Shown here one piece after another: positions 1-64,000 of a stretch of DNA of 64,000 bases. The notes under the pieces were generated by a model that ran no database searches, was not told the DNA's origin, and saw nothing but the letters and a program-made list of their open reading frames with translations. The DNA lies in contig JAICLZ010000005.1 of assembly GCA_025929535.1 (NCBI GenBank), positions 1 through 64,000 of the forward strand. Direction: 5' to 3'. The stretch comes from Gemmatimonadaceae bacterium (GTDB lineage: Bacteria > Gemmatimonadota > Gemmatimonadetes > Gemmatimonadales > Gemmatimonadaceae). Position 1 is the first letter of the stretch; the number at the start of each line of letters is the position of its first letter. Made by a program: the position numbers and the translations under genes.

Positions 1-1115
1 GGGACGAGCGCGGTGAGCACGTACACGTTCTTGGAGCGAATGAGCCGCCCCTGATTCGAGAAGGCGCCGAGGAACGGAGCGCCTGGGCGCTGTGCGATCT
101 CCTGCAGCCGCGCGTTGAGCATCTGATTGTACAGCGACTCGATCAGCTCGTTGCGGTAGTCGCCCACGGTTTTCTGCGGCTCGAGCGGCTGCAGGTAATA
201 AACGGCCACCGTCGACCGCGTCGCCTCGCTGTCCGTCGCTATCGTGACGAGCGTGGAATCGTGGTCGGGCACCGGAAAGCTCGGACGGGCGCGCGCGTTC
301 TTTCTCGCGGGCCAGCTCGCGAACTGCGACTTGATCATGCGCTCGACCCGAGCCTTGTCGAAGTCCCCTACCGCAACGACGGCCATGAGATCGGGGCGAT
401 ACCACTCATCATAGAAGCGCTTCACCTGCGCGCGGGGCGCCGTCTCGAGGATGTGCTTGTCGCCGATCGGAAGGCGCTGCGCATACCGCGAGCCGCTGAA
501 GATCACCGGAAACTGCTTGTCGCGCATGCGCGCCGCGGCGCCGCGGCCGAGTCGCCACTCCTCGATCACGACGCCGCGCTCGCGTGCGAGCTCGGTGGAG
601 TCGAAGGTGAGACCGCGCGACCAGTCGGCGAGAATCTGGAACCCCCTGTCGAACAGCTTCGCGCTGTCCGTGGGCACGGTGAGCTCGTAGATCGTCTCGT
701 CGAACGAGGTGGAGGCGTTGAGGTCGGCACCGAAGCGAACGCCGGTCGACTCGAGATAGTCGATGAGCTGCTGCTTCTTGAAGTGCGTGGTGCCGCTGAA
801 GGCCATGTGCTCGACCACGTGCGCGAGCCCGCGCTGTGCGCTGTCCTCGAGCACGGAGCCGGCGTTGACGACGAGCCGCAGCTCCGCGCGCTTCTCGGGC
901 TTGTGGTTGACGCGAATGTAGTAGCGCAGCCCGTTGGGCAGCGTTCCCGTGGTCACCGCCGGGTCCACCGGAAGCGGTGCGGTGAGCGGGAGCGGCGCGG
1001 CCGCGGCCGGCGCGTGCGCGGTGGACTGTGCGGCGAGCGGCGACAGCGCGAGCAGCGATGCGAGGCAAACGCCGATGCGTGATCCATGCGAAGTGAAGCT
1101 CTGAGTCATGCTCAT
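1..1115 (-). CDS. M16 family zinc peptidase (insulinase-like), C-terminus cut by window edge
   Basis: This is the N-terminal 371 or so residues of an exported M16 (pitrilysin/insulinase) metallopeptidase, which degrades peptides in the periplasm or at the outer membrane. The inverted zinc motif HxxEH is seen as HVVEH at about residues 99-103, followed by MAFSGT, which is typical of the family. An N-terminal hydrophobic stretch with LLALSPLAAQS looks like a signal peptide. ATG at 1115 was chosen; a second in-frame ATG lies at 1109. The gene sits 27 bp downstream of the M2 peptidase on the same strand, so the two are probably cotranscribed. The remainder, including the second M16 domain, lies beyond base 1. 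Confidence 0.9.
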   Translation of the reverse strand, partial: MSMTQSFTSHGSRIGVCLASLLALSPLAAQSTAHAPAAAAPLPLTAPLPVDPAVTTGTLPNGLRYYIRVNHKPEKRAELRLVVNAGSVLEDSAQRGLAHVVEHMAFSGTTHFKKQQLIDYLESTGVRFGADLNASTSFDETIYELTVPTDSAKLFDRGFQILADWSRGLTFDSTELARERGVVIEEWRLGRGAAARMRDKQFPVIFSGSRYAQRLPIGDKHILETAPRAQVKRFYDEWYRPDLMAVVAVGDFDKARVERMIKSQFASWPARKNARARPSFPVPDHDSTLVTIATDSEATRSTVAVYYLQPLEPQKTVGDYRNELIESLYNQMLNARLQEIAQRPGAPFLGAFSNQGRLIRSKNVYVLTALV

Positions 1116-1142
1116 CTGTGCGGGTGTGGAGAATGCGTGCGG

Positions 1143-2966
1143 TCAGTCCGGAAGCGTGGCGATGCGGCCGCGGTTCTGAACCTTCAGCCATTCGTACAGC
1201 GGTGCGAAATACTCGACCATCGCCTGCGCATCGAGCGGACGCCCCGTGGTCTCGCGCAGCACGTCGCGCCATGGACGGCTTTCGCCGGACCGCATGAGGG
1301 TGCGGAGAAAGTCGCCAGTCGCCTTGCTGCCGTAATAGTCCGTGTCGTGCGGATCCTGATGCAGAATGTCGCGCGCGATGTGCAGGTGCAGCTGGACGAG
1401 CAGGGCGGTGGACAGCGCGTAGTCGTAGTACTGCGCCGGATCGTCCGTGATGTGCGTTTTCGTGCAGGCGTCGCACCAGCTCTCATCGCGCGGTGAGGGA
1501 GGAACGATCCCCTGGTACTGTTTCACGTACTGCCACCAGCGGGCGTTGAACTGGTCCGCCGGCAAATCGTTCGCGTACACGTCGTGCTCCCAGTGGGTCA
1601 TGACCCCCGCTCCGAACGGCATCACGACCACGAGGTTGAGCGCCTCCTTGAGCTGCTGGGCGATGAGATCCACCTTCGCGTTGGCCGGCGCGAGCCCCCG
1701 ATCCACGAGAAAGCGCCGCTGCCCCGCGGCGATCTGCATCATCGTGCCGATCCCTTCGTGGTACGCGCGATTGGCGCCCGCGCGCAGCAGCAGCGGGATC
1801 TCCGGACGGCTGTACGCGCGAAAGTAGTAGATGTGCCCGAGCTCGTGGTGCACCGTCTCGTACCATTCCGTGTTCGGCTCGACGCTCATGAGCGAGCGAA
1901 TGTCCTTGTCCAGATCCAGATGCCACGCGCTCGCGTGCGTGTTCTTCTTGTACGGCGCGTTCGCGGGCAGCGCGTAGAGCGACGAGTTCTTCCAGAAGCT
2001 CGTGGGCAGCGTGTCGAAGCCCAGGCTCACGTAGAAACTCTCTCCCTGCCTCACCACCCACTCCGCATCGTGGGTACGGATGGCCGAATCCGCATTCAGC
2101 CCTTCCACCTGCACGAGATCCTCCCACGACTGGCCCCAGCGATTCGGCAGCCAGTCAGCGGGAATCATCTCCGGCACGGGCTGGTGGTAGCGCCTCGCCA
2201 GCTCGTACCGCGCCCACGTGTGCAGCTCGCGATAGAGCGGGCGGAGCTGCACCAGCATCGTGTCCGTGAGATGCAGCATCTCATCGGCGCTCATGCCGTA
2301 GTCCGACACGTGGTACGCGAAGAAATCCGGATACCCCATGGACTTGACGCCGCGGTTGCGCAAATCGCGGAGCTTGACCATGCCGGGCTTGAGCGCACGT
2401 CCCACTTCCTTCGATGCCTCCCACGCCGCGCGGCGCTGCGCCAGATCGGTGCTCGTGTGAAGAATGTCGTCGATGGCGTTGGGCGTCGTGGGCTTGCCGT
2501 TCAGCGAGAACTGAAAGCCATACAGCTGCTCCAGCTGCGCATTCTCGGCCACGAGCCGCTCGCGCACCACGTCGGGAATCGTCTGCGGCGCGTCGGCGGC
2601 GTTGTACTGCATGATCTCGAGCCGCCGAAGCTGAATCGGATCGAGCTCGGCACGGTGTCCGAGATACCCCTTGATGCGCTCGATGTTCTCGATGCTGCCC
2701 ACGAAGCGCGACAGCGCGAGTCCTGTTTCCCGCGCACGAACGGCGTTCGTGCTGTCACCCGCGACGATGTGGGTGTTCGAGGCCCACTGCGCGAGCTGGT
2801 TCGCGTAGTTGAGCCGTTTGAACGTGCTGTCGTACGACTCGAGATAGCTCTCCACCTCGGCCCTGAATCCGCTCGCATCGCGCGAGGGCGACGCGGCGGG
2901 AGTGTGCGAGGTTGCGCACGCGGCGAGCGCGACGAGGGTGGCCGGAATGAGTATGGAGTATCGCAT
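1143..2966 (-). CDS. M2 family peptidyl-dipeptidase (ACE-like) lipoprotein
   Basis: The 607-residue protein resembles angiotensin-converting-enzyme family M2, which removes C-terminal dipeptides using zinc. The HELGH motif (HExxH) starts at about residue 374 within HHELGHIYYF, close to the HEMGHIQYF of classic ACE enzymes, and a downstream EGIGTMM segment supplies the expected third ligand region. The N-terminus MRYSILIPATLVALAAC is a lipoprotein signal with the lipobox LAAC, so the enzyme is probably anchored at the periplasmic face of a membrane. ATG at 2966 is set by that signal peptide; the open frame continues upstream but overlaps the divergent M20 gene. The M16 peptidase follows at once. 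Confidence 0.92.
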   Translation of the reverse strand: MRYSILIPATLVALAACATSHTPAASPSRDASGFRAEVESYLESYDSTFKRLNYANQLAQWASNTHIVAGDSTNAVRARETGLALSRFVGSIENIERIKGYLGHRAELDPIQLRRLEIMQYNAADAPQTIPDVVRERLVAENAQLEQLYGFQFSLNGKPTTPNAIDDILHTSTDLAQRRAAWEASKEVGRALKPGMVKLRDLRNRGVKSMGYPDFFAYHVSDYGMSADEMLHLTDTMLVQLRPLYRELHTWARYELARRYHQPVPEMIPADWLPNRWGQSWEDLVQVEGLNADSAIRTHDAEWVVRQGESFYVSLGFDTLPTSFWKNSSLYALPANAPYKKNTHASAWHLDLDKDIRSLMSVEPNTEWYETVHHELGHIYYFRAYSRPEIPLLLRAGANRAYHEGIGTMMQIAAGQRRFLVDRGLAPANAKVDLIAQQLKEALNLVVVMPFGAGVMTHWEHDVYANDLPADQFNARWWQYVKQYQGIVPPSPRDESWCDACTKTHITDDPAQYYDYALSTALLVQLHLHIARDILHQDPHDTDYYGSKATGDFLRTLMRSGESRPWRDVLRETTGRPLDAQAMVEYFAPLYEWLKVQNRGRIATLPD

Positions 2967-2987
2967 GTGGCTGGGAGACGGGTGCCT

Positions 2988-2995
2988 GAAGATAG
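2988..2995 (-). promoter_or_regulatory. TATCTTC element upstream of the M2 peptidase
   Basis: Read on the minus strand, GTATCTTC-like sequence (CTATCTTC) lies 22 bases before the ATG at 2966. The same TATCTT string precedes hslV, chrB and the kinase gene in this window, so it may be this organism's -10 element. No convincing -35 box is seen at 16-18 bases. The call rests on recurrence only. Confidence 0.25.
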
Positions 2996-3050
2996 CGTTG
3001 AGCGTACGCTGCCGCTCTGGACAGCAACGCGGCCGCCACCAAATTGCGGC

Positions 3051-4511
3051 ATGAGAAAGATCGTGGCGGCGCTGGCCGTGCTCCTGCTGGCGCTGGTGAT
3101 CGTCGTGACCGTGCGTACAGTGCGCTTTGCGCCCGTCAGCCGCGAAGCTCGGCGGGCCCGAACGCTGCCTCCCGAAAATGATTCCCTGCTCGCGGAGCAC
3201 CTCGCCGGCGCGCTGAGATTTCCGACCATCTCGATGCAGGACTCCGGGCCGGCGCTCGCGCCCATGCGCGCACTCCACGCCTATCTCGCGCGGACGTACC
3301 CACGCACGTCTGCCGCTCTCGCGCACGAGGTCGTGGGCCCCGCCAGTCTGCTGTTCACGTGGACGGGAACCGACACGACGCTCGATCCGGTCGTCATGAT
3401 GGCGCACATGGATGTCGTGCCGGTCGAGGCAGGGACGGAGCGTGGCTGGACTCATCCGCCGTTCTCCGGCGACATTGCGGATGGATTCGTGTGGGGCCGT
3501 GGCTCGCTCGACGACAAGGTCGGCGTGCTCTCCACGCTCGAAGCCGTGGAGGCGCTCGTCACCGAGGGTCATCGCCCGCGCCGCACCATGTATCTCGCCT
3601 TCGGCGATGACGAGGAGGTGGAAGGGCACGGTGCCGCCGCCATCGTGGCGCTGCTCAAAGCTCGCGGGGCGCACCCGCTCGTCGCCATAGACGAGGGGAG
3701 CGCGATCGTGCGAGGCATCATCCCGAACGTCGCACGCCCGGCGGCACTGATCGGCATCGCCGAGAAGGGGCACATGAGCGTGCGGCTCACGGTGAGCGCT
3801 GCGGGTGGGCATTCATCCATGCCGCCCGCGCAGACCGCGGTGGGCGTTCTGGCGCAGGCGATCGACCGGCTCGAGAAGCATCCGCTCCCCGCGCGACTCG
3901 ACGGTGCAGTGGAGGGAATGCTGACGGAGCTCGGACGCGAGATGCCGTTGAGCTCCCGCATCGCGATGGCGAATCTCTGGTTGACGCGTCCTCTCCTGAT
4001 CAGGATGATGTCGCGCTCCGCCGCAACCAGTGCCTCACTTCGCACGACGACGGCCCCGACGATGATTCAGGGCAGCCCCAAGGAGAACGTGCTTCCGATT
4101 CGAGCGCAGGCCATCGTGAACTTCCGGATCATTCCCGGCGAAACTCCGGAGACGGTGCTCGAGCACGTGCGCAAGGTCGTTGACGACACCGCGGTCGCGA
4201 TCGCGCTCGCGGAGCCGCCTGCACCACCCTCCCCGGTGTCGAGCACGACGTCCGCTGCATACGAGGTGCTCGCGCGCGACATCGCGGTGCTCGAGCCGAG
4301 CGCGATCGTCGCGCCCTCGCTGGTGATCGGAGCGACGGACTCGCGCCAGTACGCCGGATATGCGCGCGACGTCTATCGTTTTCTGCCGATACGGATAGGA
4401 CCCGCCGATCTCGATCGCGTTCACGGCACGAACGAGCGGATCGGCGTTCACGACTACGCGCGCGGTGTCGCCTTCATGACGCTGCTCGTCTCCGATCTCT
4501 CCAGCCAATGA
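3051..4511 (+). CDS. M20 family metallopeptidase (carboxypeptidase S / PM20D1-like)
   Basis: The 486-residue protein has an N-terminal transmembrane or uncleaved signal segment (residues about 4-22, VAALAVLLLALVIVVTV) and an M20 catalytic domain. The metal-site motifs are present: HMDVVP, then WGRGSLDDKVG, then GDDEEVEG with the catalytic Glu. The length and these motifs fit the PM20D1/carboxypeptidase S branch, which hydrolyses N-acyl amino acids or C-terminal residues; the true substrate cannot be read from the sequence. ATG 3051 is the first start ahead of the hydrophobic segment. The gene is divergent from the M2 peptidase (84 bp gap), and its stop overlaps the start of the RDD-SpoIIM gene as ATGA. 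Confidence 0.9.
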   Translation: MRKIVAALAVLLLALVIVVTVRTVRFAPVSREARRARTLPPENDSLLAEHLAGALRFPTISMQDSGPALAPMRALHAYLARTYPRTSAALAHEVVGPASLLFTWTGTDTTLDPVVMMAHMDVVPVEAGTERGWTHPPFSGDIADGFVWGRGSLDDKVGVLSTLEAVEALVTEGHRPRRTMYLAFGDDEEVEGHGAAAIVALLKARGAHPLVAIDEGSAIVRGIIPNVARPAALIGIAEKGHMSVRLTVSAAGGHSSMPPAQTAVGVLAQAIDRLEKHPLPARLDGAVEGMLTELGREMPLSSRIAMANLWLTRPLLIRMMSRSAATSASLRTTTAPTMIQGSPKENVLPIRAQAIVNFRIIPGETPETVLEHVRKVVDDTAVAIALAEPPAPPSPVSSTTSAAYEVLARDIAVLEPSAIVAPSLVIGATDSRQYAGYARDVYRFLPIRIGPADLDRVHGTNERIGVHDYARGVAFMTLLVSDLSSQ

Positions 4512-6349
4512 CACCCGTCTCCCTGGAGCGGCGCGTCGAGATCGAGACGCCCGAGCAGACCGTGCTGTCGTACACGCTCGCGGGCGTGGGCTCGCGGGCG
4601 TCCGCGGCGATCATCGACCTGCTCATGATCGTCCTCATCGAGCTCGCGATCACCATCCTCCTGTCCGAAACGGTCGGCGTCTTTCACGGGCGCTCGTCGA
4701 GCGTGCAGCGAATGTCGAGTGCGTGGGTGATAGCCGTGGTCGGACTGATCGGCTTCGGACTCCTCTGGGGCTACTACGTGTTCTTCGAGGCGATCTGGGA
4801 CGGCCAGACGCCGGGAAAGCGCTGGTTGCACATCCGTGTCGTTCAGGACGGCGGATACTCGGTGTCGTTCGGCGCCTCCGCGGTGCGGAATCTCGTGCGC
4901 ATCGTGGATATCCAGCCGGTGCCGTTCTACGGTGTCGGTCTGGTGAGCATGATCGTCTCCAAGTCCGGCAAACGGCTCGGCGACATCGCGGCGGGTACGA
5001 TCGTGGTGCACGAGCAGCGCGCGCTCCTCACGGCAGCCGTGCACAGCGTTCCCGCCGCCGCCACCGCGCCCGCGATCACGTCGCGGCTCACCGAGGAGGA
5101 GTTCGCGCTGCTCGGCAGATTCATCGCGCGGCGTACGCAGCTCGACCAGGCGCTGCAGGCGAGCTTCACGTCGCAGCTCGAAGCGCGCTTCCGCAAGCAG
5201 CTTCCCGAGGATGTTCGCGGTGCGACCGCCAAGCTGATCAGGCTCTTCGAGATGGAGAGCGATGCGCGCGCCCGAGGCCTTCCCGCGCCGGGTGCGAAGG
5301 GCGCCGCGCGCGAGCGGCATGCGATCGTCGCGATCAACGCCGAGCGCTGGAGGGAGTTCTCGAACGCACTCTCGGCGGCGCAGCGCTCGGGGCTGCGCGC
5401 GATGTCGCCCGACGAGGTCAGTCGGCTCGTCTCGCTCTACCGCGAGGTCTCGACGGATCTCGCGCGGCTTCGCACGGCCTCCGAGAGCGAGGATCAGGAC
5501 GCGATCTTCTACGTGAGCCGGCTGCTGGGCGCGGGGCACAACTTTCTGTATCGCCAGCACAGCCTTTCCGCGAAGGACGTGTGGCGCTTTCTCTCACTCT
5601 CCGTGCCACGCGAGATACGCCGGTCGGCACGCTACATCGTGGCCGGAGCGCTCTTTCTGTTCGGGCCCATGCTGATCACCTACGTGGCAGTCGTTCGGCA
5701 TCCGGAGCTCGAGCGCCGCCTGAATCCGCCGAACATGATCGACCGCGTGATCGAGGATGCGCACGGAGACAGTCTCGGCAAGCACGAGTACGTCGCCATC
5801 AAGGATTTCGAGCGTCCGGTGATGGCGAGCAGCATCATCGCGAACAACGTGCAGGTGACGTACGCGGTGTTCGCATTCGGAATCACCGCCGGGCTGATGA
5901 CCCTCCTGATGCTGATTCTGAACGGGGTGGGGATTGGTGCGGCGATGGCGCTGTACACGAATCACGGCGTCTTTCACCTGATTCGGGACTTCGTGGTCGC
6001 GCACAGTGTGCTCGAGCTCAGCGCGATCTGCATCGCCGCGGGGGGAGGATTTCTGCTCGCGATGGCCTTGCTGCTCCCTGGCGTGCACACGAGGCGCGAG
6101 GCCTTCGTGCTCAACGGGCGGCGCGCGATTCGGCTCATCACCGCCTCCACGCTGATGCTGCTCGGCGCTGGCACCATCGAGGGGCTGATCTCCCCGCGCA
6201 CGGACATTCCGTTCGCGGTGAAGGCCAGCGTGTCGGCGGCCACCGCGATCCTCCTCGCGTTCTGGTTCTCGCGAGGGCGTGGTGATGACGAGGAGCTCGC
6301 CGCCGAGGACTTCGCCTACAGTGAGCCGCGGGCCTTCAGCTCGAGATAG
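4508..6349 (+). CDS. RDD domain fused to SpoIIM-like (DUF95) membrane protein
   Basis: The 613-residue protein joins two membrane domains usually encoded by neighbouring genes. Residues about 15-180 are an RDD domain (ASAAIIDLLMI, then GQTPGKRWLHIRVV, then KRLGDIAAGTIVV). A largely helical linker (about 195-340) follows, and residues about 345-590 match the stage II sporulation protein M family, with several membrane spans and the segment ANNVQVTYAVFAFGIT. Such genes normally accompany MoxR/DUF58/DUF4129 clusters, which is the context here, although this gene faces the cluster instead of joining it. Its function is unknown; the family's sporulation name does not imply sporulation here. The 3' end overlaps the DUF58 gene tail-to-tail by 34 bases. 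Confidence 0.88.
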   Translation: MTPVSLERRVEIETPEQTVLSYTLAGVGSRASAAIIDLLMIVLIELAITILLSETVGVFHGRSSSVQRMSSAWVIAVVGLIGFGLLWGYYVFFEAIWDGQTPGKRWLHIRVVQDGGYSVSFGASAVRNLVRIVDIQPVPFYGVGLVSMIVSKSGKRLGDIAAGTIVVHEQRALLTAAVHSVPAAATAPAITSRLTEEEFALLGRFIARRTQLDQALQASFTSQLEARFRKQLPEDVRGATAKLIRLFEMESDARARGLPAPGAKGAARERHAIVAINAERWREFSNALSAAQRSGLRAMSPDEVSRLVSLYREVSTDLARLRTASESEDQDAIFYVSRLLGAGHNFLYRQHSLSAKDVWRFLSLSVPREIRRSARYIVAGALFLFGPMLITYVAVVRHPELERRLNPPNMIDRVIEDAHGDSLGKHEYVAIKDFERPVMASSIIANNVQVTYAVFAFGITAGLMTLLMLILNGVGIGAAMALYTNHGVFHLIRDFVVAHSVLELSAICIAAGGGFLLAMALLLPGVHTRREAFVLNGRRAIRLITASTLMLLGAGTIEGLISPRTDIPFAVKASVSAATAILLAFWFSRGRGDDEELAAEDFAYSEPRAFSSR

Positions 6350-7665
6350 TGGTTCACCACCGCCGTCGCGAGCTTCTTCGGCGATACATCGAGCACGGAG
6401 ACTCCCGCGCGCCGCATGCGCACGATCGCCTCGTGCCGCGCCCCGAGCAGCTCCTCCGCAGCCACGCTCGCGTAGAGATCGCTCGAGGAGCTGTGCTCGG
6501 ACGGCACGGCCGCACTCACCAGCTCATCGTTTCTGAGCGCTACGACGACGAGCAGATGCCGCATCGCGCTCCGCACGGTGTGCGCAATCACCGCCTGCGA
6601 TGAGCGCGGGTCGATCACGTCGGTGATGAGCACGATGAGCGAGCGCTTGCGATGCCGCGTCGCGAGGGTGCGAAACGCCGATGCGTAGTCCGGCTCCGTG
6701 AGCGTCGCGTGCGCAGGGATGAGTGCCTGACGAATCGCCCGCATCGCCTTCTCGCCGCGCGCGGGCGGAACGAACGCGCGCAGCTCGTTGTCGAAGAGAA
6801 GCAGCCCGACCTGATCGCCCGCCTGCACGGCCACCGATGCGAGGAGCGTCGCGGCCGAGAGCGCGTACTCGAACCGCGGCACTCCGGACGCGAGCTGCGT
6901 CATCATGCGCCCGGCATCGACTGCGATCATCATCGTCTGCCCCTGCTCGACCGTGTACTCGCGCGTCATGAGCTTCTGGCGCCGCGCCGTTGCCTTCCAG
7001 TCGACGTGACGCGGATCGTCTCCAACGGAATATTCGCGCAGCGAGGCGAAGCTGCTTCCCTCGCCGCGGCGCCGGATCGAGCGAATCCCCGCGTCGCGGA
7101 GGCGATGCTGCACCGCGAGCAGCCGCAGCTGCCGCACGCCGGCGAGCGACGGCGTGACGAGCACCGAATCCGGCGGCTCGAAGCGCAGGCTCCGCTGCAC
7201 GAGCCCGAGCACGCCGTTGATGCGAAGCACCACAGCGCCGAGTGGCCACGAGCCGCGCTCGCGCGCGACGAAGGTGAAGGGGACGCTCGTCTCGGCGTTG
7301 GCGCCGAGCGTGTGCATCGCCCCGCGCGGCTCGGGGGACTCGATAATTCGCGGGAGCGAGTCAAAGAGCGAGAAGCGCAGCGCGCGAACCGCCGTGGATC
7401 TCACGCGATATTCGCCGCGCTCCTTGTCGCCGAGTCCGACGTTCGCGGGCACGATCCGCTGCGCCCGGATCTGCCACCTGGCGGGGAGGAGCAGCATGTC
7501 GACCAGCACCAGGAGCGCGAGTGCGAGCAGCGGGTACACCGCCGCGGCCTCGGAGATGAGCCAGAGTGGCGAGAGCACGATGACCAGCGCCACGAGCCGG
7601 CGCGTCGGGATGATCGCCACCATCGCCCGACCGATCGCCGCGAGCACTCCCCGTGCGGTGATCAC
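6316..7665 (-). CDS. DUF58 domain protein (von Willebrand factor A-like)
   Basis: The 449-residue protein has two N-terminal membrane segments (residues about 12-55) and a DUF58 core. The family signature is clear: EYSVGDDPRHVDWKATAR, followed by a VWA-like region with DAGRMM and a late VLITDVIDP strand. DUF58 proteins act with MoxR AAA+ ATPases, which are thought to remodel or insert metal-binding partners; the client here is unknown. The start is taken as GTG 7665 because it forms a GTGA overlap with the MoxR stop, a pattern seen repeatedly in this genome. An ATG sits about 14 codons further in. Confidence 0.9.
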   Translation of the reverse strand: MITARGVLAAIGRAMVAIIPTRRLVALVIVLSPLWLISEAAAVYPLLALALLVLVDMLLLPARWQIRAQRIVPANVGLGDKERGEYRVRSTAVRALRFSLFDSLPRIIESPEPRGAMHTLGANAETSVPFTFVARERGSWPLGAVVLRINGVLGLVQRSLRFEPPDSVLVTPSLAGVRQLRLLAVQHRLRDAGIRSIRRRGEGSSFASLREYSVGDDPRHVDWKATARRQKLMTREYTVEQGQTMMIAVDAGRMMTQLASGVPRFEYALSAATLLASVAVQAGDQVGLLLFDNELRAFVPPARGEKAMRAIRQALIPAHATLTEPDYASAFRTLATRHRKRSLIVLITDVIDPRSSQAVIAHTVRSAMRHLLVVVALRNDELVSAAVPSEHSSSSDLYASVAAEELLGARHEAIVRMRRAGVSVLDVSPKKLATAVVNHYLELKARGSL

Positions 7666-8621
7666 TTGGGTGCCACGATGCGCGTGAGAAGTGCGTCGAG
7701 CACGTCGTCGCTGCTGCGCCCTTCGATCTCCGCCTCGGGAGAGACCATCACGCGATGGCGCAGCACCGGCAACGCGAACTGCTTCACATCGTCGGGCGTC
7801 GCAAACTCGCGACCGGCGAGAAGCGCAGCCGCGCGCGCCGTGCGAAAGAGCGCGACGCTCGCGCGTGGCGATCCGCCCAGCGTGAGCGACGGATCCTCGC
7901 GCGTGGCGCGCACGATGTCCGCGATGTACTCGCGCACCTCGGGGGCGACGCGCACGCCGTCCACGGCGCCGCGCAGCTCCCGGCACGATACCTCGTCGAG
8001 CACCGGCGCGGGCCGTACATCGGACGCACGCTCGGCGTCGAAGCCGCGCGAGTAGTTGTCGAGCATCCCGAGCTCCGCATTGCGCGACGGATAGGTCACG
8101 CGAATCTTGAGCAGGAAGCGATCGAGCTGTGCCTCGGGAAGCGGGTAGGTGCCCTCGTACTCCACGGGGTTCTGGGTCGCGAACACCGTGAAGAGATCGC
8201 CGAGCGATCGGCCCTCGCCGTCGATGGTGACCTGCCGCTCGCCCATGGCCTCGAGGAGCGCCGCCTGCGTTTTTGCGGGAGCGCGATTGATCTCATCGGC
8301 GAGCAGGAGATCGGTGAACACCGGGCCCGCGCGGAACTCCGACGAGCGGCCACCGTCGCGGAGCACGTTGATCCCCGTGATGTCGGCGGGCATGAGGTCC
8401 GGCGTGAACTGGATGCGCCCGAAACGCGTGTTGAGCGCACCCGCGAGCACGCGCACGAGGAGCGTCTTCGCGGTGCCAGGCACGCCCTCGAGCAGCGCGT
8501 GCCCGCGCGCGAGGAAGGCGACGAGTGCCTCGTCGATCACACCCTCCTGTCCGATGACCCGCTCCGACACCACCGCGCGCACGCGCGCCAGCGAGTCGGT
8601 GATCTGCTCTGGTGTGATCAC
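7662..8621 (-). CDS. MoxR family AAA+ ATPase
   Basis: The 319-residue AAA+ ATPase shows Walker A GVPGTAKT, Walker B LLLADEINRAPAKTQAALLEAM, sensor-1 ATQNPVEYEGTYPLPEAQLDRF and a C-terminal lid ending in PVLRHRVMVSPEAEIEG. All of these are diagnostic of MoxR. It is cytosolic and presumably drives conformational work on the VWA/DUF58 partner encoded immediately downstream. GTG 8621 overlaps the stop of the DUF4350 gene (GTGA). A second MoxR paralogue begins at the right edge of the window. Confidence 0.95.
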   Translation of the reverse strand: MITPEQITDSLARVRAVVSERVIGQEGVIDEALVAFLARGHALLEGVPGTAKTLLVRVLAGALNTRFGRIQFTPDLMPADITGINVLRDGGRSSEFRAGPVFTDLLLADEINRAPAKTQAALLEAMGERQVTIDGEGRSLGDLFTVFATQNPVEYEGTYPLPEAQLDRFLLKIRVTYPSRNAELGMLDNYSRGFDAERASDVRPAPVLDEVSCRELRGAVDGVRVAPEVREYIADIVRATREDPSLTLGGSPRASVALFRTARAAALLAGREFATPDDVKQFALPVLRHRVMVSPEAEIEGRSSDDVLDALLTRIVAPK

Positions 8622-9835
8622 GTGATGAAGTTCCTCTCGATGTGGTCGATCGCCGCTCCGGCCGAAACCAGTTGCTCGGTCGAGGGCTTGTTGGCGAGCG
8701 CGTTCGTCAGAACGTCGATGTCCTTGCCGAGCGCGGGCATGCGTGCACGCAGAAGTGCGAGATACGCGTCGTCGCCGAGCTGCGGAGTGGTGCCCAGCGG
8801 ATGGCGGCGGCGCACGCCGCGCACGAGTCGCTGCGCGGCGAGACCCGTAGCGCCGATCGCTTCGTACGCGCGGGACAGCGCGCTCACGTGCTCCAGCGGC
8901 GATCGGCGCTCGTATCGGGCGCGGGAAACGGGCGCGATGGGGCGCACGCCAATGACGAGCAGATAGAGCAGCGCGGCGGCTGCGAGCTGCAGAATCGTGC
9001 GCCCCCACGTCGTCCCGAACAGCGCGTCGCGGAGCACGGCCACGGTGGAGGTGCGCTCGCCGAAGCCCTGGTGGTATTCGTCGAACACGATCGGGGAGCG
9101 CCTGGTGGAGTCGACATGCTCGAGGACGCGCACCGCCAGCACCGCGCCCGCCATCTTGCGAAGCACATCGTTGCGAAGGAAGGTGGGGTCCGCGATCGCG
9201 ACGACCTGTCCCCGACCCACGGGGAGAATTGCGATCTCGGGCTTGATGTCTCTCTTGTCGACGTAGAGCAGCGTTCGTGCGCGTGCCGGCCACGTGCCGA
9301 CGGAATCGGAGTCGGTGGGCGGCGTGCCCTCGAGATACTGGTGAAAGCTGCGCGCGCTCAGCTCGCCGAACACCTCGCGCACCGAGTCGACGCGATCGGC
9401 CGATCCGAAGAGCGAGTCGGACGTCGGCCGCAGCGGGATGAAGGTTCTCCGCGAAGTCTGCACGCCGATGGAATCCGCGATCGCGCTTCCACGCTCGGGT
9501 ACGACGATCGCGTTCGCACCGTGTCGAACGCTTTCGAGCAGCGTGTGAATCTCGTGTGCGCTCGGGTCGAGCGGCGTGCCGAGCATCACGTAGGTGGCGG
9601 TCGTGTCGAGCAGCCCCGTGTACGGAGCGAGACGCTCGCTCGTGTGCCAGCCCAGGCGATCGAGCACCGCGCGAAAACCCTGCGCACCATCGATCGCGCG
9701 CGAGCGCGTGCTGAGCTCGCGCCCCAGGCTTTCCTCGCCGGAGGGCGCCAGGATCGCCGTGATGACGAGAATCACCACCAGCACGGGAAGTACGATTCGA
9801 GGGCTGAGCCACCACGCCCTGGAGCGCTCAGCCAT
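8618..9835 (-). CDS. DUF4350 domain membrane protein
   Basis: The 405-residue protein has one N-terminal membrane span (residues about 12-30), an extracytoplasmic domain of the DUF4350 type (GAQGFRAVLDRLGW and the IVFDEYHQGFG segment) and a second span near residues 275-295 (LAAAALLYLLVIGV) before a helical cytosolic tail. DUF4350 proteins are regular members of MoxR-DUF58-DUF4129 operons and have no defined biochemical role. It overlaps the DUF4129 gene by 8 bases and the MoxR gene by 4. Confidence 0.85.
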   Translation of the reverse strand: MAERSRAWWLSPRIVLPVLVVILVITAILAPSGEESLGRELSTRSRAIDGAQGFRAVLDRLGWHTSERLAPYTGLLDTTATYVMLGTPLDPSAHEIHTLLESVRHGANAIVVPERGSAIADSIGVQTSRRTFIPLRPTSDSLFGSADRVDSVREVFGELSARSFHQYLEGTPPTDSDSVGTWPARARTLLYVDKRDIKPEIAILPVGRGQVVAIADPTFLRNDVLRKMAGAVLAVRVLEHVDSTRRSPIVFDEYHQGFGERTSTVAVLRDALFGTTWGRTILQLAAAALLYLLVIGVRPIAPVSRARYERRSPLEHVSALSRAYEAIGATGLAAQRLVRGVRRRHPLGTTPQLGDDAYLALLRARMPALGKDIDVLTNALANKPSTEQLVSAGAAIDHIERNFIT

Positions 9836-10451
9836 GTGCAGCCACGATCGGGCGCGCGATCGAGAGAAGCCGCTCGTAGCGCTCGCGATCGCACTCGCCG
9901 AGTCCGTAGATCACGATCTCGTAGGCGCGCGCGAAGTCCCTGAGGCTCGGGAAGATCGGCGATGCGCGCCGCCTCACCTCACGCACGTAGTCGCCGGCCG
10001 TCTTCGACGGATGCAGCTCGAGCTGGTGTCGCCGGGCGCCGGCGTCGAGCAGCGCCGCGTACAGCGCGTGTGCGGCCGCGGTATAGTCGCCCCGGGCGGC
10101 GAGCTGCTGCGCGGCGCTCCAGGCATCGCCGCGCGAGAATTCCCCATGTCCGTCCCATGCGGCACCGGAAACGCGCAGCGCCGTTCGCGCGCGCCAGAGA
10201 TACATCCAGCGCGCGATCACGGCGGCCGTGAGGAGGGTGAGCACGATCAGCACGGCCCAGAAGAGCGGCGGCGATCGCCTCAGCGCGGAGAACGCGGGCG
10301 CGATCCACGAAAAAAAGATGCGGAGCATCCGGCCGACCCACTCCCAGAACCGCGTCCACAGCGACGCCCTGTTGTACGCCGCCGATCCGAACACGGAATC
10401 GACAGCGCTCCAGATTTTTTGCTCGGGAATGTGATCGAAGAGCGCGCGCAT
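9828..10451 (-). CDS. DUF4129 domain membrane protein
   Basis: The 207-residue protein has one or two membrane segments around residues 65-95 (LFWAVLIVLTLLTAAVIARW) and a C-terminal DUF4129 domain (KTAGDYVREVRRR, then FARAYEIVIYGLGE). The domain is also found at the C-terminus of some transglutaminase-like proteins and is a usual partner in MoxR operons. The frame is open for 43 more codons upstream, but that would run into mutY, so ATG 10451 was chosen, leaving 65 bp after mutY. No strong Shine-Dalgarno sequence precedes it. Confidence 0.8.
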   Translation of the reverse strand: MRALFDHIPEQKIWSAVDSVFGSAAYNRASLWTRFWEWVGRMLRIFFSWIAPAFSALRRSPPLFWAVLIVLTLLTAAVIARWMYLWRARTALRVSGAAWDGHGEFSRGDAWSAAQQLAARGDYTAAAHALYAALLDAGARRHQLELHPSKTAGDYVREVRRRASPIFPSLRDFARAYEIVIYGLGECDRERYERLLSIARPIVAAHG

Positions 10452-10516
10452 GCTTGTCAGGACATCCACGGGAGGGGCGACGCACCAACATACCGCGCCG
10501 TCCGGCCGCGGGCGAA

Positions 10517-11212
10517 CTAGGGAGCGCAGCTCTCCGCGCAATGCTGCGCGTAGCTTTCGCAGACGGAGCGCACGGGGCACTCAGGGCACGCACGCGAGCG
10601 TGCCGTACAGACCAGGGCGCCGAGCTCCATGAGAGCCTGATTGTGCACGTAGGTCGCCGCACCCGTGCGCGGAAGCACCGCGCGCGCGATTTCCCACGTG
10701 TGCTTGTACCCCGCATGCGTGCGCGGATTCACGTCCGGTGCGAACACGCGCGTGAGCACGCGGGCAGCGTTCGTGTCGACCAGCGGCGAACGGCGCTCGT
10801 AGGCGAACGACGCCACCGCGCCGGCCGTGTAGGCGCCGATGCCGGGGAGCAGCCGCAGCGCCTCGGGATCTCCCGGAATCGCGGCCGGTGCGCCGTGCCG
10901 AACGAGCGTGCGCGCGAGGCGCTGGAGGTTGCGCGCCCGGGCGTAATAGCCAAGACCGCTCCAGGCCTCGCGTACGCGCGCGGGGCGCGATTCGGCCACC
11001 GCCTCGAGCGTCGGGAACCGGTGGAGAAATTCGGCGTACTTGGTGATGACGCGGGACACCTGCGTCTGCTGGAGCATGAGCTCCGATACCAGGATATGGT
11101 ACGGATCGCGAGTGCGGCGCCATGGCAGGTCGCGCGCGTGCACGCGATACCACGCGCGCAGCCTGCGGCCGAAGGCCGTTCGTCGCTGGGGTGCAATCGG
11201 CGGGGATGTCAC
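10517..11212 (-). CDS. mutY: MutY-type A/G mismatch adenine glycosylase, lacking the C-terminal domain
   Basis: This base-excision repair enzyme removes adenine mispaired with 8-oxoguanine. The 231-residue protein has the catalytic Glu in SELMLQQTQV, a helix-hairpin-helix LPGIGAYTAGAV, the catalytic Asp in VDTNAARV and a complete iron-sulfur loop with Cys spacing 6-2-5 (CTARSRACPECPVRSVC). It ends about 20 residues after that loop, whereas typical MutY has about 350 residues with a NUDIX-like C-terminal domain that reads 8-oxoguanine. The reading frame ends in an ordinary stop. A different specificity within the HhH-GPD iron-sulfur group therefore remains possible. The start is GTG 11212; the gene heads the DUF4129-DUF58 chain. 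Confidence 0.88.
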   Translation of the reverse strand: MTSPPIAPQRRTAFGRRLRAWYRVHARDLPWRRTRDPYHILVSELMLQQTQVSRVITKYAEFLHRFPTLEAVAESRPARVREAWSGLGYYARARNLQRLARTLVRHGAPAAIPGDPEALRLLPGIGAYTAGAVASFAYERRSPLVDTNAARVLTRVFAPDVNPRTHAGYKHTWEIARAVLPRTGAATYVHNQALMELGALVCTARSRACPECPVRSVCESYAQHCAESCAP

Positions 11213-11220
11213 GGGGTGGA

Positions 11221-11249
11221 ACGCTATGCACCCTCCGCAACCGGTGCAA
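11221..11249 (-). promoter_or_regulatory. Candidate promoter for mutY and the MoxR-DUF58 chain
   Basis: On the minus strand TTGCAC (11249-11244) is followed after exactly 17 bases by TAGCGT (11226-11221). Transcription would start within a few bases of the GTG at 11212, so the message would be leaderless or nearly so. Both elements were seen by eye; the -10 matches the sigma70 consensus only in part. Confidence 0.35.
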
Positions 11250-11322
11250 CGGGGACAGGGATGTTAGCTTTTCAGATCGCCAACCGCCCTACTCGGGCCG
11301 TTCGTCCGCTCAGGAGCAGAGT

Positions 11323-12129
11323 ATGATCATCGTTCGCCTTTCCGCCGCGCTGCTCGTTGCGAGCACGCTTCCCGCTCTCGGCCAGATCCACTACAGCCCA
11401 TCCGTGCAGCGCTACCGGCTGCATACCACGGTCGAGCGCACCCAGGAACAGAACGGCCAGAAGACCTCGGGAGTGATCACGAACGAGCAGCAGGTGACGA
11501 TGTCGCTTCAGGCGCCCGGCGCGAAGGGCACGCTCACGGACAAGGACACGCTCCAATTCGTCGTCACTCTGGATTCGGTGAACCTGAGCTCGAACCTGGC
11601 GGCGCAACTGCCGGACGTCGGGGTGATGCGGGGGACGAAGGTGAGCGGTGTCATGTTGCCGTCCGGGAAGGTTCTGAGCTTCAACTCGGACACGAAGCCG
11701 GCTGACGGAGTGGATCGCGCCGATATCGTCGCGAGCATGGCGCACTTCCTCCTCACGCTGCCGACGACGGCGGGCGCGAACACGACGTGGACCGATACGA
11801 CCGCGCAGAATCTTTCGAAGGACGGCACGACCATCAAAACATCGACCATCACTGTCTCGAAGGTGGTTGGCGACACGACGGTGGCCGGCCAGCCGGCGTG
11901 GCGCGTGCACAGGGCATCGACGCTGGTGATCGCGGGAACGCAGGCGCAGTCGAACCAGCAGATCTCGATGGATGGGACGGGCACCGGCGAGGCGATGTAT
12001 TACATCGGCACGAACGGCGTATATCTCGGCTCCACATCCACGCAGACGATGAACGAGACGGTGAAGGCCGCCGGCATCGTGATTCCGGTGACGCAAACCG
12101 CGAAGTCGGTCGTAACGATCATCAAGTAG
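11323..12129 (+). CDS. Exported protein of unknown family
   Basis: The 268-residue protein begins with a clear signal peptide (IIVRLSAALLVASTLPALGQ) preceded by a good ribosome binding site (CAGGAG, 11311-11316). The remainder is rich in Thr, Ser and Val with alternating strands, as expected for a periplasmic beta protein, and has no cysteines or recognisable motif. I do not recognise the family. It stands alone between mutY (divergent) and the DUF2339 gene. A GTTAGCTTTTC string 50 bases upstream of the ATG may be part of its promoter. Confidence 0.8.
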   Translation: MIIVRLSAALLVASTLPALGQIHYSPSVQRYRLHTTVERTQEQNGQKTSGVITNEQQVTMSLQAPGAKGTLTDKDTLQFVVTLDSVNLSSNLAAQLPDVGVMRGTKVSGVMLPSGKVLSFNSDTKPADGVDRADIVASMAHFLLTLPTTAGANTTWTDTTAQNLSKDGTTIKTSTITVSKVVGDTTVAGQPAWRVHRASTLVIAGTQAQSNQQISMDGTGTGEAMYYIGTNGVYLGSTSTQTMNETVKAAGIVIPVTQTAKSVVTIIK

Positions 12130-12185
12130 CAGCAAGTAGCAGCGAGCAACAGCAAGTCGCGGCAAGCAGCAGTAGGCGGCAGTTC
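12127..12185. repeat. Degenerate AGCAGCAAG-type simple repeat
   Basis: Just after the stop of the exported protein, about 60 bases consist of imperfect copies of AGCAGCAAG/AGCAAC units. It is noncoding if the DUF2339 gene starts at 12240. It looks like slipped-strand simple sequence without obvious function. Confidence 0.5.
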
Positions 12186-12239
12186 GCGGCGCGAGCGCGC
12201 GGCGGCACTCGTTCGAGCAGCTTCACGCGAGGGGGAGCG

Positions 12240-14189
12240 ATGGCTGACGAACAGCGAATCGCGGTACTCGAGCAGCACGTCCGCAAGCTGTACGAACAGA
12301 TTGGCGAGTTGAAGGAGGCGCTGCGGGCGCGCGCCGGAGGTGCGCCGGAGTCCGCGCCCGCGCCTGTGTTCGCGGCGGAGCCCGCGCCCGCGCCCCGCCT
12401 CGAGGAAGTGCCGCGCGTGTTCGCGCGCGCGGCGCCGGAGCCGGCGCGCGCTCCCAAATCCGCTCCGGCCCCCACCGCCGACATCGATCTGGAGAAGCTC
12501 TTCGGGCGCTACGGCACGATCGCCGTCGCGTCGCTCGCGATCCTCATGGGGGTGGGAACGTTTCTCTCCTGGGCGATCGAGCACGGATTGCTCGGGCCGA
12601 CCGTTCGCGTCGTGCTCGGATTCATCGGCGCGGGAATCGTCGGCGCCGTTGGGCTCTGGGTGAGAGAGAAGCGCGATGTCCGCTTCGGCAACGTGCTCCT
12701 CGCGCTCTCGCTCGCGATCGTGCACGTGGATTCGTGGGCGGCCGGACCGTATCTGCAGGTCATCAGCACGGTGACCGCGCTGGCGATCGCCGCGCTCGCG
12801 TCCGCGGCGCTGGCGGCGCTCGCGCTCACTTCCGAGGAGCGCACGCTCTTTGCGATCGGCTTCGCCGGCGCGATGCTCGCGCCCTTCGTCACCGCGCGCG
12901 AGCCCGGCAGCGTCGTGCTGCTGCTGACGTACGGATGGGTGGTGATCGCGCTCAGCCTCTTTGCGATCCGCGAGCGCGGGTGGCGGCCGGCGCTCTGGCT
13001 CACCGTCGTCGGCGCGGCCGTGTACGTGTTGGCTGCCGCCGCCGGACCGCACGATAACGACACCGGCTGGGCGGCCACGCATGCGCCGGTACTCTTCGCG
13101 TTCGCGTGTGCGGCCGCGGGACTTCTCTTCTCACGCGACGCGCTGCGCTCGAAGCTCGCGCTCGCGTTCCTCCTTCTCGCCTGCATCGCGACCTTCGGCT
13201 ACTCCATCGAGGCGCGCTCGGTCGAGGTGGTCGTCTCGCTCGTCGGAACGATCGCGTCGTATCTGATCGCGCGCGAGCTCGAGACGGACGAGCGATGGCT
13301 CGTTTTGGGGAATGTCGTCGTGCCCCTCGGCTTCCTGTTCGCGACCATCGTTTCCGCCGGGGACCGCTCGATTGCCGCGCTCGCCGCTGCCGCCCTGACC
13401 GCGGTGGCGTCGCTGCTCGCGTGGGAAGATGAAGAGGAGCGAGTGCATCATCTCTTCGTTGCTGCCATCGCGAGCGGTCTCGCGATTCTGACCTGGCTGA
13501 TCGACTACGACACGCGATGCGTCGGCGCGCTCGTGCTTCACGCTGCGCTGTTCACCGTGGTTCTGCGCTCCACGCGCGTGAAGGAGCTCCTGGTGCCGAT
13601 CTTCCTCGGCCTCATGATCGCATCGGGGTGGACGTTCTACCTGCTCCCGGGCCGGCCCGCGTTCGCCTATACGCCGTTCGCCACGATCCCCTCCCTGTGC
13701 GCGCTCGGCGTCGCGAGCGCGTGGGCGTATCTCGCCTACACGCTTCGGCCTGCTCCCCGGGGTTCGGTGGCCGCGGACGACGCGCTCGCATCGATCGTGA
13801 GCGCGCTCGCGATCGGCGTCGCCTTCCTGTGGGTGCGACAGGAGCTCGCGGATGCCTGGTCGCCCGATACTGCGTCGTTCGCGCTCATCATCTATTACGC
13901 GGTGGCAGGCCTCGCGCTCATCTTCGCGGGCCGCATGCGAAACGAGGGACTCTGGCGCGTCGTCGGGCTCGGCCTCGCCTTTTACGCAGGCTACAAGGCA
14001 CTCGCCCAGACCTTCACGATCAACGCCGTCGGGCTGCGCGTGAGCGCGCGGATCATGGTCGGCGCGTTCCTCGCGGCTGTCGCCTACTGGTATCGCACGC
14101 CGCCAGAGCCCACCCCGGGCGAATCCCTGCCCGATTCGGCGCCCCAAGTAGCCTCCGCTGGCGCTTCCGCCGGTCCGGGCCCGCTCTGA
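12240..14189 (+). CDS. DUF2339 multi-span membrane protein
   Basis: The 649-residue protein starts with a short coiled coil (residues about 4-30, QRIAVLEQHVRKLYEQIGEL), then an Ala/Pro-rich linker (about 31-80), then the DUF2339 signature around LEKLFGRYGTIAVASLAILMGVG, and continues as some 18-20 hydrophobic segments to the C-terminus. DUF2339 proteins are large inner-membrane proteins of unknown function. The start at 12240 is supported by a strong Shine-Dalgarno (GAGGGGGAG) and by the repeat tract upstream. The gene converges on arfB, leaving 15 bp between stop codons. Confidence 0.9.
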   Translation: MADEQRIAVLEQHVRKLYEQIGELKEALRARAGGAPESAPAPVFAAEPAPAPRLEEVPRVFARAAPEPARAPKSAPAPTADIDLEKLFGRYGTIAVASLAILMGVGTFLSWAIEHGLLGPTVRVVLGFIGAGIVGAVGLWVREKRDVRFGNVLLALSLAIVHVDSWAAGPYLQVISTVTALAIAALASAALAALALTSEERTLFAIGFAGAMLAPFVTAREPGSVVLLLTYGWVVIALSLFAIRERGWRPALWLTVVGAAVYVLAAAAGPHDNDTGWAATHAPVLFAFACAAAGLLFSRDALRSKLALAFLLLACIATFGYSIEARSVEVVVSLVGTIASYLIARELETDERWLVLGNVVVPLGFLFATIVSAGDRSIAALAAAALTAVASLLAWEDEEERVHHLFVAAIASGLAILTWLIDYDTRCVGALVLHAALFTVVLRSTRVKELLVPIFLGLMIASGWTFYLLPGRPAFAYTPFATIPSLCALGVASAWAYLAYTLRPAPRGSVAADDALASIVSALAIGVAFLWVRQELADAWSPDTASFALIIYYAVAGLALIFAGRMRNEGLWRVVGLGLAFYAGYKALAQTFTINAVGLRVSARIMVGAFLAAVAYWYRTPPEPTPGESLPDSAPQVASAGASAGPGPL

Positions 14190-14204
14190 TCGGAGCAGCT
14201 GCCG

Positions 14205-14633
14205 CTAGTCGAAGTCCTCGCGCGCCCGCCTCTTCTTGATCTCCGAGCGGCGCTTCTTCGACTCGAGACGCGCCTCCTTGCTCGCACGCGTCGGCGCGGT
14301 TTTTCTTCGCGCCCGAGGCACGGCCAGCGCGCTCCGCACGATCTTCACGAGCCGCTCCTCCGCCGCCTCGCGATTGCGAAGCTGGCTCCGGTGCTCGCTC
14401 GAGACGATGCGGATGAATCCTTCCGCGTTCGTGCGCGACCGCAGCCGCTCGAGCACGCCCTCGCGCACCTCGTCCGGCAGCGCACGCGTCTGCGCCACGT
14501 TCCACAGCAGCTCGATGCGGGTGGACGAGGTGTTCACGTGTTGGCCCCCTGCGCCGCCCGAACGGCTCGCGCGAATCGACAGCTCGTCGCGCGGAATCGA
14601 GACGCGCTCGGTCACCTCGAGCGCATCGCTCAC
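14205..14633 (-). CDS. arfB: ArfB-type peptidyl-tRNA hydrolase (ribosome rescue)
   Basis: This is a codon-independent release factor that frees peptides from ribosomes stalled without a stop codon. The 142-residue protein has the catalytic GGQ in SGGAGGQHVNTSSTR (residues about 27-41) and the basic ArfB/YaeJ C-terminal tail (rich in Lys and Arg, with KEARLESKKRR), which enters the empty mRNA channel. The length matches ArfB (about 140), excluding RF1/RF2. GTG 14633 forms a GTGA overlap with the stop of the upstream CNNM gene. Confidence 0.93.
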   Translation of the reverse strand: MSDALEVTERVSIPRDELSIRASRSGGAGGQHVNTSSTRIELLWNVAQTRALPDEVREGVLERLRSRTNAEGFIRIVSSEHRSQLRNREAAEERLVKIVRSALAVPRARRKTAPTRASKEARLESKKRRSEIKKRRAREDFD

Positions 14634-15997
14634 GGCGCGCCGCCGTTCTCCCGTGCCGCCACCGGCTCCGGCGCACGGTGCACGCGCACCGCGGCCACGC
14701 GCCGCCAATCCATCGCCACCACTTCGAGCTCGCCCCCGCTGAACGGCACGCGATCTCCCACGCGCGGAACCCGTCCGATCTTCGAGAACACGTAGCCGCC
14801 GAGGGTGGACCAGCTCCCCTCCGGGATCTTCACGCCGTGATCCGAGCGCACGTCGATCAGCGACATCGACCCGGAGAGCTCGAGCACCCCGTTCATCTCC
14901 AGCGCCTCGCGCTGCGCCACGTCGTACTCGTCCGCGATGTCGCCGATCACTTCCTCCACGAGGTCCTCCATCGTGACGATCCCCGCCGTGCCGCCGAATT
15001 CGTCGAGCACGATGGCCATGTGCGCGCGCGTCTTGCGCAGATCGTCGAGCACGCGCTCTGCCGGCCGCGAATCGGGAATGTAGAGCGCCTCGCGCACGAA
15101 CTGCTGCACGGTGAACGGCTCCTTGCCGTCGTGGAGCCAGAGATCCTTCGCCAGGAACACGCCGATCAGGTCGTCGAGATCCTCGCCGTAGATCGGGTAG
15201 CGCGAATAGCGCTCCTGCCGCACCACGGCCCACACCTCCTCCTGCGTCGCCGTCGCGGGAATCGCCACGATCTCGGTGCGCGGACGCATCACGTCGCGCG
15301 CCTTCTTCTGATGAAAGTCGAACACGCCCGCGAGCATCTGCGCATCGCTCTCGTTGAGCATCCCGTGCGCGCGCGTCTGCGTCACGAGCAGCCGCAGCTC
15401 TTCCGGCGAGTGCGCGCGCTCGCTGTCCGTCACCTGCGTCACGCCGAGCAGCTTGAGCAGCGCGTTCGCGGCGCCGTTGAGCAGCCACGTCGCCGGCAGC
15501 GCGATCTTCGCGAACCAGCGCAGGGGCCGCACGAGCCATCGGCTCGTCGCTTCGGGATTCGCGTACGCGATCGACTTTGGCACCAGCTCGCCGATCACGA
15601 TGTGCAGAAAGGTGATGGTGACGAAGGCGATGATGACGGTCGCCGCTGCATGCGACACCACCGCGACGGAGCCGAATCCGAGGCGCTGGAAGAGCGCCGC
15701 GATCAGCGAGGCCACGGTCGCCTCGCCAGCCCATCCCAGCGCCAGCGATGCCAGCGTCACGCCCAGCTGCACCGCGGAGAGGTAGCGCGGGATGTCGTTC
15801 GCCGTCTCCTGAACGAGCTTCGCACTCTTGTCGCCGCGCGCCGCGAGCGCATCGATGCGGGAGCGCCGCGCGCTCACCAGCGACAGCTCCGCCGCGACGA
15901 AGAAGGCGTTCGCCAGAACGATCACCAGCACCGCGACGAGTCGTAGCACGATCGCGCCCGCCGTCAGCGCGACTTCTGAATTCTCCACGTAACTCAT
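14630..15997 (-). CDS. CNNM/CorC family protein (DUF21-CBS-CorC_HlyC)
   Basis: The 455-residue protein has a DUF21 membrane domain with about four spans (residues about 10-190; FFVAAELSLVSARRSR and HIVIGELVPKSIA are family signatures), a CBS pair (about 210-340; ARDVMRPRTEIVAIP and FGGTAGIVTMEDLVEEVIGDI) and a C-terminal CorC/HlyC domain (about 350-440). These proteins are linked to magnesium, cobalt or sodium handling; the older label 'hemolysin' is misleading. ATG 15997 is preferred; the frame is open to a GTG at 16036. It is followed by arfB with a 4-base overlap. Confidence 0.92.
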   Translation of the reverse strand: MSYVENSEVALTAGAIVLRLVAVLVIVLANAFFVAAELSLVSARRSRIDALAARGDKSAKLVQETANDIPRYLSAVQLGVTLASLALGWAGEATVASLIAALFQRLGFGSVAVVSHAAATVIIAFVTITFLHIVIGELVPKSIAYANPEATSRWLVRPLRWFAKIALPATWLLNGAANALLKLLGVTQVTDSERAHSPEELRLLVTQTRAHGMLNESDAQMLAGVFDFHQKKARDVMRPRTEIVAIPATATQEEVWAVVRQERYSRYPIYGEDLDDLIGVFLAKDLWLHDGKEPFTVQQFVREALYIPDSRPAERVLDDLRKTRAHMAIVLDEFGGTAGIVTMEDLVEEVIGDIADEYDVAQREALEMNGVLELSGSMSLIDVRSDHGVKIPEGSWSTLGGYVFSKIGRVPRVGDRVPFSGGELEVVAMDWRRVAAVRVHRAPEPVAARENGGAP

Positions 15998-16114
15998 TGA
16001 AGGAGTGGGTCGTCGTTCAGGTATAGCAAAATGCACTGATCGGCGGGCTACCGGAACTCTTGCGGATTGCGAGGGTCCTCGCCGCCTCCTGGACCACGAG
16101 CTTCCGCCGGATCA

Positions 16115-17761
16115 ATGGTCGAGCCCCGCCGCGTACTTCGATACATCTACATTGGCCGACTCTCGCTGGCAGCCGCGATCTTCATCGCGGCCGCCAGCGC
16201 GTGGCACGGTGCCGACGCGCGCGACACCCTCCTCGCGACGCTCGCTCTCTTCGCCAGCATCGCGTTCACGTCGGTGTCGGCCTGGTTCGCTCTGGCCTAC
16301 CGCGCGCTCGTCAGCCGGGCGTTCTACTACACGCAGTCGCTCTTCGATGTCGCGCTCATCACGACGATCGTACACATCACCGGCGGCTCGCTCTCACCGT
16401 TCGCCGCGCTCTACATACTCGCGACCGCGTGCGCATCGCTCCTGCTCCCGGTTGGCGGCGGCCTCCTGATTGCCGCGCTCGGCAACGTGCTCTACTTCGC
16501 CGACGTCATCGTCCTCCAGGGCACCTCCCTCGGCCTCGCGGTAATTCTCCAGCTCGGCGTGTTCGCGGTCACCGCGCTCGGCGTCGCCTACCTCGGCGCA
16601 CGCCTGCAGGAAGCCGGCGTCAATCGCGAAGCGCTCGCCCAGCAGCTCGTCGTCGCGAAGCTGCAGGCGGAGGATGTGCTCAAGAACATCCGCAGCGGCA
16701 TCATCACGATCGACGTGAACGGTCGCATCCTGTTCGCGAACTCGATGGCCGGACGACTCCTCGGCTTCGACGATGAGAAGGTGCGCGGAAGGAGCGTTGA
16801 GGAGATCGTCACCGCGAGCGCGCCGGCGCTGTCCGAAGCGCTCGAGAAAGCGGTTCATGGCCGCGAGCGCGTGACGCGCGGTGAGGCCGCGATCACGGTG
16901 AACGGGCGCACCTTCCCGATCGGCTTCACCACCACGACGATGACCGCCGACGGAACGCCCGACAACGTGTCCGGCACCGTGATCTTCCAGGACATCTCCG
17001 ACAACAAGCGACTGGAGGAGTTGCGTCTCCGCACCGAGCGCCTCGAGGCCGTGGCGGAGCTGAGCGCGTCGCTCGCGCACGAGATCAAGAATCCGCTCGC
17101 ATCCATTCGCAGTGCCGTCGAGCAGCTCGGCGCCCGCGGGCGCGCGACGGAAGATGAGCGCGTGCTCGCGACGCTGATCGTTCGCGAGTCCGACCGGCTC
17201 TCGCGCCTCCTCTCGGAGTTCCTCGACTTTGCGCGCGTGCGCGTCACCCGTGGCGAGCGGGTGAACATGGGCGAGGTCGCACAGGCGGCCGTGCGCCTCG
17301 CGGACACGCATCCGGATCGCAAGTCGGGGGTGAGCGTCACCTGCGTCACCCCGACCGAGCCGCTGCTCGTCGAAGGCGATGAGGATCTGCTGCACCGCGC
17401 GATCTTCAACATCACGCTCAACGCTGTGCAGGCCGCACCCGCCTCCTCGGGGCGCGTCACGGTCGAGCTGTCACGCCTCGAGTTCGAGCAGATCCCCACC
17501 GGCGTCCCGTTCGAGGTGAGCGCCGTCTCCCTTCGCGTATCGGACAACGGTCCCGGAATTCCGATCGAGCTCCGCGAGCGCGTGTTCGATCCGTTCTTCA
17601 CGACGAAGACCGGTGGCACCGGATTGGGCCTCCCGATCGTCCATCGTGCGATCGAGGCGCATCGCGGCTTCGTCTTCATGGACAGCAGCTCGAAGGGCAC
17701 ACGCTTCACCGTGCTGCTGCCTCAGGTTCAGCAGCGCATTCCCGCGGAGATCGACGCATGA
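16115..17761 (+). CDS. pilS: PilS-like sensor histidine kinase with PAS domain
   Basis: The 548-residue kinase has about six membrane segments (residues about 8-165), a PAS domain (about 185-290), a dimerisation/phosphoacceptor helix with His322 in SLAHEIKNPLASI, and an ATPase domain with N-box NITLNAVQAAP, G1 DNGPGIP and G2 GGTGLGLP. Six spans, PAS and kinase is the PilS arrangement. The gene is joined by ATGA to a PilR-like sigma54 activator and lies upstream of pilus genes, so control of pilins is the likely job. ATG 16115 was chosen; a TTG at 16067 in frame would add 16 residues. Confidence 0.88.
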   Translation: MVEPRRVLRYIYIGRLSLAAAIFIAAASAWHGADARDTLLATLALFASIAFTSVSAWFALAYRALVSRAFYYTQSLFDVALITTIVHITGGSLSPFAALYILATACASLLLPVGGGLLIAALGNVLYFADVIVLQGTSLGLAVILQLGVFAVTALGVAYLGARLQEAGVNREALAQQLVVAKLQAEDVLKNIRSGIITIDVNGRILFANSMAGRLLGFDDEKVRGRSVEEIVTASAPALSEALEKAVHGRERVTRGEAAITVNGRTFPIGFTTTTMTADGTPDNVSGTVIFQDISDNKRLEELRLRTERLEAVAELSASLAHEIKNPLASIRSAVEQLGARGRATEDERVLATLIVRESDRLSRLLSEFLDFARVRVTRGERVNMGEVAQAAVRLADTHPDRKSGVSVTCVTPTEPLLVEGDEDLLHRAIFNITLNAVQAAPASSGRVTVELSRLEFEQIPTGVPFEVSAVSLRVSDNGPGIPIELRERVFDPFFTTKTGGTGLGLPIVHRAIEAHRGFVFMDSSSKGTRFTVLLPQVQQRIPAEIDA

Positions 17762-19137
17762 TGGCCAGCGCCAGTCCGACCGTGCTCGTCGTGGATGACG
17801 AGACGGGCATTCTCGAGACGCTCAGGATTCTCCTCAAGAACGAGGGCTTCACGCCGCACGTCGCGCTCGGAGGCAAGCAGGGGCTGGAGCAGATCGCGGC
17901 GCTCGATGCCGACATCGTGCTCTCCGATGTGCGCATGCCGAGCGTCGGCGGACTGGAGATTCTTTCGGCCGCGCGCGCGAAGGATCCGTTGGTACCCGTC
18001 ATCCTCATGACGGCGCAGGCGGATCTCCGCTCGGCCATCCAGGCGGTGAACGAAGGCGCCTATCACTACATCCAGAAGCCGTTCGTCAACGACGAGATCA
18101 TCTCGATCCTCCGGCGCGCGGCCGAGCATCGACAGCTGCGCGTCGAGAACCAAACGCTCAAGCAGGAAATAAAGCGGCAGGGACAGAACGGCGTGAGCGC
18201 ACCGGTTGGCCGCAGCAAGGCGTGGCTCTCGGTGCTGCGACTCGCCGAAACCGTCGCGCCCACCGATTCGATCGTGCTCATTCAGGGAGAATCGGGAACG
18301 GGAAAGGAAGTGATCGCGCGCTACATCCACGATCTGTCGCAGCGCACCGATGGGTCGTTCAACTCGATCAACTGCGGCGCCCTTCCCGAGAGCCTGCTCG
18401 AGAGTGAGCTGTTCGGCCACGTCAAGGGCTCGTTCACGGGCGCCGTGAAAGACAAGCGCGGCCTGTTCGAGGCCGCGTCCAGGGGCACGTTCTTCCTCGA
18501 CGAGATCGGCGAGACGACGCAGGCCACACAGGTGAAGCTTCTGCGCGTGCTGCAGCAGCGCGAGGTGATTCCCGTTGGCGGCACCGAGCCGGTCGCGATC
18601 GACACGCGCATCCTGGCGGCTACCAATCGCGATCTGGAAGAGGAGATGAAGCGCGGCACCTTCCGCGGCGATCTTTTCTACCGCCTCAACGTCTTCGCGC
18701 TGCATCTCCCCCCGCTTCGCCAGCGCCGCGACGACGTGCCGCTGTTGATCGATTCGTTCCTCACGCGCGGCGCGCTGCAGAACGGCGGAGAGCCCAAGCG
18801 CCTCACGAGCGAAGCGCTGGATGCGATGCTCGCCTATGGCTGGCCGGGAAACGTTCGCGAGCTCGAGAACGCGCTCGAGCGGGCGATGATCCTGTCCACG
18901 GGGCACGAGATCGAGCTCGCCGCGCTTCCCGAGCGCATCACGGAGCGAAAGCCCGAGCCGCTCGTCGCGGAGCGCCCCGCGAGCGTCAACCCGGCACTCG
19001 AGGTCATCGAGCGGGCGTACATCATGTGGATTCTGCAGTGCGAGGGCGGCAACAAGAGCCGAGCTGCCGACATCCTCGGCATCGATCCCTCCACGCTCTA
19101 CCGGAAGCTCTCCCGCTACGGAGTCGCGGACACGTGA
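17758..19137 (+). CDS. pilR: PilR-like sigma54-dependent response regulator
   Basis: The 459-residue NtrC-family activator has a receiver with the phosphoacceptor Asp57 (VLSDVRMPS) and Lys in IQKPF, an AAA+ domain (Walker A GESGTGKEV, Walker B TFFLDEIGE) and a C-terminal Fis-type helix-turn-helix (NKSRAADILGIDPSTLYRKL). The loop that contacts sigma54 reads GSFTGA, a conservative variant of GAFTGA, so it should activate RpoN-dependent promoters. It overlaps the preceding kinase (ATGA) and the next kinase (GTGA). Confidence 0.9.
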   Translation: MMASASPTVLVVDDETGILETLRILLKNEGFTPHVALGGKQGLEQIAALDADIVLSDVRMPSVGGLEILSAARAKDPLVPVILMTAQADLRSAIQAVNEGAYHYIQKPFVNDEIISILRRAAEHRQLRVENQTLKQEIKRQGQNGVSAPVGRSKAWLSVLRLAETVAPTDSIVLIQGESGTGKEVIARYIHDLSQRTDGSFNSINCGALPESLLESELFGHVKGSFTGAVKDKRGLFEAASRGTFFLDEIGETTQATQVKLLRVLQQREVIPVGGTEPVAIDTRILAATNRDLEEEMKRGTFRGDLFYRLNVFALHLPPLRQRRDDVPLLIDSFLTRGALQNGGEPKRLTSEALDAMLAYGWPGNVRELENALERAMILSTGHEIELAALPERITERKPEPLVAERPASVNPALEVIERAYIMWILQCEGGNKSRAADILGIDPSTLYRKLSRYGVADT

Positions 19138-20507
19138 CACAATCGATCCGTCCCACGCCATCCTCCTTTCCCGTGATCGGTCCCGCGCGCAACGCTCTGG
19201 CCGCTGGCGCGTCCTTTCTTCAGCCAGCCATGACTACCGCCGTCACGCCAACACCGTCACGCTCGATGGAAGGAACCAGCGCGCCGCCGGAGCTCGGGCC
19301 GCTGAAGCTTCGCGCATCGCTGAAGACGGAGATGATGCTCAGCCTGGCCGTCCTCGGCACCGCCGCGCTCTCACTTGCCGCGCTCAACGCGTTCGTGCTC
19401 GAGACGTTGACGCTGAGCTCGGACGGGCCGATTTACCTCGCGCTGCTCATCCTCGCCGACATCCTGATTTTCGTGGCGTTCGGTGCGTACAAGATTCAGG
19501 GACTCGTGCTCGACCCGCTCGACACGGTGGTCGAAACCACCGAAGCGATCGCCGAAGGCGACCTGTCCCGCCGCGTACCGCGCACCGGCCCAACCGAGTT
19601 CTCGCGCCTCGCCCGCAGCATCAACCGCATGACCGCGCGCATTCTCGAGGAGCAGGCGCAGCGCACGCACCTGGAGAAAGTCGCGAGCGTCGGTCGTCTC
19701 GCCGCCGGCGTCGCCCACGAGATCGGCAATCCGCTCGGCGCCATCGGCGGCTACGCGCACATTCTGCGCAGGAGCTCCGTGCTCGACAACGATGCGCTCG
19801 ACGCCGTGGCCGGCATCGAGCGCGAGAGCGCGCGCATCGACCGCATCATGCGCGGAATGCTGGAGTACGCGCGTCCGCGTCGCCGCATCACGTCCCGCAT
19901 CGACCTCAACGTCACCGTGAACGAGGTCGTCCAGCTGCTGCGCGATCAGGGAACGCTGCGCGAGGTTGCTCCCGAAGTAGCGCTGCAGAACGGACTCCCG
20001 AAGCTCGTTGGGGACGCGCACGAGCTCGAGCAGGTGCTCGTGAACCTGATGCTCAACGCCGTCGACGCGATGCAGGGGCATGGCAAGGTCTGGATCGTGA
20101 CGCAATCGGTTGCCTTCGACGACATCACCGGCCGCAACGGGCGCCGCAACAGCGACCCGGACGGCTTCGACATCGCGCGCGAGCAGAGCGCACGTGTGCG
20201 GGCGTGGATCAACAGCGTTGGCGAGCCGACTCAGATACTCAAGCTGATCGTCGCGGACTCGGGGCCCGGTGTTCCGATCACCGAAAGCGAGCGGATCTTC
20301 GATCCGTTCTACACGACGAAGGAGCCGGGCCGCGGCACCGGGCTGGGTCTCGCCGTCGTCTCGCGTATCATCGAAGGTCTCGGCGGCACCATCTGGGTGC
20401 GTCCGGCTCGAGAGGGCGGGGCAGCCTTCATGATGTATTTCCCCGTGACCGACGACACCGCCGGCACTGACGGGCGCTCCAGCGGCACTCCCGCCTCGCG
20501 CCCGTGA
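19134..20507 (+). CDS. Membrane histidine kinase with HAMP domain
   Basis: The 457-residue kinase (GTG 19134) has two membrane segments (residues about 65-85 and 95-120) and a HAMP domain (about 122-175; LDPLDTVVETTEAIAEGDLSRRV). The phosphoacceptor His195 lies in AAGVAHEIGNPLGAI. The ATPase domain has NLMLNAVDAM, DSGPGVP and GRGTGLGLAVV. The first 60 residues before the membrane segment are rich in Pro, Ala and Ser, and an ATG at 19230 is an alternative start; GTG was kept because it makes a GTGA overlap with pilR. The signal sensed is unknown. Its cognate regulator is probably the next gene. Confidence 0.87.
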   Translation: MTQSIRPTPSSFPVIGPARNALAAGASFLQPAMTTAVTPTPSRSMEGTSAPPELGPLKLRASLKTEMMLSLAVLGTAALSLAALNAFVLETLTLSSDGPIYLALLILADILIFVAFGAYKIQGLVLDPLDTVVETTEAIAEGDLSRRVPRTGPTEFSRLARSINRMTARILEEQAQRTHLEKVASVGRLAAGVAHEIGNPLGAIGGYAHILRRSSVLDNDALDAVAGIERESARIDRIMRGMLEYARPRRRITSRIDLNVTVNEVVQLLRDQGTLREVAPEVALQNGLPKLVGDAHELEQVLVNLMLNAVDAMQGHGKVWIVTQSVAFDDITGRNGRRNSDPDGFDIAREQSARVRAWINSVGEPTQILKLIVADSGPGVPITESERIFDPFYTTKEPGRGTGLGLAVVSRIIEGLGGTIWVRPAREGGAAFMMYFPVTDDTAGTDGRSSGTPASRP

Positions 20508-21853
20508 AGATTCTCGTCATCGACGATGAGCCGGGGCTGCGCCAAACCGTTTCCCGGATCCTCGGTGCGGAGGGGCATTCCGTGGGCACCGCGAGCGAGG
20601 GTGAGGAGGCGCTCGGCAAGCTGTCGGGCGAGGATGTGGACCTCGTGCTGTGCGATCTGCGCATGCCGAAGATGGACGGCCTCGAGTTCATCGAGCGCTA
20701 CACCACCGGCGGCGGTCACGCGCTCGTGATCGCGATGAGCGCCTACGGCGACTCCGACACCGCAATCGCCGCCATGCAGAAGGGCGCCTACGATTACGTG
20801 CAGAAGCCCTTCCGCGCGGAAGAGGTCGTGCTCGCCGTGCGCAAGGCGGCTGAGCGTGAGAAGCTGCGCGCCAAGGTGGAGGAGCTGGAGGGGCAGCTCA
20901 GCACCATTCGCGGCGCGGACGACATCATCGGACACAGCCCGACGATTCGCGCGGCGCTCGACATGGCGCGCAAGGTCGCGCGGCATCCGTCCACGGTGCT
21001 CATCACGGGCGAGAGCGGGACGGGCAAGGAGCTCATCGCGCGGCTCGTGCACAAGAGCAGCCCGCGCGCCGACAAGGCCTTCGTGGCCGTGAACTGCGGA
21101 GCGATTCCGGAGCCGTTGCTCGAGAGCGAGCTGTTCGGGCACGTGAAAGGTGCGTTCACGAGCGCCGATCGCGACAAGATCGGGCTTTTCGAGGAGGCCA
21201 ACGGCGGCACGCTCTTCCTCGACGAGATCGGTGAGCTCCCCGCGGCGCTGCAGGTGAAGCTCTTGCGCGCGCTGCAGGAGGGCGAGGTGCGCCGCGTGGG
21301 CGCCACGACATCGCAGCGCATCGACGCGAGAGTCGTCGCGGCGACCAATCGCGATCTGAGCGTGGACGTGGCGAGCGGGCGCTTTCGCGGCGACCTGTAT
21401 TACCGCGTGAACGTCGTCACGATCAGGCTGCCGCCCCTTCGCGAGCGCTCGCAGGACGTGCCCGAGCTCGCGCTGCACTTTCTCCGGCTCTACAACGCGC
21501 GCCTCGGTCTGAAGGTGGAGTCGATCTCGCCGCCGGCCATGCGCGCGCTCATGGACTACGCGTGGCCCGGCAACGTGCGCGAGCTGGAGAACGTGATCGA
21601 GCGGGCACTCGTCCTCTCCGCGGGCCCCACGATCGAGCGCGAGCATCTCTCGGACATCATCGCGCCTGCGTCGCCCGCGCAGCTTCCGACGGATGACTTC
21701 TCGGTGAAGCGGCAGACGGAGGCGCTCGAGCGCACGCTCATTCGGCGTGCGCTGGAGCGAACGAACGGCAATCGCACACGCGCCGCGCAGCTGCTCGATC
21801 TCTCGCACCGCGCGCTGCTGTACAAGATCCGGGACTACGAGCTCGGGAGCTGA
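20504..21853 (+). CDS. Sigma54-dependent response regulator (NtrC family)
   Basis: The 449-residue activator (GTG start, GTGA overlap with the kinase) has a receiver with Asp51 (VLCDLRMPKMDG) and KPF. Its AAA+ domain has GESGTGKEL and GTLFLDEIGEL, and a Fis-type helix-turn-helix closes the protein (NRTRAAQLLDLSHRALLYKI). The sigma54 loop reads GAFTSA instead of GAFTGA; the second Gly is replaced by Ser, a variation that occurs in some members. Regulated genes are not evident, but the minor pilin genes start 101 bp downstream on the same strand. Confidence 0.9.
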   Translation: MKILVIDDEPGLRQTVSRILGAEGHSVGTASEGEEALGKLSGEDVDLVLCDLRMPKMDGLEFIERYTTGGGHALVIAMSAYGDSDTAIAAMQKGAYDYVQKPFRAEEVVLAVRKAAEREKLRAKVEELEGQLSTIRGADDIIGHSPTIRAALDMARKVARHPSTVLITGESGTGKELIARLVHKSSPRADKAFVAVNCGAIPEPLLESELFGHVKGAFTSADRDKIGLFEEANGGTLFLDEIGELPAALQVKLLRALQEGEVRRVGATTSQRIDARVVAATNRDLSVDVASGRFRGDLYYRVNVVTIRLPPLRERSQDVPELALHFLRLYNARLGLKVESISPPAMRALMDYAWPGNVRELENVIERALVLSAGPTIEREHLSDIIAPASPAQLPTDDFSVKRQTEALERTLIRRALERTNGNRTRAAQLLDLSHRALLYKIRDYELGS

Positions 21854-21954
21854 CGCTCGGCTGCTGATCGCTGGCAGCCTGCCGCGCGACACTTCAATTC
21901 CTCGCGCGACGGTTCGCTGACGCACTGCCCGCATGCGGCCGATACACTCGGCCC

Positions 21955-22317
21955 ATGCGAACGCTCCTGCGCCTCCGCTCCGCCTTCACTCTCGTCGAGC
22001 TCCTCGTCGCCTGTCTCGTGCTCGGTGTTGGCGTGCTGGGGCTCGCATCCACATCGGTGGCCGTGGCGCGCCTCACCGGGGACTCCACGCGGGCGGGCGC
22101 GGCCGTCGAGCGCGGGCAGGCACGCCTGGAGGCACTGCGCTCGCGCCAATGCGCCGCCGCGGCGGGCGGTACGCTCATCGCGGGCGGAATCGCCGAGTGG
22201 TGGAGCCTGGCGCCGTCGTCCGGCGGAGCGTTGCTCGAGGACAGCGTGCGCTACACCGAGGGCGTTCACCACAGCCCCCACACCGAATCGCTCTCGAGCG
22301 AAGCATGGTGCCCGTGA
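21955..22317 (+). CDS. PilV-like minor pilin (prepilin)
   Basis: The 120-residue protein has the type IV prepilin N-terminus: a basic leader MRTLLRLRSA, then FTLVELLVA with the conserved Glu at mature position 5, then a hydrophobic helix. The residue before the expected cleavage site is Ala, where prepilin peptidase substrates nearly always have Gly. It has two cysteines late in the sequence. It heads the set PilV-like, PilW-like, PilX-like, which together would initiate the pilus tip. Its stop overlaps the next start by one base. Confidence 0.82.
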   Translation: MRTLLRLRSAFTLVELLVACLVLGVGVLGLASTSVAVARLTGDSTRAGAAVERGQARLEALRSRQCAAAAGGTLIAGGIAEWWSLAPSSGGALLEDSVRYTEGVHHSPHTESLSSEAWCP

Positions 22318-23174
22318 TGCGAGCGATTCGCCGCGGCGCATCGCTCATCGAGCTCGTGGTGGTGATCGTGCTGCTCGCCGCGGTCGGCGGTGCCACCATG
22401 GGCGTCGTGATCCGGCAGGAGCGATTCTATCGCGCGCAGTCGGATGCCATCGACGCGCGCGCCACGGTGCGCGATGCGGCGTCGATCCTCCAAAGCGAGC
22501 TGCGCGCGCTCACCGCGAGCGACGGAGATCTCTATGCCATTGCCCCTGGTGCCATCGAGTTCCGCGCCACTCTGGCGCAGAGCGCGATCTGCACCATCTC
22601 GCCGTCGCGGAGCGAGATCACGATTCCGCCCGAGCATCTCGCCTCCGGTGCGCCCCTCACGTGGATCGGCACGCAGCCCGAATCCGGAGACACGGTGCTC
22701 GTGCTCGCAAGCGACTCCACCCTCGCGAACAGGTGGGATAGACACGTCCTCTCCGGCGCTCCCGCGCGCGCCGGCACATGTCCCACGGCTTCGGGACTCA
22801 CTGCCACCGCAGCCGATGCCGGCGCCGCACTCACGCTCACGCTGAGCCCCGCACTCGACAGCGTGATCGCGCCCGGCACGCTCCTTCGCATCGTGCGCCG
22901 CGCGAAGTACGAGCTCTATCGCGCCTCCGATTCCCGTTGGTACCTCGGGTATCTCGACTGCCTCGCGTCGCGCGCGACGCCATGCAACGTCGTGCAGCCG
23001 GTGAGCGGACCGTTCGTGCCCGCGGGCATTCAGCTCGCATTTCTGGATGCGGCCGGTGCGCCAACCGCCAATCCGCGGCTCGTCGCGCGCATCGACGTGC
23101 TCGCGATTGCCCAGAGGCGCTCATCTCCCGCTACGCAGGACTCGCTCGCGACTGCGATCGCGCTCCGCAATTGA
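22317..23174 (+). CDS. PilW-like minor pilin (prepilin)
   Basis: The 285-residue protein begins MRAIRRG followed by ASLIELVVVIVLLAAVGG, a prepilin leader of seven residues with Gly before the cleavage site and Glu at mature position 5. The long C-terminal domain has paired cysteines and is mostly beta-like, as in PilW. ATG 22317 was chosen over the in-frame GTG 22314 and ATG 22305 because it gives the usual short leader. It overlaps the PilV-like gene by one base and the PilX-like gene by four. Confidence 0.83.
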   Translation: MRAIRRGASLIELVVVIVLLAAVGGATMGVVIRQERFYRAQSDAIDARATVRDAASILQSELRALTASDGDLYAIAPGAIEFRATLAQSAICTISPSRSEITIPPEHLASGAPLTWIGTQPESGDTVLVLASDSTLANRWDRHVLSGAPARAGTCPTASGLTATAADAGAALTLTLSPALDSVIAPGTLLRIVRRAKYELYRASDSRWYLGYLDCLASRATPCNVVQPVSGPFVPAGIQLAFLDAAGAPTANPRLVARIDVLAIAQRRSSPATQDSLATAIALRN

Positions 23175-23662
23175 CTGCGCGCATCTCGACCCTCGCCTCA
23201 CCGCTATTCGCCTCGAAGCACTCGCGCAGACGCGGCGTCGCGCTCGTGATGACCCTCGGCGCGATCGCCGTGATCGGCGCGCTCATCGTCGGCGTTCTCT
23301 TCTCGGCGCTGCTCGAGCGGCGCGCCGCGATGGAGCAGCTCCTGCGTGCGCGGGCACTCGACGCAGCCGAGCTCGCGCTGGCCGCCACGATCGTGCCCAG
23401 CGCCTGGGACTCGTCGTGGAGCGTTACGCCGGCGCGGGGCATCGTGGCGACACGCGCCTACGCGCTCCCTGCGCCGGATGCCATTGACAGCGTTCGCATC
23501 GCGAAGCTCGCGCCCCGCTTGTTCCTCGTCATTGCCGACGCACGCGTGGGACTTTCACCGCTGGCATTCGCGAGACGCCGGCTCTCATTGATCGTCGTAC
23601 TCGACAGCGCGCAGCGCCCCGCACCCGCCCCGTCGCATGCCTGGTTGGAGCTTCCACGCTGA
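23171..23662 (+). CDS. PilX-like pilus assembly protein
   Basis: The 163-residue protein has a PilX-type N-terminus: basic residues HSRRRG, then VALVMTLGAIAVIGALIVGVL. The usual Glu at position 5 is Met, which is normal for the PilX/GspK group that caps the pilus tip. The body is short compared with PilX proteins. The start is uncertain: TTG 23171 makes a TTGA overlap with the PilW-like gene and is the best placed codon, since the next ATG falls inside the membrane helix. Confidence 0.72.
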   Translation: MTARISTLASPLFASKHSRRRGVALVMTLGAIAVIGALIVGVLFSALLERRAAMEQLLRARALDAAELALAATIVPSAWDSSWSVTPARGIVATRAYALPAPDAIDSVRIAKLAPRLFLVIADARVGLSPLAFARRRLSLIVVLDSAQRPAPAPSHAWLELPR

Positions 23663-23880
23663 TTAGTACCGGATACGTACACTCGCCTGCTCGCCGCTGT
23701 CACGCAGCGCGCCTGTCCCCCGCCAGATGGTGTTACTTCCACCGCCCCCGCTCGTGTCACAGTAGCAAAGCTTTGGTACAGCCCGCTTTGGCACGGGTAT
23801 CGTACCGTGCCACAACTGCGTGACCGCATCACGTCCACGTCCAAACACGTTGTAATACCCGCCTCCCACCGGCCACCATC
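23663..23880. promoter_or_regulatory. 218-bp gap before pilM, probable pilMNOPQ promoter region
   Basis: This gap separates the minor pilin genes from pilM and is AT-richer than its surroundings. It contains the palindrome described separately at 23790-23813. An open frame of 68 codons on the minus strand (23869 to 23663, GTG start) spans it; without a ribosome binding site or a recognisable motif I do not call it a gene. Confidence 0.4.
23790..23813. promoter_or_regulatory. Palindrome TGGCACGG-N8-CCGTGCCA with a sigma54-like -24 element
   Basis: There is a perfect 8-bp inverted repeat with an 8-base spacer, 67 bases before pilM. Its left arm TGGCACG is identical to the -24 half of the sigma54 consensus; at the -12 position the sequence reads TCGT instead of TTGC, so nine of eleven fixed bases match. 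Two NtrC-family activators are encoded a few kilobases upstream. The palindrome could equally be a repressor site. It is not followed by a T-run, so a terminator is unlikely. Confidence 0.35.
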
Positions 23881-24924
23881 ATGGCGCTCTTCGGTCGCAA
23901 GAAGACGACAATCGGACTCGATATCGGGTCCGGACTCATCAAGGTAGCAGTCGTCGATCACGGTCGTGGCGATCCGCAGCTCGTGAAGGTCGCCATCGCG
24001 CCACTGCTCGCCGATGCGATCGTCGAAGGTGAAGTGATGGATCCCGGCATCGTCGCCGATGCGATTCGCACCGCGCTCGCCGCCGCCGGCATCAAAGGCA
24101 AGGGCGTCGTGACGGCCGTGGGCGGCCGCGATGTGATCATCAAGAAAATTCAAATCGACCGAGTGAAGGAAGCACAGGCGCGCGAGCTCATTCGCTGGGA
24201 AGCGGAGCAGCACGTCCCCTTCGACATGGAGTCGGTCGAGCTCGACTTCCAGATTCTCGATCCTTCCGCTGATGGCCTCGAGATGAGCGTATTGCTCGTC
24301 GCCGCCAAGCGCGATCTCATCGAAGGCAAGCTCCGTCTGCTCACGGACGCCGAGGTCGCACCGTCGATCGTCGACGTCGACGCGTTCGCGCTTCACAATG
24401 CGTTCGAGCTCAACTACCCCGATGCGATGAACGGCGTGGTCTGCCTCGTCAACATCGGACACGAAGTCACCAACATCAACATCCTCGACGACGGCGTTCC
24501 GCTCCTCACGCGCGACATCGCGGTCGGCACGCGCCGGTTCCGCGAAGATCTGCAGCGCGAGCGCGGCTTGAGCGTCGAGGAAGCCGATGCGCTTCTGCAG
24601 GGCTACGATCGCTCGCCGCATCTGCAGGCGATCACGGAAAATCGAGGCGAGGAGATCGCCGTTGGCATCGAGCGCGCCGCCGCGTTTCTCGCGTCGTCGT
24701 CGCGCTCCGCCAGCAAGCTCAAGGCAGCCTACACCTGCGGCGGCGGCTCGCGCGTTCCGGGACTCAACGAAGCGCTGTCCACACGGCTCCGTCTTCCGGT
24801 CGAACAAGCCAACCCGCTGCAGCGCTTGAACGTACGTGACGGTGCTTTTGATTCGCTCGTCATCGACGACGTAGCTCCTCTGCTGATGCTCCCGATCGGA
24901 CTGGCGCTTCGCCAGGTCGCTTGA
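23881..24924 (+). CDS. pilM: Type IV pilus assembly protein PilM
   Basis: PilM is a cytosolic actin-fold ATP-binding protein that docks on the N-terminus of PilN and links the inner-membrane alignment complex to the pilus motor. The 347-residue protein has the phosphate-1 motif GLDIGSGLIKVAVV, the typical IRWEAEQHVPFD segment, and a late TCGGGSRVPGL adenosine-site motif. Length and order match PilM. It is the first gene of pilMNOPQ, with 21 bp before pilN. Confidence 0.95.
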   Translation: MALFGRKKTTIGLDIGSGLIKVAVVDHGRGDPQLVKVAIAPLLADAIVEGEVMDPGIVADAIRTALAAAGIKGKGVVTAVGGRDVIIKKIQIDRVKEAQARELIRWEAEQHVPFDMESVELDFQILDPSADGLEMSVLLVAAKRDLIEGKLRLLTDAEVAPSIVDVDAFALHNAFELNYPDAMNGVVCLVNIGHEVTNINILDDGVPLLTRDIAVGTRRFREDLQRERGLSVEEADALLQGYDRSPHLQAITENRGEEIAVGIERAAAFLASSSRSASKLKAAYTCGGGSRVPGLNEALSTRLRLPVEQANPLQRLNVRDGAFDSLVIDDVAPLLMLPIGLALRQVA

Positions 24925-24945
24925 TTCCTCCCGAAGGACGCGACA

Positions 24946-25677
24946 ATGATTGAAATCAATCTTCTCCCCGGAACCGGGAAGAAGCCTCGCAACCGCAGCG
25001 GTGCCGGAATCAACCTCTCCGGCATGGCGTCGGGACTCGTCTCGAAGGTCAACGATCCGCTTCTCCTGAGCGCTGTCGCAAGCGTTCTCGTGGCGGCTCT
25101 CGTGATCGGCGGCATGTTCTGGCATCAGCGCGCGCAGAGCACGGCGGTGAACGAGTCGCTCCAGAAGGCGGAGCAGGACTCGATCAACTACTCCGGTGTC
25201 ATTCGCGAGCAGCGCAAGGCGCAAGCGCAGCGCGACTCCGTGGTCGCCCAGGTCAACCTGATCAAGTCGTTCGACGACAAGCGATTCGTCTGGCCTCACA
25301 TCATGGATGAGGTGAGCCGCGCGCTGCCGCCGTACACGTGGGTCACCTCGATCGTGCAGACCAACACGACCACCACCGTACAGACGCCGACCCCGCCGAA
25401 CGCCAAGGGCGGCAAGACCGGGCCGCCGCCTGTCGACAGCACCAGCGTGCCGCGCGTGCAGTTCCGGGTGATCGGCAACACGGTCGACATTCAGGCGCTC
25501 ACACGATTCATGAAAGTGCTCGAGTCCTCGCCCTTCATCGAGAACGTTCAGCTCGAGCGCTCCTCCGTCATTCTCGTCGATGGAAAGGAAGTCACGGAGT
25601 TCGCCCTTTTGGCGGCCTACCAGACGCCCGATCCGTCCGCGATCAAGACCGTACCCGTAACTCTCTCGGTGAGGTAG
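24946..25677 (+). CDS. pilN: Type IV pilus assembly protein PilN
   Basis: PilN is a bitopic inner-membrane protein of the alignment complex. The 243-residue protein starts MIEINLLPG, the conserved cytosolic peptide that binds PilM, followed by a membrane span (residues about 43-62) and a periplasmic coiled coil and ferredoxin-like domain. A Thr/Pro-rich insert near residues 145-165 is longer than usual. pilO begins 2 bases after its stop. Confidence 0.93.
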   Translation: MIEINLLPGTGKKPRNRSGAGINLSGMASGLVSKVNDPLLLSAVASVLVAALVIGGMFWHQRAQSTAVNESLQKAEQDSINYSGVIREQRKAQAQRDSVVAQVNLIKSFDDKRFVWPHIMDEVSRALPPYTWVTSIVQTNTTTTVQTPTPPNAKGGKTGPPPVDSTSVPRVQFRVIGNTVDIQALTRFMKVLESSPFIENVQLERSSVILVDGKEVTEFALLAAYQTPDPSAIKTVPVTLSVR

Positions 25678-25679
25678 CG

Positions 25680-26315
25680 ATGGCCGAATTTCCGAAAGGT
25701 CAGCGCGAGCAGGGGCTTCTCGTCCTCTGCGTGGCCTCCCTCATCGCGATCGGCGCGTACTGGAATTTCGTGTACAGCAAGACCGCGACGGACATCGCCC
25801 TTCGCCAGCAGCACGCGGACGCGCTGGTCACGATGAATCAGAAGGCGAAGATGGAAGTGGCGAAGGGGAACGTGAACGAGATTCGCCGCCAGCTCGCCGA
25901 CTACCAGCAGAACCTGATGCTCATTCGCAGCCTGGTTCCAACGGGCAACGAAGTGCCGTCGCTGCTCGAGCAGATCTCCACGGCTGCCCGCCGCGTCGGC
26001 CTCGATGTCGCCACCGTCGATCCGCAGCCCGTCGCCGAAGGCGAGAACTACGATACCTATCGCTACACGATGTCGGTGGTCGGCGGCTATCACGAGCTCG
26101 CCGAGTTCCTCGCCAACGTCGGCAATCTCACTCGCATCGTACTCCCGGTGAACATCACGCTGGCGCTGCCGAACAACTCGGCCGCTCTCCAGTTGCACCG
26201 GAAGGAAGGCGAGGCGGCGATCGAAGCCAAGTTCCAGCTGCAGACCTTCGTCACGAAGGCGCCGGTCGCGGATCCTTCTTTCGATGCACCGCGCAAGGGC
26301 GGAGCAAAGTCATGA
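25680..26315 (+). CDS. pilO: Type IV pilus assembly protein PilO
   Basis: The 211-residue protein has a short cytosolic N-terminus, a membrane span (residues about 12-30), a coiled coil with QQNLMLIRSLVPTGNEVPSLLEQIS, and a ferredoxin-like periplasmic domain (YRYTMSVVGGYHELAEFLANVGNL), which is the PilO signature. It pairs with PilN. ATG 25680 follows the pilN stop directly, and its own stop overlaps pilP (ATGA). Confidence 0.93.
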   Translation: MAEFPKGQREQGLLVLCVASLIAIGAYWNFVYSKTATDIALRQQHADALVTMNQKAKMEVAKGNVNEIRRQLADYQQNLMLIRSLVPTGNEVPSLLEQISTAARRVGLDVATVDPQPVAEGENYDTYRYTMSVVGGYHELAEFLANVGNLTRIVLPVNITLALPNNSAALQLHRKEGEAAIEAKFQLQTFVTKAPVADPSFDAPRKGGAKS

Positions 26316-27001
26316 GCCAGCTCATTCGTGGCGTCTCCTTCGCAGCGCTCGCCTTCGCGGCGATGTTGGTGCAGCAGGCCGGTGCTCAGGCGTTCCCGAA
26401 CATCAACAAGGCCAAGGAAGCCGCGACGAGATCGGTCGAGGCGACCAACGCGCACACGAGCGCGATGACGGCCGACCAATCGCCGCAGCCCGTTGCGCAG
26501 ACAGTTGCGCAGACGGCCGCGCCGCAGAAGCCTGGCGTGATCGTCAGCTCCTCCGGCTCGGTGAAGCCGAGCAGATCCTCGAGCGCCACGGTCGTCGGCC
26601 AGCCGGCACCCGCGTCGCCGAAGGCGCCTGCCTCACCAGCGCCGGCCTCGTCGAAACCAGAACGCAAATCCGACATCTCGCTCGTTCGCGAGTCGTTCAA
26701 CTATTCCGCCGATGGCCGTCGCGACCCGTTCATGTCGCTGATGAAAACCGGTGAGCTCCGCCCCGCGGTATCGGATCTCAAGCTGGTGACCGTGATCTAC
26801 GATCCCGCCGGTCGCTCGGTCGCGATCCTGCGCGATCTCACCACGAAGGAGCAGTACCGCATCAAGGTCGGGCAGACGCTCGGCCGCATGCGCGTAGCGT
26901 CGATTCAGCCCAAATCGGTGACGTTCACCGTGATAGCGATCGGTACGACCTTCCAGGAAGTGTTGGCACTCAACGATACAACGAGAGCGAGGACGCAATG
27001 A
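26312..27001 (+). CDS. pilP: PilP-like pilus assembly protein
   Basis: PilP bridges the PilNO complex to the secretin. The 229-residue protein has a signal peptide (to about residue 26, QQAGAQA), a disordered linker rich in Ala, Pro and Ser, and a C-terminal beta domain with the motif YSADGRRDPFMSL, typical of PilP. Unlike classical PilP it lacks a lipobox cysteine, so it is probably a soluble periplasmic form. It overlaps pilO and pilQ by four bases each. Confidence 0.87.
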   Translation: MSQLIRGVSFAALAFAAMLVQQAGAQAFPNINKAKEAATRSVEATNAHTSAMTADQSPQPVAQTVAQTAAPQKPGVIVSSSGSVKPSRSSSATVVGQPAPASPKAPASPAPASSKPERKSDISLVRESFNYSADGRRDPFMSLMKTGELRPAVSDLKLVTVIYDPAGRSVAILRDLTTKEQYRIKVGQTLGRMRVASIQPKSVTFTVIAIGTTFQEVLALNDTTRARTQ

Positions 27002-28944
27002 GGCGAGTCTGCACGCTGGTAGGGATGACGGTGTTCGCGCTGGCTGCACGCGCGTCCGTTGCCCATGCCACAACGACTGGCGAGACGAAGAGCGGTGAGG
27101 TCAAGTCGCTCGCCGTCGTCTCGGCTTCGGGACGCGCCGAGGTCGTGATCGCGGTCGACAATTCGGTGAGCATCCAGGACTTCTCCCTGGCCGATCCTTC
27201 ACGCGTCATTCTCGATCTGAAAGGCGCGAGGCTGAACGCCCCCACGCGACTCTATGATCACGTGCCTCGCGGCGGCGTGACCAACGTGCGTGTCGCGCAG
27301 TACCGCGCGAACACGGTACGCGTGGTGATCGACCTCGATGCCGAGCACAAGTACGCAGTCACGCGCGATGCCAACGAAGTCCACGTCTCGATCGACGCAC
27401 CCGCGGGCCAGGCATTCACCGCATGGCGCGCGGCACCGCAGATCACGAGCGCCGTTGCCACGGTCGATGCACCAGCCGATGTGGCGCCCGACATGGCGAT
27501 CGTGCACCCGACCTTCCGCAAGGCCAGCGTCGCTCCGGTAACGCAGAACAAGTTCGCGGCCTCGGCCGCGCAGCCACGCATCACCGTCACCTATCAGGAC
27601 GCGGACATTCGCGACGTCATCGCGGCCTTCGCCGTCTTCTCCGGCCGCACGATCGTCGTCGGCAAGGGCGTGGCGGGCAATGTCTCCGCCGAAGTTCGCG
27701 ATCAGCCATGGGATGTCGCGCTCCGCGCCATTCTGCAGACACAGGGGCTCGCGGCCAAGGAGGATCAGGACGGCATCATCGCGGTCGACAGCTACGAGAA
27801 CATCGCGAAGCAGCAGGCGTCCGAGCCGCTCACCACGCAGATCATCTCGGTGAACTACGCTCGTGCCTCGACGCTCGTGGCCACCGTCAAGAGTCTCCTC
27901 TCGAAGGAGTGCGCGCCGGGAACCGCGGCCGCTCCGGCGAGCAACGCGAACTGCCAGATTCGCGGCGATGTCTCCGCGGATTCGGCAACGAACCGCCTGC
28001 TCGTCACCGACGTCGCGTCGCGCCTGCAGGAAATCTCGAACTACGTGAAGGACCTCGACGTCCGCACGCCGCAGGTCTCGATCAAGGCGAAGATCATTCT
28101 CGTCAACCGCACGAACATCGAGGACATTGGCGTCAGCTACGATTTCGGCTCGCAGGGAACGTTCTTCAACTCGCTCATGCAGCGCACCGATCCGTCCACC
28201 TTCAAGCCGGTCGATTCGAACGGCGACGGTGTGCCGGATGCAGTCACGGGAACGCCGTTCTCGAAGGCGCAGAACGTGATCGAGATCGGCGGCAACTCGC
28301 TGGCCGCGGTGTCCAACGCCAACGCCCGCGTCGTCAACCCCGCGCTCTCGCTGATCTTCTCGACCGCGCTCGGCAAGTTCAATCTGACGTCCTTTCTCGA
28401 CGCCTTGCAGGAAGTCCGGCTCGCCGACGTTCAGGCGGAGCCGAGCATCGTGACGCTCGACAATCGCAAGGCCGAGATCCTCTCCGGTGAAGAGACGCCG
28501 ATTCGAATCATCGATATCGGATCGCTCAGCCAGGGCGGAACCACGGCGCAGGCGCCACGCGCGACGGTGTCGTTCAAGGAGACCGGTATCATCCTCACGG
28601 TCACGCCGCACATCACGAACAACCGCAAGATTCTCATGACGCTGCACGCCGAGCGCTCGCAGCTCCAGCCCGCAGCGTCCGATCTCGGCTACACCTTCCT
28701 CAAGCAGCGCGCCGACAACGAGCTCCTCGTCGGCGACGGTGAAACGGCCGTCATCGGCGGCCTCACCGTCACCTCGGTGACGCAGTCGAAGGTCGGCATC
28801 CCGCTCCTCGTCGACCTGCCGTTCATCGGCAAGCTGTTCGGCGAGACGCGCACCGAAGAGGACAAGAACGACCTCCTGATTCTGGTTACGCCGCACATCG
28901 TCGATGAAGGCGAGAAGCTCGGCGCTCCCGGTAGCGACCGTTAA
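26998..28944 (+). CDS. pilQ: Type IV pilus secretin PilQ
   Basis: PilQ is the outer-membrane channel for the pilus. The 648-residue protein has a signal peptide (to about residue 24), one AMIN domain (about 36-135) that would bind peptidoglycan, an N0/STN-like domain (about 194-275), a secretin N1 domain (about 277-370) and the secretin barrel (about 430-640) with the canonical VPLLVDLPFIGKLF and LLILVTPHIV. One AMIN domain instead of two or three makes it somewhat short for PilQ. It is the last pil gene; the lipoprotein gene starts 20 bases on. Confidence 0.95.
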   Translation: MRRVCTLVGMTVFALAARASVAHATTTGETKSGEVKSLAVVSASGRAEVVIAVDNSVSIQDFSLADPSRVILDLKGARLNAPTRLYDHVPRGGVTNVRVAQYRANTVRVVIDLDAEHKYAVTRDANEVHVSIDAPAGQAFTAWRAAPQITSAVATVDAPADVAPDMAIVHPTFRKASVAPVTQNKFAASAAQPRITVTYQDADIRDVIAAFAVFSGRTIVVGKGVAGNVSAEVRDQPWDVALRAILQTQGLAAKEDQDGIIAVDSYENIAKQQASEPLTTQIISVNYARASTLVATVKSLLSKECAPGTAAAPASNANCQIRGDVSADSATNRLLVTDVASRLQEISNYVKDLDVRTPQVSIKAKIILVNRTNIEDIGVSYDFGSQGTFFNSLMQRTDPSTFKPVDSNGDGVPDAVTGTPFSKAQNVIEIGGNSLAAVSNANARVVNPALSLIFSTALGKFNLTSFLDALQEVRLADVQAEPSIVTLDNRKAEILSGEETPIRIIDIGSLSQGGTTAQAPRATVSFKETGIILTVTPHITNNRKILMTLHAERSQLQPAASDLGYTFLKQRADNELLVGDGETAVIGGLTVTSVTQSKVGIPLLVDLPFIGKLFGETRTEEDKNDLLILVTPHIVDEGEKLGAPGSDR

Positions 28945-28963
28945 TCCGCTGAGACCCGATCAT

Positions 28964-31429
28964 ATGAATCCCATCTTCGCACGATCCGCGCTCCCCCCGG
29001 CGCGCCGCCTCGCGGCGGCTGCCTTCGGTCTGGCCGTCGTCGCCATTGTCGGCGCGTGCGGCGAGGGAAGCGGATCCACCTGCGCCACCTGCGACAATGG
29101 GCGGCCGGTAGTCACGGTGTCAGAGACCTCCACCACCGATTCGTCCATCGCGATCACCACGCACGCGTCGGACAATCTCGGGCTGCTCACGGTTCACACG
29201 CGCGTCAGTGCCGCGGGCATCGCCGGCGGCTTCGACACGACCTTCACGAGCGCCGTGACCTCGGTCGACATCCCCTCCACGATCCAGGTTCCGGCGAGCG
29301 TTCCCACCGGAACGATCATCACCATAGTAGCAACGGCCATGGACGGCGCGCACAACGTCGCCCACCCGGACACGCTCGTGCTCCACACGGGTGGGGGCGG
29401 CGCCGCTGCGGTCGTCGTCACGAATCCGCATTCCACCGACACCGCAGTCGTCGGCTTCTCGCTCGCCATCGCCGTGAGCGGCAAGGCGCCCGCGAAGGTG
29501 AAGTCGCTCGGCTACATCGCGTCGGGAGTCTTCGCGACTCCGGTGCGCGATTCCGTGGTCTACTCGAGCCCGCTGCTCGACTCGCTCGCGCTCGACACGG
29601 CGCTCAGCCTCGTAGGTGCGAGCACGGGAACGCTCACGATCACGCCGTTCATGATCGACTCGCTCGGCCGTCAGACGCTCGGCGCACCGGTGTCGCTGTT
29701 CGTCACGAACGTCGTGCCGACCAATACGGTTCCGATCGTCGACTTCCAGATCGCCTCGCGCGTCGAAGCACGCGACACGATCCACGTCGAGGCACGCGAT
29801 CGCTCGGGTGTCACCTGGGTTGGTTACGAGGTGCGCAATCTGCCCAGCGGCGCGCCGTTCTCCTCCGCGGACTCGGTGGCGGTGCCGGCGAACACCAGCT
29901 CGGTCACGCACACCTTCAGGATGAATCTTCCGGTCACCACCTTCCCGACCTCGCTGCAGGTGCAGGCGTTCGCGCGCAACGCGAACACCCGCGACTACGC
30001 CCGCACGCCGGTCGGCAATACCGGAGTGATTCGCACGGACACGATCGTCGTCGTCGCCGGGCTCACCACGCCGCTCGCGGCTGGCGGACTCGTTGCCGAT
30101 GCGATCTATCACCCGCCAACCAACAGCATCTATCTCAGCAACATCGAGCGGAACGAGCTCGATGTCTTCAATCTCGGCGACTCGACGTTCCACACGCCGA
30201 TCCAGGTTGGCTCGCGTCCGTGGGGTCTCGCGGCCTGGCCGCGTGATCGCGACGGAACCATGGGCGACACGCTGCTCGTCGCGAACTCCGGCGGTACGCT
30301 GATCAGCTACGTCAACACGAACACGCAGCAGGAAGTCTATCGCTATCCGCTGCCGGTGTTGCTCGCGCAGTCGGTGACGTCCACCACGGGCTCGAACGGC
30401 GTGCTCACCGAGACCATCACGGACTACGTGTTCTCCGATCGTCCGCAATACCTGGCTGCCACCTGTCAGGGGTCGCTCGCTCCCGGAAGCCCGTGTGGTA
30501 ACGTCGTGCTCGTGTACTCGACCACGCCAACCGCGGGCCAGTCCGTTCCCTTCACGAACCAGGGTACGGTTCGCTGGGAGAATCTGCAGACGCACCAGTC
30601 GCACTTCTTCTTCGAGCAGGCGATGGGGCAGTCCGCCGACACGAAGGACACGCTTCAGGTGCAGCGCTTCGCGGCGCAGGGCATCGGCTCGAGCGGCGCG
30701 ATCGTTCCCTTCCGCCAGGGTCCGTTCCTGGATGCCGATACCGTCAAGCACTTCTACTCGATCGTGATCAAGGTGCCCGCGCTCGGATTCCGGGACACCA
30801 CGTACGCTCGCAACTCGGGCAACTTCCGTCGCGCCGTGCTGGGCGAGGGCGGTGCGGCCGGGGGTACGGGATCGCAGCCGAACAGCCGATCCATTCTCTA
30901 CGATGCCACTGCGGGCTTCACGACCACGTTCGTGGACGAAGCGGGCTTCACGCATGCGCTACCGACTCCGGCTATCGACAATGGTGTGTCCGGCTCGTTC
31001 CTCGTCACCGACTTCATCGCGAATACCTCGACTCCGGTCTCCGGTGTGGCGATCAACTTCGACGGCGAGCTCGCCGGTGTGCGCGCCGACTCCACCTATC
31101 TCTTCGACAGCTCGCTCCGTCTGCAGGGCATGCTGCAGACATCGGCGGGTAACTCGGGAATCGACTTCCACCCGCAGAACGCAGGCATCCCCGCCCCTGG
31201 TCCGTCCGGCGGCACGCACCTCTTCTTCGCGGCGTCGAGCCAGCCGCAGGTCGAGGTCTACAACACGAACTTCTACGCGCGCTGTCTCGTGGTTCCGACT
31301 CGCGATCCCGTGATCGGTCCGATCAAGTCTGCACCCACGGGCGGCGGCAACGTCGTGATCGTCGGTGCGACGGCGCATGGCGTCGTGATTCTCAGGGTAA
31401 CGGCCACGCAGCTGGCAGCCTGCTCGTGA
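28964..31429 (+). CDS. Large lipoprotein with Ig-like and beta-propeller-like regions, linked to pilQ
   Basis: The 821-residue protein has a lipoprotein signal with lipobox VGAC (Cys at about residue 30). Residues about 45-360 are Thr/Ser/Val-rich strands resembling repeated Ig-like domains. From about residue 375, segments such as AIYHPPTNSIYLSNIERNEL and GDTLLVANSGGTLISYV look like propeller blades of the NHL/YVTN kind, and propeller-like segments recur to the C-terminus. I do not recognise a named family. Being 20 bp after pilQ and before the terminator, it is probably in the pil operon and may be a surface or pilus accessory protein. Confidence 0.8.
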   Translation: MNPIFARSALPPARRLAAAAFGLAVVAIVGACGEGSGSTCATCDNGRPVVTVSETSTTDSSIAITTHASDNLGLLTVHTRVSAAGIAGGFDTTFTSAVTSVDIPSTIQVPASVPTGTIITIVATAMDGAHNVAHPDTLVLHTGGGGAAAVVVTNPHSTDTAVVGFSLAIAVSGKAPAKVKSLGYIASGVFATPVRDSVVYSSPLLDSLALDTALSLVGASTGTLTITPFMIDSLGRQTLGAPVSLFVTNVVPTNTVPIVDFQIASRVEARDTIHVEARDRSGVTWVGYEVRNLPSGAPFSSADSVAVPANTSSVTHTFRMNLPVTTFPTSLQVQAFARNANTRDYARTPVGNTGVIRTDTIVVVAGLTTPLAAGGLVADAIYHPPTNSIYLSNIERNELDVFNLGDSTFHTPIQVGSRPWGLAAWPRDRDGTMGDTLLVANSGGTLISYVNTNTQQEVYRYPLPVLLAQSVTSTTGSNGVLTETITDYVFSDRPQYLAATCQGSLAPGSPCGNVVLVYSTTPTAGQSVPFTNQGTVRWENLQTHQSHFFFEQAMGQSADTKDTLQVQRFAAQGIGSSGAIVPFRQGPFLDADTVKHFYSIVIKVPALGFRDTTYARNSGNFRRAVLGEGGAAGGTGSQPNSRSILYDATAGFTTTFVDEAGFTHALPTPAIDNGVSGSFLVTDFIANTSTPVSGVAINFDGELAGVRADSTYLFDSSLRLQGMLQTSAGNSGIDFHPQNAGIPAPGPSGGTHLFFAASSQPQVEVYNTNFYARCLVVPTRDPVIGPIKSAPTGGGNVVIVGATAHGVVILRVTATQLAACS

Positions 31430-31464
31430 CCTCGCACGCCTAGCTGGCTCCTTCGTTAGCTTTT

Positions 31465-31499
31465 CCGGCCGCCCGTCGCGATCTGCGACGGGCGGCCGG
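31465..31499 (+). terminator. Strong stem-loop terminator after the pilus operon
   Basis: A perfect 15-bp GC-rich stem (31465-31479 with 31485-31499) encloses a GATCT loop. It is preceded by TTTT and followed by ACTTTAT, so it may work for both strands. It sits between the pilus-linked lipoprotein gene and aroC, separating the pilus transcription unit from housekeeping genes. Confidence 0.85.
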
Positions 31500-31548
31500 A
31501 CTTTATCCATCACCATCGTCGCCGTCGTCGTTTCCCCGAGCTTCCAAG

Positions 31549-32748
31549 ATGCTTCGCTTCACCACCGCCGGTGAATCCCACGGGCCTGCACTCATCTCGA
31601 TTCTCGAGGGAATGCCGGCCGGTCTCGCCCTTCTCGCCGCCGACGTCGACGTCGACCTCGTGCGCCGGCAGCAGGGCTACGGCCGCGGCCGGCGCATGCA
31701 GATCGAGCAGGACGCCGTGCAGTTCCTCTCCGGCGTCCGCGCCGGCGAGACGCTCGGCTCACCGATTGCGATGCTCATCCCCAATCGCGACTGGAAGAGC
31801 TGGACGGAGATCATGGACTCCGCACCGCGCGAAGGAGATCCCGCGCCACGCAAGCGTAGCGTCACGCGTCCGCGTCCAGGGCACGCCGATCTCTCCGGCA
31901 TCTTCAAGTACGATCGCGAGGACGCGCGCGACATCCTCGAGCGCGCGTCCGCGCGCGAGACCACCGCGCGCGTCGCGGCCGGTGCGATCTGCAGAAAGTT
32001 TCTGCGCGGCTTCGGCATCACGGCCGGCAGTCACGTGATTCACCTGGGCGGCATCGATGCCGCGCGCCCGGATGTGCTTCCCCCCGATCTCAACGCGGCT
32101 GTCGATGCATCTCCGCTGCGCACCCTCGACGCGAGCGCGGAGCGGCGCATGATCGAGCGCATCGATGCGGCGAAGAAGGAAGGGAATACGCTCGGAGGAA
32201 TCGTCGAGGTGATCTGCAGCGGCGTGCCCGTGGGACTCGGCTCGCACGTGTCGTGGGATCGCAAGCTCGACGGCCGGCTCGGCGCCGCGCTCATGTCCAT
32301 CCCCGCGGTGAAGGGCGTCGAGATCGGGATCGGCTTCGATTCATCGAGGCGGCCCGGCTCCGAGGTGCACGACGAGATCGAGCTGCACGCCAACAGCGCG
32401 CGCACGGGCAACGTGAAGCGGCGCACCAATCGCGCGGGCGGCCTCGAGGGCGGGATCACCACCGGCGAGCAGCTCGTCGTTCGCGTCGGCATGAAGCCCA
32501 TCTCGACTCTCATGCGCCCGCTCGGCACCGTGGACTTCGCGACCTCCGCGCCCGCGGCAGCAACGGCCGAGCGCAGCGATGTCACCGCCGTGCCCGCGCT
32601 CGGCGTGATCGCGGAGGCGATGGTGTGCTTCGTCGTCGCTCAGGCGATGCTCGAGAAATTCGGCGGGGATTCGCTGGCCGAGTCGAAGAGGAATCACGAC
32701 GCCTACATCGCGCACATTGCCAAACGGATCCACGAACGAGTCGAATAG
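31549..32748 (+). CDS. aroC: Chorismate synthase
   Basis: AroC makes chorismate from 5-enolpyruvylshikimate 3-phosphate with reduced FMN, the last step of the shikimate pathway. The 399-residue protein has the N-terminal signature RFTTAGESHGPAL, the central RPRPGHADLSGIFKY and ERASARETTARVAAGA, and the late RTNRAGGLEGGITTGE. The length fits the Bacillus/Actinobacteria type. The aroK frame overlaps its last 32 bases. Confidence 0.97.
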   Translation: MLRFTTAGESHGPALISILEGMPAGLALLAADVDVDLVRRQQGYGRGRRMQIEQDAVQFLSGVRAGETLGSPIAMLIPNRDWKSWTEIMDSAPREGDPAPRKRSVTRPRPGHADLSGIFKYDREDARDILERASARETTARVAAGAICRKFLRGFGITAGSHVIHLGGIDAARPDVLPPDLNAAVDASPLRTLDASAERRMIERIDAAKKEGNTLGGIVEVICSGVPVGLGSHVSWDRKLDGRLGAALMSIPAVKGVEIGIGFDSSRRPGSEVHDEIELHANSARTGNVKRRTNRAGGLEGGITTGEQLVVRVGMKPISTLMRPLGTVDFATSAPAAATAERSDVTAVPALGVIAEAMVCFVVAQAMLEKFGGDSLAESKRNHDAYIAHIAKRIHERVE

Positions 32749-33253
32749 TCCCCACCTCATTCTCGTGGGACTGCCCGGATCGGGGAAGTCGACGATCGGG
32801 CGGCGAGTGGCGCGCAGGCTGGCGCGTCCATTCATCGACTTCGATTCCGAGATCGAGCGTCGCGAGGGAAAATCCATCGCGCAGATCTTCTCGGAGGTGG
32901 GCGAGCCTGGTTTCCGGGAGCTCGAGCTCGCGCTCACGCGAGAGCTCGCCAAAACAGGCGGAATGGTCCTCGCGCCCGGCGGGGGCTGGACTACTATCCC
33001 CGGTGCAGCGGCACTTTTGCACCCGCCCGCGCGTATGATCTACCTTCGGGTGAAGGCGGAAGTGGCGATCGGCAGGATCTTGCGAGGGCGCCGGATTCGA
33101 CCGTTGTTGCAGACTGCCAACCCGCTGGATACGCTCAAGACGCTGCTGGCGGAGCGCGAGGCGGGTTATCTCGAGGCGGACCATGTAATCGATGTAGAAG
33201 TCGTTAAGTCGCAACAACTTATCGCCACAATAGCCCGTCTTGCCCTGCCTTGA
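32717..33253 (+). CDS. aroK: Shikimate kinase
   Basis: AroK phosphorylates shikimate with ATP. The 178-residue protein has the P-loop GLPGSGKSTIG, the shikimate-binding DFDSEIERREGKSI and GFRELE, the Walker B-like APGGGW and the lid Arg region RGRRIRPLL. The probable start is TTG 32717, overlapping aroC by 32 bases; no ATG is available before the P-loop. Adjacency to aroC shows a two-gene shikimate unit. Confidence 0.93.
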   Translation: MPNGSTNESNSPHLILVGLPGSGKSTIGRRVARRLARPFIDFDSEIERREGKSIAQIFSEVGEPGFRELELALTRELAKTGGMVLAPGGGWTTIPGAAALLHPPARMIYLRVKAEVAIGRILRGRRIRPLLQTANPLDTLKTLLAEREAGYLEADHVIDVEVVKSQQLIATIARLALP

Positions 33254-33406
33254 CAGCCACGCTAGCTTGCCAAATTGGCGCTGGAACGAACGCGGTAAGT
33301 CCTTTGTTTTTAATATATTCCGCGATTGGATACGATTCGCGGTGATTTTGTGGCGATGGCGCGCGGCAATCGTGGATAGTGCACAGACGCGCCTCGGGAG
33401 ACCTGA

Positions 33407-33643
33407 ATGACATTCAGAGTGCTTGGACCGCACGAGCGGGGACGGTTCGCACCGGACGCCTGGGGGCACCTCATTGCCCTGAGCGGTTCCGGCCTGCTGT
33501 CATCGGCGGAGCTGGAGCAGCTGATCGAGCGAGCGCTTCAGCAGATCGATGGCCGCATCGCGATCGACGACATACGGGCACTCATGGAAGGCGTTGGCTA
33601 TCTCGATGATGGCCTCAACGGCGACAATGTGACGGTGCACTGA
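33407..33643 (+). CDS. DUF494 (Smg-like) small protein
   Basis: The 78-residue acidic protein carries the C-terminal part typical of the DUF494/Smg family (LIALSGSGLLSSAELEQLIERALQ). In many bacteria smg or DUF494 genes lie beside topA or dprA, and here topA starts 4 bases downstream. Its function is unknown. The upstream 150-bp gap is AT-rich (33300-33360) and probably carries the promoter for this gene and topA, but no clear boxes could be fixed. Confidence 0.75.
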   Translation: MTFRVLGPHERGRFAPDAWGHLIALSGSGLLSSAELEQLIERALQQIDGRIAIDDIRALMEGVGYLDDGLNGDNVTVH

Positions 33644-33646
33644 TAA

Positions 33647-36202
33647 ATGGCTACACGCAAGAAAGGAAAGACGAAATCCGCGGCCAAGCGCGCGAAGCCT
33701 GCGAGGACGGCGAGGACGGCGAGGACGGCGAGGACGGCGACGGACACGCCGGTGGCGCTCGTGGCCAAGCGCCCGCGCGCGAAGAAGGCGATCAGCGCGC
33801 CGAGCGCTGCTGCGCCCGCTGTCGCACGCAATCGCGCGCCTGCGAAGAAGCGGACGTCGCGCGATGACATTCCGGAGCTCGACGTTCCTGGAATGGCCGG
33901 CAAGTCCCTGGTGATCGTCGAGTCGCCCGCCAAGGCGAAGACCATCGGCAAATACCTCGGCAACGACTATCGCGTTCGCGCGACCGTCGGCCACGTGCGC
34001 GACCTCCCCGAGAAGGGACTCGGCATCGACATCGAGCACGGCTTCGCGCCGAAATACGTGCCCGTCCCCGGCAAGGAGAAGACGCTTGCCGAGCTGCGCG
34101 GCGCGGCGAAAGTCGCGTCGCACGTCTATATCGCGACCGATCCCGATCGCGAGGGTGAGGCGATCGCGTGGCACGTGGCGGAAACGATCAAGCAGAAGGG
34201 AACGCCGGCGCCGGAGCGCGTCCTCTTTCACGAGATCACGAGCGACGCGGTGCACCAGGCGATCGCAAACGCGGGCGTGATCGACGAGAAGAAGGTGCAC
34301 GCGCAGCAGGCGCGCCGCGTGCTCGATCGTCTGGTGGGCTACAAGGCGAGCCCGCTTCTCTGGAAAACAGTGCGCAAGGGACTCTCAGCCGGCCGGGTGC
34401 AAACGGTCGCGCTGCGGCTGATCGTCGAGCGCGAGCGCGAGATTCGCGCGTTCAAGCCCGTGGAGTACTGGTCCATCGAAGCGCTGCTCGAGAAGGAGGG
34501 GCAGCGGTTCACCGCGCGCCTGCACCAGGTGAACGGGAAGAAGACGGAGCTCTCGAACGAGCGCGAGACGATGGACATCGTCAACGCGGTGAAGTCGCGC
34601 AAGACGTTCCAGGTGACGGATCTGCGCCGCCGCGAGCGCCGCAAGAATCCGCAGGCGCCATTCACCACGAGCACGCTGCAACAGGAAGGCGCGAAGAAGC
34701 TCAGCTTCGGCAGCAAGAAAACGATGCGCGTAGCGCAGGGACTATACGAGGGCGTCGAGCTCGGCCCCGAGGGCGCGGTGGGGCTCATCACGTACATGCG
34801 CACGGATTCCACGCGCATCTCCGAGGTCGCCGCGCAGCAGGCGCGCGACTATCTCACGGCACTTTTCGGCGCGCAATTTCTCGCGAAGGGCCCGCAGCTC
34901 TACGGCAAGGCGGGACAGGCGAACACGCAGGACGCGCACGAAGCCGTGCGTCCCACCGATCCCACGCGCCGCCCGGAGCACGTCAAGAAGTACCTGACGC
35001 CCGAGCAGTTCAAGCTCTACGAGCTGATCTGGAAGCGCTTCATGGCCTCGCAGATGGCGCCGGCGGTATTCGACACGACCACCGCCGATTTCCTCATCGA
35101 TGGCAACGAGGGCCGCAAGCCGGACGGGCAGCAGCGCGCGTATCTCTTCCGCTCCACGGGCAGCATCGTGAAGTTCGAGGGATTCCTCACGTTGTATCGC
35201 GAGGCGCACGAAGAGGGCGAGGGACGCGCGCTCGAGGACGAGCAGGCGCTCCCCGAGGTCGCGCTCAACGAGCACATCCCGGTGAAGGAGATCGTGCCCA
35301 GGCAGCACTTCACGGAGCCGCCCGCGCGATTCAGCGAGGCGAGCCTCGTGAAGGAGCTGGAGCGGCTCGGCATAGGTAGACCATCTACATATGCATCGAT
35401 CATCTCGGTGCTCGCAGACCGGCACTACGTGCTCCTCGAGCAGCGTCGCTTCACGCCCACGCCACTCGGCGAGACCGTCGCCAAGATCATGGTCATGCAA
35501 TTCCCCGACATCTTCAACGTGGAGTTCACGTCGGGAATGGAGGGAGAGCTCGACAAGGTCGAGGCGGGAAGCCTCGGCTGGCAGCGCGTGCTCGAGGAGT
35601 TCTGGGATCCGTTCCTGGTCTCGCTCAACGCGGCGAACGTCGAGGACCTGATAGCGCAAGCGCACGATCTTTCCGTGCTCGAGACGGAGCGCTGTCCGAA
35701 GGACGGCGGGAAGCTCGTGGCCAAGGGCGGCATCTTCGGGCCGTATCTCGCGTGCGAGAATCGTCCCGAGTGCACCTTCACGCGCCCGCTCGGCCGCGAT
35801 CGCAAGCCGGCCGTGATGACCACCGAGATCTGTCACGAGTGCGGCAAGTTCATGGTGATCCGTCAGGGCCGCTCGGGCGAATTTCTCGGGTGCAGCGGAT
35901 TCCCGAAGTGCCGCGGCACGCGCGCGCTGCCCACGGGCATCAAGTGTCCGAAGGACGGCGGCGACATCATCCAGCTTCGCTCGAAGCGCGGCGGCCGCGC
36001 GTTCTACGGCTGCGCCAATCATCCGAACTGCGACTTCATCGCGTGGAACAAGCCGATTCTCGAGGAGTGCCCGGACTGCCACTACATGGGCGCCGAGATG
36101 AAGTCCACGAAGGCGCGCGGCGACTACCGCAAGTGCATGAAGTGCGGCAACGAGTGGGAGGTCGTGGCTCCGGAGCTCGAGCCCGCGGTCGCTGCGGGCT
36201 GA
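33647..36202 (+). CDS. topA: DNA topoisomerase I
   Basis: TopA relaxes negative supercoils. The 851-residue protein has a Lys/Arg/Ala-rich N-terminal extension of about 85 residues absent from most TopA proteins. Next come the TOPRIM domain (SLVIVESPAKAKTIGKYLG from about residue 86, DPDREGEAIAWH), the catalytic Tyr383 in LITYMRTDST, and a C-terminal tail with four zinc-ribbon-like units. Some of these ribbons lack one Cys (CPKDGG instead of CxxC). It follows the DUF494 gene and precedes trmFO. Confidence 0.97.
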   Translation: MATRKKGKTKSAAKRAKPARTARTARTARTATDTPVALVAKRPRAKKAISAPSAAAPAVARNRAPAKKRTSRDDIPELDVPGMAGKSLVIVESPAKAKTIGKYLGNDYRVRATVGHVRDLPEKGLGIDIEHGFAPKYVPVPGKEKTLAELRGAAKVASHVYIATDPDREGEAIAWHVAETIKQKGTPAPERVLFHEITSDAVHQAIANAGVIDEKKVHAQQARRVLDRLVGYKASPLLWKTVRKGLSAGRVQTVALRLIVEREREIRAFKPVEYWSIEALLEKEGQRFTARLHQVNGKKTELSNERETMDIVNAVKSRKTFQVTDLRRRERRKNPQAPFTTSTLQQEGAKKLSFGSKKTMRVAQGLYEGVELGPEGAVGLITYMRTDSTRISEVAAQQARDYLTALFGAQFLAKGPQLYGKAGQANTQDAHEAVRPTDPTRRPEHVKKYLTPEQFKLYELIWKRFMASQMAPAVFDTTTADFLIDGNEGRKPDGQQRAYLFRSTGSIVKFEGFLTLYREAHEEGEGRALEDEQALPEVALNEHIPVKEIVPRQHFTEPPARFSEASLVKELERLGIGRPSTYASIISVLADRHYVLLEQRRFTPTPLGETVAKIMVMQFPDIFNVEFTSGMEGELDKVEAGSLGWQRVLEEFWDPFLVSLNAANVEDLIAQAHDLSVLETERCPKDGGKLVAKGGIFGPYLACENRPECTFTRPLGRDRKPAVMTTEICHECGKFMVIRQGRSGEFLGCSGFPKCRGTRALPTGIKCPKDGGDIIQLRSKRGGRAFYGCANHPNCDFIAWNKPILEECPDCHYMGAEMKSTKARGDYRKCMKCGNEWEVVAPELEPAVAAG
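33701..33736 (+). repeat. Four tandem copies of a 9-bp unit inside topA
   Basis: GCGAGGACG is repeated four times exactly and in frame, encoding Ala-Arg-Thr four times in the basic N-terminal extension of TopA. Perfect copies suggest recent slippage, so copy number may vary between strains. Confidence 0.9.
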
Positions 36203-36215
36203 TCGGGGGCGCGCG

Positions 36216-37577
36216 ATGACGGACACGCGCGTCAGTGTAATCGGAGGCGGGCTCGCCGGATCGGAAGCCGCGTGGCAGCTGGCCGAGCGCGGGCACGAGG
36301 TGACGGTGCACGAGATGCGGCCGGTCGTGAAGACCGCGGCGCACCAGACCGGATCGCTCGCGGAGCTCGTGTGCAGCAACACCTTCAAGAGCACCGACAC
36401 CTCGAACGCGCACGGGTTGCTCAAGGCCGAGATGCGCGCGCTCGGCTCGCTCATTCTCTGGGCGGCGGATGAGGCGCGCGTGCCGGGCGGCACCGCGCTC
36501 GCGGTGGATCGCGTCGTGTTCGCGAGTGCCGTGCAGGGCAGGCTCGAGGCGCATCCGCGCATCACGATCGAGCGCGGCGAGATCACGACCATACCCTCGC
36601 CAGCGGTGATCGCGACCGGGCCGCTCACCTCCGATGCGCTCGCGACCGCGCTGCGCGCGCGGCTCGGCGTCGATGCGCTGTCGTTCTACGATGCGATCGC
36701 GCCCGTGGTGGCGTTCGACTCCATCGATCACGATGTGGTGTTCAAGGCCTCGCGCTACGGAAAGGGCGGGACCGATGCGGAGCGCGAGGAGGGCGCGTAT
36801 CTCAACTGCCCGATGTCGCGCGAGCAGTACGAGTCGTTCATCAGTGCGCTGCTCGCGGGCGACGAGTATCAGGGCCACGAGTTCGACCAGGCGCCCTACT
36901 TCGAGGGATGTCTACCCGTGGAGGAGATGGCCACGCGCGGGCGCGAGACGCTCCGCTTCGGGCCGCTCAAGCCCGTGGGGCTGCGCGATCCGCGCACGGG
37001 CCGGGATGCTCACGCGGTGGTGCAGCTGCGGCAGGAGGATCGCGCGGGGCGCATGTGGAATCTCGTCGGCTTTCAGACGCGGCTCCGCATCGGCGATCAG
37101 GAGCGCGTCTTTCGCTCGATTCCGGGGCTCGCGAACGCGGAGTTCCTGCGCTACGGAAGCATCCATCGCAACTCGTACATCAACTCGCCGGCCGCGCTCA
37201 CGCCCGCGCTCACGCTGCGCGACGACGCACAGGTCTTTCTCGCGGGACAGATTACCGGTGTGGAGGGCTACACGGAGAGCAGCGCGACCGGACTGCTCGC
37301 GGGAATCAATCTTTCGCGGGTACTGAGTGGCGCAGAGCCAGTGATTCCGCCGGGCTCGACTATGATGGGCGCGCTCTATCGCTATCTTCGTGAAGCCGAT
37401 CCCGCGCACTTCCAGCCGATGAACGCCAACTTCGGTCTGCTCGACGATCTCGAAGAGCCCGAGCGCGACAAGCGCCGCAAGCGAGAGCTCTTCGCTGCCC
37501 GCGCGCTCGCGGACATCGAGAGCTGGCAGCGCGCGCACGAGCTCGACGCCGCCCTTCCCGGCGCGGTCGCGACGTGA
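36216..37577 (+). CDS. trmFO: tRNA (uracil-54-C5) methyltransferase TrmFO, folate-dependent
   Basis: TrmFO makes ribothymidine at position 54 of tRNA using methylenetetrahydrofolate and FAD. The 453-residue protein has the FAD-binding VIGGGLAGSEAAWQLAERG, the catalytic region ELVCSNTFKS, LRFGPLKPVGL and the late GQITGVEGYTESSATGLLAGIN. The length fits the family (about 440-470). It lies between topA and xerC, the order known from Bacillus. Its stop overlaps the GTG start of xerC. Confidence 0.97.
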   Translation: MTDTRVSVIGGGLAGSEAAWQLAERGHEVTVHEMRPVVKTAAHQTGSLAELVCSNTFKSTDTSNAHGLLKAEMRALGSLILWAADEARVPGGTALAVDRVVFASAVQGRLEAHPRITIERGEITTIPSPAVIATGPLTSDALATALRARLGVDALSFYDAIAPVVAFDSIDHDVVFKASRYGKGGTDAEREEGAYLNCPMSREQYESFISALLAGDEYQGHEFDQAPYFEGCLPVEEMATRGRETLRFGPLKPVGLRDPRTGRDAHAVVQLRQEDRAGRMWNLVGFQTRLRIGDQERVFRSIPGLANAEFLRYGSIHRNSYINSPAALTPALTLRDDAQVFLAGQITGVEGYTESSATGLLAGINLSRVLSGAEPVIPPGSTMMGALYRYLREADPAHFQPMNANFGLLDDLEEPERDKRRKRELFAARALADIESWQRAHELDAALPGAVAT

Positions 37578-38494
37578 GCGTCACCAACGACGTGGAGGAC
37601 TTCCTTCTCCACCTCGAGAAAGAGCAGAACGACTCTCCGAACACGCTGAAAGCCTACCGCCGCGATCTCGATGCCTTCGTCGAGTTTCTCGGCTCCTACT
37701 ATGGTACGGAGGCGTGGACGTGGGGCGGCGTGGACAGGCTCGCGATCCGTGGCTTCATGGGCCACCTCACGCGTCGCGGTTTGGGCAAGCGTACCGTCGG
37801 ACGCACGCTCTCCGCCGTGCGCTCGTTCTACAAGTTTCTGCATCGCAACGAGATCGTCGAGGCGAATCCCGCGCGATCGATGCAGTCCCCCAAGCGCGAC
37901 AAGTATCTCCCCGCGTATCTCGACCGCGCGCAGATCGACCTGCTCTTCCAGATGGCCGAAGCGCGCGCATGGGAGGGACGCTTCACCGATGTGCGCAACC
38001 TCGCGATCCTCGAGCTCTTCTACTCCACGGGGCTGCGGCTGTCCGAGCTCGCGGGCGTGAATCGCGACATGCTCGATCTCGTGTCGCAGCAGCTCAAGGT
38101 GCGAGGCAAGGGACGCAAGGAGCGGATCGTTCCGATCGGCGATCACGCGCAGCTCGCGCTCCGCAACTACGAAGCGAAGCGCGACGAGCTCGCGCGCACG
38201 CTCGGCAAGGTCGATCGCACGGCGTTCTTTCTCTCGCGCACAGGCACGCGAATAGGCGTGCGGGCGGTACAGCTCGTCGTTGGCAAGTTCCTGAAGGAGA
38301 TCGATGAGGATGCGGGGCTCTCGGTGCACTCGCTTCGCCACACCTTCGCCACGCACCTGCTCGACGCGGGAGCCGATCTGCGCGCCGTGCAGGAGCTCCT
38401 CGGCCACGCCTCGATCGCGACGACGCAGATCTACACGCACACGAGCGTCGAGCGGCTGAAGCAGGTCTACGCGAAATCACATCCGCGCGCGTGA
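37574..38494 (+). CDS. xerC: Tyrosine recombinase XerC/XerD
   Basis: This is a chromosome-dimer resolving recombinase acting at dif. The 306-residue protein has an N-terminal SAM-like DNA-binding domain (SPNTLKAYRRDLDAFVEFL) and the catalytic residues: Arg in TGLRLSELAGV, Lys in VRGKGRKERI, His/Arg in HSLRHTFATHLL, His in LLGHASIATTQ, and Tyr in QIYTHTS. GTG 37574 gives a GTGA overlap with trmFO. Position next to hslVU supports the xerC label; xerD cannot be excluded. Confidence 0.94.
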   Translation: MSVTNDVEDFLLHLEKEQNDSPNTLKAYRRDLDAFVEFLGSYYGTEAWTWGGVDRLAIRGFMGHLTRRGLGKRTVGRTLSAVRSFYKFLHRNEIVEANPARSMQSPKRDKYLPAYLDRAQIDLLFQMAEARAWEGRFTDVRNLAILELFYSTGLRLSELAGVNRDMLDLVSQQLKVRGKGRKERIVPIGDHAQLALRNYEAKRDELARTLGKVDRTAFFLSRTGTRIGVRAVQLVVGKFLKEIDEDAGLSVHSLRHTFATHLLDAGADLRAVQELLGHASIATTQIYTHTSVERLKQVYAKSHPRA

Positions 38495-38533
38495 GCGATC
38501 ACTTTCGGAACTCTCCTTGCATTGTAGATCCAT

Positions 38534-38911
38534 ATGCGCGCTGAAACCATACCCATCGTGCTTGGCCTGCTCCTCTTCCTGATCGCCGCCGCGATGATCG
38601 CGGATGCGATCGTGGCGGACAGCCACTCGCTGCCGGCCGAGCGGCGGAGCAGGGAACGGCCCGAGCGGAGCAGGATCGGCCAGATCGTCTTCGGCGTGGG
38701 CATGCTGTGCGTGGCCGCCGTGCTCGTGGGCCGCGACCAGTGGCGGTTCACGACGCTCGCGATCGCCGTCGCGGTGGTGCTCGTGGTCATCGGCGTCGGG
38801 CTGAACCTCCGCTACATCCGCGGCTCGCTGCTCGGCCCCGTGCTCGGCCGCACCGAGAAGCGGCGCGAGACGGATCGCACGCAGCCCACCAGGCGCGGGC
38901 AGCGAAAGTAG
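38534..38911 (+). CDS. Small membrane protein of unknown function
   Basis: The 125-residue protein has three hydrophobic stretches (residues about 6-28, 50-66 and 73-93), separated by charged loops ([12 protein letters not shown]), and a basic C-terminal tail. I do not recognise the family. It is inserted between xerC and hslV, which are adjacent in the classical gene order. Confidence 0.7.
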
Positions 38912-38914
38912 CGT

Positions 38915-38940
38915 TTGCCCCTTGGTGGTCGTGGTATCTT
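38915..38940 (+). promoter_or_regulatory. Candidate promoter directly upstream of hslV
   Basis: TTGCCC (38915-38920) is followed by TATCTT (38935-38940) with a 14-base spacer, which is short for sigma70. Only five bases separate TATCTT from the hslV ATG, so transcription from it would begin at or near the start codon. No Shine-Dalgarno is present before this ATG, which agrees with a leaderless message. Confidence 0.3.
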
Positions 38941-38945
38941 TCGGC

Positions 38946-39491
38946 ATGGCTCACGCATTTCCTACTATTTATGCCACCACCGTTCTCGGTGTGCGGCGTG
39001 ACGGCAAAGTGGCCGTTGGCGGCGACGGGCAGGTGAGCGTCGGCGAGACGGTCATGAAGTCCAACGCGCAGAAAGTTCGCGCGCTGAAGGGCGGCAAGGT
39101 GCTCGCGGGCTTCGCGGGCGCGGCCGCCGACGCGTTCACCCTTTTCGAGAAGTTCGAGGAGAAGCTCGAGCGCTACCCGGAGAACCTTCCGCGCGCGGCG
39201 GTCGAGCTCGCGAAGGATTGGCGCAGCGATCGCGTGCTGCGCCGCCTCGAGGCGCTGCTCGTGGTCTGCGACAAGAATCACGGGCTCGTGATCTCCGGCA
39301 CGGGCGACATCATCGAGCCGGACGATGGCATTCTCGCGATCGGCTCCGGCGGATCGTACGCGCTTTCCGCCGCGCGCGCGCTGCTCACGCACTCGCAGCT
39401 CACCGCGCGGGAAATCGTGCAGCAGTCGCTCGAGATCGCCGGCGACATCTGCATCTACACGAACAAGAACATCACAATTCTGGAGCTATAG
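38946..39491 (+). CDS. hslV: ATP-dependent protease subunit HslV
   Basis: HslV is the proteolytic chamber of the HslUV (ClpYQ) protease. The 181-residue protein has an N-terminal propeptide of about ten residues ending before the catalytic Thr of [20 protein letters not shown], and the conserved [15 protein letters not shown] and C-terminal [13 protein letters not shown] 38946 was chosen to give this short propeptide. hslU follows 31 bp downstream. Confidence 0.96.
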
Positions 39492-39522
39492 CGGCGCTCG
39501 CACCCGCGGGCCGCATCTGATC

Positions 39523-40995
39523 ATGCCATCGAATCGCACGCAGCAGGCAGTCGCTCGGCTGGCCGATCTCACTCCGCGACAGATCGTGGGTGAGCTCGAC
39601 CGCTACATCGTCGGACAGGGGAACGCGAAGAAGGCCGTTGCGATCGCGCTCCGCAATCGCTGGCGCAGGCAGCAGGCGCCCGACGGGATCCGCGACGAGA
39701 TCTCGCCCAACAACATCATCCTCATCGGCCCAACAGGCGTGGGGAAAACGGAGATCGCGCGCCGTCTCGCGAAGCTCGCGGCCGCGCCGTTCATCAAGGT
39801 CGAAGCGTCCAAGTTCACCGAGGTCGGCTACGTCGGGCGCGATGTCGAGTCGATGGTGCGCGACCTGGTCGAGAGCGCCATCGACATGGTGCGCAACGAG
39901 CGCGAGGCGGACGTGGAGGATCTCGCGTACGAGAAGGTGGACGAGCGGCTGCTCGATCTGCTGCTGCCGAAGCCGAGTGGCGATGGTGCCGAGGCGAATG
40001 CGCCGGCGGCGCACGCGTCTGCGCCAACGCAAACCGGTCCCGCACTATTCGTCGTGAATCCGAGCGGCGAGACGTCGCGCGAGCCGGCCGATGAGGTGGG
40101 CGCCGAGCGGTACCGTCGCACGCGCGAGAAGCTCAAGCAGCTGCTGCTCGACGGCAAGCTCGAGGACCGCGAGGTCGAGGTCGAGGTGTCGGGCGGGAAG
40201 GCGGCGATGTTCGACATGATGGTTCCGCAGGGCGCGCCGGAAGGGATGGAGAACTTCACGGACATGCTGCAGGAGATGATGCCGAAGCGCCGCAAGAAGC
40301 GCACGGTGAAGGTGAGCGAGGCGCGCCGCATCATCCTCGAGCAGGAGCTGGAAAAGCTCATCGACCTCGACGACGTCACCGCCGATGCGGTCGAGCGGGT
40401 GGAGAAGATGGGCATCATCTTCCTCGACGAGATCGACAAGATCGCGGGCGAGCGCTCGCAGATGGGCGGCCCCGATGTCTCGCGCGAGGGAGTGCAGCGC
40501 GATCTACTTCCGATCGTGGAAGGCTCGAACGTGCAGACCAAGTACGGGCTCGTGAAAACCGATCACGTGCTCTTCATCGCCGCGGGCGCGTTCCACGTGT
40601 CGAAGCCGAGCGATCTGATTCCGGAGCTGCAGGGCCGCTTCCCCATTCGCGTGGAGCTCACGTCGCTCACCGAGGCGGACTTCGTTCGCATCATGACCGA
40701 GCCGGAGAACGCGCTCACGAAACAGTACTCCGCGCTCGTGGAGGCGGAGGGTGCGACCCTCGAGTTCACCGAGGACGGAATCGCCGAGGTGGCGCGCATC
40801 GCCGCGAGCGTGAACGACCGGATGGAGAACATCGGCGCGCGCAGGCTGCACACCGTGATGTCGACGCTGCTCGAGGACTTCCTGTATGACTTGCCCGATC
40901 GCGGCAAGGAGGCGATCACCGTGAATGGTGCGCTCGTGCGCGACCGGCTCAAGGCGATCGTCGAGGACGAGGATCTGCGTCGGTACATTCTGTGA
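39523..40995 (+). CDS. hslU: ATP-dependent protease ATPase subunit HslU
   Basis: HslU is the AAA+ unfoldase that feeds HslV. The 490-residue protein has Walker [16 protein letters not shown], the pore motif GYVGRD, a long acidic and helical I-domain (residues about 125-270), Walker [13 protein letters not shown] and a C-terminal end RRYIL similar to the HslV-activating tail. It is slightly longer than E. coli HslU (443) because of the I-domain. Its stop overlaps the GTG of the next gene. Confidence 0.97.
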
Positions 40996-42146
40996 CGGCG
41001 TTCGAGGATCTCTCGCTCGCGAAGCTTCGCGGCCGCGCGAGCGCGAAGTGGACCACGTATCCGGCAGACGTCCTCCCCGCGTGGGTGGCCGAGATGGACT
41101 TCCCGCTCGCGGAGCCGATCAAGCAGCGGCTCAGGCGCGCGATCGATTCGGATGATTGCGGCTACGCGCACCCGACCGCGCTCCCGAATGCGTTCGCGGC
41201 GTTCGCGAAGTCGCGCTTCGGGTGGACCGTCGATCCATCGCGCGTGCGCAGCGCGCCCGAGGTGATGGTCGCGATCGCCGAGATTCTGCGCGTGGTCACG
41301 AAGCCGGGCGATGGCGTGGTGATCAACCCGCCCGTGTATCCGCCCTTCGCGATGGTGATCGAAGAAGTCGGACGGAAAGTGGTCGACGTGCCGCTCGCGC
41401 ACGTGCCCGGCGGCGGTTGGGATCTCGATCTCGACGCGCTCGAGAAGGCGTTCGCCGATGGCGCGAAGGCGTACCTGCTGTGCAATCCGCACAATCCCGT
41501 CGGGCGCGTGTTCGAGCAATCGCAGCTCGAGGCGATCGCGAAGCTCGCGAAGCAGTACGGCGTGGTAGTGCTCGCGGACGAGATTCACGCGCCGCTCGTG
41601 CTCCCCGGCGCCGTGCACGTGCCCTTCGTATCCGTGAGCGAGCCGCTCGGCGCCAACGCCATCGCGATCACCTCCGCGAGCAAGGCGTGGAACATCGCGG
41701 GGCTCAAGTGCGCGGTGATAGTCGCCGGTTCCGCCGCGATGCAGAGCGCGCTCAAGGCGCTGCCGATCGAGCTCACGGAGCGCACCGGACATCACGGCGT
41801 GCTCGCGAACATCACGGCGTTCGAGGAAGGAGCCTCGTATCTCGATGGGCTGCTCGAGCATCTCGATCGCAACCGCACGCTCATGGCCGAGCTGCTCGGC
41901 ATGTACCTGCCGGCCGTTCGCTACATCCCTCCACAAGCGGGCTACCTCGCCTGGCTCGACTGCTCCGCGCTCGGACTCGGCGAAGAGCCCGCGAAGCTCT
42001 TTCTCAAGAAGGGCAAGGTCGCGCTGATGCGCGGGCTCGACTTCGGACGCCAGGGCGCGTGCTTTGCGCGCGTGAACATGGGAACTTCGAGCGCGATCCT
42101 GAGCGAGGTGGTGGGGCGAATGGGGAAGGCGCTCGAGAAGGGGTGA
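40992..42146 (+). CDS. PatB/MalY-like PLP aminotransferase (possible cystathionine beta-lyase)
   Basis: The 384-residue fold-type I PLP enzyme has the PatB/MalY N-terminus [35 protein letters not shown], the substrate-side [10 protein letters not shown] and the cofactor Lys in [12 protein letters not shown]. PatB/MalY enzymes cleave C-S bonds (cystathionine or cysteine conjugates), but some act as aminotransferases; the sequence does not settle the substrate. GTG 40992 overlaps the hslU stop. Confidence 0.88.
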
Positions 42147-42163
42147 GCGTCGTTCACTCAAAC

Positions 42164-42192
42164 TTGCTCCCCCCTTTCCGCGCTCGTTAACT
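42164..42192 (+). promoter_or_regulatory. Candidate sigma70-type promoter for argF
   Basis: TTGCTC (42164-42169), a 17-base spacer and TTAACT (42187-42192) lie 33 bases before the argF ATG. A GAGGA ribosome binding site precedes the start. No ARG-box-like palindrome was found. Confidence 0.45.
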
Positions 42193-42225
42193 TCCTCGCG
42201 CCCGAGTCCCCGCCTCCGAGGAACA

Positions 42226-43142
<917 letters not shown>

Positions 43143-43146
<4 letters not shown>

Positions 43147-44171
43147 CCCTTCTTCACCACCGTCTTGTTCTCCCCGCTCGGCCGCCACGGCTTGAGCGCC
43201 TGCAACTGCTCCTCGATCGCGTGCATCTGATCGTCCGCGCTCATGAGCGAGAATCTCGCGAGCGCGCGGCGCAGCCACTTGGTCGCGCTCGTCACGTCGC
43301 CGCGCGCCGCCTTCACCATTCCGAGCTCGCGCGCCGCCTCGGCCTCCAGCGTCAGCAGCTGCAGCCGTCCCGCGATCCGGATCGCCTCCTTGAGACGCGG
43401 CTCCGCTTCCTCGAGCTGGTGCATCTTGCGGTAGATCTCGCCCTGCACGCGGAGCGCCGCCGCCCGGCCGTTCTCATCCTCCATCTCACCGAATAGCGCG
43501 AGCGACTTCTCGCTGCGCTCGAGCGCCTCCGGATATCGCTCCGACTCGCAGCGCAGCTCGGCCTGATTCAGCAGCACGCCCGCGATCACGCTGCGGTCCG
43601 CTCGCTTCTCGGCCATCGCGAGGCATCGCTCGAACGATGTCTCGGCCGCCTCCCAGTTCTGCTCCTCCGCGTGCGAGAGCGCGAGATTGTGCAGCGCGAT
43701 CGTGAGCGCCTCTTCGTCGCTCACCGAATCGAGCAGCTCCACCGCGTGCTCGTAGCTCGCGCGTGCCTGCTCGACGTCGCCCAGCAGGAGGGCGAGCGCG
43801 CCCATGTTGATCTGGATGCGTCCGCGCAGCTCGGCGGACACCGCGAGCTCCGACGCCACCGCGTACGATGCGCGCGCCTGCGTGAAGATTCCGCGCTGGC
43901 AGAACACCGAGCCCACGCCGTTCTCGATCGCGGCGCGCAGCTCGTCGTCGCCGAGCTCGATCGCCGCCGCGCGCGCGCGCTCGTAGAGCTCGAGCGCATC
44001 GTCGAGCCGCCCCTGTCTCCACGCCACGCGGCCCAGGCGAAAGAGCCCCTGCGCCGCGGCCGCGGCCACTTCGCATGCGGAGAGCCTCCGATAGGCCACG
44101 ATCGCCGCCTGCAGATCGCCGCGCTTCTCCGCCTCGTCACCGTCGGCCAGCGCACTCCCGTGATCGGTCAT
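43143..44171 (-). CDS. Tetratricopeptide repeat protein
   Basis: The 342-residue protein is built almost wholly of TPR-like helical pairs from residue 8 to about 320 (for example GRVAWRQGRLDDALELYERA and NLALSHAEEQNWEAAETSFERC). It has no signal peptide or membrane segment, so it is probably a cytosolic scaffold. ATG 44171 overlaps the stop of the AraC-type regulator (ATGA), so the two probably work together; a role as regulator partner is inferred from this only. Confidence 0.85.
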
Positions 44172-44998
44172 ACGGCGAGCCTCGGTGCGCGCGTGTGCAC
44201 GCGCGGAAGTGTCTGGCGCCGGCCATCGGCCGACTGCACGTGACGGAGCAGCGCCCCGATCACGTACGCCGCACCGCCGCGCGCGCGGATCTGGTGCGGC
44301 GCCGCATGCACGTAACGCTGGCACGTGTTGCGGAAGGCGCTGCCGGAAGGAAAATCGAGCGCGAGAGCGACGCTGTCCGCCGTGCGCTCGTTGTCCTCGA
44401 GCATCTTCGCGGCGACCACGAGCCGCCCCCACGCGATGAGCCGCTGCGCCGTGGGGAAGCCGGCCTGCACGAGACGGTCGGACAACACCTTGCGTCGAAT
44501 GCCGAGGATGCGCGCGAGCAGGTCGGGGGAGAGACGCTGGTGGGCGCGAGTGACGGTGACCAGCAGCGCGTCGCGCACGGTGGGCTTCACATCCGCGATC
44601 GCCGGACGCAGCAGCTCGATGATCCCTCGCGCCTCGGCCTGCTCGATGATCGTCAGCAGCCGGCGCGGCTCATCGTCCTGATCGGCGACGATCAATCCGT
44701 CGACGCCGAATCGTCCCGCCTCGAACAGATCGCGCGGCCGAGCCGGGGGAACCGCCGCGTACAGCACGACCGTGACCGAAGGAAAGCGGCGCTTCACCTG
44801 GCGAAGCCAGTCGAAGGTGTCGCTCACCTGTGACGCAGGGAAGAGATCGATGAGCGCGATCGTGACCGGGCGCGCCGCGCAGGCGGCGAGCAGCTCCGGC
44901 CAATCGTTGCAGGTGACCATCGTGTAGTGGTCCCGCAGCGCGGTGCGCACGCGATTCAGCCTGTGCGGACTGGGAAGCAGAGTGGCGACCAGACCCAC
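44168..44998 (-). CDS. AraC-type HTH regulator with receiver-like N-terminal domain
   Basis: The 276-residue protein has an N-terminal alpha/beta domain resembling a response-regulator receiver (TIALIDLFPAS, then VVLYAAVPPARPRDLFEAG). The acidic pair at the start and the conserved Lys are missing, so ordinary phosphorylation is doubtful. The C-terminal half resembles an AraC-type double helix-turn-helix (LARILGIRRKVLSDRLVQAG; VALALDFPSGSAFRNTCQRY). The start is GTG 44998. It is cotranscribed with the TPR gene; target genes are unknown. Confidence 0.72.
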   Translation of the reverse strand: MGLVATLLPSPHRLNRVRTALRDHYTMVTCNDWPELLAACAARPVTIALIDLFPASQVSDTFDWLRQVKRRFPSVTVVLYAAVPPARPRDLFEAGRFGVDGLIVADQDDEPRRLLTIIEQAEARGIIELLRPAIADVKPTVRDALLVTVTRAHQRLSPDLLARILGIRRKVLSDRLVQAGFPTAQRLIAWGRLVVAAKMLEDNERTADSVALALDFPSGSAFRNTCQRYVHAAPHQIRARGGAAYVIGALLRHVQSADGRRQTLPRVHTRAPRLAV

Positions 44999-45433
44999 GC
45001 GCTATCTCGGTTGAAGTGTCTTCACTATGGTAGGACGCGGCTGGTTGGCCTCTTGTCACAGCCCATAACGCCAGCGGCGTGACGTTTTTGGCCCGCTGGC
45101 ATGCAGCGACACCGCGGTCGGCGCAATGCGCAATGCGCGACGCGTGACGGTGGAAATCGCGCTCCGTCGGACATCTCGCGCAGGTGGAGCGCCGACGCAC
45201 CCTCCGCATTATTTAGCGATTCCGCACCTAATTGCGTGGCAGAATCACGCGCTTGGGAAGTTAACCTCTTATATCCCAACAGGATGCAATTCGGCATGGG
45301 CCGAGCATTGTCACTCGATCGACGAATCCGCCTCGGAAGCACGTGTTTGCGCGAAGCGGTTCGCCAGTTGGTTCGAGGGTCAGCAAAGGATCGATTATCT
45401 AGACGTTCCTGCGGCTCCGGAGAGTTTGCGCAG
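44999..45433. other. 435-bp intergenic region between divergent AraC-type and pseudopilin genes
   Basis: This stretch has no convincing gene. It is AT-richer than the surroundings around 45200-45280 and includes a 6-bp inverted repeat TTGGGA/TCCCAA (45253-45258 and 45274-45279) around an AT-rich loop, and a 5-bp hairpin GCGAA-GCGG-TTCGC near 45350. It presumably holds promoters for both flanking genes. I could not assign a riboswitch or a sigma54 site. Confidence 0.4.
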
Positions 45434-46036
45434 ATGACCACGTTGCCCAGTGCCGCACCCAGCCACGTGACAGCGGCACGCGTTGTTCGCCGCCGTGGGT
45501 TCAGCGCCCTCGAGCTGCTCATCGTGTGCGCCATCGTAGGCATCTTCGCCACGCTGGCCTACCCGCGGGTGAACTTCACGCAATTCCAGGTGGACTCGGG
45601 AGCGCGCACGGTGCGCTTCGCGCTTCAGGACGCCGAGCGGTTGGCGGTCACGCGGCAATACGACGTGGTCGTCAGCTTCGACGTCGTCAACAATCGTCTC
45701 CGCATCCTCGAGGACGGCAACAACAACGATCGGGTGGACAGCGGCGAGCGAGTCACCTATGCGGCGCTCGGGAACGGCGTGCACTTCAAGATCCCGCCCG
45801 CGGGCTTGAGCGGCCCTGTGGCGGCCTCGGTGATCGGCTCCAATCTCGAGATGGTGAACGGGATGCCGACCATCGTGTTCCGCCGCGATGGCGGTGCGAG
45901 CACGGATCTCGAGGTCTATCTCACGTCGAGCAAGGAGCTCGCGAACGACTGGCGCGCGATCCAGGTCGTGCAGTCCACCGGAGGCACGGACTGGTACCGC
46001 TACCTGAACAATCTCTGGAGGGCCGGCAGCACATGA
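45434..46036 (+). CDS. GspH/FimT-type pseudopilin
   Basis: The 200-residue protein has a prepilin leader of about 24 residues ending RRRG, then FSALELLIVCAIVGIFATLAYPRV with Glu at mature position 5. The C-terminal region is the beta-rich GspH/FimT type (VDSGARTVRFALQDAERLAVTRQ). It lies 14 kb from the pil operon, probably in its own transcription unit. It could be a minor pilin or part of a type II-like secretion pseudopilus; no other secretion genes are near. Confidence 0.85.
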   Translation: MTTLPSAAPSHVTAARVVRRRGFSALELLIVCAIVGIFATLAYPRVNFTQFQVDSGARTVRFALQDAERLAVTRQYDVVVSFDVVNNRLRILEDGNNNDRVDSGERVTYAALGNGVHFKIPPAGLSGPVAASVIGSNLEMVNGMPTIVFRRDGGASTDLEVYLTSSKELANDWRAIQVVQSTGGTDWYRYLNNLWRAGST

Positions 46037-46177
46037 TCGCGCGCAACGCGGCAAGGCGACGCACTTCCAGAGCATGCATGGCGGGCACCAGCCGGGTAGG
46101 ATAGGCTGCGCATGTGTTGAGTCCCGAGCGCGCACGATTGCACCGGTCGATCACTTTCCGATGACGAGCCGCGCGCC

Positions 46178-46205
46178 GGTATGCCCCACACTGTCGAGGC
46201 ATACC
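46178..46205 (+). promoter_or_regulatory. Inverted repeat just upstream of the lipoprotein ribosome binding site
   Basis: GGTATGCC (46178-46185) and GGCATACC (46198-46205) form a perfect 8-bp stem with a 12-base loop, ending two bases before the AGGAG ribosome binding site at 46208-46212. In RNA it could influence translation or stability; in DNA it could be an operator. Confidence 0.45.
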
Positions 46206-46219
46206 TTCAGGAGCTACAA

Positions 46220-47218
46220 ATGAACCATCGCCTCATCATCGCAGCTGCGGCAATGGTCGCAGCCACGCTCACGGCAGTCGCGTGCGCGGACAGTTCCGCC
46301 GGCCCTCGTGCGGCGCCCACCCAGTTCAGCACCACCGAGTCCATTCGGATTCTCAATCCGAAAACCGGCGTGCTCATGGAGTACAAGCAGGGCCTCCACC
46401 CGGTCCCCGGTGTCAGCCTCTCCACCACCTACGCAGCCCCGGCGCCTGCCATGTTCATCGCCGACAACAATCCATCGGTGTCGCGAGTGGGAGCGTATCA
46501 CCTCGGGGTCCACACGGTGGATGCCAATAATCACTCGCACGACATCATGTACTTGTACGCTTACAGCGGGCCACCAACGGCGGTGCAGCACTACATAGAC
46601 GGCAAGCTGGTCACCGAAACCCGGAATACGTGGGTCAAAGTCTCGGGAGGCTGGTACCGCAGCCTTACCACACTTCAGGTGCTGAATCCCACGAATGGCG
46701 CGGTGCTGAGCTCGAGATCTGTCGTGGGCACGTATACGGTGGCCACGCAGACGTGCAACCCGAAGATCACCAACTGCCCTCCACCCAACATCGTGATGAA
46801 CGATCACACGCCAATGGGTCGGAGAATGGCGGGGTGGGCGGGGCTGGCGTTCGCGAACGCCTTCGCGCCGGCCGATGCGCTCGCACAAACCGGCATTCCG
46901 AGTATCTTCGGACCGTGTACACAGGAATGGCTCACCTATCAGGCGGCGGGTCTCGCCCTCGCTGCTGCTGCGCTCGCACTCGCTGCCTGCCCGGAATGTG
47001 CTGTCACTGAAGCCGCGTTTGCGGCCGCCATGTACGCGTGTGCGAAGGCCGAAGATGCGCTGCTGAACTGTGAGCTCAGAGCACAGGGGTACGCTGACGC
47101 TGGCGCGGGCGACGGAGGATCGGCTGGCGGCGCCGGTGGTGGTAGTGGAGATTACAACGGCTGCGGCGGCGGCATCGTCACCGAAGCCTGCATGTGGCGC
47201 GACATGTACACCAAGTGA
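46220..47218 (+). CDS. Lipoprotein with Ala/Cys-rich segment and Gly-rich tail, unknown function
   Basis: The 332-residue protein has a lipoprotein signal (lipobox AVAC, Cys at about residue 22) and a good ribosome binding site. The central part (about 30-190) is beta-like. Residues about 240-290 form a very hydrophobic Ala-rich stretch with several cysteines (GLALAAAALALAACPEC), followed by a Gly-rich tail (about 298-320) and two more cysteines. I do not recognise the family. The Ala/Cys segment could be a buried helical hairpin with disulfides or a membrane-active region. A small membrane protein gene follows 4 bp on. Confidence 0.75.
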   Translation: MNHRLIIAAAAMVAATLTAVACADSSAGPRAAPTQFSTTESIRILNPKTGVLMEYKQGLHPVPGVSLSTTYAAPAPAMFIADNNPSVSRVGAYHLGVHTVDANNHSHDIMYLYAYSGPPTAVQHYIDGKLVTETRNTWVKVSGGWYRSLTTLQVLNPTNGAVLSSRSVVGTYTVATQTCNPKITNCPPPNIVMNDHTPMGRRMAGWAGLAFANAFAPADALAQTGIPSIFGPCTQEWLTYQAAGLALAAAALALAACPECAVTEAAFAAAMYACAKAEDALLNCELRAQGYADAGAGDGGSAGGAGGGSGDYNGCGGGIVTEACMWRDMYTK

Positions 47219-47222
47219 GGGC

Positions 47223-47498
47223 ATGGCCATGACACCGGCGTACTGGAACATCGGAATGGTTTTGGTGGGCACGATCGCCGCGGCCTTCTGCTTCGCGCTC
47301 GGCATCATGAAGCAGCTGAGCAAGACCGGTAGCCGGGACCGCGTACTCGCCTCCTATGCATTCGGAGTCGCCTGCGTTCTGCTGGCAGTCACCGGCCTGA
47401 TCGCAGTCGGCCCTTGGCTGTCGTTTCTCGCTGCCTTCTTCATGATCGTTGGCGCATGGCGACTTCAGCGAGAGAGGGAAGCGAAAGCCAAGTCGTAG
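47223..47498 (+). CDS. Small membrane protein of unknown function
   Basis: The 91-residue protein has three hydrophobic segments (residues about 8-27, 44-60 and 63-80) and a basic, charged C-terminus. The start ATG 47223 lies 4 bases after the lipoprotein stop, so the two genes are probably translated from one message that ends at the terminator at 47530-47572. I recognise no family. Confidence 0.7.
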   Translation: MAMTPAYWNIGMVLVGTIAAAFCFALGIMKQLSKTGSRDRVLASYAFGVACVLLAVTGLIAVGPWLSFLAAFFMIVGAWRLQREREAKAKS

Positions 47499-47529
47499 CA
47501 GCGGCATCTCCAGGGGACGAGACCCTTCG

Positions 47530-47572
47530 ATCGGGCATCGCGGCGCACCAGCGCTCAGCGATGCCCGATTTT
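47530..47572 (+). terminator. Rho-independent terminator after the lipoprotein/membrane protein pair
   Basis: A perfect 11-bp stem (47531-47541 with 47558-47568) encloses a smaller GCGC-ACCA-GCGC hairpin and is followed by TTTT (47569-47572). This is one of the two clearest terminators in the window. Confidence 0.85.
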
Positions 47573-47617
47573 GGTTGCGGCCCTCCAGCCCGCGACAACC
47601 GCGCGAATAACGCCGAC

Positions 47618-47647
47618 TTGGCAGGAGATGCGCATTCTCGGCATATT
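47618..47647 (+). promoter_or_regulatory. Candidate promoter for the moaB-like/sigma54 activator pair
   Basis: TTGGCA (47618-47623), an 18-base spacer and CATATT (47642-47647) lie 9 bases before the ATG at 47657. The same stretch also has GG and GC separated by ten bases, as a sigma54 site would, but the flanking bases match poorly; the sigma70 reading is preferred. Confidence 0.35.
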
Positions 47648-47656
47648 GCGTTGACT

Positions 47657-48174
47657 ATGGGCGATCAGACGATGCGAATCGGAATTCTCACGGTGAGCGA
47701 CGCCGGCGCGCGTGGTGAGCGCGAGGATGGCTCGGGCAACGCGATCGCCGAGTGGGCGGCGCAGCGTGGCTACCCGGTGTCGGCGCGCGCGCTCGTGGCG
47801 GACGACGTTTCGGCCATCGTGGCGCAGCTCATCAGCTGGTGCGACGGTGATGCGGCCGATCTGGTGCTCACCACCGGCGGCACCGGCCTCGCCCCGCGCG
47901 ACCTCACCCCGGAGGCGACGCGCGTCGTGCTCGAGCGGGCGGCGCCGGGGATCGCGGAGCGGATACGCGTGTTGAGCGTGGACCGCTTTCCGCGCGCGGC
48001 GCTGTCGCGCGGGCTCGCGGGCGTGCGCGCGCGAACGCTCATCATCAACCTGCCGGGATCCACGAGTGGTGTGCGGGACGGGCTCGCGGCGCTCGAGTCC
48101 ATTATCGAGCACGCGGTGCGCATCACACGCGGCGTGGACACAAGCCACGGCGAGGCCGGCGACGTGCGCGCGCG

Positions 48175-48178
<4 letters not shown>
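47657..48178 (+). CDS. moaB: MoaB/MogA-like molybdopterin-binding protein
   Basis: MogA/MoaB proteins adenylylate molybdopterin before molybdenum insertion. The 173-residue protein has the family motifs ILTVSD, TTGGTGLAPRDLTPEAT and NLPGSTSGVRDGL. An in-frame ATG at 47672 is an alternative start. No other molybdenum cofactor gene is nearby, and its stop overlaps a sigma54 activator (ATGA), an unusual pairing that could mean this protein has a regulatory or moonlighting role. Confidence 0.9.
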
Positions 48179-49737
<1,559 letters not shown>

Positions 49738-49998
49738 TCGATTGTACATATCAAATGTTTGCGGGGCATTTCGTGTGTACGCTCGCCCGATAATTCAAGG
49801 TCTTTAAGGATTGAAATGCTTGCGTTTGCAAGGCTGTGCTTGAATATTCGGAGCGCGCCCTCTGTTCGAAACGGGGCACACGGCTCACTCGAGCCGGGCA
49901 TGTAGAAGACTGCCGCGAACGTCCCCGCCGGTTCACCATCCGATCGCAAGCCAAAAACCGTGGCCCTCACAGCACCGGGAAACCCGTTGTCGCATGCG
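49738..49998. other. 261-bp AT-richer intergenic region
   Basis: No confident gene. A 29-codon open frame at 49816-49905 begins with ATG five bases after AAGGA, but its composition is not convincing and it has no recognisable motif. The stretch probably holds the promoter of the next gene. The frame of that gene is open back to a GTG at 49960. Confidence 0.3.
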
Positions 49999-50724
49999 AT
50001 GTCGTCGCCGATAGCTGGAAGTGTGCTGCCGCTGGCCGAAGCGGAGCGCCAGCTCCGAACGCTGCCAGGCGTGCTCGACGTGCGGATCGTACCGAGCGAC
50101 ACTGGTGCGGTGAGCGAGGTCCACGTCGTGACGACGATGGAAGTGAACCCGAAGGCGACGGTGCGGAACGTCGAGACGATGCTCAAGGCGTCGCTCAAGA
50201 TGAGCGTGGATCATAGAAAAATTTCAGTGGCGACGAGTAACGAAAATCCGCGCGACCGCGAAGAGTCGCAACGAAATGTTCCAGCGGCACCCGTATCGGC
50301 GCCGGCAGTTGTAACACCGCCTGCCAGTGCGCCGTCGAAGAGTGCGCGACTGTATTTCGAGGATGTCGAAATACAGCGAAGTCGGGCCAAGGGCGTGACA
50401 GTTCGCGTGACTCTCAGAAAGGGGGATCAGTCTTTCGCTGGAGAATGCGAAGGCCACGAGAGTGCACGATCGCGCGCGGAGCTCGCGGCGAAGGGTGCGC
50501 TGCTGGCGATAGCGCAGATCGAGCGCGGTGCGAGCAGCTTCGTGGTCGAGGGATGCAAGGTGATCGAGGCGTTCGACCGGGAGTTCATGTTCGTGGGAAT
50601 CTCGGTACGCGTGGGACGTGAGAACGCGCTGCTCACGGGAAGCTGCGAGATCAAGGACAATCCGGAAACGGCGAGTGTGCTGGCCGTGCTGGATGCGACG
50701 AATAGATGGGTGAGTCGAGCGTAA
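49999..50724 (+). CDS. Conserved hypothetical two-domain protein
   Basis: The 241-residue cytosolic protein has an N-terminal domain (residues about 10-75; LRTLPGVLDVRIVPSDTG, then EVHVVTTMEVNPKATVRNVE, then DHRKISVA) of a kind I have seen in hypothetical proteins of several phyla. An Ala/Pro linker (about 85-115) and a C-terminal alpha/beta domain (about 120-241) that looks like the same element arranged again follow. No catalytic motif is visible. Starts at 49999 (ATG) or 49960 (GTG) are both possible. It marks the edge of the lower-GC island. Confidence 0.7.
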   Translation: MSSPIAGSVLPLAEAERQLRTLPGVLDVRIVPSDTGAVSEVHVVTTMEVNPKATVRNVETMLKASLKMSVDHRKISVATSNENPRDREESQRNVPAAPVSAPAVVTPPASAPSKSARLYFEDVEIQRSRAKGVTVRVTLRKGDQSFAGECEGHESARSRAELAAKGALLAIAQIERGASSFVVEGCKVIEAFDREFMFVGISVRVGRENALLTGSCEIKDNPETASVLAVLDATNRWVSRA

Positions 50725-50819
50725 TTCGAGAGGAGCCGAAAACGATTTCGGCGTGACACAAACAATCAGCTAATGGAGTAAGCGACACACACGAGTCCCC
50801 CCGTTCTCTGGTAAGCGGA

Positions 50820-50848
50820 GTTGAGCGGGCTAGACAGTTGTTGAGCGG
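50820..50848 (+). promoter_or_regulatory. Direct repeat GTTGAGCGG, 20-bp period
   Basis: GTTGAGCGG occurs at 50820-50828 and again at 50840-50848, so the copies lie on the same DNA face about two helical turns apart. A weaker related AAGCGGAG precedes them at 50813. They lie 65 bases upstream of the small open frame at 50914 and could bind an activator of the BTAD type, which recognises direct repeats. Confidence 0.35.
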
Positions 50849-50913
50849 AGCCGACCTTTGCGCGATATCCACTACGGAGTCGCGACTTTGTAATTCAAAG
50901 GGGGGTGACGCGA

Positions 50914-50997
50914 ATGTCAGCTCTAGGATTGGTTCTCAAAGTTATCCGTGTAATCACCGGCGGAATGGTTTCGGCTGAAGTCAAAGTTTGGGTCTAA
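50914..50997 (+). CDS. Possible 27-residue peptide with a Gly-Gly motif
   Basis: The short frame begins with ATG seven bases after a strong purine-rich ribosome binding site (AAAGGGGGG, 50898-50906) and ends with TAA at 50997, just before the HD-GYP gene. The peptide has a hydrophobic, basic first half (SALGLVLKVIRVITGG) and a ten-residue tail MVSAEVKVWV. The Gly-Gly after a helical leader recalls double-glycine export leaders, although the usual acidic residues of such leaders are missing. It could also be a leader peptide controlling the HD-GYP gene. Its expression is unproven. Confidence 0.4.
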   Translation: MSALGLVLKVIRVITGGMVSAEVKVWV

Positions 50998-51023
50998 GCC
51001 AGAAAACGGGGGACTTTACTGTT

Positions 51024-52358
51024 ATGCCGACACGTACTGCGTTGTATGTCGCCTTAGTAAGCGTCTGCGCCGTTCTCGCGAACGGCGCATTGTTTCTGCT
51101 CGCAAATGAGCCGCAGGGTGTCGAAGTTCGCGCTGCTGTTTGGATGGCTACTGTCGGTCTATTCGCTCACGTGGCAATGCATCGCCTACATCGCGGCAGC
51201 GCAGGATCCATCGCATTCATTCCGTGGTTAGCCGCTGCTAGCATCACACCCACGTGGGTCGCGGTCGCGGGTGCGGCGATATCAGTACTGGTCGCAGAAC
51301 TCGCAAAACGTCGTGAGCCAGTCAAGATTCTTTTTAACGTGATGCAGATTTCCCTCGCTATGGGAATCGCGACAATCGCCTTTAGGATTGTCGGTGGGAC
51401 GTCATTGCTCGCGCAGAATTCCTTACCGCTGTTGCAGGGTGCGCGAGAGAACGTGATTCCCATGATGACGCTTATCGCGACGTTCTTTGTCGTGAATGCG
51501 TTCCTTCTATCGGCAGTTATCGCAGTCAGTGAGGGCAGCGGCTTTTTTCATGTCTGGCGCCAGACCGTCAAGGCGAGCGTCTCATACGACCTGCTATCAG
51601 CTCCTGTCGTCTATTTGTTTGCCTGGGTATACGTAAGCGCGGGCATCACGGGAACGATTGCACTCTGCATTCCCGTCATCGGAGTTCGCCAGCTTTACAA
51701 GACAAACTCGGAGCTTGAACGCATCAATCAAGAATTACTCGAGCTGATGGTGAAGGCTATTGAGGCACGAGATCCATATACGTCGGGTCACTCACGCCGT
51801 GTTGCACACTACTCCCAGTTAATCGCACGAGCAATTGGCTTAAGTGGTCAGCAAGTTGAACGAGTGCGTATTGCCGCGCTTCTTCATGATGTCGGAAAGA
51901 TTCACGAGATCTATGCGCCACTTCTGCAAAAGCCGGAGAAACTAACGCCCGCAGAATGGGAGATCATGCAGGGGCACCCGATCAAGAGTGCAGAACTTGT
52001 GATGACCGTGTCCCATCTCGCCGATGTTGTTCTTCCAGTTCGTCACCATCATGAGAACTGGGACGGTAGTGGATACCCCGATGGTCTCACCGGCGAACAG
52101 ATTCCAATAGCTTCGCGAATCGTCTTGTTTGCCGATACCATCGATGCGATGACTACCGACCGACCATATCGAAAGGCATTGGGCGAAGCGCAGGTTCGCG
52201 CTGAGCTGATCAAGTATCGAGGAAAGCAATTCGATCCTTTCATTTGCGACAAGTTGCTTGCAAGCGCGATGTTTGGCCTCTTATTCGCGCCTGGCCAACG
52301 TGTTCCCACCCCTCCGAGTCACGCGGTCTCGCGGCCTCGCGCGTTAAGGGCCATATAG
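51024..52358 (+). CDS. Membrane HD-GYP domain protein (putative c-di-GMP phosphodiesterase)
   Basis: The 444-residue protein has about seven or eight membrane segments (residues about 8-235) and then a short helical linker (TNSELERINQELLELM). The HD-GYP domain follows: HSRRVAHYS, the metal pair in LLHDVGKIH, HHHENWDGSGYPDGLTGEQIP and the late FADTIDAMTTDRPY. All ligands look intact, so c-di-GMP or related dinucleotide hydrolysis is likely. ATG 51024 follows a GGGGG purine run; the frame is open to TTG 50988. Local GC (about 53% in a sampled line) is well below the rest of the window, suggesting transfer. Confidence 0.9.
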   Translation: MPTRTALYVALVSVCAVLANGALFLLANEPQGVEVRAAVWMATVGLFAHVAMHRLHRGSAGSIAFIPWLAAASITPTWVAVAGAAISVLVAELAKRREPVKILFNVMQISLAMGIATIAFRIVGGTSLLAQNSLPLLQGARENVIPMMTLIATFFVVNAFLLSAVIAVSEGSGFFHVWRQTVKASVSYDLLSAPVVYLFAWVYVSAGITGTIALCIPVIGVRQLYKTNSELERINQELLELMVKAIEARDPYTSGHSRRVAHYSQLIARAIGLSGQQVERVRIAALLHDVGKIHEIYAPLLQKPEKLTPAEWEIMQGHPIKSAELVMTVSHLADVVLPVRHHHENWDGSGYPDGLTGEQIPIASRIVLFADTIDAMTTDRPYRKALGEAQVRAELIKYRGKQFDPFICDKLLASAMFGLLFAPGQRVPTPPSHAVSRPRALRAI

Positions 52359-52560
52359 CCCATCGAGTCGAGCGCTCGTGTGGGGTTGTTGAGCACCTCG
52401 CCGCTGCAGCTTTGGGCTTCAGATCTGTCGCGATTTCCCGAACACACTTGAGCGAGTCGAGTAACGTTCTGGAGCGCAGCACATGACACTTTGGTTGTTC
52501 ACCAGCGTTGCTATCGCGAACCCTTCGCGAGCGGCTTTCGCGTCTTTCAGAGTGATCGAC
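52359..52560. other. 202-bp gap between convergent HD-GYP and BTAD-regulator genes
   Basis: No gene is seen. A hairpin TCGCGAA-CCC-TTCGCGA (52514-52530) lies 31 bases beyond the end of the minus-strand gene. It has no T-run on either side, so it is at best a weak shared terminator. Confidence 0.35.
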
Positions 52561-55500
52561 TCAGGATTTCATCATTATTAGCGTGTCTTCCTCGCCACGC
52601 TCACTGGCCATCCGACTCAATATCGCTGCTAACGGTATCGAGATAGCGCTGCGATCTCGGCGAAACGTGGATACGTAGTCTCTCGCCAGGCACTCGGCCT
52701 CAGTCCGACGACTCGCGGAGAGTAAGCCCAGTAGGATCGATTCCACCGTATAATCCTGCCAAGTCGCGACTTTCACTACATTGTACGCGTGCAAGAAAGT
52801 GCTCAGATGCGACTCAGAAAGCTGTTCCCCTTTCAATACGGCTAGTTGCGTCTGCAGGGACAAACCGCGAGCGAAACTTCTTGAGGAGTTTACTCTGGCG
52901 ACTGATGGTTGGCACCGAGACAACGATGTCTCAGCGTCATTGCTGTCTCCTTGACGAATAGCCAACTCCGCTAAGTAACTCCAGGTATTTACGTCTGATA
53001 CGGTGGTAACGCCCGGAGCGTACGAACCGCGCACACGTTGCAGCCAATCGCGCGCGGAGTCGTTGTCTCCGAGCTGCATTAGCGTTGAGGCCACCTCATT
53101 CGCACTCGACACTATTGCTGCGACGGCGCTCCCGCGGGCAGCAATTCGGTAAGACTCTTCCGCCACCTTTAAGGCATCGCGTGCGTCTCCGTGACAACGG
53201 TATACGTGAGCGATATGGCGGAGATATCGCACGGCGACCATGGGAGGACTTACTCGCCGCGCATAATCCTCCAATTCTTGGGCAAAAGGAACAGAAAGGT
53301 GACTTTCTCCGCTGCAACAATGGTACACCATTAAGAAGTAGAGACGTGAGTCACACTCAACGTCTCGCGACTCGAGGTAAGGTGCGATTCGCTCGAAGAT
53401 GCGCTGACCTAGAGCGATGTCACAGAGATTGTCCGCCGCAGTCAGGAGCCATTTGGCCGCTGAAACACGTTCGCCCGGCGATGCTATGTCTGATGAGAGA
53501 GCAGCGAGACAATCACTAACGAGCTCGGGTATCGAGTCCCCACTTGCCCATCTCGCATGAAGTGACATGACGCCGACTTCATCAAGTGGTGAAGGTGGCG
53601 GATAGATCGATTTGCGCAATTGAAGAAGTCCGTCAATGACTGCGACCGCACCGATCGAGTGTTCAGCGCGCATTAGCGCTCGGGCGCGCTCGGTACCGAT
53701 CGCGTACCTCTCAGACGGGATAAGTGTCAAACACTCAGCGCGTCCGAGAACTTCGGCTGCTTCCTCCGGCAGGCCCACATCCATCAGATAAGTTCCGCAG
53801 CGGCGAAGCATTTCGATCGCTCTTGGGGCATCCGCCGCCAGCAACCAATGTTCAGCGCTTTCCCAAATCAAGCTGACTGAGTGCGTGACATCGGCTTCGG
53901 ACTCCAGTTCGGCTGCAACGAAGCGATGCAATAGGGACTTCGCGGCTGTGCTCATCTGTGTAAGTACTACGGAGGAAAGAAGATCATGTCGACTCAGAGC
54001 TCGAGGGCCGTCGACGACTATCATCCCGCTCACGTCGAGTTCTGCCAAAGAACGCAGGACGGCCACGCGAGAGAGCCCAATACAAGATTCAATGCGCTCC
54101 ATCGTAGAGTGCTTTCCGAGAACGCAGCACACCTCTAGGAGCCCCCGCGCGTCCGCGCTCAGTAGCAATACTCGAGTTTGAAGAAGCCGCGCCAATGATT
54201 CAGGGGCGCGGAATCCGTGATGCTCCTTCTTCCCTTCTCTCAGGAGTTCAATCAAGTAATAGGGATTCCCGCCGGACGAGCCTATGCACCACGAAAGAAA
54301 TGTCTCCTCGTTAGACGGACCGCCGTTCGTTGCCAAGGAATGCGCGACGCGCGCACTTTCTTCTGTGCGAAGAGGGCGAAGCACCAGAGCAGTGATGCGC
54401 TCTCCTGAGGTAGCGGGCGTTCGCGAAGTTAGAAGGACCAGTACTCGACGCGAACTAATCCAATTCGATAGCTCTTCGAGCATGAGAACGGACTGCATGT
54501 CAAGCCACTGAATATCTTCAAGCTCAATCAAGCAACACCTCTCGCCTGCCACTGCGTCGAACAAGTCCACCAAAGCCAATCGCGCAGATTTGTAGGCGCC
54601 ATCGTCGTCCTGCGCTTGTTGCCTCTCCCGCACCTCTTTCGGATCATGCGCAGTCAGCCGCCGCAAGTACTTCATCGACTCCGGAGAGCACCCCAGCGCC
54701 CCCGGGAGCGCGAGTAGCTTCGGCACCATGTCCACGAACGCCGAGAGTGGTCGCCGCACGTCGTGCGATTGGCATCCCACGCGTACGATGTGCACGCGTT
54801 GCAGCGCGGCTACGCGCGTGAACTCCTGCACGAGCCTCGTCTTGCCAATGCCGGGCTCGCCCCAGATCACATACGCGCTTCCGTTTCCAGCCTGAGCTCG
54901 CGCCAGCGCGCCTGTGAGCTCCGACATCTCCTCCTCGCGTCCGACGAATGGAGCATCGCGAACGGGGAAGATGTTGTTTTGATATGCTTCGGAGATGCGG
55001 CGTCGCAATAAAACTGCGGGAAGCTTTATCTCGCTCGCATTCTCTCCGATGTCTTCGAGATAGCGATTGAGAATCGTCAGCGCCTTCGTCTTGCTGCCAC
55101 CCAGCGCTGCGGCTTCTGCCACGGTGAGCGTCGCTTCCTCATTGAGTGGATCCATCGTCAGGCACAGCGAGGCGAACTGCTCCGCTCCATTCCAATCGCT
55201 CACTCGCTTCTTCGCCTGCATGCCACTCACGAGCACCCTGGAAAGTGCCGAGTGCACCATGTCTCGCTGGCGCTCGACCCAACTCCCGAATTCATCTGAT
55301 AGCTGCGGGCGATACCCGGGCAGGAAGCTGCCGCCAATGTTCGATGCGAGCAGTTCCAGCGTCGCAGGCGACTGCGGCGCGAGTAGCTCAGCGAAATCGG
55401 TCGAACAGAATCGCGGGTCCAGGATGAGCGCCGCACGATCTGCCTTGATCAGGGCCCCCAGCGTTTTCAGACGGTAGAGTACCTGGCGCAAACCGTGTTG

Positions 55501-55725
55501 CGCCTGGGTCTCCGACACACCCGGCCAAAAGAAACGGGTCAGCTCATCCCGACCGACCGGTCGACCCGTTTCGATGATGAGGTACAGCGCGGTCGCGAAA
55601 ACCGTTTCTGCGGCAGGCGTGAGGCGAGCATCATCGACCTCGATGAGAGTCTGTCCCAGGCTCTTGAGCCGCAGCATACACTCCCGGTTTCGTCGCTGAG
55701 CGTGCCCCTCGCCAGCCTCTGACAT
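52561..55725 (-). CDS. Large BTAD-type regulator with STAND-like ATPase and TPR repeats
   Basis: The 1054-residue protein combines an N-terminal winged-helix region (residues about 18-110; FWPGVSETQAQHGLRQVLYRLK is typical of SARP/BTAD regulators), a BTAD helical domain (about 130-250), an AAA/STAND ATPase (about 270-560; FVGREEEM, Walker A GEPGIGKTRLV, Walker B-like CLIELEDIQWLD) and a long TPR-like helical region (about 620-1050). Such proteins are ATP-gated transcription regulators whose TPR part senses a ligand or partner. GC content and codon use differ from the flanks. An internal ATG at 55677 is an alternative start. Confidence 0.88.
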   Translation of the reverse strand: MSEAGEGHAQRRNRECMLRLKSLGQTLIEVDDARLTPAAETVFATALYLIIETGRPVGRDELTRFFWPGVSETQAQHGLRQVLYRLKTLGALIKADRAALILDPRFCSTDFAELLAPQSPATLELLASNIGGSFLPGYRPQLSDEFGSWVERQRDMVHSALSRVLVSGMQAKKRVSDWNGAEQFASLCLTMDPLNEEATLTVAEAAALGGSKTKALTILNRYLEDIGENASEIKLPAVLLRRRISEAYQNNIFPVRDAPFVGREEEMSELTGALARAQAGNGSAYVIWGEPGIGKTRLVQEFTRVAALQRVHIVRVGCQSHDVRRPLSAFVDMVPKLLALPGALGCSPESMKYLRRLTAHDPKEVRERQQAQDDDGAYKSARLALVDLFDAVAGERCCLIELEDIQWLDMQSVLMLEELSNWISSRRVLVLLTSRTPATSGERITALVLRPLRTEESARVAHSLATNGGPSNEETFLSWCIGSSGGNPYYLIELLREGKKEHHGFRAPESLARLLQTRVLLLSADARGLLEVCCVLGKHSTMERIESCIGLSRVAVLRSLAELDVSGMIVVDGPRALSRHDLLSSVVLTQMSTAAKSLLHRFVAAELESEADVTHSVSLIWESAEHWLLAADAPRAIEMLRRCGTYLMDVGLPEEAAEVLGRAECLTLIPSERYAIGTERARALMRAEHSIGAVAVIDGLLQLRKSIYPPPSPLDEVGVMSLHARWASGDSIPELVSDCLAALSSDIASPGERVSAAKWLLTAADNLCDIALGQRIFERIAPYLESRDVECDSRLYFLMVYHCCSGESHLSVPFAQELEDYARRVSPPMVAVRYLRHIAHVYRCHGDARDALKVAEESYRIAARGSAVAAIVSSANEVASTLMQLGDNDSARDWLQRVRGSYAPGVTTVSDVNTWSYLAELAIRQGDSNDAETSLSRCQPSVARVNSSRSFARGLSLQTQLAVLKGEQLSESHLSTFLHAYNVVKVATWQDYTVESILLGLLSASRRTEAECLARDYVSTFRRDRSAISIPLAAILSRMASERGEEDTLIMMKS

Positions 55726-55832
55726 GGCTAGGCGACAACGTCAGCGTTCCGTCATCAAGAATTCTTCGTGTCTACTCTATTCCTCGAGGGTTTGAACGTA
55801 AAGGGTGCTCTTCGCGCGCATTGCGGGAGCAA

Positions 55833-56336
55833 TCAGCCCGTACTTCCGATCCCACCCATCCGATCGGTGCTCACACCCACCGATCCGGCGTTCCACGCGA
55901 TCACCGCGTATCGCGCGATGATCACCTGCGCGATGCGCTCCCCGTGATCGATCACCACTCCGCGCGCCGAATCGTTCTTCAGCATCACCATCCACTCATC
56001 GGGATAATCCGCGTCGATCGTTCCCGGTCCATTCGGGATGATCAGCCCTTTCTTGAACGCTATCGAGCTGCGAATGCGCACCTGCGCCTCGTATCCATCC
56101 GGCAGCCGCGCCTTGAATCCCAGCGGCACCAGCGCGATCTCCCCCGGCTCGAGATGCAGCCGATGCGCCTCATCGCTCTGCCGCTCCCGCACCTTCAGCC
56201 CGTCCGATACTCGGACAACACGACCGATCAGGTACGCGCATACGTCGTAACCCGCCGCCTGGCGTGTGGTCCGAGCCGGAATTGGAACGTCCGGGAAGAG
56301 AGTCTCGTACGTAATCACGGGCGTATCGTCCGCCAT
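55833..56336 (-). CDS. dut: Deoxyuridine 5'-triphosphate nucleotidohydrolase (dUTPase)
   Basis: Dut hydrolyses dUTP to dUMP, keeping uracil out of DNA. The 167-residue trimeric-type enzyme has motif 1 AAGYDVCAY, motif 2 RSSIAFKKG, motif 3 NGPGTIDADYPDEW (catalytic Asp), motif 4 GERIAQVI and motif 5 RMGGIGSTG. It is somewhat longer than the usual 145-150 because of an insert between motifs 1 and 2. A purine-rich site (GGAGAAG) precedes ATG 56336. It is divergent from the kinase gene. Confidence 0.95.
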   Translation of the reverse strand: MADDTPVITYETLFPDVPIPARTTRQAAGYDVCAYLIGRVVRVSDGLKVRERQSDEAHRLHLEPGEIALVPLGFKARLPDGYEAQVRIRSSIAFKKGLIIPNGPGTIDADYPDEWMVMLKNDSARGVVIDHGERIAQVIIARYAVIAWNAGSVGVSTDRMGGIGSTG

Positions 56337-56340
56337 TCGC

Positions 56341-56347
56341 TATCTTC
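56341..56347 (+). promoter_or_regulatory. TATCTTC element upstream of the kinase gene
   Basis: TATCTTC lies about 44 bases before the kinase ATG at 56391 and directly after the divergent dut start. It is one of several copies of this string near gene starts. An ATG at 56351 opens only a six-codon frame. Confidence 0.25.
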
Positions 56348-56390
56348 TCCATGCGGCCCCTTCCGGCCTGAGCCCCTCGTACACCTGCAC

Positions 56391-58148
56391 ATGTCCACCA
56401 CCGACCGCCCCTTCCGCGACCGCGTCACGAACAAGCTGCCCTCGCACCTCGCCAACTGGCAACTGCCGCAGGACTGGCGCTGGGGCACCGAGGGCGTGGA
56501 AGGCGAGCATCGGCACTACCAGGAAGTGGTGGACGAGCTCGGGCGCTCGCTCTCACTCGTCAGCTCGCTCGATCCGGACCACGAGTCCTGGCTGCACGCG
56601 GAGGCGCGCAATCTCGCGCACCTGAATCACCCCTCGATCCCGACCACCTACTACTACTGGTCGCGGAATCTCGAGCTGCAGCGCGGCCCGGGATACCTGC
56701 GCCGCTGGATCGCCGGCGAAACCCTGTGGTCGCGACTCTCGCGCACCGGCTCCGAGGATCTCGCCTTCGTGCTCCAGCTCCTCCGCTCCGCCGGCTCCGC
56801 GCTCGCCTACATGCACTCCGGCGGCACGGTCCACGGCGCGCTCTCGGCCGAAACGAGTTGGGTCACGCCCACCGGCCGCATTTGGCTGCTCGGATGGGAA
56901 TGGGCGGTTCCGCGCACGGAAATGCCACCGGGCCTCTCGCCCAATCCCCGCTGGACTCCCGCGCCTCCGGAGTCGGACGGCGTCTCCTGGAACCCCACGC
57001 CCGCCACCGACCAGTGGCAGCTCGCGGCCACGGCCTTCGCGGCATTCACCCGCGAGTACCCGCCGCGCGATCTGCCGCCGCTCACGCTCGTGCGTCCGGA
57101 CATTCCGGTGTCCGTCGCCAAGGTTCTCGCGCGCGCCCTCAAGCGCGATCCGAACGACCGCTTTCACTCGATCGCGGGCATGCTCCGCGAGCTCGATCGC
57201 GCGGTGGGCAGCCACACCTCCATGTTCACCAGCGGCTCCATGGCCGCCGCCATCCGCGGGCCCGGCGAGAGCGAGGAGGCGCGCCTCCGCTGGGCCACCG
57301 GCGAAGACTACGAGGTGAAGGCGCGCCTGGGATCGGGCACCTTCGGCTCCGTGTGGCGCGTGCGCGATCTCTCGCTCAACCGCGAGGTCGCGCTCAAGAT
57401 GCTCCACCCGGAGGTCTCGAGCGACGAGAACGCGGTGCACCGCTTTCGCCGCGAAGCGCAGCTCGCCGCGCAGCTCGCGCATCCGTCCATCGTGCCGATC
57501 TACGACTGGGACTCCAGTGGAGGAGTAGCCTGGTACACGATGGAGCTGGCCGAGGGCGGGTCGCTCGCCGATCTCGTCGCGCGCTCGGGCCCGCGCACGA
57601 TCGCCGAGATCGCGCCGCAGATCGATCAGGTGCTCGACGGACTCGCCGCCGCGCACGCGAGCGGGATCATCCACCGCGACCTCAAGCCCGAGAACATTCT
57701 CATCGACCGCTACCGCCGCTGGCGCATCGCGGACTTCGGCGTCGCCAGGATTCCGGGCGAGGAGATGAGCGGCACCACCGGCACCCCGGAGTTCGCCGCC
57801 CCCGAGCAGCTCCTGGGCGAGCCGCAGGGCCCGCAGGTGGACTGCTTCGAGATCGCGGCGATCACGTATTTCCTGCTCGCAGGCAAGCCGCCCTTCGGCA
57901 GTGGCGACGGGCGCGCGATTCTCGCCCGCGAGCTCTCTGGCGATGTCGACCTCGACGGAATCGCTCCGGATGTGGCGGAGTGGCTGAGGCGGGGGCTCGC
58001 CGCGCGCCCGGAAGATCGCTTCGCGGATGCGACAGCGATGCGCGATGCCTGGCGCGAGGCGGCGGAGAACGCCGCGAACGCGGAGGAGCACGCGCCCTGG
58101 TGGCGGCGGCTGTTCACGTCGGAGATGAACGTGGACAACGGAAGCTGA
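56391..58148 (+). CDS. Tandem pseudokinase-kinase Ser/Thr protein kinase
   Basis: The 585-residue cytosolic protein contains two kinase-fold domains. The second (residues about 307-560) is intact: glycine loop GSGTFGSVW, Lys336 in VALKML, catalytic Asp430 in HRDLKPENI and DFG Asp448. The first (about 30-290) keeps kinase architecture (HAEARNLAHLNHPSIP; a late NDRFHSIAGMLREL), but the catalytic loop reads HGALSAET with Asp replaced by Ala150 and Asn by Thr155, the DFG region is LLGWEW, and no beta-3 Lys is evident. It is therefore a pseudokinase, probably regulating its partner. There is no membrane span or PASTA repeat. Confidence 0.92.
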   Translation: MSTTDRPFRDRVTNKLPSHLANWQLPQDWRWGTEGVEGEHRHYQEVVDELGRSLSLVSSLDPDHESWLHAEARNLAHLNHPSIPTTYYYWSRNLELQRGPGYLRRWIAGETLWSRLSRTGSEDLAFVLQLLRSAGSALAYMHSGGTVHGALSAETSWVTPTGRIWLLGWEWAVPRTEMPPGLSPNPRWTPAPPESDGVSWNPTPATDQWQLAATAFAAFTREYPPRDLPPLTLVRPDIPVSVAKVLARALKRDPNDRFHSIAGMLRELDRAVGSHTSMFTSGSMAAAIRGPGESEEARLRWATGEDYEVKARLGSGTFGSVWRVRDLSLNREVALKMLHPEVSSDENAVHRFRREAQLAAQLAHPSIVPIYDWDSSGGVAWYTMELAEGGSLADLVARSGPRTIAEIAPQIDQVLDGLAAAHASGIIHRDLKPENILIDRYRRWRIADFGVARIPGEEMSGTTGTPEFAAPEQLLGEPQGPQVDCFEIAAITYFLLAGKPPFGSGDGRAILARELSGDVDLDGIAPDVAEWLRRGLAARPEDRFADATAMRDAWREAAENAANAEEHAPWWRRLFTSEMNVDNGS

Positions 58149-58152
58149 TCGC

Positions 58153-58461
58153 GTGAAATACGACCTTCCGCGCAATCCCTCGGAGCTCGCGTACCGTATC
58201 AGGAACAGCGCGTCCGCGCAGATGTGGATCACGCTCGCGGTGGCGGTGGCGTTCGCGCTCGTGATGCGCACCTTCGTCGGAGCTGCTTTCGGCTATGTAG
58301 GCGGCTTCATCATCTTCATGGGCGTGGGCGCGCGCGTGCTCTACGTGGATCTCAAGCGTCGCAGAGCTCGGCCCGTGCGTGTGAAGGACAAATCCGCTGC
58401 GGACGAGGCCAACGACTTTGGCGCCGCGCTCTTTCAGGATCGGCTCACCGACGATCCATAG
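58153..58461 (+). CDS. Small two-span membrane protein
   Basis: The 102-residue protein (GTG 58153, 4 bp after the kinase stop) has two hydrophobic segments (residues about 25-42 and 45-62) flanked by basic residues (LKRRRARPVRVKDK) and an acidic C-terminus. It may be a membrane partner or substrate of the kinase because they are cotranscribed; this is inference. No family recognised. Confidence 0.7.
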   Translation: MKYDLPRNPSELAYRIRNSASAQMWITLAVAVAFALVMRTFVGAAFGYVGGFIIFMGVGARVLYVDLKRRRARPVRVKDKSAADEANDFGAALFQDRLTDDP

Positions 58462-58468
58462 CGCTCGC

Positions 58469-59386
58469 TCACTGTCGCGGCGCTCGCTTCACGTTCATTG
58501 CGGCGAGCGCCGAGCGCAGCCCCGCGGCGAGAGTGCTCGCGTCAGCGTTCGCCCAGAAGTGCATGAAGAAGAGCCGCGGAGTTTCCTCGAGCATGTGGCT
58601 GTGCAGCGCGCCAACGGCAATGCCGTGGCTCGTCAAGGCGCGAATGACGGGATTCACTTCGCTCGCGATCATGACGAAGTCGCCGGTCGTCGCCGCCCTG
58701 CCACCTCCCGTCGGCTGAAAGTTGATCGCGGTTGCAACGCCCATGGATGGCGGAATCTCCGCGCCATGTTCGGTGATGCGCTCCGCGCGCGGCACCGTCA
58801 CCTGGTACACGCCTCCGTTCGCTTTTCCGGCCACGCCCAGCGATTTCGCGATGATTGCGGTGTCGAGATCGATGCTCGGCGACGGAGTGGAGGCCGCGGG
58901 CGCGCTCATCGGTGTTTTCGTGAGCGCGAGTGCATCGTGGATCGTGGTTGCGAGCTTCTGCGCGTCGCCGCGACCGTGAATGTGCATGTACATCACCCGC
59001 GGAGACTCCATCAGGAGATGATTGTGAAGAGCGGTTTGCTCGACGCCGCCCTCCTGCAGCTTCTTCATCACCGGTGCGACCTCGTCCTCCGCGAGCACCA
59101 GGTCGCCCATCGCGATGGCGCCGTCGCTCGCGTGCTCGAATGCTACCCACGAGCCCAGCGCGAGAGCGGGCTTCAGCTCCACGCCGGCGACGCTCACCGA
59201 CATGTCGCTCCGCGGAAAGGAAAACTTGATGACGTCTCCGGGATTGGGCGCTCCCTTGCGGCCCAGCGCCTGTTCGACGGATGTCCAGTCGCTCGCGGGC
59301 GGTGAGGCGGCTTGCGCGGACGCCGCAGGAGCGGAGGCGAGAGCGGCGGTGAGGATCAGAATACAGTCGACGAGGTGCGGGCGCAT
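58469..59386 (-). CDS. Exported protein with two DUF1259 repeats (LpqO/LppY-like)
   Basis: The 305-residue protein has a signal peptide (to about residue 26) and two homologous halves. Each half contains a matching segment: TALHNHLLMESPRVMYMHIHG in the first and GALHSHMLEETPRLFFMHF in the second, which fits the duplicated DUF1259 domain. The His-rich matches could bind metal. DUF1259 genes often occur with chromate-resistance genes, as here, but the function is unknown. It has a modest ribosome binding site (GTGGAG) and converges on the small membrane protein gene. Confidence 0.87.
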   Translation of the reverse strand: MRPHLVDCILILTAALASAPAASAQAASPPASDWTSVEQALGRKGAPNPGDVIKFSFPRSDMSVSVAGVELKPALALGSWVAFEHASDGAIAMGDLVLAEDEVAPVMKKLQEGGVEQTALHNHLLMESPRVMYMHIHGRGDAQKLATTIHDALALTKTPMSAPAASTPSPSIDLDTAIIAKSLGVAGKANGGVYQVTVPRAERITEHGAEIPPSMGVATAINFQPTGGGRAATTGDFVMIASEVNPVIRALTSHGIAVGALHSHMLEETPRLFFMHFWANADASTLAAGLRSALAAMNVKRAPRQ

Positions 59387-59423
59387 CGAAATTGCTCCAC
59401 GGTGAGGGGGGCGGCCGGTCAGG

Positions 59424-59891
59424 CTAATTCGTAGGCGAGCGTCGCTGGGGATTCCAGCTGTGCGTCTCGGCTCGCACGTGACGACTCCACGCGAGGAGAG
59501 CGTCGTAAACGACGAATCCGTGCTCGAGCTGTTCGTGATCGTCGCGATAATTGTGGGAGAGCCCGAGCGAGATCGCGAGCAATCCCGCCGCCTGCGGTGC
59601 GAGATCCAGGCGCGCCGTGTCTGCGCCACGCACGATTCGCGCGAGCTCGTCCAGCGCGGGATCGTGTATGCGATATTTGGCGAGCAGTGCATCGAAGCTG
59701 CAGAGTGGCCCGTCGTGCGAGAGCTCGACCCCTTCCACATCGAACGGCACCGCCCCCGTCTCGGCGGCGCGCCGCACCACATCGTCAGGCGGCACGAAGA
59801 TAAATTCCGCAGCGGGATCGATGAAGCGCCTGATGAGCCACGGGCATGCGACGCGATCGATTTTCGGACGTTCGCGGGTGATCCACTGCAT
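59424..59891 (-). CDS. Short ChrB-domain (chromate resistance) protein
   Basis: The 155-residue protein matches the C-terminal domain of ChrB: WITRERPKIDRVACPWLIRRFIDP, with VEGVELSHDGPLCSFDALL and a final DHEQLEHGFVVYDALLAW. The conserved His and Cys could bind a metal or chromate-related ligand. ATG 59891 is fixed by a strong GGAGGA ribosome binding site; the frame is open to 59915. It is divergent from full-length chrB, with 74 bp between the starts, and upstream of the DUF1259 gene on the same strand. Confidence 0.86.
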   Translation of the reverse strand: MQWITRERPKIDRVACPWLIRRFIDPAAEFIFVPPDDVVRRAAETGAVPFDVEGVELSHDGPLCSFDALLAKYRIHDPALDELARIVRGADTARLDLAPQAAGLLAISLGLSHNYRDDHEQLEHGFVVYDALLAWSRHVRAETHSWNPQRRSPTN

Positions 59892-59933
59892 GGCTGTTTC
59901 CTCCGAGCCCCGCATGGCGGTGAGGCATTGCGG

Positions 59934-59955
59934 TGCCGTCCGGGGGCGGTATCTT
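59934..59955 (+). promoter_or_regulatory. Candidate promoter for chrB
   Basis: A TTGCGG just upstream (59928-59933) and TATCTT (59950-59955) are separated by 16 bases. Transcription would start close to the ATG at 59966, giving a very short leader, and no Shine-Dalgarno is present. Confidence 0.3.
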
Positions 59956-59965
59956 CACCTGCTAT

Positions 59966-61042
59966 ATGGATGATTCAGCTGCGATACATCCGCAAGGGAG
60001 TGAGAATGAGACGGCCCCGCGCAGAGCTCGCTGGCTGTTGCTCGTGCATCAGATTCCTCCCAAGCCGGACTACTTCCGCGTCAAGGTCCGGCGCCGGCTC
60101 GCTCGTCTGGGTGCCGTCGCGCTCAAAAGTACCGTGTACGTTCTCCCATGGTCACTCGAAACGGTGGAAAGCTTCCAGTGGCTCCGACGCGAGATCGTGG
60201 ACGACGGCGGAGAGGCGATGCTCTGCGAGGCGAAGCTCGTGGAGGGAGTCTCCGATGCGGAGCTCCAGGAGCTGTTTCGAAAGGCGCGCGATGCCGACTA
60301 CGGCGCGATCGAGTCGGCCGCGACCGGTGCGCTCGCGCGCGTCCGAAAGCGCAGATTGAGCGCGGACGAGCGTGCGGAGATCGAGGCGGCCATCGCGCGA
60401 TTGCGCCGTCGGCTGCACGAGGTGACGGAGCTGGACTTCTTCCGGGCCACGAGTCGTGGCGCGGCAGAGCGAGCGATCGGCGCGCTCGCGGATCGTGCGA
60501 GCGGTGGCGCTCCGCCCCCAATGGTGCCGCAAGGGCGCGGACCAGCCCCACGCGGCGCGGTGTGGGTCACCCGGCGCGGCGTGTTCGTCGATCGCATCGC
60601 GAGCGCGTGGCTGATTCGAACGTTCATCGATGCGCGCGCCAGCTTCAGGTTCGTGCCCGGCACCGGGCATCGTCCCGCGCCAGGCGAGCTGCGCTTCGAC
60701 ATGTTCGAAGCGGAGTACACCCATGTGGGCGACCGGTGCACCTTCGAAGTGCTCCTCGCGCACTTCGGGCTGGAGCCCGATGCCGCGCTGCGGGCCATAG
60801 CGGAGATCGTGCACGACATCGATGTGAAGGACGGGAAGTTCGGACGCCCCGAGGCTGCCGGCATCGAGCAGCTTCTGTCCGGAATCGTGCGGGCCACGCC
60901 CACGGACGAAGACCGCCTTGCGGCCGGAGGCGCGGTCTTCGCGTCGCTCTACGTATCGTTTCGGGACTCTGCACCATCCCCGGCTGAATCGGCGCGGGAG
61001 CGCACGGGCTCCAGGGCTGTCCGACGCGCGCGCAAGAAATAG
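59966..61042 (+). CDS. chrB: Chromate resistance protein ChrB
   Basis: The 358-residue protein has an N-terminal domain typical of ChrB (WLLLVHQIPPKPDYFRVKVRRRL, then LKSTVYVLPWS, resembling a PaaX-like regulator), a basic linker and a C-terminal chromate resistance domain (VWVTRRGVFVDRIASAWLIRTFID, then DMFEAEYTHVGDRCTFEVLLAHF) homologous to the short protein across the divergent promoter. ChrB is thought to act as a chromate-sensing regulator. The expected transporter ChrA is not in the window; the next gene is a DUF5916 protein 3 bp downstream. Confidence 0.9.
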   Translation: MDDSAAIHPQGSENETAPRRARWLLLVHQIPPKPDYFRVKVRRRLARLGAVALKSTVYVLPWSLETVESFQWLRREIVDDGGEAMLCEAKLVEGVSDAELQELFRKARDADYGAIESAATGALARVRKRRLSADERAEIEAAIARLRRRLHEVTELDFFRATSRGAAERAIGALADRASGGAPPPMVPQGRGPAPRGAVWVTRRGVFVDRIASAWLIRTFIDARASFRFVPGTGHRPAPGELRFDMFEAEYTHVGDRCTFEVLLAHFGLEPDAALRAIAEIVHDIDVKDGKFGRPEAAGIEQLLSGIVRATPTDEDRLAAGGAVFASLYVSFRDSAPSPAESARERTGSRAVRRARKK

Positions 61043-61045
61043 ACG

Positions 61046-63319
61046 GTGACACCGGTCAGTGTACATCTTGCGATCGCCGGAGTGCTCGCGCTCGTCTCAA
61101 CCGCCGGAGAGGCACGGGCGCAGGGCGACACGGCGCAATCCTGCCCGCCGCCGGGCCTCACGTGCGTGAGCTCGGCGCGCAAGGCGGACGCAGTCGCCGT
61201 CAGCGCCTCACGCACCCCGATTCCGCTCGACGCCGCACTGGCCGACGGCATCTGGTCGTCGGTCGATTCGATCACGGACTTTCGACAGAGAGAGCCGGCC
61301 GAGGGCGCGCGCGCGACGGAGCGGACGGTGGTGAAGGTCGCGCGCGATGCGGACGCGCTCTATATCGCGGTGCGCGCCTACGGCGATGCGCGCTCGATGC
61401 TTCGCGCGCGACAGCTGCGCCGCGATGCCGATCTCTCGTCCGACGACAACGTCACGATCCTCATCGACAGCTTTCACGATAGGCGCAGCGCGTTCGAGTT
61501 CCGGACCAATCCGCTCGGCGCGATGTGGGATGCGCAGCTGTCGGGGTGGGATACGGAGAACACCGATTGGAACGGGATTTGGGAAGTCGTGGTGAGTCGT
61601 GACGCGAATGCATGGACGGCGCTCTTTCGGATTCCGTTTCGAACACTGCGATTCCGCAGCGGATCGGGAACGTCGTTCGGCTTCAACGTGCGGCGCTTCG
61701 TGAGGCGGACGAACGAGGAGGACCTGTGGCGGTCGTACGGTCGAACCCAGGGACTCACGCAGCTGCAGAACGCTGGGGAGCTCACGGGCTTCGGCCGTCT
61801 CGATCGTCCTCGCGATGTCGATCTTCGCCCCTACGTGCTCGGAAGAGTCGACCAGAACAGCCACGACAGCGCGGGGGACGAGCTCGCGCGCGGCGGCTGG
61901 AACGGGAAGCTGGGCGGCGACGCGAAGCTCGCCGTGTCGCAAACGCTCACCGCCGATCTCACCGTGAATACCGACTTCGCCCAGGTCGAGGTGGACCAGC
62001 AGGTGATCAACCTCACGCGCTTCCCGACGTTCTTTCCGGAGAAGCGCGAGTTCTTTCTCGAGTCGAGCGGAATTTTCGATTTCGGCACCGAACAGCACGC
62101 GCAGCTCTTTTACTCGCGACGGATCGGGCTCACCGACAGCGGGACCACGGTTCCGATCGACGCCGGCGCCCGGCTGTACGGGCGAGCAGGATCATGGACA
62201 GTCGGCATGCTCGACGCGCGCACGGGCGGCGAAGATGCGGCCAACGATGCGGTATTTCGGGTGAAGCACGATCTCTTCGAGCGATCGTACATCGGGGCGA
62301 TCGCGATGCAGCGCTCGGGTGCGGGCGTGCACGACGTCGAGCGCGCGGGCGGTTTCGACATCGACCTGCCTCTGATCGTGCGCGGGCACAACGTGGAGCC
62401 CAAGCTCTGGCTCGCCGCCACGCACGTCCCCGACTCGGCCGCCGGCACGCCGGTGGCGTGGCGGCTCTCGACCGACTACCCCAACGACCTGTTCGACAAC
62501 TTCGTCTCCTTCTATCACATCGACGCGGGCTTCACGCCCATGCTCGGCTTCGTGCAGCGAACCGGCATCATCGAAACGACAGGGCACGTCGATTTCATGC
62601 CGCGGCCGCACGCGCTCGGAATCCGGCAGCTCGATTTCGAGCTCATCCCGACCTGGGACATCATAGCGAACGAGGGCGGCTCGCTCCTGCACGTGCGCGA
62701 TTGGCAAACGGCGAGCCTCGACTGGGTGCCGCTGGGCGCAACGCTCCAGTCGGGAGATCAATTCTCGTTTCACGTGCAGCGCCTGATGGACGCCCCCACG
62801 GAAACATTCCCGATCTTTCGAGCGATCGCGATCTCGCCGGGCCGCTACTGGTGGACGCGCGGGCAGCTGCAGTACGACATGTCTCCGGCCCGTGCGATTG
62901 CGCTCAGCGCGCTCCTTGGCTGGGGTGGGCTCTACGACGGCCACGACAGGCAGGAGAGCATCTCCGCCACGTGGCGTGGTGGCGGCCATCTCATCCTCGG
63001 CGCGAACCTCAATCGAAGCCGGGTCACGCTCTCGAGCGGATCGTTTACCGCGATACAAACCGGCACGCGAATGGAATACGCCTTCAACACGCGCACCGAT
63101 CTCCTCGCCTTCGTGCAGTTCGACAACGAAACGGATCGCGCCGATTTCAATTTCCGCTTCCACTGGATTCCAGTGATCGGCGACGACGTGTTCGTGGTGT
63201 GGAACTCGGGATACACCACGGACCCCTCGGCGCGATTCCGTTTTCCGGACAGGCACTCGCTCGGCCGGCCGTTGAACGGAGCACTGATCGTGAAGGTCGT
63301 GCACCGGCTTGCGCCGTGA
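61046..63319 (+). CDS. DUF5916 outer-membrane protein with CBM9-like N-terminal domain
   Basis: The 757-residue protein (GTG start) has a signal peptide (to about residue 26) and a carbohydrate-binding family 9-like domain (about 45-235; PIPLDAALADGIW, DALYIAVRAYG, DDNVTILIDSFHDRR, SAFEFRTNPLGAMWDAQ). A C-terminal beta-barrel-like DUF5916 region (about 260-757; DFAQVEVDQQVINLTRFPTFFPEKREFFLESSGIF) follows. Despite the CBM9-like fold, sugar binding is not shown for this family. Being 3 bp after chrB suggests cotranscription, possibly by chance. Confidence 0.9.
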   Translation: MTPVSVHLAIAGVLALVSTAGEARAQGDTAQSCPPPGLTCVSSARKADAVAVSASRTPIPLDAALADGIWSSVDSITDFRQREPAEGARATERTVVKVARDADALYIAVRAYGDARSMLRARQLRRDADLSSDDNVTILIDSFHDRRSAFEFRTNPLGAMWDAQLSGWDTENTDWNGIWEVVVSRDANAWTALFRIPFRTLRFRSGSGTSFGFNVRRFVRRTNEEDLWRSYGRTQGLTQLQNAGELTGFGRLDRPRDVDLRPYVLGRVDQNSHDSAGDELARGGWNGKLGGDAKLAVSQTLTADLTVNTDFAQVEVDQQVINLTRFPTFFPEKREFFLESSGIFDFGTEQHAQLFYSRRIGLTDSGTTVPIDAGARLYGRAGSWTVGMLDARTGGEDAANDAVFRVKHDLFERSYIGAIAMQRSGAGVHDVERAGGFDIDLPLIVRGHNVEPKLWLAATHVPDSAAGTPVAWRLSTDYPNDLFDNFVSFYHIDAGFTPMLGFVQRTGIIETTGHVDFMPRPHALGIRQLDFELIPTWDIIANEGGSLLHVRDWQTASLDWVPLGATLQSGDQFSFHVQRLMDAPTETFPIFRAIAISPGRYWWTRGQLQYDMSPARAIALSALLGWGGLYDGHDRQESISATWRGGGHLILGANLNRSRVTLSSGSFTAIQTGTRMEYAFNTRTDLLAFVQFDNETDRADFNFRFHWIPVIGDDVFVVWNSGYTTDPSARFRFPDRHSLGRPLNGALIVKVVHRLAP

Positions 63320-63335
63320 GCAGTTCCCACGGCGC
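63311..63335 (+). other. Stem-loop across the DUF5916 stop codon
   Basis: GCGCCGTG (63311-63318) and CACGGCGC (63328-63335) pair perfectly over a 9-base loop; the stop codon lies at the top of the left arm. There is no T-run, so it may protect the 3' end or act with Rho, not as an intrinsic terminator. Confidence 0.35.
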
Positions 63336-63398
63336 CGCACGGCGCGTAAGGTATGGAGCTTGCCCGAAGGCGCAAACAACCATACCGGGGGTGGACCA

Positions 63399-63866
63399 AT
63401 GCACATGAAGATGAGGATCACGTCCGCGCGCGCGACCCGAGTCGCGATCGCCGCTGCCGCGGTCGCGCTGCTCGGCGCTTGCGGGAGCGATAGCACGGGA
63501 CCGCACAACGCGAACGTCACCGGCACGTACGCGCTGAGCACCGTGGACGGAGCGAGTCTGCCATTCACCGTGCCCAACACCGGTGACAACACCGTGATCG
63601 TGCAATCCGCGGCGATCATGCTCAACGACGACTCGACTTACTCCGCCGTCGCGAGCGGCACGGAGAACGGAGAGCCAACCTCCATCATCACGGACGAGGG
63701 GAATTACAGCGTAAGCGGATCGCAGGTGACGTTCACGAGCACGGTCATTCAAGGCGGGCATTACACCGGCAACGTTTCGGGCACGACTCTCACGGTGACC
63801 ATCATCGGCGCGTTCGTAGGCTCGACGAACAGCTCGTTCTCGCTGGTATTTACAAAGGGCACCTAG
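63399..63866 (+). CDS. Small lipoprotein, beta-rich, unknown function
   Basis: The 155-residue protein has a lipoprotein signal (lipobox LGAC, Cys at about residue 27) followed by GSDSTGP and a body rich in Thr, Ser, Gly and Val (GTYALSTVDGASLPFTV; EGNYSVSGSQVTFTS), resembling a small lipocalin-like or immunoglobulin-like barrel. A GGGGGTGG run precedes ATG 63399. It converges on the MoxR gene at the window edge. Confidence 0.78.
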   Translation: MHMKMRITSARATRVAIAAAAVALLGACGSDSTGPHNANVTGTYALSTVDGASLPFTVPNTGDNTVIVQSAAIMLNDDSTYSAVASGTENGEPTSIITDEGNYSVSGSQVTFTSTVIQGGHYTGNVSGTTLTVTIIGAFVGSTNSSFSLVFTKGT

Positions 63867-63877
63867 ATCAGATAGCG

Positions 63878-64000
63878 CTACTCCTCGAGCCGAATCAGCT
63901 TGCTCACGCTCAGCCCTTCCGCCTCGCCCTGGAAGTTGAGCACCACGCGATGGCGGAGCACCGAGTCCGCGATCGAGCGCACGTCGTCGAGATCGGGGAC
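63878..64000 (-). CDS. MoxR family AAA+ ATPase, C-terminal end only
   Basis: The last 40 codons of a minus-strand gene read PDLDDVRSIADSVLRHRVVL and then a Glu-rich end with EAEGLSVSKLIRLEE, matching the lid-domain end of MoxR ATPases (compare VLRHRVMVSPEAEIEG in the MoxR at 7662-8621). The remainder lies beyond base 64000. It is a second, distinct MoxR. Confidence 0.78.
   Translation of the reverse strand, partial: VPDLDDVRSIADSVLRHRVVLNFQGEAEGLSVSKLIRLEE

Follow-up and report, generated by a model that had tools for sequence, protein, structure and literature searches.

A tryptophan-tailed peptide gene within a folded leader RNA beside a membrane HD-GYP phosphodiesterase in Gemmatimonadota: a possible peptide signalling locus

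The window analyzed here is a stretch of 64,000 nucleotides from a Gemmatimonadaceae bacterium (assembly GCA_025929535.1, contig JAICLZ010000005.1, positions 1 to 64,000). It carries the following features:

49960-50724, plus strand: gene of a 238-254-aa protein, the constant upstream neighbour by synteny; start uncertain
50794-50811, plus strand: 5' arm of the closing helix (AGTCCCCCCGTTCTCTGG), pairing with 50999-51016
50820-50848, plus strand: direct repeat and conserved leader core, GTTGAGCGG twice; conserved in the alignments of relatives
50843-50856, plus strand: anti-Shine-Dalgarno strand of helix P1 (GAGCGGAGCCGACC), from RNAalifold and pair counts
50860-50886, plus strand: hairpin P2, from covariation
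50900-50911, plus strand: strong Shine-Dalgarno sequence and spacer, the 3' strand of P1 (GGGGGGTGACGC), from P1 pairing
50914-50997, plus strand: small ORF of 27 codons, MSALGLVLKVIRVITGGMVSAEVKVWV plus stop; candidate signal pre-peptide
50999-51016, plus strand: 3' arm of the closing helix (CCAGAAAACGGGGGACTT), 1 nt past the stop codon and 7 nt ahead of the HD-GYP start
51024-52358, plus strand: membrane HD-GYP phosphodiesterase; MASE9-type membrane domain at about residues 1-220, catalytic domain at about 235-430
52561-55725, minus strand: BTAD/STAND regulator of 1054 aa; N-terminal winged-helix/BTAD part, AAA_16 NTPase, hypervariable TPR part at about residues 650-1054

The block holds more than was first listed, in that a structured RNA leader, spanning about 50794-51016, takes in the repeat, the ribosome site, the small ORF and its 3' flank.

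Most of the Gemmatimonadota loci examined share one order: a sigma-54 regulator, the 238-aa protein, the RNA with the peptide gene, the HD-GYP gene and the convergent BTAD/STAND gene. The peptide, the HD-GYP protein and the regulator, proposed to form one neighbourhood in the preliminary description of this DNA, are indeed conserved together in other genomes. The scattered, often multi-copy distribution of type I toxins was not found, the locus being single copy in nearly every positive genome, with fixed synteny. The 238-aa protein matched nothing in Pfam or NCBIfam. The conserved block contains no exporter, maturation or separate immunity gene, and neither a ComQ prenyltransferase nor a ComP histidine kinase is adjacent to the peptide gene, whose neighbours are the 238-aa protein and the HD-GYP gene. 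A sigma-70 promoter scan of 50600-52700 yielded no promoter, and the single terminator-like site found in this interval lies inside the HD-GYP gene.

The GC content falls to 0.54-0.57 at 51.0-54.5 kb versus 0.65-0.70 in the surroundings. The GC and GC3 values are 0.542 and 0.57 for the HD-GYP gene and 0.577 and 0.62 for the BTAD gene, whereas GC3 of genes near the block is 0.87-0.89. The lower-GC block with altered codon use described earlier is thus real, with gradual edges: intermediate values occur in the upstream 238-aa gene (GC3 0.70) as well as in the first third of the BTAD gene. This drop had been taken as a possible mark of a transferred island. Yet in relatives the mean GC of the HD-GYP gene is equally low (0.562 in 53 loci versus 0.666 for the sigma-54 regulator gene in 52 loci), and a low-GC HD-GYP gene recurs in nearly all loci with identical gene order across the family and beyond. 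The low GC is ancestral in the block, and recent transfer, already contradicted by these data, is rejected as having practically no chance of being right. As judged from the compared loci, movement here is allelic: diverged HD-GYP/BTAD alleles swap within a fixed slot.

The 27-codon ORF is preceded by the strong ribosome site GGGGGGTGA. It is conserved in relatives and shows a coding signal in frame (pN/pS 0.26-0.48, versus 0.8-2.2 in shifted frames), which bears out the initial prediction of a 27-residue peptide; by this pattern, it is a real conserved gene under protein-level selection. The peptides are hydrophobic, 15-39 aa long, and do not have the positively charged start of a classical signal peptide. 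Trp occupies one of the last two positions (ending in Trp or Trp-X) in 70 of the 77 distinct relatives and is kept where little else of the peptide is; one subclade has no Trp, and in another it lies 5-6 residues before the end. The codons around Trp differ in leaders whose nucleotide identity stays at about 98%. In one genome the leader and a Trp-tailed ORF run into a terminator-like hairpin of their own, with no HD-GYP gene. Many Gemmatimonadota carry a Trp-tailed peptide gene inside a folded RNA beside a membrane HD-GYP gene.

In the leader, P1 pairs 50845-50847 with 50909-50911, 50850-50852 with 50904-50906, and 50855-50856 with 50901-50902. Among 82 distinct sequences, the two P1 segments were paired in 91% and 99% of cells, with no two-sided changes; P2 had eleven pairs changed on both sides and a covariation of 0.345, versus at most 0.053 in slid controls. 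RNAalifold missed P2 in the first MAFFT alignment because that alignment was misaligned. Cognate arms of the closing helix outpaired non-cognate arms over 66 distinct loci: with located arms, 22 of the 66 ranked first among 21, about three being expected, a clearer outcome than that of the noisy broad duplex test (18 of 69 best-ranked). The 3' arm starts at most a few bases from the peptide stop codon in most loci. Folded alone, the window leader is only mildly unusual (z -2.0). A metabolite riboswitch would combine a conserved fold with an expression platform; what was observed in the leader is a conserved fold in which the Shine-Dalgarno sequence is sequestered. Rfam 15 (4227 models) gave no credible match to the window and ten relatives, and literature searches found no prior description. 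On this comparative evidence the leader is a folded RNA of a kind not described before and missing from Rfam.

The direct repeat noted earlier in front of the small ORF (copies of GTTGAGCGG at 50820-50828 and 50840-50848) exceeds chance, with no such spaced pair in 100 shuffles of the window. Its suggested role as an operator for the BTAD regulator is rejected, because the repeat is the invariant core of the leader RNA, where the second copy base-pairs with the small ORF's ribosome-binding site.

The predicted membrane HD-GYP protein was confirmed by Pfam matches to HD_5 (2e-36) and, at the N-terminus, MASE9 (9.5e-9; 35.9 bits versus a cut-off of 24.3), the latter found in 22 of 26 orthologs. 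The HD motif, the HHE..DG.GYP motif and the metal ligands are invariant in the 26 orthologs, and the closest solved relatives by fold are HD-GYP structures. The enzyme probably destroys c-di-GMP, although the substrate may instead be a related cyclic dinucleotide, since the profile that matches it best is that of an HD-GYP enzyme specific for 3'3'-cGAMP. In the AF2 model (pLDDT 86.7) the membrane domain weakly resembles the ligand-binding ECF S-components ThiT and RibU (TMt 0.56-0.65; foldseek E at least 0.5). Apart from a G-run, the window HD-GYP gene has no canonical ribosome site of its own. A simple hydropathy scan of the window's genome found no membrane HD-GYP paralogs, sought as a control for domain divergence. 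The convergent 1054-residue BTAD/ATPase/TPR regulator proved correct as to its strand and its AAA_16 and TPR parts. AAA_16 is present in all 24 orthologs, TPR models match several, and the Pfam BTAD model matches eight of the 24, though not the window regulator (E<=0.01).

Near-identical chromosomes carry deeply diverged HD-GYP/BTAD alleles; within pairs the surroundings are nearly the same, yet both the tails and the HD-GYP alleles differ. For the pair L044/L114 the identity is 0.95 at four-fold sites of the 238-aa gene, 1.00 in the leader, 0.20 in the HD-GYP membrane domain and 0.31 in the catalytic domain, the catalytic protein being 90% identical; the pairs L022/L023 and L017/L102, with nearly alike tails, are not replaced (0.64-0.74). 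Hypervariable parts are the tail of the peptide, the membrane domain of HD-GYP and the TPR region of BTAD; the catalytic domain is 90-97% identical. In replaced pairs, the HD-GYP proteins are 45-71% identical up to residue ~220 and mostly 82-94% beyond it, and the BTAD proteins are 22-36% identical in the TPR region versus 53-71% in the N part.

After controls, tail similarity went together with similarity of the membrane domain (r=0.195, p=0.002; in a second test r=0.258, p=0.0025; with leader control r=0.155, p=0.003), in Mantel-type tests that are approximate on related sequences. The association holds after control for the leader, the peptide N-terminus, the catalytic domain and the 238-aa protein. 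The tail does not track the catalytic domain, and no association with the TPR region was found under control for the membrane domain (r=0.015); leader and membrane domain are weakly correlated (r=0.12, p=0.03). The signature of allele groups is therefore present, with the putative signal and sensor domain diverging jointly between near-identical flanks. Linkage may explain part of the correlation, since the tail and the membrane domain are physically adjacent, and as the closest relatives are mostly MAGs, alleles could be mixed inside bins.

These observations make it rather likely that a peptide signal is sensed by the membrane HD-GYP phosphodiesterase, with ComX/ComP-like allele groups and control by the RNA leader. 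The small ORF would yield a short hydrophobic pre-peptide, presumably exported and matured, in which the last 5-7 residues around the near-invariant Trp may be the variable signal part. We infer that it binds the polytopic membrane domain and, with a direction of effect also inferred, modulates the hydrolysis of c-di-GMP or of a related cyclic dinucleotide. The convergent BTAD/STAND/TPR regulator could be a second output or sensor of the locus. The leader RNA would gate synthesis: P1 conceals the peptide ORF's strong ribosome site, the long-range helix closes over the region just ahead of the HD-GYP start, and a ribosome at the peptide stop codon might open this helix, allowing HD-GYP to be made. 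The peptide-sensing, c-di-GMP-linked unit proposed initially thus stands as the best comparative reading, shorn of recent transfer and of the repeat as BTAD operator.

One may object that the small ORF acts only in cis, as an uORF for a leader or arrest peptide that is inert in trans, where stalling or termination at Trp or stop, cued by a small molecule, tryptophan supply or ribosome state, opens the helix and switches HD-GYP on. The closing helix beginning a few bases from the stop codon in most loci, the very strong Shine-Dalgarno sequence sequestered by P1, the HD-GYP gene with no canonical ribosome site save a G-run and the precedent of uORF-containing structured RNAs, among them odc1 and ilvB-II (PMC8632094, PMC10272879), all fit this view. 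But a leader peptide need not vary exactly around Trp or track the HD-GYP membrane domain, a locus with the ORF and hairpin exists without HD-GYP, and Trp is missing or displaced in two subclades; we consider purely cis action unlikely.

Another view is that the membrane domain and the TPR region simply evolve fast under weak constraint, the allele replacement being ordinary homologous recombination and the tail correlation a reflection of linkage. In its favour, such regions often outpace catalytic ones, and the peptide adjoins the membrane domain. However, the tail association persists after all four controls, and saturation of synonymous sites extends to the conserved catalytic domain, next to near-identical flanks, so relaxed constraint is insufficient and this explanation is improbable. 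Slightly less probable still is that the variable peptide acts as a small toxin or in bacteriocin-like self-recognition, with the variable membrane domain as cognate immunity or detection: a hydrophobic 15-39-aa peptide, allele replacement and hypervariable partners recall bacteriocin and kin-recognition loci, but most genomes carry the locus once and in fixed synteny, the partner enzyme keeps all HD-GYP motif residues, and neither an exporter nor a separate immunity gene accompanies it.

Returning to a sensed peptide, we tentatively put forward, as a real possibility, a new class of signalling between cells of Gemmatimonadota, in which a polytopic membrane HD-GYP phosphodiesterase would read a Trp-tailed peptide directly, with allele groups, a second hypervariable TPR sensor and expression gated by a new RNA class in which the signal gene is embedded. 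Allele-group peptide signalling is known mainly from Firmicutes, via histidine kinases or cytosolic regulators. In searches of the open-access literature, no account of peptide signalling in Gemmatimonadota turned up, nor any of an HD-GYP enzyme serving as a peptide receptor. If true, an outside peptide would be tied to a second messenger through a single protein in an abundant soil phylum and would set the level of cyclic dinucleotides in one step; an RNA class with an embedded signal gene would be added. The locus gives directly testable peptide sequences.

SHP/Rgg and other RRNPP systems have a hydrophobic pre-peptide of ~20 residues, a short C-terminal signal often starting from an acidic residue and a TPR regulator nearby. 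The locus shares a hydrophobic pre-peptide, a putative short C-terminal signal and a nearby TPR protein, but here the latter is of the BTAD/STAND type and, under control for the membrane domain, no association of its TPR region with the tail was found. The enzyme resembles MASE9-HD-GYP phosphodiesterases in its Pfam domains, MASE9 and HD_5, and differs from them in that its membrane domain is hypervariable among close strains and comes with a partner peptide encoded in cis. The regulator is like AfsR/SARP-like proteins in its BTAD (in eight of 24 orthologs), AAA_16 and TPR parts, and unlike them in that it accompanies HD-GYP as a convergent, vertically conserved partner and has a hypervariable TPR region.

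The odc1 motif is a structured RNA that hides a ribosome site and carries, ahead of the main gene, a short conserved ORF (PMC8632094). Like the odc1 and uORFC classes, the leader hides a ribosome site and holds a short ORF upstream of the main gene; it differs in sequence, structure and phylum, in its long-range helix past the uORF stop, in the variable peptide tail and in having no Rfam match. ComQXPA of Bacillus has a highly variable short precursor with Trp near the C-terminus, a cognate variable membrane receptor and pherotypes among close strains (PMC4008528). The present locus has no ComQ beside the ORF and belongs to another phylum, with a structured RNA around the peptide ORF and an HD-GYP phosphodiesterase instead of a histidine kinase as the partner. 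As in ComQXPA, a short variable precursor has Trp near its C-terminus (70 of 77 distinct peptides), and, as for ComX/ComP, there are apparent allele groups and a membrane partner with a variable putative sensor domain.

The fall in base composition that the preliminary description had reported for this block was confirmed within the window, and the elements that it had named were found there: a 27-codon ORF, a spaced direct repeat (GTTGAGCGG; 0 in 100 shuffles), a membrane HD-GYP protein with a MASE9 membrane part, and a convergent 1054-aa regulator, with the BTAD model being found in 8 of 24 orthologs.

49960-50724 (+), gene of a 238-aa protein
~50794-51016, structured leader RNA
50820-50848, spaced direct repeat
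50860-50886, hairpin P2 of the leader
50914-50997, 27-codon ORF
51024-52358 (+), HD-GYP (membrane domain ~1-220, catalytic domain ~235-430)
52561-55725 (-), BTAD/STAND/TPR regulator

The suggestion of a recently transferred island was not borne out, since the low GC content of HD-GYP and the gene order are shared by relatives. HD-GYP relatives were found on 80 contigs, nearly all from Gemmatimonadota; at loci whose flanks reach far enough, the order is MogA (in part), a sigma-54 regulator, the 238-aa protein, HD-GYP and the convergent BTAD regulator. The mean GC content is 0.562 for HD-GYP vs 0.666 for the sigma-54 regulator gene, and HD-GYP is low-GC in nearly all relatives, locus L017 being an exception. 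The constant upstream neighbor of the unit, a conserved protein of 238-254 aa (49960-50724 in the window), has no Pfam or NCBIfam matches. No close paralog of the regulator was found in the window's genome.

In almost every relative, HD-GYP is preceded by a short ORF whose Shine-Dalgarno sequence is near-perfect. The 77 distinct peptides have 15-39 residues, mostly 23, and 70 of them have Trp within the last two residues. The pN/pS ratio is 0.26-0.48 in-frame vs 0.8-2.2 in shifted frames. One subclade (L073, L074, L078, L082) has peptides without a C-terminal Trp (e.g., FADGTVSI), and the G and C strands of its closing helix are swapped.

Among 82 distinct leader sequences, 95.8% of P2 cells are paired, with two-sided changes at 11 pairs and a covariation score of 0.345 vs at most 0.053 in slid controls; this measure is independent of the RNA model. 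Alignment A3 had been fitted to that model and is biased in its favor, but the same result came from a smaller MAFFT alignment, A2 (0.304 vs at most 0.068). Helix P1, GAGCGGAGCC paired with the Shine-Dalgarno region, shows little covariation of its own because it is nearly invariant. In a long-range closing helix the leader 5' end pairs with bases directly downstream of the ORF stop, and the arms co-vary among clades (CCCCCG/CGGGGG, CCCGUUCCCG/CGGGAACGGG, AGGGGACCCGA/UCGGGUCCCCU); the mean energy is -29.4 for cognate vs -22.3 for non-cognate arms, cognate arms being first of 21 in 22/66. The leader matched no Rfam family. Inside the HD-GYP start, a ten-pair hairpin (51066-51089) followed by TTGTTTCT keeps its position (+41) and pairing in L009-L012 despite diverged surrounding sequence.

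Of 298 Gemmatimonadota genomes sampled, 86 carry the leader, nearly always as one copy, and 83 of these belong to the window's family; in the window's genome it is single-copy. Eighteen of the 19 family genomes without it also lack HD-GYP (E<=1e-60), at least three of these 18 having a contig end at the locus; the remaining one keeps HD-GYP, and there the leader is diverged and the ORF ends in WW. In genome G026, an orphan leader-like element (L121:1182-1410) with a Trp-tailed ORF, MMDFLSSAWNAVAKIAAALSGGIEWQ, and a terminator-like hairpin downstream of it adjoins the 238-aa gene; HD-GYP is absent there, being located ~13 kb away together with a separate leader and ORF.

Close loci with near-identical surroundings often carry diverged alleles. 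Where the 238-aa proteins of a pair are 97-99% identical, identity in HD-GYP is often as low as 60-69% (up to 88%) for the membrane domain, vs 89-97% for the catalytic domain. In replaced pairs, the step in HD-GYP identity lies at residue ~220, and identity in the BTAD TPR region is down to 22-36%. Synonymous divergence is saturated in HD-GYP, and dS is 0.1-0.5 in the adjoining flanks. For L044/L114, with leader identity 1.00, four-fold-site identity is 0.95 in the 238-aa gene and 0.20 and 0.31 in HD-GYP, the average for unrelated pairs being 0.29. L028, L033, L096 and L072 have nearly identical leaders and peptide N-termini, and the residues around Trp are ALIWG, SIVWN, FMVWG and YIIWR, respectively; in L022/L023 and L017/L102, where HD-GYP is not replaced, the tails are nearly the same. 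Two contigs of one MAG (MGR_bin412; L010 and L012) have matching leaders and different peptides and HD-GYP alleles. MAG contigs repeatedly stop at the leader (G033, G202, G083, G021, G211, G250, G185), and in some cases two contig ends carry one and the same stretch, the pattern expected of several alleles with a common leader.

Tail similarity follows the HD-GYP membrane domain, controls included, in permutation tests, which are approximate; no such association holds for the catalytic domain. Linkage may be partly behind the membrane-domain correlation. The TPR region is likewise correlated with the membrane domain (r=0.278, p=0.0025), but with that domain controlled for it shows no association with the tail.

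The gene, RNA structure, synteny, allele replacement and association are shown by sequence comparison, the relatives being mostly MAGs; no prior description was found in the open-access literature searched. As to function, we infer that in the closed leader the ribosome site of the peptide would be masked by P1, and the region upstream of HD-GYP covered by the closing helix, until translation reaching the stop codon opens that helix. The peptide would be exported, and its tail would act on the HD-GYP membrane domain. In the AF2 model of HD-GYP (pLDDT 86.7), there are several membrane helices and a long helix, 193-247, that runs into the catalytic domain. Foldseek matched the catalytic part to HD-GYP enzymes and the membrane part, weakly, to the ECF S-components ThiT and RibU, which hints at a ligand-binding fold.
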